From Gammaproteobacteria bacterium (GTDB lineage: Bacteria > Pseudomonadota > Gammaproteobacteria > UBA6429 > Thiohalophilaceae): a stretch of DNA of 39,100 nucleotides. This document shows, piece by piece, positions 1 through 39,100 of the stretch. Under the pieces are notes generated by a model. It did no database searches. It was not told the origin of the DNA and saw only the letters and a program-made list of their open reading frames with translations. A program made the translations under genes and the position numbers. The stretch lies in the NCBI GenBank assembly GCA_026197095.1, contig JAPHTF010000194.1:1-39100 (forward strand). Reading direction: 5' to 3'. The first letter of the stretch is position 1, and each line of letters opens with the position of its first letter.

Positions 1-150
1 ATTCATTAAGCCCCCCGTGACCAGGGCACCTAAGCCTGCAAACAAAAATACCCCCACCGTAAAACCCGTGAGTACTTCAGCCGCTAACAAGGCAAAACCT
101 ACCACTAACCAAAACTCGGCTTGATGAGAAACAATATAATCAAGAATCAT
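1..150 (-). CDS. NfeD-family membrane protein (5' part only)
   Basis: The frame is open from an ATG at 150 to the window edge, giving the first 50 residues (MILDYIVSHQAEFW...). The visible part holds a hydrophobic segment with glycine-rich stretches (FTVGVFLFAGLGALVTGG), typical of the N-terminal membrane region of short NfeD proteins (YbbK/YqiJ partners of stomatins). An AAGGAG ribosome site sits a few bases before the ATG. It lies 30 bp downstream of the SPFH gene on the same strand, and the SPFH-NfeD pair is a classic two-gene operon in which NfeD is thought to bind and stabilise the band-7 oligomer at the membrane. The soluble OB-fold C-terminus would be outside the window. The family call is supported mainly by the neighbour plus the hydrophobic pattern. 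Confidence 0.75.
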   Translation of the reverse strand, partial: MILDYIVSHQAEFWLVVGFALLAAEVLTGFTVGVFLFAGLGALVTGGLMN

Positions 151-180
151 CTCGCACTCCTTTTATATTATAAGTATCTG

Positions 181-1134
181 TTAACTGGCTGCTTTGCCAC
201 TATTTAATGTATTAATAATTGTCATTGCTTCAGCCACAACAGTTGCGGCATTAGAGCCTCCATCGGGTAGCAACACCACGGTTGAATTTTTCGCAATCGC
301 ATGTTTTGCTTCTATCGCTTTTTCTGCCAGGTCCAGCTGAATGGCTTTTTGACCTTCAATAGTATTTGCGACTTGCCCAACAGTATCCAATGCTTTTGCC
401 TGTGCATCGGCAACCGCAATAATCGCCTGAGCCTCACCTTCCGCACGTAAAATTTGTTCAGCCTTGTCGGCTTCTGCGGCTAATACCTGGGCCTGCTTGG
501 CACCTTCAGCAACATTAATGGCTGACTGACGATTACCTTCCGACTCAAGAATCGTTGCACGCTTTTCACGTTCGGCTTTCATCTGGCGTTCCATTGCGTC
601 AAGAATGGTACGCGGTGGCTCAATATCTTTTATTTCATATCGCATCACCTGAATACCCCAGGGTGCAGATGCCATGTTAATGGCCTGTACAATATTCGTA
701 TTCAGGCTCTCACGTTCTTCAAATGTTTTATCGAGATCTATTTTACCAATTTCACTCCGCATCGTGGTTTGGGCCAGCTGGCTAACTGCATAGACATAAT
801 CATCCACACCATAAGATGCCTTATACGGATCAATTAATTTAAGATACAGCACACCATCAACCACCAGCGAAATATTATCTTTGGTAATCGCGGCCTGGCT
901 CGGTACGTCAAACGCATGCTCTTTTAGTGACTGGTTATAAGCCACTTTGTCTATAAAAGGGAAAAGGACATTCAGACCCGCAATCATGGTTTTATTATAT
1001 TTACCAAACCGCTCAACTACATAAGCCCGGTTCTGAGGCACAAATTTAACAGACGACTTAACCACTATAATGATTAATATGGCCAGGGCCGTCCAAAAGC
1101 TAAAAATCACACCCAACAATTCTTCAATAAACAT
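181..1134 (-). CDS. SPFH/band-7 (stomatin-like, QmcA-type) membrane protein
   Basis: This 317-residue protein has one N-terminal membrane segment (about 8-26), then a band-7 domain (about 30-190) opening with VKFVPQNRAYVVERFGKY, and a long Ala/Glu/Lys-rich coiled coil (about 185-280). The motifs RSEIGKIDLDKTFEERE and WGIQVMRYEIKDIEPP are the usual SPFH core of the QmcA/paraslipin group. Such proteins form large oligomeric rings or cages at the inner membrane and organise membrane microdomains or protease access. Length is normal for the family. An AGAGGA ribosome site precedes the ATG. It lies upstream of the NfeD-like gene, consistent with a two-gene operon. Confidence 0.93.
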   Translation of the reverse strand: MFIEELLGVIFSFWTALAILIIIVVKSSVKFVPQNRAYVVERFGKYNKTMIAGLNVLFPFIDKVAYNQSLKEHAFDVPSQAAITKDNISLVVDGVLYLKLIDPYKASYGVDDYVYAVSQLAQTTMRSEIGKIDLDKTFEERESLNTNIVQAINMASAPWGIQVMRYEIKDIEPPRTILDAMERQMKAEREKRATILESEGNRQSAINVAEGAKQAQVLAAEADKAEQILRAEGEAQAIIAVADAQAKALDTVGQVANTIEGQKAIQLDLAEKAIEAKHAIAKNSTVVLLPDGGSNAATVVAEAMTIINTLNSGKAAS

Positions 1135-1322
1135 GGTTCCGTCCTCTTTTTCTAGTCGTAAATAAGTGGATAAGAGTAGCAGATTGCGCTTTGAAATAAA
1201 CGCATTTTGCTTACGATCTTTAAACTCCTCGTCTTTCTAATTATGCTAAAATCACGCTCTATTTGCTCATCTTTAATTTAAATTCTTCTAAATTGAACTA
1301 AAATCAAGCCAAATTCATTATC

Positions 1323-1829
1323 ATGCCAATCCATAAATACCTCGCAAACTACCCGCCGTCACTTATTGCGCAGGTAGAGTTGCTTCTAGAACAAGATAAA
1401 CTAAAAAGTTATTTACTCGATCGTTACCCAAAACCACATAATATCGCCAACGATAATGACTTACGCGACTATGTGATGAGTATAAAAAATCAGCATATGA
1501 AAAAATCTCAGCCATTAAGCAAAATCATCTATGACACAAAACTACATGTCGTGCACAATGCGCTTGGACTGCATAGCTATGCCACACGTATTCAGGGTGG
1601 AAAACTCAAAACTAAAAATGAACTCCGTGTTAGTGCGGTTTTCAAAAAAACACCGGAAGAATTTTTGAATATGATTGTGGTACATGAATTAGCCCACCTG
1701 AAAGAAAAAGAGCACAACAAGGCTTTTTACCGTTTGTGTCTGAATATGCTGGGAAATTATCATGAGCTTGAACTGGATATGCGATTATTTTTGATTCAGT
1801 TAGAGATAAAAAGCTCCATTTACGATTGA
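1323..1829 (+). CDS. YgjP-like zinc metallopeptidase (DUF45 / M48-related)
   Basis: This 168-residue cytoplasmic protein has no signal peptide. The zinc motif HELAH lies at 121-125, followed by KEKEHNKAFY with a conserved His at 131, which is the signature of the YgjP/WLM-like DUF45 group (HELAHLKEKEHN...). The C-terminal stretch YHELELDMRLFL also fits relatives in pseudomonads. The physiological substrate of this group is not established. It is transcribed divergently from the SPFH gene across a 188-bp gap and precedes selD on the same strand, separated by about 97 bp with a possible AT-rich hairpin. Confidence 0.85.
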   Translation: MPIHKYLANYPPSLIAQVELLLEQDKLKSYLLDRYPKPHNIANDNDLRDYVMSIKNQHMKKSQPLSKIIYDTKLHVVHNALGLHSYATRIQGGKLKTKNELRVSAVFKKTPEEFLNMIVVHELAHLKEKEHNKAFYRLCLNMLGNYHELELDMRLFLIQLEIKSSIYD

Positions 1830-1839
1830 AAATAAATAG

Positions 1840-1883
1840 ATTTTTATTTTTACCAGTTTTGCCTTAGCAACAAAAATAAAAAT
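1840..1883 (+). terminator. AT-only 12-bp inverted repeat after the YgjP-like gene
   Basis: ATTTTTATTTTT (1840-1851) and its exact reverse complement (1872-1883) flank a 20-nt loop, 10 bp downstream of the YgjP-like stop codon. The stem contains no G or C, so it would be weak and it is not a textbook terminator. It could equally be a chance product of AT-rich intergenic DNA. A TATACT -10-like hexamer follows at 1889-1894 but has no good -35 partner. Confidence 0.25.
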
Positions 1884-1926
1884 AAGAGTATACTGTTGTC
1901 TTTTAACCCAAAAAACAATTAAACAC

Positions 1927-2970
1927 GTGTCACAAATAAAACTTACTGAATATAGTCATGGTGCCGGTTGCGGTTGCAAAATTGCTCCGGGCGTACTGGA
2001 AGAAATGCTTAAAACTTCTTCTGCCCCGTTTTTAGAGCCACGATTACTGGTGGGCAATGAAAGCAAAGACGATGCTGCCGTATATGATCTGGGCAATGGC
2101 ACGTCAGTGATCAGCACCACAGACTTTTTTATGCCCATTGTTGATGACCCCTTTGAATTTGGGCAAATCGCGGCGACCAATGCAATCAGTGACATTTATG
2201 CAATGGGCGGTTCACCTTTAATGGCCATTGCTATATTTGGCTGGCCGATAAAAAAACTCAGCGCCGAAATTGCGGCACAGGTTATTGAAGGTGGACGCTA
2301 TGCCTGCAAACAGGCCGGCATTCCATTAGCCGGTGGACACTCTATCGATGCACCCGAACCTATCTTTGGTCTGGCAGTAACCGGTCAGATAGACAATGCA
2401 TTAATAAAACGCAACAACAAGGCTAGCGCAAATTGTAACCTCTTTCTTACCAAGCCATTAGGCATTGGCATACTCACCACTGCAGAAAAAAAGAAATGTC
2501 TTAAAGACGAGCACTCGCGCATCGCTATTGAAACGATGCTGCAGCTAAATAAACATGGCGCCGAGTTCGCCAAACTGCCTTACGTTACGGCTATGACCGA
2601 TGTGACCGGCTTTGGACTTATGGGGCACCTGGCAGAAATATGTGAAGGCAGCGATTTACATGCCATCGTTGATTACCAGGCTGTACCTAAATTACCAGAG
2701 GTTGAACACTATATTGCATTAGACTGCTCGCCCGGTGGTGCTTTACGTAACTTTGACAGCTACGGACATAACTTAGGAAAAATGAGTGAGGTACAGAAAA
2801 AAATACTCTGCGATCCACAAACATCTGGCGGGCTTTTAGTTGCAGTTGAAAAAAATCATAGTCCTGATTTTATAAAATTCGCGCAAACATTTGATTTAAA
2901 TTTACAGCCACTAGGTGAGCTTGTTGAAAAAAATGAATCGGCGAATTCAAAATTAATAACGATAATCTAA
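1927..2970 (+). CDS. selD: Selenide, water dikinase (selenophosphate synthetase)
   Basis: SelD makes selenophosphate from selenide and ATP, the selenium donor for selenocysteine and for 2-selenouridine in tRNA. The 347-residue protein starts with a GTG and carries the N-terminal motif [10 protein letters not shown]. By alignment with E. coli SelD (Cys17, Lys20) the catalytic cysteine is Cys15 and the lysine is Lys18, so this is the Cys form, with no in-frame UGA. The PurM-like ATP-binding fold is evident ([42 protein letters not shown]). The stop is followed after 4 bases by selU, so the two are co-transcribed and dedicated at least to tRNA selenation. No selA or selB is visible in this window. 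Confidence 0.97.
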
Positions 2971-2974
2971 TAGT

Positions 2975-4096
2975 ATGGCTAGCAAGAAAATAACCGACCT
3001 GCCACAAATAGATGACTATCGTGCATTTTTTCTCAACAACACGCCTTTATTAGATGTACGTGCCCCCATTGAATTTAAACAGGGTGCCTTTCCTTTCACA
3101 GAAAATATTCCATTAATGAATGATGCGGAACGCGAGGCAGTTGGCATACAGTACAAAAACCTGGGCCAAGATGAAGCCATTAAATTAGGCCATCAATTGG
3201 TGCAGGGTGAAATAAAATCGCAACGCGTTTCTCGCTGGGAACAATTTATTAAACAACACCCCCAGGGCATACTCTATTGTTTTCGTGGTGGCATGCGTTC
3301 AAAAATCTCGCAACAATGGATTTATGAAAAAACAGGCATCATTTACCCCAGGGTCAAAGGCGGCTACAAAGCTATGCGTCGTTTTTTAATTGATGAGCTC
3401 GAAGCATCTACACAACGCATACAACCCGTCATACTCGGTGGCCGGACCGGTATAGGAAAAACAATTTTCTTAAATAAGATAAAGCAACAAATTGACCTTG
3501 AAGGAATATTTCATCATCGTGGTTCTGTCTTTGGAAAACATGTCACACCACAGCCGACGCAAATTGAAATAGAAAATACATTATCCATTGCACTACTTAA
3601 ATTACTGCATCAAGATCATACGCAAATTGTATTAGAGGATGAAGGTGCCAATATCGGCTCACGAAGAATTCCTGAATGCCTGATAAAAAAAATGAAACAA
3701 TCCCCTATTGTTATGCTGGAAGCCAGTATAGAAGAACGAATCAATATTATTTTTCAGGAATATATTATTGATGCACTGGAAGAACACCAGGAATTTTACG
3801 GTGAAGAAAAAGGCTTCCAACTTTGGACAGAACAGCTTAAAGCCGCAATTGATAAAATTCAGCGCCGGCTCGGTGGGGTTCGACATAAAGAACTCAAAGC
3901 ATTATTAACTCATGCCATTGAGCAACATACATCAAGCAACACCGAACTGCATAAAGACTGGATTAAAGTATTACTCGTTGATTATTATGACCCTATGTAT
4001 GATTACCAGTTGAGTAAAAACCAGCACCGGGTTGTTTTTAAAGGTGAGCAAAATGAAGTATCTGATTACCTGGCAATAAAACATCAAATACGCTAA
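2975..4096 (+). CDS. selU: tRNA 2-selenouridine synthase (SelU/MnmH)
   Basis: The 373-residue protein replaces sulfur by selenium at the wobble 2-thiouridine of tRNAs for Lys, Glu and Gln, using selenophosphate from SelD. An N-terminal rhodanese domain (about 10-130) contains the active-site loop YCFRGGMRS with Cys102, matching the essential Cys97 of the E. coli protein. A P-loop follows at 155-163 (GGRTGIGKT), heading the C-terminal nucleotide-binding half. Length and domain order are normal. The ATG begins 4 bp after the selD stop. The gene converges on the sensor kinase with only 11 bp between the stop codons. Confidence 0.96.
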   Translation: MASKKITDLPQIDDYRAFFLNNTPLLDVRAPIEFKQGAFPFTENIPLMNDAEREAVGIQYKNLGQDEAIKLGHQLVQGEIKSQRVSRWEQFIKQHPQGILYCFRGGMRSKISQQWIYEKTGIIYPRVKGGYKAMRRFLIDELEASTQRIQPVILGGRTGIGKTIFLNKIKQQIDLEGIFHHRGSVFGKHVTPQPTQIEIENTLSIALLKLLHQDHTQIVLEDEGANIGSRRIPECLIKKMKQSPIVMLEASIEERINIIFQEYIIDALEEHQEFYGEEKGFQLWTEQLKAAIDKIQRRLGGVRHKELKALLTHAIEQHTSSNTELHKDWIKVLLVDYYDPMYDYQLSKNQHRVVFKGEQNEVSDYLAIKHQIR

Positions 4097-4107
4097 ATAA
4101 AAGTTAG

Positions 4108-6837
4108 CTAATAAATAGTTTGTAATACGGTAGCAACTTGCTTTAGAAAAGATGAAGCATCAATCGGTTTACTCACATAAATAATATCCTTTTCTTCAGC
4201 TTCGCTTTGAGTAATAGTTTCACTATAACCGGTTACTAAAATGACTGGCAGACCAGGTTTTAAGTTACGAATTTTTTCAATTAATTCTGTACCGTTCATT
4301 CCCGGCATGGTCTGATCAGTGATCAGTAAGTCAAATTGGTTTGGATCCGCTTCAAATAACTGCCATGCTTCTGCGCTAGAATTTTTGATAGTGCATTGGT
4401 AATTATGCTCAGTTAAATACTCCTTTATCCATTCAGCAAGTATAGGTTCATCATCAACAATCAGAACTTTTTCACTGTTACCTGTCTCAACTTCTGCAAG
4501 AGGTAACTGATGGCTCTCTTCCTGGCTTATTGAAGACGTATTTATTCCTGGAAAAAGAACATGAAAAGTGCTGCCCCTATTAATTTCAGTATCAATAAGA
4601 ATATGCCCATGATGATTATCGACAATACTATGTATTATTGATAAACCCATACCCGTTCCTTTTGACACCTCTTTAGTTGTAAAGAATGGCTCAAAAATGT
4701 GGTCTATTATGCCAGGAGGCAAACCGGAGCCCGTATCAGACACGGACAGCTCAACCCATGTACCGAGTACTTGCTTATGACACGCCATACATTCATCGTT
4801 AACGTTATGTCTTTGACGAAGCTGAATCGTTAGTGTCCCAGAATTATTCATTGCATCTTTTGCATTAAGACACAAGTTCATAATAATTTGCTGCAGTTGC
4901 ACATAATCCATCATGACTTTCGGAAGATTTTCATCATAATGATAAATTATCTCAATACTGCTCGGTATAATTGAACGTAGCATTTGAAGACTTTCATCAA
5001 TAACTTCTGCTAAATTTAAGGGTTCATTTTTCCCCTGATCTTTACGACTAAAAGCCATCATCTTTTGGACAAGATCGCGAGCTCGATGCGATGCCTGACT
5101 AATATTTTCAAAGTATTTAAGAATTTTCGGATCAAGAGAATCATTATAATTTTCGAGTGCCAGATCACTAAATCCGATAATAATGCTCAGCATATTATTA
5201 AAATCATGGGCAATACCACCAGTCAGCTGACCTAGTGCTTCCATTTTTCTGGCCTGAGTTAATTCTCTCTGCAACCGATTATGTTCTTCTTCATTATGCT
5301 TCCGTTGAGTAATGTCCTGAATAACACCATCCAAACCAACTACATTATTATTCGAATCAAGCTTTACCTCTCCTTGCTCATAAACATAACGAACCTCACC
5401 GTCAGCACGCATAATTCGATATTCTAATTGGTAACTATCTTTAGTTTGTAAGACATTTTCAGTTAATGCACGAAATTTATTTTTGTCATCAGGATGAATG
5501 CTTTTAACATATGCATCGTAGCTTGGTGTAAGTTCAGAAGGTGTATGGCCGACAATCCGGTAAAGCTCGTCTGACCATGTTGTTATATTGTTATTGATGT
5601 CCCAGCTATAATTTCCGATATTAGTAATTGCCTGGGCCTGATTAAGATTTTGTCTCTCAACCAGCATTTCTTTTGTTGCATCATTGATTAGTTGTCCCAA
5701 TTCCTGTTCTTTATAAGTGGATGCACGTATCTGATGATTTTTACGCGCCAATATAATTAAAAAAATCACCAGCGAGACGATGAGAAGTAACGTTAATCCA
5801 ATAATAATACCTAATATGATCGTTCGGTTGCGTTGATAAAACGACAGGGGTTTATTTAGAATAACAGACTGACTTTCTATACTTTCTGGCAGCACTAAAT
5901 TTTTTTTAGTTAATTCAATATGGTCAAAAATATATTCATTCGAACTTTCTGTTACCGCCTTAACTGTACCGATAATACGATTTTTTTGAAATTCAATCGC
6001 CAGCTCTGCAGCAGTTTTACCCTGAAGCCTGCCGCTCGTAACATAACCACCTAACACTCCCTTTTGAAGATAATTATCCTCCATGCTTATTATTGTAAAA
6101 TCACCCACATGAGCAATTAGTGAGATAGTGTTTTTTAGTGTTTGTGTATTGCCGCTTGAGTCTGTTATTTGTCCCAGAGTAGTAAGAAAAATATATTTCT
6201 CTTTATGTTGTTTTAGTGCTTTTGTCAAATCACCTATCTTTTGTTCTGCAATATAGTGCGCGGTTATGTTTGGATGCTTTTTAAGTTGTAATTTAATTTC
6301 TTCTTCAATTACACGATATGTGCTGGAAGCATCACCAACTACAATAATCTCGTTAAAGTCTGGATCTAAAGCTTTTAGAATTTCAATATTTTTTGAAATA
6401 TCTTTTTTTTCATAAACACCGGTAACCCGTGAAGGGTCAAGTTGATCCTGCAAACTTAAATTATTAATTCCTGAAAATATAATCGGCACAGATTTAAACA
6501 AATCATTAAAGTATTCTAACGCAAAGGTAAGAGAATCATCATCAGTTAAATATATAAGATCTGGAGTATAACCAGCATATTTTTTTTGCAGATATCGATA
6601 AAAATCCTCTTTATACTCCTTATTAAATTTTCTACGTTTAGTATCCAGGTATTCTGAGCTGATTAATGATGATTTATTTGTCGTTGCATAATAGTTTTCT
6701 GTAAACCCATTATGCTGATTTTTTGTCCATGGATATTCCTGGCTATAGGAATGCAAGACAAATATTTGATAGGGATTTGATGCCCCGCTTGTTGCCCAAT
6801 ACGCCGTTAATATAAAAAATAAGAGGGTTCGCAGCAT
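4108..6837 (-). CDS. Hybrid sensor histidine kinase with periplasmic ABC-substrate-binding-like sensor, PAS and receiver domains
   Basis: The 909-residue protein has a signal sequence or first membrane segment (about 3-18), a periplasmic sensor (about 20-335) beginning YQIFVLHSYSQEYPWT that resembles the ABC-transporter substrate-binding-like PF04392 group, and a membrane helix (about 340-363). A PAS_3 domain (about 405-510) is followed by HisKA with phospho-acceptor His544 (GGIAHDFNN) and HATPase_c (NAKDAM, DTGSG, GTGMGLS). The C-terminal receiver has Asp795-Asp796, phospho-acceptor Asp841, Thr869 and Lys890. A CMACH motif at 683-687 interrupts the ATPase domain. No dedicated response regulator is adjacent, so the output is unknown. 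The ligand is unknown; small organic molecules are typical for this sensor class. The ribosome site is weak. Confidence 0.93.
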   Translation of the reverse strand: MLRTLLFFILTAYWATSGASNPYQIFVLHSYSQEYPWTKNQHNGFTENYYATTNKSSLISSEYLDTKRRKFNKEYKEDFYRYLQKKYAGYTPDLIYLTDDDSLTFALEYFNDLFKSVPIIFSGINNLSLQDQLDPSRVTGVYEKKDISKNIEILKALDPDFNEIIVVGDASSTYRVIEEEIKLQLKKHPNITAHYIAEQKIGDLTKALKQHKEKYIFLTTLGQITDSSGNTQTLKNTISLIAHVGDFTIISMEDNYLQKGVLGGYVTSGRLQGKTAAELAIEFQKNRIIGTVKAVTESSNEYIFDHIELTKKNLVLPESIESQSVILNKPLSFYQRNRTIILGIIIGLTLLLIVSLVIFLIILARKNHQIRASTYKEQELGQLINDATKEMLVERQNLNQAQAITNIGNYSWDINNNITTWSDELYRIVGHTPSELTPSYDAYVKSIHPDDKNKFRALTENVLQTKDSYQLEYRIMRADGEVRYVYEQGEVKLDSNNNVVGLDGVIQDITQRKHNEEEHNRLQRELTQARKMEALGQLTGGIAHDFNNMLSIIIGFSDLALENYNDSLDPKILKYFENISQASHRARDLVQKMMAFSRKDQGKNEPLNLAEVIDESLQMLRSIIPSSIEIIYHYDENLPKVMMDYVQLQQIIMNLCLNAKDAMNNSGTLTIQLRQRHNVNDECMACHKQVLGTWVELSVSDTGSGLPPGIIDHIFEPFFTTKEVSKGTGMGLSIIHSIVDNHHGHILIDTEINRGSTFHVLFPGINTSSISQEESHQLPLAEVETGNSEKVLIVDDEPILAEWIKEYLTEHNYQCTIKNSSAEAWQLFEADPNQFDLLITDQTMPGMNGTELIEKIRNLKPGLPVILVTGYSETITQSEAEEKDIIYVSKPIDASSFLKQVATVLQTIY

Positions 6838-6951
6838 ATCAATAATACTCTGACGAGATGAAAGGTTGAAAAATAATTATAGCCAGTAAGCTCGAATTTA
6901 GCAAAAGCGTAATACTGTTCAACTAAGAAAATAAAATTCAAAAATGAGTTA

Positions 6952-6982
6952 CCTCCTCTTCAAGGGGAGGGGGAAGAGGAGG
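6952..6982 (-). terminator. 10-bp perfect hairpin after the MBL-fold gene
   Basis: CCTCCTCTTC (6952-6961) and GAAGAGGAGG (6973-6982) are perfect complements around an 11-nt G-rich loop. On the minus strand the hairpin lies about 57 bp after the MBL-hydrolase stop and is followed by a stretch ending in CATTTTTG, so it may terminate that transcript, but the T tract is not immediate. The strand purine bias is extreme over about 30 bases. Confidence 0.45.
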
Positions 6983-7038
6983 GAAAAAATTAAAAATAAA
7001 CTGTTAACTGATTAGCATTATGCAAAAGCGGGCTTTAA

Positions 7039-7983
7039 TCAAAAAGCTTCATTTTCTAATTCTGTATATACCTGGTTAACATAACGGCCGATCTGTGCAT
7101 CAAAACCACTCCAGTGTTTGTATTTATCAAATGCCGCCACAACTTTAGGCTTCATTTCATAATCCATCAGACCTTGCTCAGAATACTTACCTACTTCACT
7201 GCGTATCTTGTGGTAAACCGCTTCAAACTCTTCAAGCAGATGAATCTTGCCACTACGGCCATGCCCTACAACGACATACACCGGTTGCATCGCGAGCGCT
7301 TTTTGAGTGGCTTCATAGGCACCTTTAAAGTTGCCATGCCCCATAAATGAAAAATGTTTATTGTTAATAATATCGCCTGTAAATAAGATTTTTTCCTCAA
7401 TAACATTAACCATCAAATCCGTTGCTGTATGTGCCTTATCGAACAAAGTTACCTGAAAAGTCATACCACCAATTATATAGTCTTTATTTTCAGCTACCGT
7501 ATTGGGAATAACAGCTTTTGTTCCGGCAAAATCTTTACCCAAACGTTTAGAAAAAACATCCAACCAGAACTTATCTTCACCATTATTTAATAAAGAAATC
7601 AATTTTGGATGTGCGATAGTACGTACATCAGGATAAGCTTCGACAAGTGCTTGATTAGCAAACCAATGATCGCCATGAAAATGTGTAGTAAAGATATGCG
7701 TGACAGGTTTTGAAGTAACACTCTTAATCTTTCGCAAGATCATTTTGCCAATTTCGTAACTACTTCCAGTATCGATAACAACAACACCGGTATCAGTTAT
7801 GACAAAACCAGGATTATTATGGAAGCCATGACTCACTTTTGGGTCTTCGTCATGCGGTCCATGTTCTATAACATATGTGTGTGTTCCAATTTTTTTAGGC
7901 TGGATATTGGGCCACTCTAAAGCATGCACCTGCTGCACAGAAAAATATATAAATATGGAAATATAAATAGAATAGTGTTTCAT
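7039..7983 (-). CDS. Exported metallo-beta-lactamase-fold hydrolase
   Basis: This 314-residue protein has an N-terminal hydrophobic signal peptide (about 1-21, ending VHA). The zinc motif HFHGDH lies at 101-106 after VTHIFTT. Further MBL signatures are a downstream HPK, HTATD, LFTGDII and VVGHG. The FTGDIINN and KGAYEATQKAL features resemble exported MBL proteins of the quinoprotein-relay or subclass-B3-like hydrolase families, but the substrate cannot be told. A GGAG ribosome site precedes the ATG. It lies 79 bp after the SnoaL-like gene on the same strand and is probably co-transcribed with it. Confidence 0.88.
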   Translation of the reverse strand: MKHYSIYISIFIYFSVQQVHALEWPNIQPKKIGTHTYVIEHGPHDEDPKVSHGFHNNPGFVITDTGVVVIDTGSSYEIGKMILRKIKSVTSKPVTHIFTTHFHGDHWFANQALVEAYPDVRTIAHPKLISLLNNGEDKFWLDVFSKRLGKDFAGTKAVIPNTVAENKDYIIGGMTFQVTLFDKAHTATDLMVNVIEEKILFTGDIINNKHFSFMGHGNFKGAYEATQKALAMQPVYVVVGHGRSGKIHLLEEFEAVYHKIRSEVGKYSEQGLMDYEMKPKVVAAFDKYKHWSGFDAQIGRYVNQVYTELENEAF

Positions 7984-8062
7984 ATATTACTCCACAATAA
8001 AGAAGCATCATAAACGGGACATGCAACTTATCTTAGTGCATAAAAGGGATTTTCTCTATTAT

Positions 8063-8473
8063 TTACTGCAAGGTCTCACTTTTTTGTTCTGTATTGACAA
8101 CGGAACCATGGTGTTCTGCTATCAACCAGCCGTTTTCAAATTTTTTATAAATATTCGTTGCAACTACAACAGCTATCACACTGTTAATATTTAACATTTC
8201 TTCAATCACAACATGAACAGCAAGTTCATCAGTAACCATTTTATTTTCAACTCGATAACGAATATCCATGTGCGCACTACCTTCAAGGATATGTTGCCAA
8301 CTGCGCATTACAGATTCGTAACCACTAATTACACCAGAGCCAGGGTGTACACAAATCACGTTATCATCTGCCCATAATGCTGCCATCACATCAATATCAC
8401 CATGCATAAAGGCTTCATAAAAAATAATTTCAGCTTCATCTGGTGTTTGCATTTGTAAAACAGACTTAGTCAC
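8063..8473 (-). CDS. SnoaL-like / NTF2-fold protein
   Basis: The 136-residue protein lacks a signal peptide and shows the layout of the SnoaL_3/DUF4440 alpha-beta-barrel group: an N-terminal helix (DEAEIIFYEAFMHGDIDVMAALWADD), then ICVHPGSGVISGYESVMRSWQHIL, then beta strands ending IAEHHGSVV. The sequence HPGSGVISG is common in this family, including calcium/calmodulin-kinase-association-like members. Catalytic function is not predictable. The start lies 5 bp from the stop of the 924-residue gene, so they form one transcript. Confidence 0.8.
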   Translation of the reverse strand: MTKSVLQMQTPDEAEIIFYEAFMHGDIDVMAALWADDNVICVHPGSGVISGYESVMRSWQHILEGSAHMDIRYRVENKMVTDELAVHVVIEEMLNINSVIAVVVATNIYKKFENGWLIAEHHGSVVNTEQKSETLQ

Positions 8474-8478
8474 TGAAA

Positions 8479-11253
8479 TTATTCCTTCAAAGAAAATTGA
8501 AATGGATGCTTAATAATTTCAAAATCATCAGCATAAAAAATGCGAATCACTTCAGGCTTACCGTATATTGAAGTCATGCCTAACCACTTTTTAGGTAACA
8601 ACTTTATTTTTTCTTTGTCTTCTTTTGACATTCCCCATGTATGATATTGTTTTTCATTAATTCGATCATTCATGGTCGTAAGGATTGAACCGTCTTTTGC
8701 AAGCGGCATAAACCGCACCACTTTATCCACAGGGCCTTGAATGTCAATATACGTATTCCAGTCTTCAAACGCAGAGATATTCGCAACAATACCATTTTCC
8801 GTTTTCTTTATAACACCTAACTCGTCTGCATCAAGTTCAAAGTATTTTGGTTGTTTTGGAAAGCGAACAGTTAATGAGCCCTTTACCATACTGACTTTTT
8901 TATTCTTAAGTTCTTCCTTATCTGAAAACACTTTTACATAGGCGGCATGTAATCTTCGATTTATAATTTCCCAGTCTTTTTTCACCTTATTATAATTAGT
9001 ATCAAACTTGTAATCGAAATCAGCTTTTTCGTTTTTATCAAATGCTATTTCTTCGCCGCTCTCTGTTATTACCGAGTCAATACTTAACACACCGGCAGAA
9101 AGGTCATTGAGCAAAGCTTCACCATAAGGTGCTATTACATCAAAGTCTCCGCCAACTTTCTGGCCCCATTGATCACCAAATTTATTTAAACAAACCAGGA
9201 ATACACCGAGTGCGACCTTTTGTTTATCTTTACATTCATCTTGATATTTAACCCTTGCATGCTCTTTCAAAAATTGGCTTTTAGAGGTAAACATAACATC
9301 GACCTGTTTTCCATTACCTTTTTTACCATAGCGAGGGGTAACCTGATTAATTTCAAAAGGATAGTCCTGGCTCTTCATTTGTCCTGCAACAACAACTTCA
9401 ATAGAAGCCACTTTTCCTTTAAAACGTTTAGATACCATTTTTGTACCTTTACCTGAGGCACTACTGCTAGCACTTGCTAAATACTGACCTTTCGCATTCT
9501 TCGCCCTAACGGCCATGATATAACTCATGTCACCACTTAATGTATATTTAACCGTACTCGGTGTGTTCTTTTGAAGATACATACGTACCTTATCGGTCTC
9601 TATCGTCTTACCAGAGAAAGGTAACTGTAGCTTCACTACACTCGTGCGTGTTGCAGCGCGTATTGACATTTTTCCTTTTATTTTAGAAATTTTAGAAACC
9701 GGTACATTTGGCTTTAACCTGACACTTTTCTTACCAGAAACCTTAATTGATTTTTCAAGCCATTGACCATTGACGTACTCTTTATCTCGAATCGTCGACA
9801 GTGATTCAGCAACAAGGTTACGGGTCTTACCGCACAACTCCTCTCTTAACAGATCATTACCATCTTTATCTTCAACACCTGTAATTGACAAGCTTGCAAC
9901 TGGCGTCTCATTCGATTGATGCATGTGATCGACTGACAAATTATCAAAACCTTTTCCTTCAGCATTTATCGTTAATTCTATTATTGAGTTATCTGTCGCT
10001 AATAAGCCGAACCTCTCTAATCTAACAGCAAGTGGACCCACCACATGATCGGGTTTATGAAAAGCATCCTTTACATCAAAAGGCTGAACCGATGCAAAGG
10101 CAAACTGCGGGATATAATTCTCTACATCACTATCACTAACGATCTGTTCAGTACCCGTGTCGCCTTCTTTTGTACCATCACCAAATGCACCTGAAAATGC
10201 CATTTGCAAAAATTCACCGGGCACCTTTTCAAGATTGTCTAAGGTTTTTCTATTGGCAACTGTTTTAAAGCGCAGAATATTTCCATCCGCCTGAACGCTT
10301 AAGGCCTGTAACAGCGAAGCCAGCGTAGGCATTTCTTTTAACTCAGCCAGCGCTTCATTGAGCCAGGCATCATACTTTGTTTTAACTTCTAGCGGCCAGG
10401 CCGCTTCAATGGCATGAGCATCAACCAGCAAGGTAAAGCCTGGCGAAGGTAAAAAGCTTACCACTGCACCAGCATAAATATCCGTTAAAGGTTGATTAGA
10501 AAGTGCACCTAAAAGTAAAGCAGAGGGGAGATCTACCGCGCCTTTTTTAGCCTCTTTGGGTGTCATAAATGCACCCGCCACGGCTTTCTCTTTTCTAAAC
10601 GCCCGCCATTTAGTAAGTGATATCTCAGCACGTGCATTAGCGGCAAAGCGCTTAAGAAGAACAGGCATCATTTCCGGGCCAGACAAGATAATGCGATCAT
10701 TTTTTATATGCAGGGCGTGTTGCTTTGGCGCAGGTTTTTTTGCGGCTGGGTCTGCACAGGGATCACTTTTTTTATCTTGTTCAATATTCTGCGTAATTAA
10801 CCAGTAACCGTCAGTACCCTCGTCTATAGCATAATACTGAGCAATAGCTTTCTTTAATTTAGCCTGCGAAAAACGTCCGAATAACACAACAGTATGCGCC
10901 GGTTTTTCTTCAGCAACATTAAGTGTCGCTAATGCATAATCTGTGTCAGAAACTAAGTGAACACCCTGTTCTTTTAATTTTTCTAAAAATGTTTTTTCTT
11001 CTTTAGATTCATCTGATTTTGAAACTGGCAGAGGAGAAGGATCGTTCATTTGCTTGAACATGCTTTCAATATGACGAACATAAGTCATGTCAACACTGGT
11101 AATCGCAATGGTACCTGATGTAGCAATAGCCTCTTCAGCATTCATCACTTTTGCCGGAAGGTCTTCTGGCGTAATTGCTTTTAAAAAAAGGAAGTATGCG
11201 CCCCCTGCTATGAGACCAATAAGAACCACAAGTGTAATGATGATCCGTTTCAT
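8479..11253 (-). CDS. Large membrane-anchored protein of unknown function (924 aa)
   Basis: I do not recognise the family. The N-terminus has a single membrane anchor or uncleaved signal (about 4-25, IIITLVVLIGLIAGGAYFLF), so nearly all 900 remaining residues should be periplasmic. The first half has helical stretches with a short Lys/Pro/Ala linker near 170 (DPCADPAAKKPAPK). The second half is rich in predicted beta strands and lysine (VSGKKSVRLKPNVPVSKISK). Cysteines are few. No catalytic motif is evident. An AGGA ribosome site lies 7 bp before the ATG. It appears to be the first gene of a unit with the SnoaL-like protein and the exported MBL hydrolase. The frame is intact with no internal duplication I could see. 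Confidence 0.85.
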   Translation of the reverse strand: MKRIIITLVVLIGLIAGGAYFLFLKAITPEDLPAKVMNAEEAIATSGTIAITSVDMTYVRHIESMFKQMNDPSPLPVSKSDESKEEKTFLEKLKEQGVHLVSDTDYALATLNVAEEKPAHTVVLFGRFSQAKLKKAIAQYYAIDEGTDGYWLITQNIEQDKKSDPCADPAAKKPAPKQHALHIKNDRIILSGPEMMPVLLKRFAANARAEISLTKWRAFRKEKAVAGAFMTPKEAKKGAVDLPSALLLGALSNQPLTDIYAGAVVSFLPSPGFTLLVDAHAIEAAWPLEVKTKYDAWLNEALAELKEMPTLASLLQALSVQADGNILRFKTVANRKTLDNLEKVPGEFLQMAFSGAFGDGTKEGDTGTEQIVSDSDVENYIPQFAFASVQPFDVKDAFHKPDHVVGPLAVRLERFGLLATDNSIIELTINAEGKGFDNLSVDHMHQSNETPVASLSITGVEDKDGNDLLREELCGKTRNLVAESLSTIRDKEYVNGQWLEKSIKVSGKKSVRLKPNVPVSKISKIKGKMSIRAATRTSVVKLQLPFSGKTIETDKVRMYLQKNTPSTVKYTLSGDMSYIMAVRAKNAKGQYLASASSSASGKGTKMVSKRFKGKVASIEVVVAGQMKSQDYPFEINQVTPRYGKKGNGKQVDVMFTSKSQFLKEHARVKYQDECKDKQKVALGVFLVCLNKFGDQWGQKVGGDFDVIAPYGEALLNDLSAGVLSIDSVITESGEEIAFDKNEKADFDYKFDTNYNKVKKDWEIINRRLHAAYVKVFSDKEELKNKKVSMVKGSLTVRFPKQPKYFELDADELGVIKKTENGIVANISAFEDWNTYIDIQGPVDKVVRFMPLAKDGSILTTMNDRINEKQYHTWGMSKEDKEKIKLLPKKWLGMTSIYGKPEVIRIFYADDFEIIKHPFQFSLKE

Positions 11254-11848
11254 AATTATTCCTATTATTGTTATTAAGCACGACTATATAAGATTCTATA
11301 CTAATAAATACTTATTCATTTGTCTTTAATTCTGAGGTAGAAATAATTACTGTACTGGAGAGCGTTAGAGATCAACAATAATGCAAATAGTCGATAAACG
11401 GGGGGTTATTAGATGTTTATTTATAAGTTTAGTTTAGCTTGTCTGTGATCAGGTCATGCCAGAAATGTAGAGAGGTATATTAAAGCCTTAGTGTAAAATA
11501 GTTTAGTTAATATAACTTACCCGTATCACATCATTTATTTTTGTAATAACTTAAAGCCGGCAAGTGATAACCCTTCCTATCGACCTGTACAGGGTTTTAG
11601 CCATAAAAAATTACTAAGCAGCAATGGATGAAACGTGAGAAAAGCGAAAGGAACATAATTGTTCCTGGCCTTATTTGGCACAATAATAAAATTCAAAACG
11701 AGGGTTGCAGCAATTTGATTTAATGCTCAATACGAGCAGAGTCAGTTAAGAAATATCATGAGGGGAGGGATTATTTAAACAACATAATTAGAATCAAATC
11801 TTTCCAGCTCCCCTATAAATTAATCAGGTACTGTTTCGTAAATTCAAA
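11254..11848. other. Intergenic region without a recognisable gene
   Basis: About 595 bp with stops in all frames and no ORF with a credible ribosome site. It contains the 5' leader of the 924-residue gene, a small perfect hairpin AGGAACA-TAAT-TGTTCCT (11649-11666), and a 7-bp pair AGGGGAG/CTCCCCT (11761-11767 and 11808-11814) that could lie at the 3' end of the coiled-coil gene transcript. A TTGGCAC sequence near 11675 lacks a -12 partner. Confidence 0.6.
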
Positions 11849-12085
11849 TTAACCGTATGCCTTTGTTTCCATTTCTTTGACATCACTGTCAATTTTTGTA
11901 CTGAGTATCTCAGCTTCGTGACGCAAATCATGTAACTTGAGGCTCAATATTTCTGCGCTATCGTAAGCACTTCCATGTACCTCTTGTTTAAGACGATGTA
12001 GTGCTTCGTGGCTAAGACGGAGTAAATCATTGATGTCGGCCATGGCATCGAGGATACGACTACCTTGCTCTGCAATGTCTTTCAT
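11849..12085 (-). CDS. Small helical (coiled-coil) protein of unknown function
   Basis: The protein is about 78 residues, almost entirely helical and rich in Leu, Glu, Lys and His (INDLLRLSHEALHRLKQE, LKLHDLRHEAEILSTKI), suggesting a coiled-coil or bundle. There is no signal peptide and I do not recognise the family. The start is set by the ribosome site: GAGGAGG abuts an ATG at 12091 with almost no spacing but lies 7 bp before the ATG at 12085, so the latter is preferred. The very strong Shine-Dalgarno suggests high expression. It follows the DUF6316-like gene after about 46 bp. Confidence 0.7.
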   Translation of the reverse strand: MKDIAEQGSRILDAMADINDLLRLSHEALHRLKQEVHGSAYDSAEILSLKLHDLRHEAEILSTKIDSDVKEMETKAYG

Positions 12086-12131
12086 TTTCATCCCTCCTCT
12101 TCAAATGCATCGTTTAATGGATGCTCTAATA

Positions 12132-12392
12132 TTATAGTGCAATTTCTCTGATAAATTTTTCAATCGCCGCTTGTGCCAGTTCTTTACTTTGATATGGCCC
12201 TTGGTCAATACCTTCCCGGGTACTAAAATACCAATCTGCTCCAATTGAAAAAAATCGATTAGTGCGAAATGTAACTGGTATGCCTTGCTCGCCTTTACGG
12301 GGGATTGTTTCAGATTGATTCGTCATCACTGAGCCTCCTGGTAATTGACCTGACTGAACTTCTTGCGCTAACTGATAATTTTTTAAGTTCAT
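12132..12392 (-). CDS. DUF6316-like small protein
   Basis: The 86-residue protein has a C-terminal module RKGEQGIPVTFRTNRFFSIG followed by ADWYFSTREGIDQGPYQSKELAQAAIEKFI. This matches my memory of DUF6316 (conserved FRT-RFF...WYFSTREG...GPY.S...A...), a short domain found in pseudomonads and marine relatives with no known function. The WYF...GPY pattern resembles GYF-like or SPOR-like small modules. It is cytoplasmic. It probably forms a unit with the following coiled-coil gene. Confidence 0.72.
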   Translation of the reverse strand: MNLKNYQLAQEVQSGQLPGGSVMTNQSETIPRKGEQGIPVTFRTNRFFSIGADWYFSTREGIDQGPYQSKELAQAAIEKFIREIAL

Positions 12393-12688
12393 TTAATCTA
12401 TTCCAAAATAATGATTGTCGTAGATGGTGAAATACACAGGGGGGGCTGGGATTGTGTCCATCACTAATATAACCACCTTAACTTCATGTCCAAACAGACA
12501 CTTGCAGCCATGAATGAAAGCGATTAACTCTTTTGAGTTAAATTAATGATATATATTCAGGAAAAATTTATCAGTGCGGATTACCACTTTCCATCAGAAA
12601 TAACTGTGAATCAGATCACGTTATAGAATCATTTTTTGGTGATAAAAAGGTGATTTAAGCTGCACGGTTTAAGCCAGCAAAACACTTG
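12393..12688. other. Intergenic region with regulatory-looking motifs
   Basis: About 296 bp without a convincing gene. It holds a stem-loop TTAACTC-TTTT-GAGTTAA (12524-12541) and a CRP-like palindrome at 12605-12620 (listed separately). Only a 13-residue ORF without a ribosome site (12488-12529 region) is seen. Confidence 0.55.
12605..12620. promoter_or_regulatory. CRP-like operator (TGTGA-N6-TCACG)
   Basis: TGTGAATCAGATCACG fits the CRP/Vfr consensus TGTGA-N6-TCACA with one mismatch in the specified bases. It lies upstream of the two small minus-strand genes (about 215 bp before the DUF6316-like start) and 69 bp beyond the 3' end of the short ORF 12689-12862. Which promoter it serves is unclear, and a chance match is possible. 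Confidence 0.35.
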
Positions 12689-12862
12689 TTAGAGCACAAA
12701 TAGACGAAAAACATAATCCTGACGTTGACTTTTAATACGGTAATTATCATTACAGCCTAATTCAAGCAAACTACACTCTACCGCACCAACTGAGGGATAC
12801 TGTTTTTGAATGAATTTTAAAACTGAATGAGGGCCGGCAACCGTATGTTGTGCTTTTAGCAT
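12689..12862 (-). pseudogene. Truncated N-lobe of an aminoglycoside-phosphotransferase-like kinase (57 aa)
   Basis: This short frame begins MLKAQHTVAGPHSVLKFI and contains LGCNDNYRIKSQRQDYVFRLF, then stops. The pattern L..GCND.Y.I....DYVFRL matches the start of the APH/homoserine-kinase-like fold (L..G.ND.Y.V...DYVLRVY), where the final strand carries the region around the ATP-binding lysine. The catalytic C-lobe (HGD...D) is absent, and reading on past the stop gives nothing similar. An AAGGA ribosome site lies 7 bp before the ATG, so it may still be translated. It is either a gene remnant or a functional mini-protein. The similarity is short, so the family call is moderate. Confidence 0.5.
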
Positions 12863-13020
12863 ACAACAGTCCTTGTTCTTAATTATTATTTAATAGTTTA
12901 TCAGGTTAACACATATTCCTAAAAAACGAGGTTATAACACTTAGTGTTGAGGCCTTACTTAATTAAACATGTGCGGTTCTAAAGTCTGATCTGTTCCTTC
13001 TAGATTATTAATTCATTATT

Positions 13021-13037
13021 TGCACCAACATAGTTCA
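13021..13037 (+). promoter_or_regulatory. NtrC-like binding site upstream of the 54-aa ORF
   Basis: TGCACCAACATAGTTCA compares with the NtrC consensus TGCACCA-N3-TGGTGCA: the left half matches 7 of 7 and the right half 5 of 7. Its centre is about 169 bp upstream of the start inferred from the sigma-54-like element at 13171-13186, a plausible distance for an enhancer. The same left half occurs upstream of the FNT gene and of cynS. Confidence 0.42.
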
Positions 13038-13170
13038 TATTAAACGAGCCAGAACCAAGCTGGTTCAATTTTAACTATTTTTCAATGCAGCACTATTTAA
13101 AGATTCTTTTTTAACCCTCTTATCTAATTGATTATACGAGAAAAAATATTCACATCTAAAATTAATAACA

Positions 13171-13186
13171 TTGGCATAAATAATGA
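13171..13186 (+). promoter_or_regulatory. Sigma-54-like promoter element with imperfect -12 (weak)
   Basis: TTGGCATAAATAATGA has a good -24 half (TTGGCAT) and the right spacing to a -12 dinucleotide that reads GA instead of GC. It would start transcription near 13198, 29 bp before the 54-aa ORF. It closely resembles the element before cynS (TGGCATAGATAATGC), which is why I list it despite the mismatch. Confidence 0.35.
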
Positions 13187-13226
13187 AAGGAGTAATGTGC
13201 ACTAAACAAAAACATAGGAGAAGCAA

Positions 13227-13391
13227 ATGAATAATTCGATTAACTACTCAGGTTTTGTAGAAATGTATATAGATTCATCCGATGATTTTGAGCCCTACGG
13301 TTATAGCGTCTTAGATGCAGAAATAGAAAACGCACAACATTCTTTACATCTTAAAGCAGCAGGTATAAATGATATTGAACACGGTGAATAA
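13227..13391 (+). CDS. Small acidic protein of unknown function (54 aa)
   Basis: The ORF begins MNNSINYSGFVEMYI and continues DSSDDFEPYGYSVLDAEI, ending GINDIEHGE. It has an AGGAG ribosome site 7 bp before the ATG and normal codon use. It is strongly acidic (about 11 Asp/Glu against a single Lys), has no membrane segment or signal peptide, and I recognise no family. It stands alone between regulatory motifs: an NtrC-like box and a sigma-54-like element upstream, and a perfect 14-bp hairpin 15 bp after its stop. A small nitrogen-stress protein is a reasonable guess, not a demonstrated role. Confidence 0.65.
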   Translation: MNNSINYSGFVEMYIDSSDDFEPYGYSVLDAEIENAQHSLHLKAAGINDIEHGE

Positions 13392-13406
13392 ACAACAGGC
13401 GAGATA

Positions 13407-13443
13407 GCGTGCAATTAATCATAAACAAGGATTAATTGCACGC
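13407..13443 (+). terminator. Perfect 14-bp hairpin after the small acidic ORF
   Basis: GCGTGCAATTAATC (13407-13420) and GATTAATTGCACGC (13430-13443) are exact reverse complements around a 9-nt loop. It begins 15 bp after the stop codon of the 54-aa ORF. No T tract follows on either strand, so it may be a 3' stabiliser or a U-less terminator rather than a classic intrinsic terminator. Confidence 0.55.
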
Positions 13444-13693
13444 AAACCCATTTATGAAAAGTTACCAGGTTCAAAACACTTTTATTTTTTAACTCCAATT
13501 TTCTATTAATAAAATATTTTCCCCGGCCCTAAATTTTTAATCAGAACGACCTCCCCCTTTATTATAATTAACTTTGTTTACCCAACCCCTTTCAGCTCTA
13601 TTGATTTTCATTTACATGATTCGAGTTAAATTTATTTATAATGAATAATCAGTATTTAATTTCAAACAAGCACCAATAAGGACATTACTCTCA
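13444..13693. other. AT-rich intergenic region upstream of the FNT gene
   Basis: No credible gene is seen: a 63-codon minus-strand frame at 13636-13827 has no ribosome site and overlaps the promoter elements. A weak second NtrC-like half-site, AGCACCA, starts at 13669, about 30 bp (three helical turns) upstream of the better site. Confidence 0.5.
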
Positions 13694-13698
13694 TTGCA

Positions 13699-13715
13699 TG
13701 CACCATTTTGCAGCA
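13699..13715 (+). promoter_or_regulatory. NtrC-like binding site upstream of the FNT gene
   Basis: TGCACCATTTTGCAGCA compares with TGCACCA-N3-TGGTGCA: the left half matches 7 of 7 and the right half 5 of 7. Its centre is about 85 bp upstream of the transcription start predicted by the sigma-54 element at 13765-13780, a standard enhancer distance. Confidence 0.55.
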
Positions 13716-13764
13716 AATAATTTGAAAAACACGCTGAAAAACGCCGTAATACATAAAAACTCTC

Positions 13765-13780
13765 TTGGCATAATACTTGC
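13765..13780 (+). promoter_or_regulatory. Sigma-54 promoter of the FNT gene
   Basis: TTGGCATAATACTTGC matches the sigma-54 consensus TTGGCAC-N5-TTGC closely, with exactly 10 bp between the -24 GG (13767-13768) and the -12 GC (13779-13780). Transcription should begin near 13792, giving a leader of about 56 nt before the ATG at 13848. Confidence 0.75.
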
Positions 13781-13847
13781 GATACGGAATGAAATAGAGA
13801 AGTAATCTTAATCACAACGTTACTCATACATAGAAAGAGGTTTTGTT

Positions 13848-14657
13848 ATGTCATATTTAGAACCGCAAGAGTTCGTCACAAAAATGGTGGATGCAGGCGA
13901 ATCCAAAGTTTACATGTCCACAAAAGATACGTTAATTCGTGCTTTTATGGCCGGTGCAATTCTGGGACTTGCCGCTATCTTTGCCATTACCGTTGCAGTT
14001 AAAACGGGTTCACCACTAACGGGCGCCATCCTGTTCCCTGTTGGATTCATTATGTTGTACTTAATGAAATTCGACCTGCTCACAGGTGTATTTACGCTTG
14101 TACCACTTGCTCTTATTGATAAGAGACCGGGCGTCACCGTTAACCAGATACTTAGAAACTGGGGACTGGTATTTGTTGGTAACTTTGCAGGTGCATTAAC
14201 AACGGCGTTTATGATGTCATTTATACTTACCTACGGGTACAGTATTGATGGTGGCGCCATTGCTGCGAAAGTGGCGAGTATCGGTGAATCCAGAACAGTC
14301 GGTTACCAGGCGCATGGAGCAAGTGGTTGGATGACTATCTTCATTCGTGGCATGTTATGCAACTGGATGGTTTCAATGGGTGTTGTAGGCGCAATGATTT
14401 CAACTTCAGCAACTGGCAAAATGTTCGCCATGTGGATGCCTGTTATGCTGTTCTTCTTTATGGGCTTTGAGCACTCAATTGTAAATATGTTTTTATTCCC
14501 GTTCTCTATGATTATGGGTGGTGACTTTACAATAGTTGATTACTTAGTTTGGAATGAAATACCAACAGTATTAGGTAACCTGGTGGGTGGTTTTGCCTTA
14601 GTAGCATTACCTTTATACTTCACTCACGTAAGAACTAGTCCAAACCGTGCGTTATAA
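13848..14657 (+). CDS. Formate/nitrite transporter (FNT) family anion channel
   Basis: The 269-residue protein has about six membrane helices and the FNT hallmarks: FDLLTGVF (75-82) at the first half-helix and loop, CNWMVSMGV (171-179), and GFEHSIVNMF with the central channel histidine at 209, as in FocA. FNT channels pass formate, nitrite, hydrosulfide or similar small monovalent anions. The sigma-54/NtrC-type promoter and the next genes (a PP2C/kinase fusion of the type found beside nitrate-assimilation genes, and cyanase) point to a nitrogen anion: nitrite most likely by precedent, cyanate as a tempting alternative. It ends in a strong terminator. Ribosome site: GAAAGAGG upstream of the ATG. 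Confidence 0.93.
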   Translation: MSYLEPQEFVTKMVDAGESKVYMSTKDTLIRAFMAGAILGLAAIFAITVAVKTGSPLTGAILFPVGFIMLYLMKFDLLTGVFTLVPLALIDKRPGVTVNQILRNWGLVFVGNFAGALTTAFMMSFILTYGYSIDGGAIAAKVASIGESRTVGYQAHGASGWMTIFIRGMLCNWMVSMGVVGAMISTSATGKMFAMWMPVMLFFFMGFEHSIVNMFLFPFSMIMGGDFTIVDYLVWNEIPTVLGNLVGGFALVALPLYFTHVRTSPNRAL

Positions 14658-14690
14658 TATGTAAAGCACATTACAATAAGGTAAATAATG

Positions 14691-14721
14691 TCTCAGCTCT
14701 TTTTAGGGCTGAGATTTTTTT
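14691..14721 (+). terminator. Intrinsic terminator between the FNT and PP2C/kinase genes
   Basis: TCTCAGCTC and GGGCTGAGA form a 9-bp stem (one G-U pair) around a 6-nt loop, followed directly by seven T residues (14715-14721). It lies 33 bp after the FNT stop and only 4 bp before the ATG of the next gene, so that gene's only apparent ribosome-binding region lies inside the stem. Confidence 0.85.
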
Positions 14722-14725
14722 AAAT

Positions 14726-16462
14726 ATGCCAAACCAGTTAAAAATCTCATATGGCCATCACACTGACAAAGGCCGTAAAAAAATCAATCAAGATTTTCAT
14801 GACATTCATATTCCCAATGAACCCTTACTGAGCTCAAAAGGTATTGCAATAGGACTTGCGGATGGAATCAGTAGCAGCAATGTCAGCCAGATTGCCAGTA
14901 AAACAGCCATTACAGGATTTTTAGAAGATTATTTTAGCACTGCAGAATCCTGGACAGTTAATACGTCAGTGCAGCGAGTACTACTGGCGACAAACTCATG
15001 GCTTTATTCACAGACCCGTGGCAGTCAATATCGTTATCTGCAGGACAAAGGCTATGTATGCACCTTCAGTTCATTAGTACTTAAATCTAATACCGCGCAT
15101 ATTTTCAGCGTAGGTGATACACGCATTTATCGCCTCAGCGATAACCACCTCGAACAACTAACAGAAGATCACAGAGTCTGGGTTTCAAAAGATAAAAATT
15201 ATCTTCAGCGTGCATTAGGTATGAAGGATTATATTGATATTGATTATCAATCATTAGCAATAGAAGTCGATGATATTTTTATTCTCGCTACAGATGGCAT
15301 TTATGAATTTGTAAATGAAAAATTTATTATCGAGACGACTAAAGAACATAAGGATAATTTAAACCATGCTGCCAAACTCATACTTGATAAAGCATACGAA
15401 AATGGTAGTGACGATAACTTAACAATACAAATTATCAAAATTGATGAGCTCCCCTTGCAGAACGTTGATGAAGTCTATCAACAATTAACAACGTTACCCT
15501 TCCCACCTGAACTGAAACCACGAATGATATTCGATGGTTTTGAAGTTATTCGTAACATACATTTTAACAGTCGTAGTCACATTTACCTGGCGATTGATAC
15601 AGAAACAAAAGAACAGGTTATTATAAAAGCCCCCTCTGTCGATCTGAGAGAAGATGCGACATACCTGGAACGTTTCCTTATGGAAGAATGGGTTGCACGC
15701 CGTATTAACAACGCACATGTTTTAAAACCCTGCTTACAAACCCGGAAACGAAATTACTTATATATCGTTACCGAGTTTATTGAAGGTAAAACGTTATCGC
15801 AGTGGATGATTGATAACCCAAATCCCGAGATCGAAGAAGTTCGTAATATCATTGAACAAATTTCTAAAGGCTTGCGTGCATTTCATCGGCTGGAAATGCT
15901 ACATCAGGATATACGTCCCAATAACATTATGATCGATAAAACAGGTACAGTGAAGATTATTGATTTTGGCTCAACCCGGGTAGCCGGCTTAAGAGAAATT
16001 TCCTCACCTCTTAGCCATCAAAATATACTGGGTACTGCACAATATACTGCACCAGAATATTTTCTTGGAGAAACAGGCACATCGCGTTCAGACATGTTTT
16101 CATTAGGTATTATTGCTTATCAAATGCTATCAGGAAGGTTACCTTACGGTGCAACCATCGCAAGAGCACAAACAAAATCGGCTCAACGCAGATTAATTTA
16201 TCAATCAGTATTAGACGATGATCGTACCATCCCGTCCTGGATTGATGGCGCGATAAAAAAAGCGGTTAATCCAGATCCGTATAAACGATATGAAGAAATA
16301 ACAGAGTTTATTTATGATCTCCGCTATCCAAATAAAGCGTTCTTAAATAAAACACGTCCACCATTGATCGAACGTAGCCCGGTATTATTCTGGAAAAGCT
16401 TATCCTTTATTCTTTTTATTATCATCATTACATTACTGCTTACCCATCCCAATTTAAATTAA
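14726..16462 (+). CDS. Bifunctional PP2C phosphatase / Ser-Thr protein kinase, C-terminal membrane anchor
   Basis: This 578-residue fusion has an N-terminal PP2C domain (about 5-240) with metal-binding motifs NQD (21-23), ADG (45-47), GDT (130-132), TDG (189-191) and DDN (229-231). The protein kinase domain (about 270-530) has the ATP lysine Lys301 (IIKAPS), catalytic loop HQDIRPNN (Asp395, Asn400), DFG (413-415) and APE (442-444). The glycine-rich loop is degenerate (IRNIHFNSRSHIYLA has no glycine). A single membrane helix at about 558-573 anchors it facing the cytoplasm. Such fusions occur beside nitrate/nitrite transporters in pseudomonads and marine bacteria, so the FNT channel is the natural candidate target. 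No good Shine-Dalgarno precedes the ATG, and no better in-frame start is seen upstream. Confidence 0.93.
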   Translation: MPNQLKISYGHHTDKGRKKINQDFHDIHIPNEPLLSSKGIAIGLADGISSSNVSQIASKTAITGFLEDYFSTAESWTVNTSVQRVLLATNSWLYSQTRGSQYRYLQDKGYVCTFSSLVLKSNTAHIFSVGDTRIYRLSDNHLEQLTEDHRVWVSKDKNYLQRALGMKDYIDIDYQSLAIEVDDIFILATDGIYEFVNEKFIIETTKEHKDNLNHAAKLILDKAYENGSDDNLTIQIIKIDELPLQNVDEVYQQLTTLPFPPELKPRMIFDGFEVIRNIHFNSRSHIYLAIDTETKEQVIIKAPSVDLREDATYLERFLMEEWVARRINNAHVLKPCLQTRKRNYLYIVTEFIEGKTLSQWMIDNPNPEIEEVRNIIEQISKGLRAFHRLEMLHQDIRPNNIMIDKTGTVKIIDFGSTRVAGLREISSPLSHQNILGTAQYTAPEYFLGETGTSRSDMFSLGIIAYQMLSGRLPYGATIARAQTKSAQRRLIYQSVLDDDRTIPSWIDGAIKKAVNPDPYKRYEEITEFIYDLRYPNKAFLNKTRPPLIERSPVLFWKSLSFILFIIIITLLLTHPNLN

Positions 16463-16473
16463 TAAATTGGAAT

Positions 16474-16496
16474 AGATAATCAATAATTTATTATCT
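16474..16496. terminator. AT-rich hairpin between convergent kinase and cynS genes
   Basis: AGATAAT (16474-16480) and ATTATCT (16490-16496) form a 7-bp stem with a 9-nt loop in the 41-bp gap between convergent stop codons. It could act weakly in both directions. The stem has just one G-C pair. Confidence 0.35.
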
Positions 16497-16503
16497 TTAG
16501 AAA

Positions 16504-16947
16504 CTACCAGGATTTATAAGGTAAGAATTTACCATTCAACGTTACTACAACACGATCACCGGCAGGATTTTCTTCTTTATCAATATCCATCGTGAAATCA
16601 ATCGCACTCATAATACCGTCACCGAACTTCTCATTAATAATTTCTTTAATGGTTTCACCATAAACACCAACGATTTCATACCAGCGATAAATAACCGGAT
16701 CTGTCGGAACAATTTGATCCCATGTTTTAGTCGGAAACTCTTGCAACGCAGCAGAAAGTTCTGCACCCATACCTAAAATTTCAGCAACTGAATCAGCTTC
16801 TGCTTTATCTAAGTGATTCATTCCCAGGCAAGCAGAACAAGTGTATTCAGTTGATAAACCTGCTTTTTCAGCAATCGCGCTCCAGGTTAAGCCTTTCTCT
16901 TTTTTTAACTCAAGAATTACTTCTTTCATTTCACTTTTTTTCATCAT
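16504..16947 (-). CDS. cynS: Cyanase (cyanate hydratase)
   Basis: Cyanase decomposes cyanate with bicarbonate to ammonia and CO2, giving usable nitrogen and detoxifying cyanate. The 147-residue protein has the N-terminal helix-turn-helix-like domain (LTWSAIAEKAGLS) and the C-terminal catalytic region IYRWYEIVGVYG...EKFGDGIMSAIDF. The catalytic triad of the E. coli enzyme (Arg96, Glu99, Ser122) corresponds to Arg88, Glu91 and Ser114 here, and the C-terminus GKFLPYKSW is typical. AAGGA lies before tandem ATGs at 16947 and 16944; either could be used. It has its own sigma-54/NtrC-type promoter and converges on the PP2C/kinase gene. No cynA-type ABC cyanate importer or carbonic anhydrase is nearby. 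Confidence 0.97.
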   Translation of the reverse strand: MMKKSEMKEVILELKKEKGLTWSAIAEKAGLSTEYTCSACLGMNHLDKAEADSVAEILGMGAELSAALQEFPTKTWDQIVPTDPVIYRWYEIVGVYGETIKEIINEKFGDGIMSAIDFTMDIDKEENPAGDRVVVTLNGKFLPYKSW

Positions 16948-16992
16948 CTTTTCCTTAAAGAATTTATAGTTAGCAATACATGTATATACACC

Positions 16993-17009
16993 AGCATTAT
17001 CTATGCCAT
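16993..17009 (-). promoter_or_regulatory. Sigma-54 promoter of cynS
   Basis: On the minus strand ATGGCATAGATAATGCT shows TGGCAT with exactly 10 bp between the -24 GG (17007-17006) and the -12 GC (16995-16994). The predicted start is near 16982, about 35 nt before the cynS ATG. The -12 block reads ATGC rather than TTGC, otherwise the match is good. Confidence 0.65.
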
Positions 17010-17069
17010 GTATTAAGTTGTTGTATTTACTAGGTTTTAAGGGTAAGAAAAATGTGGAATCAAATAAGC

Positions 17070-17086
17070 TGCACCACTATGGAGCA
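17070..17086 (-). promoter_or_regulatory. NtrC-like binding site upstream of cynS
   Basis: On the plus strand TGCACCACTATGGAGCA matches TGCACCA-N3-TGGTGCA at 13 of 14 specified positions. It is the best NtrC box in the window. The centre is about 96 bp upstream of the predicted cynS start. A further half-site TGGTGTA follows immediately (17087-17093). The box is nearly palindromic, so strand is nominal. Confidence 0.65.
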
Positions 17087-17147
17087 TGGTGTATCAATTA
17101 ACGATTAGATATGAGATTCAAAGAGATTTTATAGTGCACGCCTTCTG

Positions 17148-17576
17148 TTAATTGTTTAAATAATTCACCAGGGCATCAAGTTCATTATCCGATAACTCTT
17201 TATATCTTTGCTTCAATCTTCGAATACTATCCGGCAATAAACCCTGCAAGCTATCTGAACCAATAATCCAGTTACGTAACTCTTCAGCAGTACGTCGGGT
17301 GCCAACGCCATCTAATGGGGTACGTGGATTTCCTTTGCCTGCAATAGAGTGACAAGCAGAGCAGTTTTGCTCCTGATAAATCTTTCGTCCTTCTTCAATC
17401 TGTATTGAATCAGGATTGACAGATTTCTTAACTATATCAGATGAAATCTGTTGTTCGTTTTTTTGTGCTTTAGAAGTCGTATGTGGGTTTTGAATCAAGG
17501 CAAACACCATGGCCAACAATAAAACGATTAGCCCGGTAAAGAGTGCGATTAGCCTGGCCCATTTTTCACGCATCAC
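17148..17576 (-). CDS. Membrane-anchored monohaem c-type cytochrome
   Basis: The 142-residue protein has an N-terminal membrane anchor (about 9-28), a linker, and a class-I-like cytochrome c domain (about 60-142) with one haem site CSACH at 72-76. The downstream pattern LDGVGTRRTAEELRNWI and LSDNELDALVNYL matches the small cytochrome c domains usual in gammaproteobacterial electron chains. No methionine occurs after the haem site, so the usual sixth ligand is missing. It starts 9 bp after the flavocytochrome gene, implying electron transfer between the two proteins in the periplasm. Confidence 0.9.
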   Translation of the reverse strand: MMREKWARLIALFTGLIVLLLAMVFALIQNPHTTSKAQKNEQQISSDIVKKSVNPDSIQIEEGRKIYQEQNCSACHSIAGKGNPRTPLDGVGTRRTAEELRNWIIGSDSLQGLLPDSIRRLKQRYKELSDNELDALVNYLNN

Positions 17577-17585
17577 TTATTTTCC

Positions 17586-18905
17586 TTAAACCATATCGAA
17601 AAGTTCAAAATGAACACGGCCCAATGGCACCTTAAGATTATGTAGCCCCTGCTGTACAGCATTACTCATAGGTTTTGGCCCGCATAAAAAATATTCATAC
17701 TCTTGTGCTTCTTTAAGTAAAACCTTTTGCAGCAACTCCGGTGTTACAAAACCTGATTCTCCATTCCAGCCAGGTGCGGGTTCTTTAAGGACATGCACCA
17801 GGTTTAAATTAAGCCGTGTTTTCAATGTATCCAGCTCTTCTTTAAAAATCACGTTGTCCCAGCTGTCATTAGCATAAATAAATAACAACGGGCGTTGCTC
17901 ATGTCGGTCAGCCATCGTACGTAACATGCTCATGATTGGCGCTGCACCTATACCACCCGCAATAAAAACAAAACCCGGTGCAGCTGGATAACAATCTGTA
18001 CTAAAAACACCGTATGGCCCATCTAAATAGGCTGTTTCACCAACTTGCGTATCTTTAATAGTACGCGTGAAGTCACCTAGTGCTTTAATCGTAAAGGCGA
18101 CTTTGCCTTGTTGCGCCGCACTCGATGAAATAGAAAAAGGATGCTCTTTAATGTGAAAGGGAGATGCCCGTAAAGTTAACCAGGCAAACTGACCGGGGTT
18201 AAAATTAATCCCTTTATGATGAATCGGCTCCAGCACCAGGGTGCAGCAGTTGTTGCATTCTTGTTGAACCTCAACAACCCGATAGGGCCTGTTGTGCATT
18301 TGCCAGGGTTTAACCAGCCGTACATAAACAATAAGTAAAAGCCAGAATATAATATAACTTATCCATAGAGCATGTTTAACAGGCGCATCAATGTAATAGC
18401 TTACGCCTTCTATATGTCCCAGCGCCAGTATGAACCCCATTGTAGACAAGCCGATGTGTAACATCCGCCATTCATCATAATGAATTTTTAAACGCTTGCG
18501 CCAAAGTGAAGTAATGATAATGGTCGCAAATAATAAAAACGCGAGTCGACCAAGTGTCATATACCAGGGGGCTTGCAATGGATTAAGCGCACCCAGCACC
18601 TCAGCCCTGTTTATTCGGATAATGAGATAGTGGACAACAATAAAAGTAAGCGCCATGACGCCAAGATAACGATGGAAGAAGTAAACAATGTCGATACCAA
18701 AAGGGGTGACAACACGGCGAAAGCGTGCAGTTAGAATAAACTGGACACCCATCATAGCTATGGCAGTAAAGCCAAGTGCCATAGAGAAATCCCACCAAAA
18801 CCCGGAACCCGGTGGAACCGGTCCAAGCAAAAGCACAAACAAGGGTGCAAAGACTATAGCCAGGTAAATGCTAATCCAGTAAATAGCCGAAGATATTTTG
18901 GTCAT
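17586..18905 (-). CDS. Ferric-reductase-like transmembrane flavocytochrome with FAD/NAD(P)-binding domain
   Basis: The 439-residue protein has an N-terminal ferric-reductase-type membrane domain (about six helices within 1-215) with paired haem-binding histidines in HRYLGVMALTFIVVHYLI and MLHIGLSTMGFILALGH. The C-terminal half is a ferredoxin-NADP-reductase module: FAD motif HPFSISS (about 255-262), pyrophosphate motif GGIGAAPIMSMLR, and NAD-binding YFLCGPKPMS. This is the NOX/Fre-like architecture that moves electrons across the membrane. The acceptor is uncertain; the adjacent c-type cytochrome suggests one. A GAAGAG ribosome site precedes the ATG. Confidence 0.92.
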   Translation of the reverse strand: MTKISSAIYWISIYLAIVFAPLFVLLLGPVPPGSGFWWDFSMALGFTAIAMMGVQFILTARFRRVVTPFGIDIVYFFHRYLGVMALTFIVVHYLIIRINRAEVLGALNPLQAPWYMTLGRLAFLLFATIIITSLWRKRLKIHYDEWRMLHIGLSTMGFILALGHIEGVSYYIDAPVKHALWISYIIFWLLLIVYVRLVKPWQMHNRPYRVVEVQQECNNCCTLVLEPIHHKGINFNPGQFAWLTLRASPFHIKEHPFSISSSAAQQGKVAFTIKALGDFTRTIKDTQVGETAYLDGPYGVFSTDCYPAAPGFVFIAGGIGAAPIMSMLRTMADRHEQRPLLFIYANDSWDNVIFKEELDTLKTRLNLNLVHVLKEPAPGWNGESGFVTPELLQKVLLKEAQEYEYFLCGPKPMSNAVQQGLHNLKVPLGRVHFELFDMV

Positions 18906-18963
18906 GTGTTTAGCTCTTCAAAATAATTACTTTTAATCAATTAAAAACACGGGCTGCCACATA

Positions 18964-19080
18964 TTAATTATCATCATTATTTTTCTTTTTCACAGATCTG
19001 CTATCAAAGTAGCGCATCGTACCGGCAGTGCCTACGACGAATAACACCGCTAATGAAAATACGATTAAAAACATCTTCAT
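18964..19080 (-). CDS. Small single-pass membrane protein (38 aa)
   Basis: A short frame on the minus strand reads MKMFLIVFSLAVLFVVG, then a polar tail RYFDSRSVKKKNNDDN. It has one hydrophobic helix (about 3-22) and a positively charged end, the layout of small respiratory-complex accessory proteins. It lies 58 bp upstream of the flavocytochrome gene, same strand, so it may be part of that unit. The ribosome site is poor (GGTG before the ATG) and the family is not recognised, so confidence is moderate. Confidence 0.5.
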   Translation of the reverse strand: MKMFLIVFSLAVLFVVGTAGTMRYFDSRSVKKKNNDDN

Positions 19081-19494
19081 ATCAACACCATTTATTAGTC
19101 CTCTTTATACATTCGAGTTAATGGGCTCTTTACCATTCGCAAAAAAAAATCAACGATTACGCCGAAAAGGCCCCGCCCTCTCTAAAGTATAATTAACTTA
19201 GTATAGCTAGGTCTATTAGCTTCTTTTAGCAAAAAAGGTTTCGTCATAATATTTAAAAGACCGCTGTCGCCTTCAAACACAGAGTAACATGTGGGATAGA
19301 AGTACTGATGCGCCCTAAGCAAATTGCGCTCTATCCTGGTTTTCATTTCAGCCTGATCAGTTCACAAATATTTAATGCAGTTAAATGCCATGGTGAGTAT
19401 CTGATTATGCATCTATACTTATCAAACTCGATGTAAGATATCAAAGCCGTATCAAACTAAAAATAATAAACATAATTTTTTTGAGGATACTAAT
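19081..19494. other. Intergenic region between the flavocytochrome unit and dctP
   Basis: About 414 bp between divergent units, with no ORF worth calling. It contains an inverted repeat GGATAGA (19294-19300) / TCTATCC (19330-19336), within which GCGC recurs near both ends, so a stem-loop or a paired operator is possible. I found no GG-N10-GC sigma-54 element upstream of dctP, although dct TRAP operons elsewhere often have one. Confidence 0.55.
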
Positions 19495-20502
19495 ATGAAG
19501 CTGTTACTCGGTACTTTATTTCTGCTCCCTCTCGCATTTGGCAGCATGCAAGCCATTGCCTCAGACTACACGATTAAGTTTTCACACGTTGTTGCATCCA
19601 ATACGCCAAAAGGGAAAGCAGCTGAATTGTTTGCCAGGCTCGTAGATGAACGAACGAAAGGCCGTGTGAAAATTGAAGTATTCCCAAACTCACAACTTTA
19701 CAATGACAATAAAGTATTAGAAGCCATGCGCTTAAGCAGCAGTAAAACTACGGGAATTATGGCAGCACCCAGCCTATCTAAATTTGTTAAATTTTCTAAT
19801 ACATTACAAGCATTTGATTTACCTTATCTTTTTAACGATATAAGTGATGTTCATAAACTTGTTGACTCTTCTTTAATGCCTCGCTTAACGTCAGGTTTAA
19901 ATAAAAAAGGTCTGCATGCTTTAACTGTTTGGGACAACGGCATGAAAGTTTTCTCCATTAAAGGGGAAAAGCCTCTTAAAAATACACCCGCCGATTTTAA
20001 CGGAATGAAATTTCGCATTCAGTCTTCAAACATCGCCGCATCCATGATCGAAAAGCTGGGAGGCACGCCACAAAAACTTCCGTTTAAAGAAGTTTATACC
20101 GCACTCGGCCAGGGCGTTGTTGATGGACAAGAAAATGCCTGGTCAAATGTTTACACCAAAAAATTCTACGAGGTTCAGGATTACATCTCTGTCTCTAACC
20201 ACTCTTACTTAGGATACCTGGTTGTTGTCAGTAATGAATTCTGGAATAACTTACCCGCAGACATCCGCGATGCAGTAAGTATTTCATTAAAAGAAGCAAC
20301 GAAGGCTAACCGTGAATATGCAGCACAGGCTGATACGGATGATCGTAAAAAAATTGAAAATGGCAAATACGCTAAAGTTGTCGATATGAGCACGGCTGAA
20401 CGCGCTGCATGGCGCAAGGCAACAGCACCTGTTTGGGCTGAGTTCCGTGATGAAATTGGTGGCGAACTGATTGATGATGTTAATAAATTATTAGGTCGCT
20501 AA
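19495..20502 (+). CDS. dctP: TRAP transporter substrate-binding protein, DctP type
   Basis: This 335-residue periplasmic binding protein starts with a signal peptide (about 1-23, cleavage near AIAS-DYT). It shows the DctP pattern IKFSHVVASNTPKGKAA, MKFRIQSSNIAASMIEKLGG with the conserved carboxylate-binding Arg, and GVVDGQENAWSN. The FRIQSS and DGQEN motifs are those of C4-dicarboxylate (malate, succinate, fumarate) DctP proteins, though related subtypes bind other acids. A GAGGA ribosome site precedes the ATG. It heads dctPQM. Confidence 0.93.
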   Translation: MKLLLGTLFLLPLAFGSMQAIASDYTIKFSHVVASNTPKGKAAELFARLVDERTKGRVKIEVFPNSQLYNDNKVLEAMRLSSSKTTGIMAAPSLSKFVKFSNTLQAFDLPYLFNDISDVHKLVDSSLMPRLTSGLNKKGLHALTVWDNGMKVFSIKGEKPLKNTPADFNGMKFRIQSSNIAASMIEKLGGTPQKLPFKEVYTALGQGVVDGQENAWSNVYTKKFYEVQDYISVSNHSYLGYLVVVSNEFWNNLPADIRDAVSISLKEATKANREYAAQADTDDRKKIENGKYAKVVDMSTAERAAWRKATAPVWAEFRDEIGGELIDDVNKLLGR

Positions 20503-20527
20503 TTAAATATATCGTAATTGTAAAATT

Positions 20528-20570
20528 TGAAGGACTGACTGACAAAACACTTATCAGTTTCAGTCCTTCA
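20528..20570 (+). other. Intercistronic hairpin between dctP and dctQ
   Basis: TGAAGGACTGA (20528-20538) and TCAGTCCTTCA (20560-20570) pair over 11 bp, and an inner CTGA/TCAG extends the stem past a 2-nt bulge. It sits between the stop of dctP and the start of dctQ with no T tract. The likely role is 3'-end stabilisation of a dctP-only mRNA, giving more binding protein than permease. Confidence 0.7.
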
Positions 20571-20587
20571 TATTAAGCAGAAGTATT

Positions 20588-21115
20588 ATGCAAACATTAA
20601 ATCGTTATATAGATCTGTTTGAAAAATATAGCATTACCATTCTTTTTGCTGTCGCTACCCTGATGCTATTTTCCAACGTGGTGCTACGTTATTTTTTTGA
20701 TACCGGCTTAATCTGGGTATTAGAACTTGTTCAATACCTGTTTGCCTGGGTAGTGCTCATTGGTGCCGCGCATGGTGTTAAGGTTGGAGTGCATCTTGGC
20801 ATTGATATCTTACTCGATCGCATGGCAACTAAATTTCGTAAAGCAACATTAATGCTTGCGATACTATGCTGTATCATTTTTGTCGCAATTGTTGATTACA
20901 ATTCGTTTATTTATACCTTCAAGATTTATCAATGGGGGGATATAACCGAAGATTTACAAATTCCACAATGGATACCTTATTTATCCATTCCCATAGGCTT
21001 GTCACTTATGTTGTATCACTTCCTGTCTCTCGCCTGGGAAATCGTTACCGAACAACGTACGAATATACACACCAGCGAAGCGCATGCGGCAATGGAAAAT
21101 ATAGAAGATATATAA
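20588..21115 (+). CDS. dctQ: TRAP transporter small permease DctQ
   Basis: The 175-residue protein has four predicted membrane helices (about 14-34, 44-66, 88-110 and 130-150) and the DctQ signature VVLRYFFDTGLIWVLELVQYLFAWVVLIGAA. It assembles with DctM in the inner membrane to import the DctP-bound dicarboxylate with sodium. The start is 85 bp after dctP, beyond the hairpin, and the stop is 11 bp before the DctM start. Confidence 0.93.
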   Translation: MQTLNRYIDLFEKYSITILFAVATLMLFSNVVLRYFFDTGLIWVLELVQYLFAWVVLIGAAHGVKVGVHLGIDILLDRMATKFRKATLMLAILCCIIFVAIVDYNSFIYTFKIYQWGDITEDLQIPQWIPYLSIPIGLSLMLYHFLSLAWEIVTEQRTNIHTSEAHAAMENIEDI

Positions 21116-21126
21116 GAGATAAATAT

Positions 21127-22404
21127 ATGACGATAGCATTACTCTTTATTGGCCTTCTCGTTCTACTCTTAATTGGTGTACCTATTGCCATCAGCCTGGG
21201 TTTTAGCAGCCTCTCATTTTTACTGCTTGCCACTGAAGAATCACCAACCATCATTGCACAAAAACTTTTCGATACCATGGAGCACACCACCTTACTGGCT
21301 ATTCCCTTTTTTATTTTATCCTCACACTTTCTGACTACCGGAGGTGTTTCAGTACGTTTAGTCGAATTTGCTAAATCAATGGTTGGTTGGATGCATGGTG
21401 GACTGGCAATGGCCGGGGTTGTGTCTTGTATGTTATTTGCAGCCATATCGGGTTCATCACCGGCAACAGTTGTTGCAATTGGTTCTATCCTTATCCCTGG
21501 CATGATCAACGCGGGATACGATAAACACTTTGCAGTGGGTGTAATTGCAACAGCAGGCAGTATGGGGATTCTTATACCACCGTCTATTCCCATGATTGTT
21601 TATGCCGATGCCGTTGAAGAGTCCGTTGGTAAAATGTTCATTGCCGGCATTATTCCAGGTATTTTAATGGGCACCCTGTTACTGCTTGCAACATGGGTAA
21701 CCGCACGGCGTTTAAAAATGCCACGAGATGAATGGAGAGGTTTTTTACACATCATAAAAAGTTTTAAAAATGCCTTCACCGGTTTGTTTTTGATCTTTAT
21801 TGTTGTCGGTGGTATCTATGGCGGCATCTTTACCCCGACTGAAGCGGCTGCCGTTGCTGCTGTATACTCGGCTTTTATTGCACTTGTTGTTCATAAAGAT
21901 ATGGGATTTAAGGATGTACCCAAGGTCATGTTAGATTCCGCAAAAATGACATCCGTTATTATGTTCATCATTGCCTGTGCCATGATCTTTGCCCATGTGC
22001 TCACCGAACAACAAGTGCCACAAACATTATCAAAAGCCGTTATCGAGCAGGAATTAAGTCCTGCCAGTTTCTTATTAATGATTAACGTTATACTCTGGTT
22101 TGCCGGCGATTTTATGGAACCCTCATCAATACTTTTGATTCTTGCGCCCTTGTTCCATCCCATTGCAATGGATCTGGGTATTGATCCCATCCATCTCGGC
22201 GTCATTATGACAACCAATATGGAAGTCGGAATGATCACACCACCTGTCGGCCTTAACCTTTATGTCGCGGCAGGGCTAACAGGGATGTCACTAGGACAAG
22301 TCACAAAGGCCGCGTTACCCTGGATGGGTGTACTCATCTTTGCGCTCATTTTAATTACCTACATTCCATGGTTTAGTCTTTACCTGGTTGGCTTGATGTA
22401 TTAG
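21127..22404 (+). CDS. dctM: TRAP transporter large permease DctM
   Basis: The 425-residue protein has about twelve hydrophobic segments and DctM motifs AISGSSPATVVAIGSILIP, AGSMGILIPPSIPMIVYA and GGIFTPTEAAAVAAVYSA. The frame stays open upstream to 20932, but that part is out-of-frame dctQ DNA, so I place the start at the ATG at 21127 (MTIALLFIGLLVLLLIGVP). This gives the usual length and a first membrane helix, with AAGAG just upstream. Confidence 0.94.
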   Translation: MTIALLFIGLLVLLLIGVPIAISLGFSSLSFLLLATEESPTIIAQKLFDTMEHTTLLAIPFFILSSHFLTTGGVSVRLVEFAKSMVGWMHGGLAMAGVVSCMLFAAISGSSPATVVAIGSILIPGMINAGYDKHFAVGVIATAGSMGILIPPSIPMIVYADAVEESVGKMFIAGIIPGILMGTLLLLATWVTARRLKMPRDEWRGFLHIIKSFKNAFTGLFLIFIVVGGIYGGIFTPTEAAAVAAVYSAFIALVVHKDMGFKDVPKVMLDSAKMTSVIMFIIACAMIFAHVLTEQQVPQTLSKAVIEQELSPASFLLMINVILWFAGDFMEPSSILLILAPLFHPIAMDLGIDPIHLGVIMTTNMEVGMITPPVGLNLYVAAGLTGMSLGQVTKAALPWMGVLIFALILITYIPWFSLYLVGLMY

Positions 22405-22423
22405 TAAGGAATGTGTGCACCCA

Positions 22424-22450
22424 TTAATGGTCTCCGGAGTTCACCATTAA
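22424..22450 (+). terminator. Hairpin after dctM
   Basis: TTAATGGT (22424-22431) and ACCATTAA (22443-22450) pair perfectly around an 11-nt loop that includes CTCCGGAG. It lies about 20 bp after the dctM stop. There is no T tract, so termination is uncertain. Confidence 0.45.
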
Positions 22451-22570
22451 CCCCAAATAAACGTAATCAATCCTGCATTAATACTCGAAATTCATTATAG
22501 TCCGGTTACAGAATTTACTATTACACACTCAATTCAGTGCAATTGATGTTACTCGCTTCAGGAAGCCACA

Positions 22571-23833
22571 ATGATATTTTCATCTTTAGATCTCGCCACT
22601 GAGATTCAACAAGCACTCGATGCCTGTAACTACAAACAAATGACGGCAATTCAAGAACTTGCGATTATTCCTGCCCGCCGCGGTAAAGATATTCTGGCCA
22701 GTGCTCAAACCGGAACGGGAAAAACAGCCGCTTTTGCCTTGCCAATTCTTCAGAAAATGCAGGATCGACCACAAGCAGGCGCAGAAACTAAAACACGTAC
22801 GCTAGTTTTAGCCCCAACTCGCGAATTAGCTGAGCAGCTTGCAGAAAAAATTCAGCTTTATGCACAATTTATGTCTATTACTGTCACCGCGTTGTATGGC
22901 GGGGTGAAAATTAGCGCACAACAGAAAAAACTAAACACTGTGCCCGATATCGTTGTCTCCACACCTGGTCGTTTGCTTGAGCATCTGGCTTTCGGCAATA
23001 TCAACCTCAGTAACGTGGAATTCCTGGTCATTGATGAAGCTGACCGTATGCTCGACATGGGCTTTATTGATGATGTTATGGCGCTGTTACAAAAACTACC
23101 CAGGAAACGACAAACATTTTTGTTTACCGCCACAATGTCAAACGCCGTTAAAAATCTCGCGAAAAAAATCTTAACGCAGTACGAAGAGATCAGTGTAGCC
23201 AAACAAAATGCCATTGCAGATACGGTTGAGCATGTTGTTTATCCCGTTGGTGAACATCAAAAAGCGCAACTCTTTGTTGAGCTTATTAAGCTGCATAACT
23301 GGTTTAAGGTTCTGGTGTTTACCAGTACAAAATTTCAGGCCGATAGTCTCAAGCTTAAACTCAAGGAAGCTGGTATTAAGTCTGAAATTTCCCATGGAGA
23401 CAAAAGCCAGGGTTCACGCCGGCGTGCGATGGCGGATTTTAAAGCCGATAAAATCCAGGTGCTCATTGCAACTGAAGTGGCTGCGCGTGGATTAGATATT
23501 CAGGGTTTAGAACATGTGGTTAATTACAACTTGCCCTATTTAGCAGAAGACTATGTTCACCGCGTAGGTCGTACTGGTCGGGCAGGAAAAACAGGGCAAG
23601 CCATTTCATTTGTCAGCCGTGAAGAAGAACGTGCCCTCAATTCCATCGAGCGATTAATTGGCTCAAAGATTAAACGCATTAAAATGCCTGGCTACGAAGT
23701 AGGCAGTCGTGATGCGATATTTGAAAATATTGCAAATAACCGTCGTCCTCCCCGCTCCAATAAAGCGAGCCAGATTAAAAATATTCATAAAAAAGCGGAT
23801 AACGCAAAAGCCGCCAAAAAGAAAAAAAGATAA
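22571..23833 (+). CDS. rhlE: DEAD-box ATP-dependent RNA helicase, RhlE type
   Basis: This 420-residue helicase carries the Q motif region (YKQMTAIQELAI), Walker A AQTGTGKT (45-52), PTREL, TPGR, DEAD (155-158), TAT (186-188), then ARGLD and HRVGRTGRAG. The C-terminus is a short basic tail (KKADNAKAAKKKKR). The opening FSSLDLATEIQQAL and the overall length best fit RhlE, which acts on RNA structure in ribosome maturation and mRNA turnover. AGGAAG precedes the ATG. It stands alone and ends in a bidirectional terminator. Confidence 0.93.
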   Translation: MIFSSLDLATEIQQALDACNYKQMTAIQELAIIPARRGKDILASAQTGTGKTAAFALPILQKMQDRPQAGAETKTRTLVLAPTRELAEQLAEKIQLYAQFMSITVTALYGGVKISAQQKKLNTVPDIVVSTPGRLLEHLAFGNINLSNVEFLVIDEADRMLDMGFIDDVMALLQKLPRKRQTFLFTATMSNAVKNLAKKILTQYEEISVAKQNAIADTVEHVVYPVGEHQKAQLFVELIKLHNWFKVLVFTSTKFQADSLKLKLKEAGIKSEISHGDKSQGSRRRAMADFKADKIQVLIATEVAARGLDIQGLEHVVNYNLPYLAEDYVHRVGRTGRAGKTGQAISFVSREEERALNSIERLIGSKIKRIKMPGYEVGSRDAIFENIANNRRPPRSNKASQIKNIHKKADNAKAAKKKKR

Positions 23834-23851
23834 TTATTTATGCTATATAAA

Positions 23852-23879
23852 AAAAGCCATAACAAATGTTATGGCTTTT
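23852..23879. terminator. Bidirectional intrinsic terminator between rhlE and the amidase gene
   Basis: AAAAGCCATAAC (23852-23863) and GTTATGGCTTTT (23868-23879) form a perfect 12-bp stem with a 4-nt loop. T-rich sequence follows on the plus strand, and the A run before it gives a T tract on the minus strand, serving both converging genes. Confidence 0.9.
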
Positions 23880-23963
23880 ACTTTTTACTCTTCAGTTTAG
23901 TTTTAAGAACAAGTATTTAGAACTTATTCTTATCAAGTAATCCAGTCTATTAAACCCTATATT

Positions 23964-24719
23964 TCATGCTACCAATACTCGATTAACGAAACTTGAATTA
24001 AAAACAGGAACATTTAAAACTCTGGTAATGGGTCTTCTATAACCTTTTACTTCATACCGACTTAAATTAAATGTGGAGTACTTAACACTATCTTGCTGAT
24101 TACCACCTAACAGCCTGATATGAGTTGCAGATTTACTATCAAAAAAAGCAACATGATAGCCTGTTGAGGTTCCGGTGCTCTTATCTGAACCCTTTGTTTT
24201 CTTTTTGATAACCACAATATCTCCCTGTACAGGAGCAATAACTTTCAGCCCCCAGTCTAGCCAGCTTTTAGCCAGCGCATTATTTGTACCTTTATATGAA
24301 GACTGAGTCATTACCCAATTCACAAATGATGAACACCATGGTACTTCATCCGTTTTTGCTTTTAATGTAGTAGTTGCGTGATATTCAATAATACGGGCAT
24401 TATGCTTATTGGTTTTACTATTTTCTCTAATACCCAGCTCTGCTTTAGCAATATCGTGCCAGGGTGTAATTACATTTAAAGCAATGTTCTCTGCCACTAT
24501 TTTAGAAATATTCTGCCCTAGAGCATCCCAGGTTTTATTCCCGACAATACCATCGGGACTGAGATTTTTTAACTTCTGAAACTGAATCACAACCTCATAA
24601 GTTTTATTACCGAAGTCACCATCTGGTTTGAGGTTTGGTGATGGTTTTAAATTTTGGTTCAATAACATTTGTAATCGAGTAACCAGTTGATTCTTTTGTC
24701 CTTTCCTTATCGTTTTCAT
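23964..24719 (-). CDS. Peptidoglycan-binding domain fused to a TIGR02594/CHAP-like amidase
   Basis: The 251-residue protein has an N-terminal PG_binding_1 module (about 1-70: GDFGNKTYEVVIQFQKLKNL, DGIVGNKTWDALG) and a papain-like hydrolase domain (about 80-232) with candidate catalytic Cys129 (EVPWCSSFVNWV), His189 (GYHVAFF) and Asn207 (LGGNQQ). This matches the TIGR02594 family of cell-wall hydrolases. There is no signal peptide, so it either acts after lysis or leaves through a dedicated route (phage, T6SS or tailocin). It lies 17 bp downstream of a secreted small protein gene. Confidence 0.88.
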   Translation of the reverse strand: MKTIRKGQKNQLVTRLQMLLNQNLKPSPNLKPDGDFGNKTYEVVIQFQKLKNLSPDGIVGNKTWDALGQNISKIVAENIALNVITPWHDIAKAELGIRENSKTNKHNARIIEYHATTTLKAKTDEVPWCSSFVNWVMTQSSYKGTNNALAKSWLDWGLKVIAPVQGDIVVIKKKTKGSDKSTGTSTGYHVAFFDSKSATHIRLLGGNQQDSVKYSTFNLSRYEVKGYRRPITRVLNVPVFNSSFVNRVLVA

Positions 24720-24736
24720 CCTGAATATCCTTATTA

Positions 24737-25183
24737 TTAAATCTCTTCCACATACACTCTAACGAAGTACCACTTTCCATTAATGAGCTCGAAGGAAAAT
24801 AATGCAACGCTTGTTTGGCCATCATCAATTCTTGGCGAAATTTGTTTGTTTTTCTTAATATATTCACGCATCGATTCTGGAGTGAGATTATCCCTGACAT
24901 CCTGCTCCATAAATGATTTAAATCTATTTTGAAATTCGACTTTATCTAATGTAACTGAACCGTCCATATCAAGCTCCCCCTTAACACTAAAGGGAAATCG
25001 GGTCATATCAGAGATGCGACCGATATCATTATTTAATGCGGATATTCTGAATTCTTTCCAAAACTCAGAAAACGATTGGGCAGATTGTTCACTGGTTTCA
25101 GCATTACAGGAAACAGTAGCCATACCCAGCATTAATAAAAGAGTGAATGATATTACTTGTTTTGTATTTGAGAAAAAGTACAT
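24737..25183 (-). CDS. Secreted or lipoprotein-like small protein of unknown function
   Basis: The 148-residue protein has a hydrophobic signal region (about 8-27) ending ATVSC, which could be a weak lipobox (Cys27) or a signal peptidase I site. The mature part carries FWKEFRISALNNDIGRISDMTRFPFSVKG, a pattern I have seen in small periplasmic proteins (D...V...T.FPF..G) of unknown role, with C-terminal strands (KWYFVRVYVEE). It is immediately upstream of the amidase gene. The pairing resembles a periplasmic immunity protein with its effector, but this is inference. Confidence 0.75.
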   Translation of the reverse strand: MYFFSNTKQVISFTLLLMLGMATVSCNAETSEQSAQSFSEFWKEFRISALNNDIGRISDMTRFPFSVKGELDMDGSVTLDKVEFQNRFKSFMEQDVRDNLTPESMREYIKKNKQISPRIDDGQTSVALFSFELINGKWYFVRVYVEEI

Positions 25184-25323
25184 TTTGATGTCATCCTTGA
25201 TATTTTGTGCAAAAAATTATAACAAACCAAATAAATTTAGAACATATAGAGTTTACATTATTTAAAAGAAAGCCAATTAGTATTAAGTCTAAATATAAGA
25301 GCTATGCCATAACTTAATGATGT

Positions 25324-26007
25324 TTATACTTTCCAGTTTACAGGTTCTTTGCCGTTTTCAATTAAAAAATTATTAATTTTTGAAAACGGCTTGCTACCAA
25401 AAAATCCACGATACGCTGAAAGGGGTGAAGGATGTGGTGAACACAGAACAAGATGTTGCGGATTATTAACGATACTGCCTTTTTTCTGTGCATAAGCACC
25501 CCACAAAACAAAAACAATGGGAGAGGTTTGTTCGTTTAAAACTTCAATAATTCGGTCAGTTAACTGTTCCCAGCCGTGCCCCTGGTGTGAATTGGCTTTC
25601 CCTGCTTCAACCGTTAACACGCTATTGAGTAATAACACACCCTGATCCGCCCACGACTGTAAATTACCATTAGTATTCACAATGGCCAGATCATCTTCGA
25701 GTTCTTTATAAATATTAATGAGTGATTTAGGAATCGGTTTTACTTCAGGCATGACTGAAAAACACAAACCATGTGCATGCCCCGGCGTGGGGTAAGGATC
25801 TTGCCCTAGTATCACCACCTTAACCTGGTCAAGATCGGTTGTGGTTAAGGCATTAAACCAGAGTGAAGAATGAGGAAGAATGGATTTCGCCTGATCTTTT
25901 TCTTCACGTAAAAAATCATGCAAACGCAGCATATAGTCTTTTTCAAACTCAGCTGCTAAATGCGACTTCCATAATGCGGGGAGTTCTTGAGATATATTTA
26001 TAAGCAT
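25324..26007 (-). CDS. ung: Uracil-DNA glycosylase, family 1
   Basis: Ung removes uracil from DNA as the first step of base excision repair. The 227-residue protein has the water-activating motif GQDPYPTPGHAHGL (Asp70), the Asn-containing LLLNSVLTVEAGKANSH, and the leucine-loop motif HPSPLS at 192-197 (His192). Length and all motifs are normal. It follows DUF2905 by 20 bp at the end of the molybdenum-hydroxylase operon, an association most likely of position rather than function. Confidence 0.97.
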   Translation of the reverse strand: MLINISQELPALWKSHLAAEFEKDYMLRLHDFLREEKDQAKSILPHSSLWFNALTTTDLDQVKVVILGQDPYPTPGHAHGLCFSVMPEVKPIPKSLINIYKELEDDLAIVNTNGNLQSWADQGVLLLNSVLTVEAGKANSHQGHGWEQLTDRIIEVLNEQTSPIVFVLWGAYAQKKGSIVNNPQHLVLCSPHPSPLSAYRGFFGSKPFSKINNFLIENGKEPVNWKV

Positions 26008-26027
26008 AGCGTGATTATACGCATTTA

Positions 26028-26234
26028 TTAGTGTTTAAATAAATTAAGAATAACCGTGATTAAAATACTAATAATGATCATTGAGGTAATCGGAATATAA
26101 AGACCACCATTTTCGAGTTCTTTATGAATATCACCCGGTAATTTTCCAAACCAGTTTAGTGTCCACGGCACGTAATGCAAAAGCAGTCCAAGAACAACAA
26201 GTACTAAACCAATAATGATCAACCACTTTGCCAC
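26028..26234 (-). CDS. DUF2905 small membrane protein
   Basis: The 68-residue protein has two membrane helices (about 4-26 and 45-65) joined by a loop with the DUF2905 signature FGKLPGDIHKE. Function is unknown. The GTG start overlaps the mocA stop by one base (TAGTG), so translation is coupled. It precedes ung. Confidence 0.88.
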   Translation of the reverse strand: MAKWLIIIGLVLVVLGLLLHYVPWTLNWFGKLPGDIHKELENGGLYIPITSMIIISILITVILNLFKH

Positions 26235-26815
26235 TACACACGTCCTAATATTTCAATATCATCAGGACAATCAATATCCTGAATAACACCCTTATCATTT
26301 GTTTCCAGCAATTCGAGTTGTTGCTGGTGTTTTTTAATAATGTCACGTGCACCCACGTCTTGCTTTAATTGCATAAGTTCATTTTTATAACGGTGATTAA
26401 AGCCAACCGGATGACCGCGTTGTTCTTTACAAACAGGCGCGATAATATCAACACCTTCCATTAACTTGTTTGCTAACAGCGATAATGTTCCTGTTTTAAC
26501 GTATGGCATGTCAGCCAGGGTAATTAACCAGCCAGCTGCATCCGGGCGGGCACTCACACCACACGCAATGCTACTTCCCATTCCCTGTTCTGCCTTTTCA
26601 TTGATAACAACTTGCAAACCTAATTGTTCAAGTTGTGCAGTAATATTTTTCAGCTGCGGATTAATCACAACAAGACTTCCCGGTAAGACACTTGCTAATT
26701 TTTGTGCGCTTAGAAATAACATTGGGATATTATTTATAGGATGAAGGAGTTTATTACTACCAAAGCGTTGGCTTTTACCGGCAGCCAGTAAAATTCCAAC
26801 AGGCATTTTATTCAT
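26234..26815 (-). CDS. mocA: Molybdenum cofactor nucleotidyltransferase, MocA/MobA-like
   Basis: The 193-residue protein has the NTP-transferase motif VGILLAAGKSQRFGSNKLL (about 5-24) and a short Rossmann-like body with LADMPYV and GHPVGF. This is the MocA type that transfers CMP to molybdopterin, making the dinucleotide cofactor used by xanthine-oxidase-family enzymes. It overlaps xdhC by 4 bp, consistent with maturing the cofactor of the IorAB-like enzyme upstream. A GTP/MobA specificity cannot be excluded by eye. Confidence 0.88.
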   Translation of the reverse strand: MNKMPVGILLAAGKSQRFGSNKLLHPINNIPMLFLSAQKLASVLPGSLVVINPQLKNITAQLEQLGLQVVINEKAEQGMGSSIACGVSARPDAAGWLITLADMPYVKTGTLSLLANKLMEGVDIIAPVCKEQRGHPVGFNHRYKNELMQLKQDVGARDIIKKHQQQLELLETNDKGVIQDIDCPDDIEILGRV

Positions 26816-27804
26816 ACAAGATTAACTGTTTGCTTACTTAATACGCTTTCAACATTACGTTGTTGAGTAATTTCCGCAAGAATTGATACCGCAATTTCCG
26901 GCGGTGTATGACTCCCAATCGACAAACCCACCGGTGCATGTAAACGTTGTAGTTGCGTAGCATTAATGCCCAGTTGTTTTAAGCGTTGTCGGCGTAACTC
27001 GCAGTTGCGTAACGAGCCGATAGCGCCGACGTAAAATGCCGGGGACTGTAAGGCATCAAGCAATGCCATGTCATCCAGCCTGGGATCATGTGTTAGTGCA
27101 ACAACAATACTTCGTGCTTGCTGGGTATACTTTTGTACTGCATCATCAGGCATCATGGTGGTTAACTCGGTACCTTCTACCTGCCAGCCTTTTGCATATT
27201 CCTCACGCGGGTCACACACAATCACACGATATCCCAGCATCAAGGCCATTTGTGAAACATATTGCGAAAGGTGACCCGCACCGATCAATAACATATTCCA
27301 TTGCGGACCAAATATTTTGCGAACAAAAATATTCGTATAAACAAAATCCTGTTCTGCCCTGGCTGCTTGCAAGGAGACCTTGCCCGTTTGTAGATCAACA
27401 TGCCGTGAGACTAACTGTTGTTGTTGCAAGGCATTAAGCAATTGATTTAAATGTGCCTCATCATTCCCTGACCTATCGAGCCTTTCAACAAGCAATTCCA
27501 GTCGACCACCACAGGGTAAACCAAAGCGCGTGGCATCTTCACGATTTACACCATAATTTATGCGTGTGGGATAACAGTCACTGAGTTGTTGATCACGATA
27601 ACGTTGAACAAGTTCTTCTTCTACACAACCACCTGATACTGAGCCAGCAATAACACCATCACGACGCATCACCATCAAAGAACCTGGTGGCCGTGGTGAT
27701 GACCCCCATGTTTTTAACACTGTCACGAGTACCACATCATGACCTTGTTGTAGCCATTCAAAAGTAGTTTGCAATACTTGTTGATCAGTTCCGTGATGTT
27801 GCAT
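26812..27804 (-). CDS. XdhC/CoxI-family molybdenum cofactor insertion protein
   Basis: The 330-residue protein has an XdhC_CoxI N-terminal domain (about 12-80, VTVLKTWGSSPRPPGSLMVM and GSVSGGCVEEEL) and a C-terminal Rossmann domain (about 165-310, LLIGAGHLSQYVSQMALMLGYRVIVCDPREE). This family binds the molybdenum cofactor and delivers the sulfurated form to xanthine-oxidase-type enzymes. It begins 3 bp after the large subunit gene stop and overlaps mocA by 4 bp. Confidence 0.93.
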   Translation of the reverse strand: MQHHGTDQQVLQTTFEWLQQGHDVVLVTVLKTWGSSPRPPGSLMVMRRDGVIAGSVSGGCVEEELVQRYRDQQLSDCYPTRINYGVNREDATRFGLPCGGRLELLVERLDRSGNDEAHLNQLLNALQQQQLVSRHVDLQTGKVSLQAARAEQDFVYTNIFVRKIFGPQWNMLLIGAGHLSQYVSQMALMLGYRVIVCDPREEYAKGWQVEGTELTTMMPDDAVQKYTQQARSIVVALTHDPRLDDMALLDALQSPAFYVGAIGSLRNCELRRQRLKQLGINATQLQRLHAPVGLSIGSHTPPEIAVSILAEITQQRNVESVLSKQTVNLV

Positions 27805-27807
27805 GAA

Positions 27808-30042
27808 CTACCCTGCTCGCAAATCAACATTCTTTAACGGGAACTGGCGTATACGTTTACCGGTTGCCGCAAAGATTGCATTGAGTACTGCCGGTGCAGC
27901 AACGGCAATGGTAGGTTCACCAATCCCTCCCCAGAAACCACCCGATGGCATAACGATAACATCAACCTTTGGCATTTCACTGATCAACATAGAAGGATAA
28001 TTATGGAAATTACTTTGCTCGACGGCGCCACCTTTAATGGTGCATTCACCATACAGTAGTGCCGATAAACCGAATACAAAAGAACCTTCCACCTGCGCTT
28101 CGATCTGTTGTGGATTTACAGCGTAACCAGGATCTGTTGCCGCAACAATACGATGAATTTTAAGTTGTCCCTTATCATCAACGGAGACTTCTGCACATGC
28201 CGCAACATAACTGGCGAAGGCTTTAAACACTGACAGGCCACGATAAATACCTTTTTCAGCCGGCTTGCCCCAACCTGCTTTTTTCGCAACGGCATTAAGC
28301 ACCGCCAGGTTTTTGGGATGCTTCTGCAATAACTTTTGCCGAAACGCCAGTGGATCTTTACCGGCAGCGTGTGCCAGTTCATCTATAAAAGATTCCATAT
28401 AAATCGCATTCTGGTTAGCATTTACGCCACGCCAGAAACCCGGTGGTACCGGTGGATTACGCATCGCGTGATCCACTAATAAATTTGGAATGCTATAACT
28501 AATCGCATGATCACCTTCAGGCAACATTCCCTGGAAAGTAAATGTATCTGCTCCGTTATTCATCCATTTAGGGTTAACCGCGGCTAAAATAGATTGCCCT
28601 GATATGCGCACATGCAACCCGGTTAAGTTGCCCTGGTCATCAAGGCCAGCCACCATTTTGCACTTGGTGATCGGATGATAATGACCATGCGCCATATCTT
28701 CTTCACGCGTCCAAAGCAGTTTAACCGGCGTGCCCGGTAACTGTTTAGCAATAGCAACGGCCTGCTCAACAAAATCATGAAATGAGCCGCGCCGACCAAA
28801 GCCTCCCCCTAAATGAATTTTATGCACATCACATTGTTCAATAGGCAAGCCTGCTGCTTTCGATGCAGCATGTAATGCCGCCGTGCCATTTTGCGTTGGG
28901 CACCAGACATCACATTTATCTTTTGTCCATAGCGCAGTAGCATTCATCGGTTCCATAGTGGCATGGTTCTGGTAAGGGTAACGGTAGGTGGCTTCAACAA
29001 TTTTCTTTGCACCCTTAAGTGCTTTATTAACATCACCGTTTTGATTACCGATAAACACTTTATCGCTTGAAGTTAAACCTTCATCCAGCATTTTATCGAT
29101 GGACGCTGTAGTCACATTTGCGTTAGTTCCTTCGTCCCAGGTAACAGGCAACTTATCCAGCGCGGTGTTTGCCTGCCACCAGGTATCGGCCACCACGGCA
29201 ACGGCATCGTCATTAACAGCAAGTACTTTTCGCACACCTGGCATGGTACGGACTTTACTATCATCAAATGATTTTAGTTTACCTCCAAATACCGGGCACG
29301 CTTTGATGCTGGCATTCAACATACCCGGCATCGTTAAATCAGCACCAAAGATTTGTTTACCGTTAAGTTTATCGTCCGTGTCTAAACGTTTAACCGGCTG
29401 ACCAATTAACTTCCAGTCTTTAGGATCTTTAAGTTCAATTTGTTCAGGGGGAAATAATTCAGATGCAGCAGTGGCAACCTGGCCATAAGTTGTGGTGCGA
29501 GCCGTTGGCACATGGGTGATGATACTATTCGCCGCATTACATTCGGTGATATCAACACCCCATTTTTCAGCCGCCGCTTCAATTAACATGTGGCGTGCTA
29601 CCGCACCACCTTTGCGCACATAATCGTGGCTGCCGCGAATTCCCTGGCTACCACCGGTAGAAAAACTGCCCCAAACATTATCACGCTTGATGTTTGCACC
29701 GGGCGTGGGATATTCCGTTGTCACTTTTGACCAGTCACATTCGAGTTCTTCGGCCACCAGTTGTGCAAGCCCGGTCAATGTACCCTGTCCCATTTCTGAA
29801 CGGGCAATACGAATAATCACCGTGTCATCGGGTTGTATCATCACCCAGGCATTGACTTCGGGTGTTTGCGCCATTTGTTGATTAACAACAGAACTTTCTG
29901 TTAACCCATTACTGAGTTTACTGGCATTGCCGGTTTCATCACTGCATGCCGTTAAATATAAACCAAGGGAAAAACCTGCACCCACTTTACCGCTGCTTAT
30001 AAGAAAGTCACGACGGGAAACATTAATGATGTCTTTTTTCAT
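27808..30042 (-). CDS. Molybdopterin-dependent dehydrogenase large subunit (IorB / isoquinoline 1-oxidoreductase beta-like)
   Basis: The 744-residue protein has a Tat signal (SRRDFLIS, Arg10-Arg11) followed by LTAC (30-33), a plausible lipobox with Cys33. The body shows the xanthine-dehydrogenase-family MoCo domain with RSEMGQGTLTGLAQLVAEEL, GGFGRRG and the C-terminal GGIGEPTIAVAAP, in which Glu709 is the likely active-site base. This is the short IorB-type fold with a duplicated MoCo domain and no FAD subunit, giving aldehyde or N-heterocycle oxidation in the periplasm. The substrate is unknown. It overlaps iorA by 1 bp. Confidence 0.92.
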   Translation of the reverse strand: MKKDIINVSRRDFLISSGKVGAGFSLGLYLTACSDETGNASKLSNGLTESSVVNQQMAQTPEVNAWVMIQPDDTVIIRIARSEMGQGTLTGLAQLVAEELECDWSKVTTEYPTPGANIKRDNVWGSFSTGGSQGIRGSHDYVRKGGAVARHMLIEAAAEKWGVDITECNAANSIITHVPTARTTTYGQVATAASELFPPEQIELKDPKDWKLIGQPVKRLDTDDKLNGKQIFGADLTMPGMLNASIKACPVFGGKLKSFDDSKVRTMPGVRKVLAVNDDAVAVVADTWWQANTALDKLPVTWDEGTNANVTTASIDKMLDEGLTSSDKVFIGNQNGDVNKALKGAKKIVEATYRYPYQNHATMEPMNATALWTKDKCDVWCPTQNGTAALHAASKAAGLPIEQCDVHKIHLGGGFGRRGSFHDFVEQAVAIAKQLPGTPVKLLWTREEDMAHGHYHPITKCKMVAGLDDQGNLTGLHVRISGQSILAAVNPKWMNNGADTFTFQGMLPEGDHAISYSIPNLLVDHAMRNPPVPPGFWRGVNANQNAIYMESFIDELAHAAGKDPLAFRQKLLQKHPKNLAVLNAVAKKAGWGKPAEKGIYRGLSVFKAFASYVAACAEVSVDDKGQLKIHRIVAATDPGYAVNPQQIEAQVEGSFVFGLSALLYGECTIKGGAVEQSNFHNYPSMLISEMPKVDVIVMPSGGFWGGIGEPTIAVAAPAVLNAIFAATGKRIRQFPLKNVDLRAG

Positions 30043-30509
30043 TATGCACCTCCGCGTTTTTTAATATCTACCGCAAGATGAATACCGCTTCTTACCCGGT
30101 TAAACGTACCACAGCGACAAATGTTCGTGACATTGGCATCAATGTCATCATCACTTGGAGCAGGGTTTTTATTTAGCAATGCCGCTGCGCTCATGATCAT
30201 GCCGGGCTGACAATAACCACACTGAGGCACATCCAGTTCTTTCCATGCCAGTTGCAATGGATGACTATTATCTGAAGAAAGACCTTCAATTGTTGTAATG
30301 TTTTGTGAAGAATCAAGTGAAGACAGCGGCACCAGGCAAGAACGCACCGCTTCACCATTAATATGCACCGTGCATGAACCACAAGTACCAATACCGCAAG
30401 CGTACTTGGTACCGGTTAATCCCAGTTGTTCACGCAACACCCAGAGCAAGGGGGTTGAACCATCAACATCAACGTCGACAAGTTTTCCGTTTAAATTAAT
30501 TCTGGCCAT
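30042..30509 (-). CDS. [2Fe-2S] small subunit of the molybdenum hydroxylase (IorA-like)
   Basis: The protein is about 155 residues from the start chosen here. An N-terminal plant-ferredoxin-like domain has four cysteines (C.GIGTCGSC.....C at 40, 45, 48 and 60 counted from the upstream ATG), and the C-terminal helical domain has CGYC (99-102) and CRC (133-135). Start choice: AGGGAGG abuts an ATG at 30515 but sits 7 bp before the ATG at 30509, so MARINLNGK is preferred. It lacks a Tat signal, so it presumably rides out with the Tat-bearing large subunit. Electrons would pass to a membrane or periplasmic cytochrome. Confidence 0.94.
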   Translation of the reverse strand: MARINLNGKLVDVDVDGSTPLLWVLREQLGLTGTKYACGIGTCGSCTVHINGEAVRSCLVPLSSLDSSQNITTIEGLSSDNSHPLQLAWKELDVPQCGYCQPGMIMSAAALLNKNPAPSDDDIDANVTNICRCGTFNRVRSGIHLAVDIKKRGGA

Positions 30510-30697
30510 ATCCATGCCTCCCTGAAAATATAATATCAGTCTAGACCTGATACTTGCCTAACACAACGCTATATAAACCATATTTTTTATGTCACAAAAG
30601 AATAAATAAAAAGAAAAAAATGAAGTGGTTAATCAATATAATTTCTCCATCTCTTTTGCACGCACGTTATACTTTTATTCATTCACTTTTGACCATA

Positions 30698-31747
30698 TTA
30701 TGATTGTTTCACAAACAGTGTTTGAGTTGGATAAGCAAACTCAATGCCTTCTTCTTCGAAACATTCATGAATTTTCAGGTTGATGGCTTGCTGGATGTCC
30801 ATGTATTGGTTGTAGTCAGGACCTAACACATAATAAACGGACTCAAACGTTAAAGCGAAATCACCATAGCTTTTAAAATGAGAACGATCAAAACGTGTCT
30901 TCTCTTGTTGCTCAATGGCTTCACGAATAATAACGGGGATCATAATCAGCTTTTCACGTGGGGTTTGATAAGTGACACCTATTTTAAATTCAACCCTACG
31001 TTCAAACATACGGCCATAATTACGAATACGACTTTTGAGTAAATCAGAATTAGAAAAAACCAGCTGTTCACCCGAAAGACTACGCACTCGCGTTGTTTTT
31101 AGGCCAACGTATTCTACCGAACCAAGTAATTCATCGACAATCAGAAAATCGCCCACTACAAACGGCTTATCTAACACTATCGACAGTGAAGCAAACAAAT
31201 CACCAAGTACAGTTTGTAATGCGAGAGCAACGGCAACACCACCCACACCTAAACCAGCAATCAGTGCCGTGATGTTAACTCCAAGGTTATCCAGTACCAG
31301 TAATAAAACGATGGCCCAGATCAAAATCTTACCCATAAAATTAAGCACGTTCAGAGTAGTGACACTCGCAGGATCTTTAGCCAGTTGCTGTTGCCGATAC
31401 TCGTCTATAGCAACCTGCAGCCCAATCACGGCCCACAGCGCAGATTGAATGAGCAACGCGACGATCATAAAAACATTTATGCTCTGGCGTATTTTATCCG
31501 GCATTTCCAGGACAAAGGTCCCCATATACAATGCAAAGATAAAAATAAATAACCACTTGGTTCGTCTGACCACAGCAACCAGGGCCGGCCAAAATAACAT
31601 GTCAGTGCGCGCAGCGATACGAGAGAATTGTTTCGCGAGTAGATGGCGAATAAATACTGTGATGATCCACACCACAAAACTAATGACTAAGGCAATGAGC
31701 CAGTCTTGAAAAAAATTACCTGCTACCTGAGTTTGAAGAAGCTCCAT
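30698..31747 (-). CDS. MscS-family mechanosensitive channel
   Basis: The 349-residue protein has about five membrane helices (17-36, 62-82, 92-112, 137-155 and the pore helix at about 160-181). The pore and beta-domain signature LGVGGVAVALALQTVLGDLF, then DKPFVVGDFL and VEYVGLKTTRVRS, is typical of MscS. The C-terminal soluble part (190-349) is a complete vestibule. It releases solutes at hypo-osmotic shock. It is the longer-than-MscS, extra-N-helix type. Transcribed alone between the iorA promoter and sdaA. Confidence 0.95.
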   Translation of the reverse strand: MELLQTQVAGNFFQDWLIALVISFVVWIITVFIRHLLAKQFSRIAARTDMLFWPALVAVVRRTKWLFIFIFALYMGTFVLEMPDKIRQSINVFMIVALLIQSALWAVIGLQVAIDEYRQQQLAKDPASVTTLNVLNFMGKILIWAIVLLLVLDNLGVNITALIAGLGVGGVAVALALQTVLGDLFASLSIVLDKPFVVGDFLIVDELLGSVEYVGLKTTRVRSLSGEQLVFSNSDLLKSRIRNYGRMFERRVEFKIGVTYQTPREKLIMIPVIIREAIEQQEKTRFDRSHFKSYGDFALTFESVYYVLGPDYNQYMDIQQAINLKIHECFEEEGIEFAYPTQTLFVKQS

Positions 31748-31908
31748 AGTTAATATCCTGCCATCAATAGCATAGTGATTTCAATTTTTTTTATAATTTA
31801 AATTCTGGATTATTTTGTATATTTAGTGTCAGAGTAAAAAATCACCTGTTCCTTTTGATTTCTTCTTTAACAAACTTGTCTGTTATTTATATGTTGAATA
31901 ACGTGCTG

Positions 31909-31945
31909 TGGTATGCCCAGCAGGCATAGTCTAGAGGCCATACCA
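31909..31945 (-). terminator. Hairpin after sdaA
   Basis: TGGTATG (31909-31915) and CATACCA (31939-31945) pair perfectly, with an internal GCC/GGC extension. An alternative smaller stem TATGCC/GGCATA lies inside. It begins 10 bp past the sdaA stop on the minus strand. No T tract follows on that strand, whereas TTTTTATT follows on the plus strand. Confidence 0.45.
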
Positions 31946-31954
31946 TTTTTATTC

Positions 31955-33334
31955 TTAACATTCCGTAAAACTGACTGCCAGGCCACCTAATGATGTTTCT
32001 TTGTATTTAAGTGACATTTCTAACCCGGTTTGCTTCATCGCGGCAATACAATTATCTAATGGCATAAAGTGATCACCACTTTCACGCAGCGCCAGTGATG
32101 CAGCAGTAAAGGCTTTGATGGCACCAAAGCCATTACGTTCTATACAGGGAACTTGTACTAACCCATTCACGGGATCACAAGTCATACCTAAATGATGTTC
32201 AAGTGCAATTTCTGCAGCTTTTTCAACTTGTTCTACTGAACCACCGCGTACTGCACATAAACCCGCTGCCGCCATCGCAGCCGCTGATCCCACTTCACCC
32301 TGACAACCCACCTCAGCGCCCGAGATCGAACTATTGTGTTTTATCAAACCACCAATGGCGGCTGCAGTGAGGAGAAAGTCACGCACTTTTTCTGCTGTTC
32401 CCTTTTCATGGTGAACAAAATAATAAAGCACGGCGGGTATCACACCTGCAGCACCATTGGTCGGCGCTGTTACTACCATATTACCTGCTGCATTTTCTTC
32501 ATTTACCGCCATCGCGTAAGCACATAGCCAGTCATTTACATTCGCGGTGCTTTCATTACTACGTAATTGATCATATAAATGTTTTGCCCGACGTTTAATA
32601 TCCAGTCCACCGGGTAACGTTCCTTCAATCTTAAGTCCATTTTCTAAACATGTTTGCATCGATGTCCATATATCATCTATTCCTTGATTGAGATCTTTTT
32701 CTGATAAAGATCCAAGTTCATTTGCACGCTTCATTTGTGCAATAGACTGCTTACTCTTACTAGCCATGTGCATCATTTCATTAGCCGTCGAAAAAGGATA
32801 CGTACAGGATATTGGTTCAGACATTTTCAATGGCGCTTCTAATCGACTAATGTCATCAACAGTACTAATAAATCCGCCACCAATAGAAAAGTACGTTTCA
32901 GAAAACAAGACATCACCCTGCTTTGAGACTACATCAAAAATCATTCCGTTAGGATGCTCAGGTAATGCATCACCTTTATCAAAAATAATATGTGCAGTGG
33001 GAATAAAGCTAACAAGCTCCCCATTACCAAGATGAATACAATCACTTGCCCAGATTTGTTCAAGCAACTGGTTTACATTCATAGTCGCCAATTGCTCAGG
33101 ACTGTAGTTATGCAAACCTAATGCAACGGCGCGATCAGTAGAATGGCCTTTTCCAGTAAATGCCAATGATCCTTTTAAGGTACAACGAATAAAAACATCA
33201 GCTGAAAGTAACGAGTGTTGTGCAGGTTGTAATAACTGTTCAACAAATTGCCTGGCCGCAAGCATAGGGCCCAGTGTATGTGAACTAGAAGGCCCAATGC
33301 CAATTTTAAAAAGCTCAAGTACACTAATAAACAT
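31955..33334 (-). CDS. sdaA: L-serine ammonia-lyase, iron-sulfur type
   Basis: This single-chain enzyme deaminates L-serine to pyruvate with a [4Fe-4S] cluster. It is about 459 residues from the ATG at 33334; a GTG lies three codons upstream at 33343, but ATG is preferred because the residues then align as [20 protein letters not shown] with family N-termini. The cluster cysteines fall at 344, 386 and 397, and their spacing of 42 and 11 matches E. coli SdaA (343, 385, 396). GPSSSHT and PTNGAAG mark the substrate-binding loops. No serine transporter or regulator is adjacent. Confidence 0.96.
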
Positions 33335-33463
33335 TTTTATCACAACTCACAGAAATGAATAAGAAAGTAATAATAACATTACTGCGTTGAATCACTTCTA
33401 TCAAGCTACAAGTTATGGGGTTTTAATACGAATATTTATCCACATTAATTTAATGAAGTTCAA

Positions 33464-33751
33464 TCAATTGTCGATTGTTGCGCCAACTGCTAACCAGGTT
33501 AATAGTGCGGTAACATCTCGGGAACTACCGTCTTGAAAAGTACCCGTTGCTTTTAATTGGAGGCTTTCCCCTGCTTTAACAATAGCAAATTGTGGCGTTA
33601 TTGAAACAGCGGTTATGCCAGAAAGATCGCTTAAGTTAGTCGTAGTTGGAACATTCTCTTCAGCAAAGCTGTAAGGACTCAAACTTGAGAAAACGAAAAA
33701 TAGAGAAAAGAAGGTAATTGGTAAAAAACGAGAGTGGATTCGTTCTAACAT
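33464..33751 (-). CDS. Short secreted protein with a single truncated bacterial Ig-like (BIG_2) domain
   Basis: The protein is 95 residues from the ATG at 33751, preferred over 33793 because AGGGAG lies just before it. A signal peptide (about 1-30, ending SYSFA-EE region) precedes ITAVSITPQFAIVKAGESLQLKATGTFQDGSSRDVTAL, the first two thirds of a BIG_2 domain. After LLTWLAVGATIDN it stops where the strand W.S.D..VATV is expected. The 3' flank does not continue the domain in any frame I checked. It may be a remnant of a longer adhesin-like protein or a minimal functional domain. Confidence 0.6.
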   Translation of the reverse strand: MLERIHSRFLPITFFSLFFVFSSLSPYSFAEENVPTTTNLSDLSGITAVSITPQFAIVKAGESLQLKATGTFQDGSSRDVTALLTWLAVGATIDN

Positions 33752-34130
33752 CTGGTGCTCCCTAAGAATAATGTTCCATGTAATAAGGAGCATAAAGCAT
33801 CAGCGCAAGTATGTAAAAATAAAAACATATAAAAAGTGTGAGCTAGCGAATACATTTAACTGCTTTGAAAAGAAGCACTCAATAAGGTTAGTACATCCAT
33901 AAATTATCTTAGTTTAATAATAGTAAAATTAAATCACGCCGAAAACATCTTTCTCCTTAATTTATATTTTTTATAATCCAAAATTTTAGCCAAAACATGA
34001 ACCTGTACTCATTAATAAATTATTATCATTAAATTTTGTGATGCACCTGAATGTTAATTCTCGATGTGTCGCCTACTGTTACATATAGCAACAGGATAAT
34101 TTTTTGCATTTTAGATTACAGGTGACAGTC
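33752..34130. other. Intergenic region between divergent secreted-protein genes
   Basis: About 380 bp, AT-rich, carrying the promoters of the two divergent genes. I found no ORF, no clear sigma-70 hexamer pair I would trust, and no strong palindrome. Confidence 0.5.
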
Positions 34131-36299
34131 ATGAACTATTTCATTAAGTTTGTATTAATCGGTTTTTCATTTTTATGCACAAGCCTTTCAATTGCTGAAC
34201 CTGTTATTCTAAAATCAATGTCAGCTCCCGCAGCAACTGAATTTAGCACCGTTAATGGCATTATAGGTTTGAATTCAGAGTCTTTATCCGGTGGGACTAT
34301 TTCTGTTGAAACTGGAAGTTATTCCCAGGAAACACCGCTTGAAGCTAATGGCAACTTTAATCTCACAGTAGCGGCAAATAGTCTCTATACCATTAAGGCA
34401 ACCTTAGGACTAAATGCAGCACTTCCTGATGTAACCGCATCATTCAAAAATTACCCTGCTTTATTACAAGGTGAAACTCGAACACTTGACTTAAGACGTC
34501 CATCTGGCCAGCTATTGGGCCAAGTCAATGTCATTGGCGGTACTGCACAAAATATTTCGTTATTTATCACGGCAACCTCAACAACGGCGGGCATTACTGA
34601 ACAATATAATGCCAATAGCGAGGTAAACCTGGTGGGTAGCCAATCACCCGAGGTTTTATTCGCCTTTCCCGCAAATATAGTGAGCATCGTTTCTGGTCGA
34701 ATACAAATTACCAGTACAAATGGATGTATATTGAATGAAACGTTACCACCCAAATCAATCATTCTGACTGACAAGGCATCAGGGACAACACTCCCTGATG
34801 TGCAAAACTGGACTGTTGATGTAACGAGTGCCAGCTGCAATGCAGGCAGTATTAGTGGAGAAATTCATCTTAGTGGACTCGATACATCTGCCACATTAAG
34901 TGAACACCAATTAACCTTTATTGGTAGTGAATTTATTAACCTTAACCTCACTTCATTTGGTACTTATAAAGTAGATCCCATTACTGAAGGAGAATATTCC
35001 ACATCACAAACCAGTTTCTTTGATGAGCCCTATTCAAGTTTACGTTATCCCAACGAAAACGTTATCGTGAAGGGCGACACTATTTTCAATACAAGCTATC
35101 CCGTTGGTACTTCACATGGCGTAGTTAAACTTAACGGTGACTGGAATTTTTCACAAACCATAGCAGCCAATATAGAAGCAAGTGGTTCTCTACCAGGTTC
35201 AACATCTGACTCATTATCCGCAAATGATATTATTAACCCGGTTGACGGCAGTTTTGATTTCATACTGATAAACGGAAACTGGCAAGCAAATAGTTACGAC
35301 TTTAACTTCGAATCTGTAGTAAATACACGGAAGGACAAAGAAACGTTGAACGTCGAACTACTACAAGATAGTTTGACGAATAATCATAGTATAAGTGAAG
35401 GTAGTTCTGTAAACCTGGCACCGGTATCACTAAATACGGCCATGGCTGAGATTGTGTTGCTTGTTGAGCAAACGCCCGGACAAGCACTGAATACGATTGA
35501 GAAGCTATTCATTAATGGCAACAGCAATATCATCGATCCTGGCAGCAATGTTGTCATTGGTAAAAGTTCAATCCGTGCAGACAGCACCGGTACGCCAGAA
35601 AGTGAGTTTAAATTTACCTTGTATGGTTTACCGGGTATATACACATTAACCGCAAGTGGAACAGGATCGGATGGCCGCATATATTCAGCCACCTTTAACG
35701 TCACACTCGGTACTATCCCTCCTCCTGACAATGAAGATGATAAGGGAACCATGGCTTGCTTTGGCATTAATAAAGTAAAACTGCATCAGCATGATGAACA
35801 CAATAAATATGAATTCAGTAAAGACAAACTTTATATTAAATATGCTGGATTCAGATTGCCTGATGATGCCATTGTCGATTTAACACAGGATAATGTCTCG
35901 ATCACCATTGACGGCAAGGTTTATGATTTCCCTGTAGGTACATTTAAGCAACATAATAATAAACAACACTACCATTACAAGTCTGCAAAAGGTCAACTAC
36001 CTAACGTTAAAGTTGATATCGATTTTAAAAAAGCGAAATGGAGCATAAAGCTTAATAAGGAAGACACCAGTTACATCGACAATTCAGATGGTGTTGATAT
36101 TTCTTTATCTATAGCAGGTTATACAGGTAATGAAAACGTAATACTGAAAAGTAAAAATAAACACCATGATAAGCTTATATATAAACGCAAACCCAAACTC
36201 GATTGCCGTATTAAGAACAAAGAAAAACATGAAGATGATGATAAAGATGAAGATGAAGATGATAAAGAAAGTAATGACGTAGACAACGATGACCAGTAA
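34131..36299 (+). CDS. Large secreted protein of unknown function with acidic C-terminal tail (722 aa)
   Basis: The start at 34131 (MNYFIKFVLIGFSFLCTSLS...) follows AGGTG by 6-7 bp and is preferred over an upstream TTG at 34104. A signal peptide ends near SIA-EP. The mature protein is rich in Ser, Thr, Asn and Gly with alternating strands, suggesting repeated beta-sandwich (carbohydrate- or Ig-like) domains. The region after GTIPPPDNEDDKG marks a change to a His/Lys-rich segment (KVKLHQHDEHNKYEF) and then a tail with about 16 Asp/Glu in the last 24 residues. No catalytic or sorting motif is evident. Calcium binding or cell-surface function is possible. The family is not recognised. Confidence 0.8.
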   Translation: MNYFIKFVLIGFSFLCTSLSIAEPVILKSMSAPAATEFSTVNGIIGLNSESLSGGTISVETGSYSQETPLEANGNFNLTVAANSLYTIKATLGLNAALPDVTASFKNYPALLQGETRTLDLRRPSGQLLGQVNVIGGTAQNISLFITATSTTAGITEQYNANSEVNLVGSQSPEVLFAFPANIVSIVSGRIQITSTNGCILNETLPPKSIILTDKASGTTLPDVQNWTVDVTSASCNAGSISGEIHLSGLDTSATLSEHQLTFIGSEFINLNLTSFGTYKVDPITEGEYSTSQTSFFDEPYSSLRYPNENVIVKGDTIFNTSYPVGTSHGVVKLNGDWNFSQTIAANIEASGSLPGSTSDSLSANDIINPVDGSFDFILINGNWQANSYDFNFESVVNTRKDKETLNVELLQDSLTNNHSISEGSSVNLAPVSLNTAMAEIVLLVEQTPGQALNTIEKLFINGNSNIIDPGSNVVIGKSSIRADSTGTPESEFKFTLYGLPGIYTLTASGTGSDGRIYSATFNVTLGTIPPPDNEDDKGTMACFGINKVKLHQHDEHNKYEFSKDKLYIKYAGFRLPDDAIVDLTQDNVSITIDGKVYDFPVGTFKQHNNKQHYHYKSAKGQLPNVKVDIDFKKAKWSIKLNKEDTSYIDNSDGVDISLSIAGYTGNENVILKSKNKHHDKLIYKRKPKLDCRIKNKEKHEDDDKDEDEDDKESNDVDNDDQ

Positions 36300-36305
36300 G
36301 AATTG

Positions 36306-36356
36306 GTGTCAAAGAGTTATATTTTCTAATGGTTAGGAACAATGACTCTCTGGCAC
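36306..36356 (+). terminator. Hairpin after the 722-aa secreted protein gene
   Basis: GTGTCAAAGAGT (36306-36317) and ACTCTCTGGCAC (36345-36356) can pair over 12 positions with two G-U pairs across a 27-nt loop. Weak T-rich sequence follows (TATTATATTTT). A 6-bp palindrome AGAGCT-C-AGCTCT lies at 36380-36392. Confidence 0.5.
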
Positions 36357-36404
36357 TATTATATTTTAAAAAATAATTAAGAGCTCAGCTCTCCTATAAT
36401 TATT

Positions 36405-36995
36405 TTATAAATTTATTCTGGCAACAGCACGTGCGCTCGCAACGTGCTCACCTTCGGGGTTCAGTTTAATAGATTCGTCATACAATAAAACATCAAGTTC
36501 TGAAATGGCTCCACGTAATTTACCCGATGCGACTCGAAAGCTTGGGTTTTTAGGACCTGTTACTTGCTGATCGGTAATCAAATGTTCCTCACAGATCAAA
36601 TACCCGCCTGGTGCCAAGCAGTCACACAACCGACTGATGAGTGCAAGGTCAACATACCACATTACAATGATCACATTATAATCTGAATCAAACTGATAAG
36701 GCTCATCCAGATCATGTTCTATCCAGTTAATGTCGAGCCCCTGTTCTTCTGCTTTTTGTCTGGCCTGGCTCAGACCACTATGAGAAATATCAATCGCATC
36801 AACATGGAATCCAGCCTGCGCCAGCAGTAGTGATGCACGTCCAGCACCACAGGCCACATCCAGAGCTTTACCAACAGGTAGTTTCGGTAACCACTCTTCT
36901 ACTAGAGTTACAGGATTTAGTGTTACAGGATTATTTTTATGATAGCTATTTTCAGCGTATCGTTTATTCCACTTGTCACGATCTTGCTTGCTCAT
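36405..36995 (-). CDS. Class I SAM-dependent methyltransferase (TehB-like)
   Basis: The 196-residue protein has motif I ALDVACGAGRASLLLAQAG (about 45-62), followed by VDAIDIS (acidic residue of motif II) and the motif YNVIIVMWYVDL. The N-terminus DKWNKRYAEN is typical of TehB and small thiol- or tellurite-methyltransferases. The substrate is not predictable. The last quarter (SELDVLLYDESIKLNPEGEHVASARAVARINL) is normal in length. Separate transcription from the acylphosphatase upstream is possible (gap 74 bp). Confidence 0.9.
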   Translation of the reverse strand: MSKQDRDKWNKRYAENSYHKNNPVTLNPVTLVEEWLPKLPVGKALDVACGAGRASLLLAQAGFHVDAIDISHSGLSQARQKAEEQGLDINWIEHDLDEPYQFDSDYNVIIVMWYVDLALISRLCDCLAPGGYLICEEHLITDQQVTGPKNPSFRVASGKLRGAISELDVLLYDESIKLNPEGEHVASARAVARINL

Positions 36996-37069
36996 AGTCA
37001 GTAAAACATCACTCTGTTAGAAAGCAGGTTGGTCGCAATTTTATAAAATTTTTGCTCTGCACTCATATA

Positions 37070-37348
37070 TTACATAGTCTCAAATTTATTGCTCAGCTCA
37101 ATTTCATTAAGCTCAAGTTCCTGACAATGTACATTAGCAACAGATGAATATTCAGATCCCGTCCATAACCACTCAGACAATTTATCAATATTAGTTTCTG
37201 AACCACATATAACTACTTCAACCCGTCCATCTGCTAAATTTTTTGCATAACCAACAAGTTGAAGTTTTTCAGCTTTTTGCCGTGTTGTATCACGATAAAA
37301 AACACCTTGCACTCGACCAGAAACAAAACATTGTTTACAAATAGTCAT
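37070..37348 (-). CDS. acyP: Acylphosphatase
   Basis: The 92-residue enzyme hydrolyses acyl phosphates. The signature GRVQGVFYRDTTRQKA carries the catalytic Arg19, and GYAKNLADGRVEV carries the catalytic Asn37. Both are intact and length is normal. The extra cysteines (4, 7) at the N-terminus are of no known meaning. It lies on the same strand as the TerB-like gene upstream and the methyltransferase downstream. Confidence 0.95.
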   Translation of the reverse strand: MTICKQCFVSGRVQGVFYRDTTRQKAEKLQLVGYAKNLADGRVEVVICGSETNIDKLSEWLWTGSEYSSVANVHCQELELNEIELSNKFETM

Positions 37349-37406
37349 ATCCCGTACCTGTTCAGTTTTATCTATCGACTCTTACATTCATAGCCGTAGG
37401 TAATAT

Positions 37407-37871
37407 TTAAATCAGATTATCCAGCACCTTGTGCTTTGCCTTGATAAAGTCTTGATGCTCTACATATAAAAGATCTGTAATGCGCCGAACCATGTGTTCC
37501 TCATAAATATCAAGATGATTATCCGCATAAGCAATTGTCCAGAGGTATTCGACTATTTTTATTTTTTTCTCCATGGAAAAATGTTCGTTGATCAAACTGG
37601 TGAACTGGTGAAAATCCACAGCGTCCCTGGCTTCATCATGGGCCAACTCAAAGAGTTGATCTGTCTCTGTTTCACTCAAGGCAAACTTAGTTTGCAGGAC
37701 ATCTTTTACTGTTTTTACTTCACTGTCTGTCTTCTTAGCATCTTGTTGCATCATTTCGATAAACAATGCCGCAGTGGCCAATTTAAGACGATGTTCAACA
37801 TTACCCGTGTTATCCAGCTTGCTATCGGATGACATACTCTCTTCAAAAAACTGCTTAATGGCTTTTAACAT
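37407..37871 (-). CDS. TerB-like (tellurite-resistance-associated) protein
   Basis: The 154-residue all-helical protein shows the TerB fold: LKLATAALFIEMMQQDAKKTDSEV (about 28-51), LFELAHDEARDAVD, and VEYLWTIAYADNHLDIYEEHMVRRI (about 108-132). The acidic residues in D..KTDSE and ADNHLD are the usual metal-binding positions of this family. Such proteins occur in many settings and its role here is unknown. It starts 8 bp after the stop of the 347-residue gene. Confidence 0.88.
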   Translation of the reverse strand: MLKAIKQFFEESMSSDSKLDNTGNVEHRLKLATAALFIEMMQQDAKKTDSEVKTVKDVLQTKFALSETETDQLFELAHDEARDAVDFHQFTSLINEHFSMEKKIKIVEYLWTIAYADNHLDIYEEHMVRRITDLLYVEHQDFIKAKHKVLDNLI

Positions 37872-37879
37872 ACGAAACT

Positions 37880-38923
37880 CTATTTCAAAGAATAATCTTG
37901 CATTTCGTTACGTGGATACGACACGATGACGACAACACGTTTAAGTACATTATCAATGGTCAACTCATCAAGGCGGATAAGACTGCCATCTTTTTTTGAT
38001 TCGTCACTGATTTTTATACCCATTTTATTTATGTTAACGAAAACAGGTTCCAGCCGAATGAATTCTTCAGGATGTTCCAAAATATTTTTGACTTGATCAA
38101 TATAATAGTGAGGTAATTCCCACTGCGGGGCTATTTTATTTAACTTATCCTCAGTTTCTGCAATTTGTTCAAGCATATCTTTAGATTCGCTATCGACGTT
38201 ATGCGTACTAATCAAGAGTTTGCTCAGTCCACCACCCCGAGCCTGGCGTGAACGAAGTCGTGATTGAAGTGAGTGCTGTTGCTCCTGCAATTCTCGATAC
38301 TGACTTTTAAGGCCGATTAGTTTTTTCAGAGCATGGGTTATCAAACCATCAAAAATACATTTTTTGATACCATCCCTGGTTTCAGTTTCTGTGGCTGTGG
38401 GAGACATGACTTTGTGTTCTGAAAAGTTAACGGCTGTTTGCATCACATCACGACATAGAATGTTATTCTGCAGTTCCACACCCAGAACAGTTTTATCAAC
38501 ATGATTCATACACAGAAGTGCATAGGCTTGTTTATGTTCAGTATTATCAAAGAATGATTTCAGCTCATCACTGATATTAAAAATTTCTTCTATTTCTTTG
38601 GTTGAGGAAAAGTAGGCATGTACCTGTGGGTCAATGGCAAAATTCTTGTGGCTTATGTCAATGGCGCCGGGGATATTGTTTACAAGCTCATATATATATA
38701 GGAGCGATGTAATGACAGATTTTTCCAGCAGTTTTTTATACGTGGAGACGTATCTAATTTTAGGTTCAGTGCCATCAACAACAGACTCAATCGCCTCAAG
38801 TACAGCTTTGCGTGAAAGCTTGCTGGACTCCATACGCTCGGCCATGTCTTTATCTATGTGTAAATCATAGCTGCCCAGTAAATTTCTGATAGCACTGTAA
38901 ATGTTCTTGAGCCCGATATTCAT
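37880..38923 (-). CDS. Unknown protein (347 aa), in a unit with the TerB-like gene
   Basis: I do not recognise the family. The protein is soluble-looking with a helical N-terminal half and a long central coiled coil (about 198-275, LKSQYRELQEQQHSLQSRLRSRQ and SKDMLEQIAETEDKLNKI), then a beta-rich end. It has no signal peptide. It lies 8 bp upstream of the TerB-like gene and 30 bp downstream of a partial gene, all on the minus strand. A structural or scaffold protein is possible. Confidence 0.8.
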   Translation of the reverse strand: MNIGLKNIYSAIRNLLGSYDLHIDKDMAERMESSKLSRKAVLEAIESVVDGTEPKIRYVSTYKKLLEKSVITSLLYIYELVNNIPGAIDISHKNFAIDPQVHAYFSSTKEIEEIFNISDELKSFFDNTEHKQAYALLCMNHVDKTVLGVELQNNILCRDVMQTAVNFSEHKVMSPTATETETRDGIKKCIFDGLITHALKKLIGLKSQYRELQEQQHSLQSRLRSRQARGGGLSKLLISTHNVDSESKDMLEQIAETEDKLNKIAPQWELPHYYIDQVKNILEHPEEFIRLEPVFVNINKMGIKISDESKKDGSLIRLDELTIDNVLKRVVVIVSYPRNEMQDYSLK

Positions 38924-38953
38924 ATCATCACGCTTAAAGTGCGCGGTCTCCTT

Positions 38954-39100
38954 TTATGAACAATGTTTTTCTCCACTGCTCCAGAAAGCATGTTCTTTAT
39001 TAAGGAATTCATCGTAAGGTATATAATGAGAACCATCACATGAAAAGTTAAGACTGATGATACCGTTAAAAATATTCAGTGCACCCGAGCGTAAATACAA
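38954..39100 (-). CDS. 3' end of an unidentified gene (48 residues)
   Basis: The minus-strand frame is open from the window edge to a TAA at 38954-38956. The last residues include ALNIFNGIISLNFSCDGSH and YIPYDEFLNKEHAFW, which looks like real protein (balanced composition). It ends 30 bp before the 347-residue gene start. The family is not recognised, and the 5' part is outside the window. Confidence 0.5.
   Translation of the reverse strand: MYLRSGALNIFNGIISLNFSCDGSHYIPYDEFLNKEHAFWSSGEKHCS

Follow-up and report, generated by a model that had tools for sequence, protein, structure and literature searches.

A putative NtrC/sigma-54-controlled locus encoding an FNT channel, a kinase/phosphatase fusion protein and cyanase in a gammaproteobacterium

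Results

Genes at the locus

The window analysed is a 39,100-nucleotide stretch of contig JAPHTF010000194.1 (assembly GCA_026197095.1). Profile scores placed three genes where a first-pass annotation had called them: an FNT channel, a PP2C phosphatase/Ser-Thr kinase fusion and cynS (Table 1). Enzymes of the cyanase family convert cyanate and bicarbonate to ammonia and CO2. The product of cynS scored above the cut-offs of both TIGR00673 (164.2 bits; cut-off 113.3) and NF002773 (207.9 bits; cut-off 150), and its translation contains the motifs YRWYE and GIMSA, candidate sites of the catalytic Arg, Glu and Ser of the E. coli enzyme.

Table 1. Features of the locus, in window coordinates.
Feature	Position	Strand	Basis or remark
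54-aa ORF	13227-13391	+	judged outside module
NtrC-box-like site of FNT, TGCACCATTTTGCAGCA	13699-13715	+	2 mismatches to TGCACCN5GGTGCA
sigma-54-type promoter of FNT, TGGCATAATACTTGCG	13766-13781	+	1 mismatch to TGGCAYN5TTGCW
FNT channel gene	13848-14657	+	PF01226, 218.8 bits (cut-off 34.6)
Hairpin resembling an intrinsic terminator, with T run, in the FNT-kinase gap	14690-14723	+	folding
PP2C phosphatase/Ser-Thr kinase fusion, hydrophobic C-terminal helix	14726-16462	+	PF00069, PF00481
cynS (cyanase)	16504-16947	-	TIGR00673, NF002773
sigma-54-type promoter of cynS, TGGCATAGATAATGCT	17008-16993	-	1 mismatch; paired with NtrC box at 17070
NtrC box of cynS, TGCACCACTATGGAGCA (+ strand reading)	17070-17086		1 mismatch

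In the window, cynS lies among genes for the kinase, for a cytochrome c and for a ferric-reductase-like protein, and no ABC importer genes of a CynABD-type operon adjoin it. The statement that there is no nrt importer held among the window ORFs examined but not genome-wide: nrt-type ABC importer genes lie beside nirB on another contig (C165), so the FNT need not be the sole entry route. A 54-aa ORF had also been counted as a cassette member. It was rejected, since in the four relatives examined, one of them (L234) near a contig end, FNT, kinase and cynS were all absent from the stretch around it. Counting its own genome, 11 of 40 family genomes gave a match to the ORF (E ≤ 1).

NtrC and sigma-54 sites

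Three NtrC/sigma-54 units had been proposed, and two were retained. Ordered pairs precede FNT, with 67 bp from the first base of the NtrC-like box to that of the sigma-54-like site, and cynS. The candidate third pair, at 13021 and 13172 before the 54-aa ORF, was weak and did not qualify: its NtrC box has two mismatches, as does its sigma-54 element, where one falls in the -12 GC.

Each class of site by itself was little above chance in the window. Four NtrC-like sites were found against 1.33 expected (four or more in 4/100 shuffles), and six sigma-54-like sites against 4.57 (six or more in 36/100). The window has two NtrC-then-sigma-54 pairs; 400 dinucleotide shuffles averaged 0.02, eight of them giving one pair and none two. 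The ordered combination is not due to chance.

Both NtrC and RpoN are encoded in the source genome. NtrC boxes with at most one mismatch occur at nine places in its 3.12 Mb, the cynS box being one, and five of the nine precede glnA (1), ntrB (1), nirB (2) and cynS (1). The nirB on contig C165 carries both NtrC and sigma-54 sites. Among relatives, a near-consensus sigma-54 site lay upstream of 37/53 FNTs heading the tracked genes compared to 23/326 control genes, with an upstream G+C of 0.46 and 0.54, respectively. NtrC-like boxes preceded 13/53 FNT-first genes and 4/28 FNTs located behind other tracked genes. The ordered sites, the presence of both regulators, the NtrC boxes before glnA, ntrB and nirB, and the conservation of the sigma-54 site before this FNT support the proposed NtrC/sigma-54 control of FNT and cynS, as predicted from sequence.

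The FNT channel

The FNT fell below the NCBIfam cut-offs for TIGR00790 (141.3 bits; cut-off 232.3), FocA (133.6; 290.1), NirC (50.1; 293) and FocB (38.8; 499). The pore His and Thr (FocA H209 and T91) correspond to H209 and T79, which are invariant in 89/89 aligned copies. Table 4 of a 2017 FNT survey (PMC5525234) gives for the nitrite-channel subfamily NirC-alpha, in FocA numbering, Val212, Phe79, Leu/Val90, Gly92, Val93, Arg/Lys37, Arg/Lys167 and Glu208. In an alignment to FocA the window FNT agrees at all of these (V212, F67, L78, G80, V81, R31, R167 and E208), the comparison covering 8 of the 15 positions in that table. The Gly at FocA 86, reported there in 91.9% of the subfamily, is absent from the window FNT, which has Lys74 at this point, the start of the omega loop. 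Position 74 is Gly in 61 of the 89 aligned copies, Lys in 26 and another residue in 2. Considered as a candidate marker for cyanate, Lys74 was found in 12/28 cynS-linked compared to 3/26 nir-linked FNTs (Fisher p 0.015, uncorrected for kinship), and also in 15/45 linked FNTs with neither neighbour.

The kinase/phosphatase protein

The kinase domain matched PF00069 at 133.7 bits, and the PP2C domain matched PF00481 (41.5 bits; cut-off 20.3) and PF13672 (35; cut-off 24). Foldseek searches with an AlphaFold model (pLDDT 82.3, pTM 0.60) returned PknB and, as the best PP2C match, tPphA. The kinase catalytic residues K301, E320, D395, N400 and D413 are kept in 92/92 FNT-linked copies (window included) and in 25/25 copies linked to NarK, and the PP2C metal-binding residues D23, D46-G47, D190-G191 and D230 throughout the 117 copies whose partner was called. 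The glycine-rich GxGxxG loop is lacking: the residues are mostly His, Phe, Ser or Asn at 279 and 281 and Ser or Thr at 284. The catalytic motif is HQD, not HRD, and a profile search gave no PASTA domain match. The model contains the folds of both PknB/Stk1-type kinases and Stp1/PphA-type PP2C phosphatases; the protein differs from those systems in fusing both in one chain, in having no PASTA match and a degenerate glycine loop, and in being linked to a transporter.

Candidate phosphosites in the FNT (Thr11, Ser24, Thr25 and Thr28) are conserved, and N-terminal Ser/Thr residues set the kinase-linked FNTs (99) apart from distant unlinked FNTs (18). Among close FNTs lacking the kinase, L150, L203, L223 and L232 retain most of these residues and only L161 loses most of them. 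Loss of the sites was not consistent where the kinase is absent, and none could be tied to the kinase.

Conservation of the FNT-kinase pair

Loci were collected from other genomes with about 1.5 kb of flank at either end, beyond which neighbours go unseen. The 80 kinase loci are the best of at least 574 relatives by similarity to the window kinase, and therefore sample the FNT-linked branch of the family and not all its kinases. Within these 80, FNT adjoins the kinase or lies one cynS away in 78; of the two exceptions, one begins at a contig end, and in the other (L056) the 452 bases available upstream of the kinase contain no FNT. L079, one of the 80, shares its kinase sequence exactly with L010, and the two probably represent a single genome present in two collections; the FNT tree and the 31 hairpins described below include both.

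Other kinases of the family adjoin NarK, one of them in the source genome. Mapped on the kinase phylogeny, the partner (FNT or NarK) changed twice over 117 copies, compared to a shuffled mean of about 23. Among 29 FNT loci taken from a longer list in a phylum sample, the window's own not counted, the kinase was present in 11/11 loci with at least 67% identity to the window FNT and in 0/18 with at most 42%. In a set of 30 FNT loci, overlapping the first in seven genome places, three had no kinase within about 1.5 kb (L203, 54% identity; L223, 65%; L232, 73%). Two FNT-cynS loci also lacked it (L150 and L161).

The enzyme gene is variable (cynS, nirB/nirD or neither), while the usual neighbour of the kinase is a transporter, FNT or NarK according to kinase clade. 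In the best 80 of at least 574 relatives, cynS was in or beside the module at 21 loci, in five arrangements, and between FNT and kinase at 12, so that the FNT-kinase-cynS synteny recurs in other genomes. At 27 of the same 80, nirB/nirD was close by (two also with cynS; L071 as a partial match only). On a quick FNT tree the cynS label changed 18 times, at least five changes being forced by well-supported branches in comparison with nir. The label was also clustered, with 0/500 shuffles as low, and much of the cynS association is therefore inheritance. Viewed from cynS (the best 30 of 39 matches, own included, with neighbours sought within about 1.5 kb), FNT and/or kinase lay beside 12/30, an nrt/cyn-type ABC ATPase beside 7/30 (six with the permease too) and both beside 0/30.

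The segment 14655-14735, between FNT and kinase, has a computed folding energy of -20.6 kcal/mol (z -3.35). Hairpins of this kind were found in 31/69 FNT-kinase gaps of other loci compared to 1.4 expected from single-base shuffles (10 per gap); by the rule used, the other 38 had none.

Discussion

We propose, with a probability of about 0.5, that the locus is a nitrogen-scavenging module run by NtrC and sigma-54, in which the FNT imports cyanate and probably nitrite and the kinase/PP2C protein switches the transporter. At low nitrogen, phosphorylated NtrC at 13699 and 17070 would activate sigma-54 polymerase at 13766 and 17008. The channel would then admit cyanate, probably also nitrite, and cyanase would convert cyanate plus bicarbonate to ammonia and CO2. 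Because its pairing with FNT or NarK is near-constant, the PP2C/kinase is predicted to act on the adjoining transporter, which it may phosphorylate reversibly while anchored in the membrane through the C-terminal helix of the kinase protein. Uptake could thus be shut quickly once ammonium returns or the anion accumulates. The terminator-like hairpin after FNT may hold the kinase below the amount of the channel. The assignment of cyanate or nitrite as substrate, made in the first-pass annotation, draws on genomic context and is best read as a prediction.

The FNT could instead be a nitrite channel serving a nitrite reductase encoded elsewhere in the genome, with cynS merely an adjoining second NtrC-controlled gene. 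This is a substantial minority possibility: the pore residues are those of NirC-alpha, nirB/nirD is near the module in 27/80 loci (best 80 of at least 574), the nirB of the same genome has its own NtrC and sigma-54 sites, and nitrite uptake by NitM, a nitrite FNT of cyanobacteria, was not inhibited by a 10-fold excess of cyanate in the experiments reported (PMC4390861). Against it are the 21/80 loci with cynS, 12 of them with cynS inside the pair, the repeated changes of the cynS label on the FNT tree, and the finding that in none of the 30 cynS loci do module and ABC importer occur together within about 1.5 kb. Bicarbonate, for example as co-substrate of cyanase, or formate is a far less probable substrate. 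The low-CO2 inducible protein LCIA is the best solved match of the FNT by sequence, but its similarity is low (92.8 bits), the promoter is of nitrogen type and the recognised enzyme partners are nitrogen enzymes, only cynS and nirB/nirD having been sought throughout.

A different target for the PP2C/kinase, such as the PII protein, NtrB/NtrC, cyanase or nitrite reductase, with the operon merely shared with the transporter, seems unlikely. The best PP2C fold match, tPphA, belongs to a family of PII phosphatases, and the lack of an FNT phosphosite tied to the kinase also fits such a target; the enzyme gene, however, changes while the transporter stays. That the genes are chance neighbours with chance motifs is hardly credible. 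Single motif classes do lie near chance in the window, but the pair statistics, the conserved promoter and the 78/80 synteny (best 80 of at least 574) contradict it.

FNT-mediated cyanate uptake had been put forward as possibly new and has to be set aside as such. FNT genes (focA/nirC) adjoin cynS in Nitrospira, Nitrososphaera gargensis and other nitrifiers, and cyanate import was suggested for them (PMC10753782, PMC6311188, PMC12342949). The likeness is one of gene order, FNT next to cyanase; the relevant passages of those papers mention neither a kinase/phosphatase nor an NtrC/sigma-54 promoter, unlike the locus here. The cynFABDS genes of Pseudomonas pseudoalcaligenes CECT5344 share a cyanase with a putative sigma-54 promoter and are described as ammonium-repressed (PMC6627978), but they comprise an importer of ABC type, CynABD, together with their own regulator, CynF, where this locus has FNT and kinase/phosphatase. 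NirC-alpha (PMC5525234), which also shares the tabled pore residues, and NitM (PMC4390861) belong to the same family and, like relatives of the window FNT, have nitrite-reductase neighbours; the window FNT differs in Lys74 and in its cyanase and kinase neighbours. The words kinase, cyanase and cyanate are absent from the main text of the 2017 survey. No paper on the FNT-kinase/phosphatase pair was among those listed by targeted searches of an open-access library, and the gene name PA1782 was absent from the papers that one of these searches listed.

Control of the plant transporter NRT1.1 includes a PP2C phosphatase. This nitrogen anion transporter is described as being under phosphorylation control by the kinase CIPK23 (PMC7348705); the two systems would work alike but are unrelated, the bacterial one having both domains in a single protein and FNT or NarK as transporter. 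More tentatively, we suggest a widespread, transporter-dedicated family of single-chain kinase/phosphatases that controls nitrogen-anion uptake in Proteobacteria and some other phyla, with an FNT branch (cyanate, nitrite) and a NarK branch (nitrate). Such a family would parallel the phosphorylation-based control of plant nitrate transporters and have arisen independently in bacteria, its channel-to-switch dosage set by the hairpin.

For bacteria without CynABD, the proposal that cyanate enters through an FNT has rested, in the sources cited, on gene order in nitrifiers. That gene order now extends to many Proteobacteria, and a partner is added, a single-chain kinase/phosphatase that remains paired with its transporter as the enzyme varies. 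Since FNT and kinase/phosphatase travel together in many bacteria, they may form an on/off control of nitrogen uptake. If the kinase/phosphatase does switch the transporter, the candidate substrate encoded beside it, nitrogen control would gain a post-translational level alongside the PII/Ntr system.

Promoter sites in the window and its genome

The first-pass annotation had described a four-gene NtrC/sigma-54 cassette with three promoter pairs. An FNT channel gene, a PP2C/kinase fusion gene and the cyanase gene cynS were all present in the window, which is the entire contig C126 (39,100 bases) of a 3.12 Mb genome in 201 contigs. Taken singly, sites resembling the NtrC (TGCACCN5GGTGCA) and sigma-54 (TGGCAYN5TTGCW) consensus were near chance in the window, with 4 found against 1.33 expected and 6 found against 4.57 expected. 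When ordered NtrC-like and sigma-54-like sites 20-180 bp apart were counted as pairs, two were found, those of FNT and cynS, compared with a mean of 0.02 across 400 dinucleotide shuffles; one pair occurred in 8 of the 400 shuffles and two pairs in none. The site pair of the 54-aa ORF failed this criterion.

Promoter-site and hairpin features of the FNT-kinase-cynS region (window positions)
Feature	Position	Strand	Remark
NtrC-like box of FNT	13699-13715	+	
Sigma-54-like element of FNT	13766-13781	+	
Hairpin with T run	14690-14723		In the 68-bp gap after FNT; ends just upstream of the kinase start
Sigma-54-like element of cynS	17008-16993	minus	
NtrC-like box of cynS	17070-17086		cynS is on the other strand

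The 54-aa ORF (13172-13391 region) belongs to a small family whose members start MNNSINYSGF or similar. In all four relatives examined (L234-L237) a TGGCATAAA element with 1-2 mismatches to sigma-54 was located 52-104 bp upstream of one copy, with FNT not nearby; a second copy in L237 was without the element. Elsewhere in the window, a hybrid histidine kinase (4108-6837) carried an ABC substrate-binding domain that may serve as its sensor. At E 0.001, a 924-aa ORF (8479-11253) had no Pfam or NCBIfam match and a 731-aa ORF (34104-36299) had no Pfam match.

The genome encodes RpoN and NtrC (750.2 bits against a cut-off of 558.6). Genome-wide, 77 places were within two mismatches of the NtrC consensus compared with 55 for the reversed pattern, and 297 places on both strands were within one mismatch of the sigma-54 consensus compared with 117. 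Nine places were within one mismatch of the NtrC palindrome: one each upstream of glnA, ntrB and cynS, two upstream of nirB, one intergenic on contig C23, and one within an ORF on each of C115, C151 and C155. We estimate that chance alone would put about 7 in a genome this large; it is thus their placement that is informative, not their count. Four of the 11 exact sigma-54 matches fell on contig C165 (loci L038 and L138), one of them beginning 60 bp upstream of the narK start. C165 also holds nrt-type ABC genes (binding protein, permease and ATPase), nirB, a small Rieske protein and a nitrate-reductase-like molybdopterin-type reductase that scores under the NasC and formate-dehydrogenase cut-offs, and its NarK is accompanied by its own PP2C/kinase paralogue. 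A DsrC-like protein sits between the Rieske protein and the reductase. An integron integrase is encoded on contig C151 (L140 239-1651).

Promoter conservation in relatives

Upstream regions of 350 bp were scanned in the 80 loci best matching the window kinase together with L003-L010, the eight closest full-length kinase loci, of which 81 were usable. Of the 53 FNT genes standing first among the tracked genes, 37 had a sigma-54 match within one mismatch upstream, as did 5 of 28 located behind nirB, nirD or cynS and 23 of the 326 control genes, which came from the best 80 loci (Fisher p 4e-23 against control and 1.5e-5 against internal FNTs); the FNT-first regions were more A+T-rich than the controls (G+C 0.46 vs 0.54). 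Counts of NtrC-like boxes within two mismatches were 13/53, 4/28 and 10/326 in these three groups.

Pairing of channel and kinase

The kinase was searched in 58 genomes, our own included. FNT was immediately upstream of all eight closest full-length kinases from other genomes (L003-L010; 61-81% identity), and NarK was upstream of 19 of the next 20 fetched (L011-L030); L020 and the distant L031 showed neither. Alignment of the kinase against species genomes gave at least 574 relatives. In 78 of the best 80 loci FNT adjoined the kinase or was separated from it by one cynS, with a divergent FNT in L107. L056 had no FNT within the 452 bases preceding the kinase, and L114, the other locus without one, begins at a contig end. 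Hosts included Gamma-, Beta-, Alpha- and Zetaproteobacteria, Sulfurovum and one Verrucomicrobiaceae MAG. On a quick kinase tree, flagged for some long branches, the partner label (FNT 92, NarK 25, 5 uncalled) changed twice, compared with a shuffled mean of about 23. Among 29 FNT loci fetched, the kinase was present in 11/11 with at least 67% identity to the window FNT and in 0/18 with at most 42%. A second set of 30 FNT loci, overlapping the first, had the kinase in 27; L203, L223 and L232 had none within about 1.5 kb of FNT.

Hairpins like the one after FNT in the window were seen at other loci too: 31 of 69 FNT-kinase gaps had one, compared with 1.4 expected from shuffled gaps, as did 4/12 FNT-cynS and 1/3 NarK-kinase gaps. 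None was found in cynS-kinase (0/7), nirD-FNT (0/13) or cynS-FNT (0/3) gaps. From the hairpin after FNT we infer that the channel is produced in excess over its kinase.

Foldseek recognised PP2C and PknB-like kinase domains in a structure model of the kinase (pLDDT 82.3, pTM 0.60). The model also has a C-terminal helix (552-573), which we interpret as a membrane anchor on the strength of its hydrophobic sequence. Every one of the 117 copies to which a partner had been assigned retains the listed catalytic residues in both domains, and public records label the protein a bifunctional kinase/phosphatase. The kinase domain is of the HQD type and the glycine-rich loop is absent, so the putative kinase activity needs proof.

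Cyanase and nitrite reductase neighbours

The strongest rival to cyanate import is that FNT is a plain nitrite channel and cynS a mere neighbour. Among the best 80 loci, nirB and/or nirD was nearby in 27 (L071 on a partial match only), two of which also had cynS, and 34 had neither cynS nor nirB/nirD. The synteny with cynS recurred elsewhere: cynS was inside or beside the module in 21 of the 80, in five arrangements (FNT-cynS-kinase 12, FNT-kinase-cynS 3, cynS-FNT-kinase 3, divergent cynS preceding FNT 2, and, as in the window, convergent cynS 1, in L118). A quick FNT tree with 89 rows required 18 changes of the cynS label, which was also clustered on it (0/500 shuffles equally low); in the cynS-versus-nir comparison at least five changes were forced by well-supported branches. 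So many changes together with clustering indicate that the association is partly inherited and partly the product of recurrent gains or losses. As far as the available text of PMC5525234 goes, the window FNT matches NirC-alpha at eight tabled positions (V212, F67, L78, G80, V81, R31, R167 and E208) and departs from it at the omega-loop start, with Lys74 for the usual Gly.

A cynS match was present in 37 of 274 genomes sampled from the class. In the best 30 of 39 cynS matches, own genome included, FNT and/or kinase was beside cynS in 12, of which 10 had the kinase; 7 had an nrt/cyn-type ABC ATPase there, 6 of them together with a permease; 3 had no more than a weak ABC ATPase match; and 8 had none of these neighbours. 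Module and ABC importer were together in none of these 30. Six plasmid records were compared. The kinase was accompanied by cynS in Acinetobacter and Sulfitobacter, the Sulfitobacter record beginning inside its FNT; the order was nirB-nirD-FNT-kinase in a Comamonadaceae record; a second Acinetobacter record had nirB, nirD and, close to FNT-kinase, a partial match to cynS that is not annotated; and Azospirillum and Methylobacterium carried FNT-kinase by itself.

A diverged NirB precedes FNT in several loci (L039 4189-6627 and similar), and the NirB of our own genome (L138 6965-9514) is of the same type; it is 34-37% identical to Comamonadaceae NirB, yet above the TIGR02374 cut-off in both tested. 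Directly past the window cynS, on the same strand, are a small cytochrome c and a ferric-reductase/NAD-binding protein (17148-18905).

Proposed working of the system

The annotation had offered FNT-mediated cyanate uptake as a possible new system, but published work already describes FNT next to cynS and proposes cyanate import, in the available portions of PMC10753782, PMC6311188 and PMC12342949. The accessible part of PMC6627978 likewise gives a putative sigma-54 promoter ahead of a cynABDS operon. For the FNT-kinase/phosphatase pair, no paper came up by title or abstract start in searches of an open-access library, and the words kinase and cyanase are absent from the main text of the 2017 FNT survey.

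In the likeliest reading, NtrC would turn on the channel, the switch and cyanase under nitrogen limitation. The FNT channel would admit cyanate, and probably nitrite too, and cyanase would release ammonia; the kinase/phosphatase may open or close the channel, its presumed target. A requirement for control of this kind is on record in cyanobacteria, whose ABC importers for nitrite and cyanate are shut off post-translationally upon ammonium addition, according to the available text of PMC4390861.
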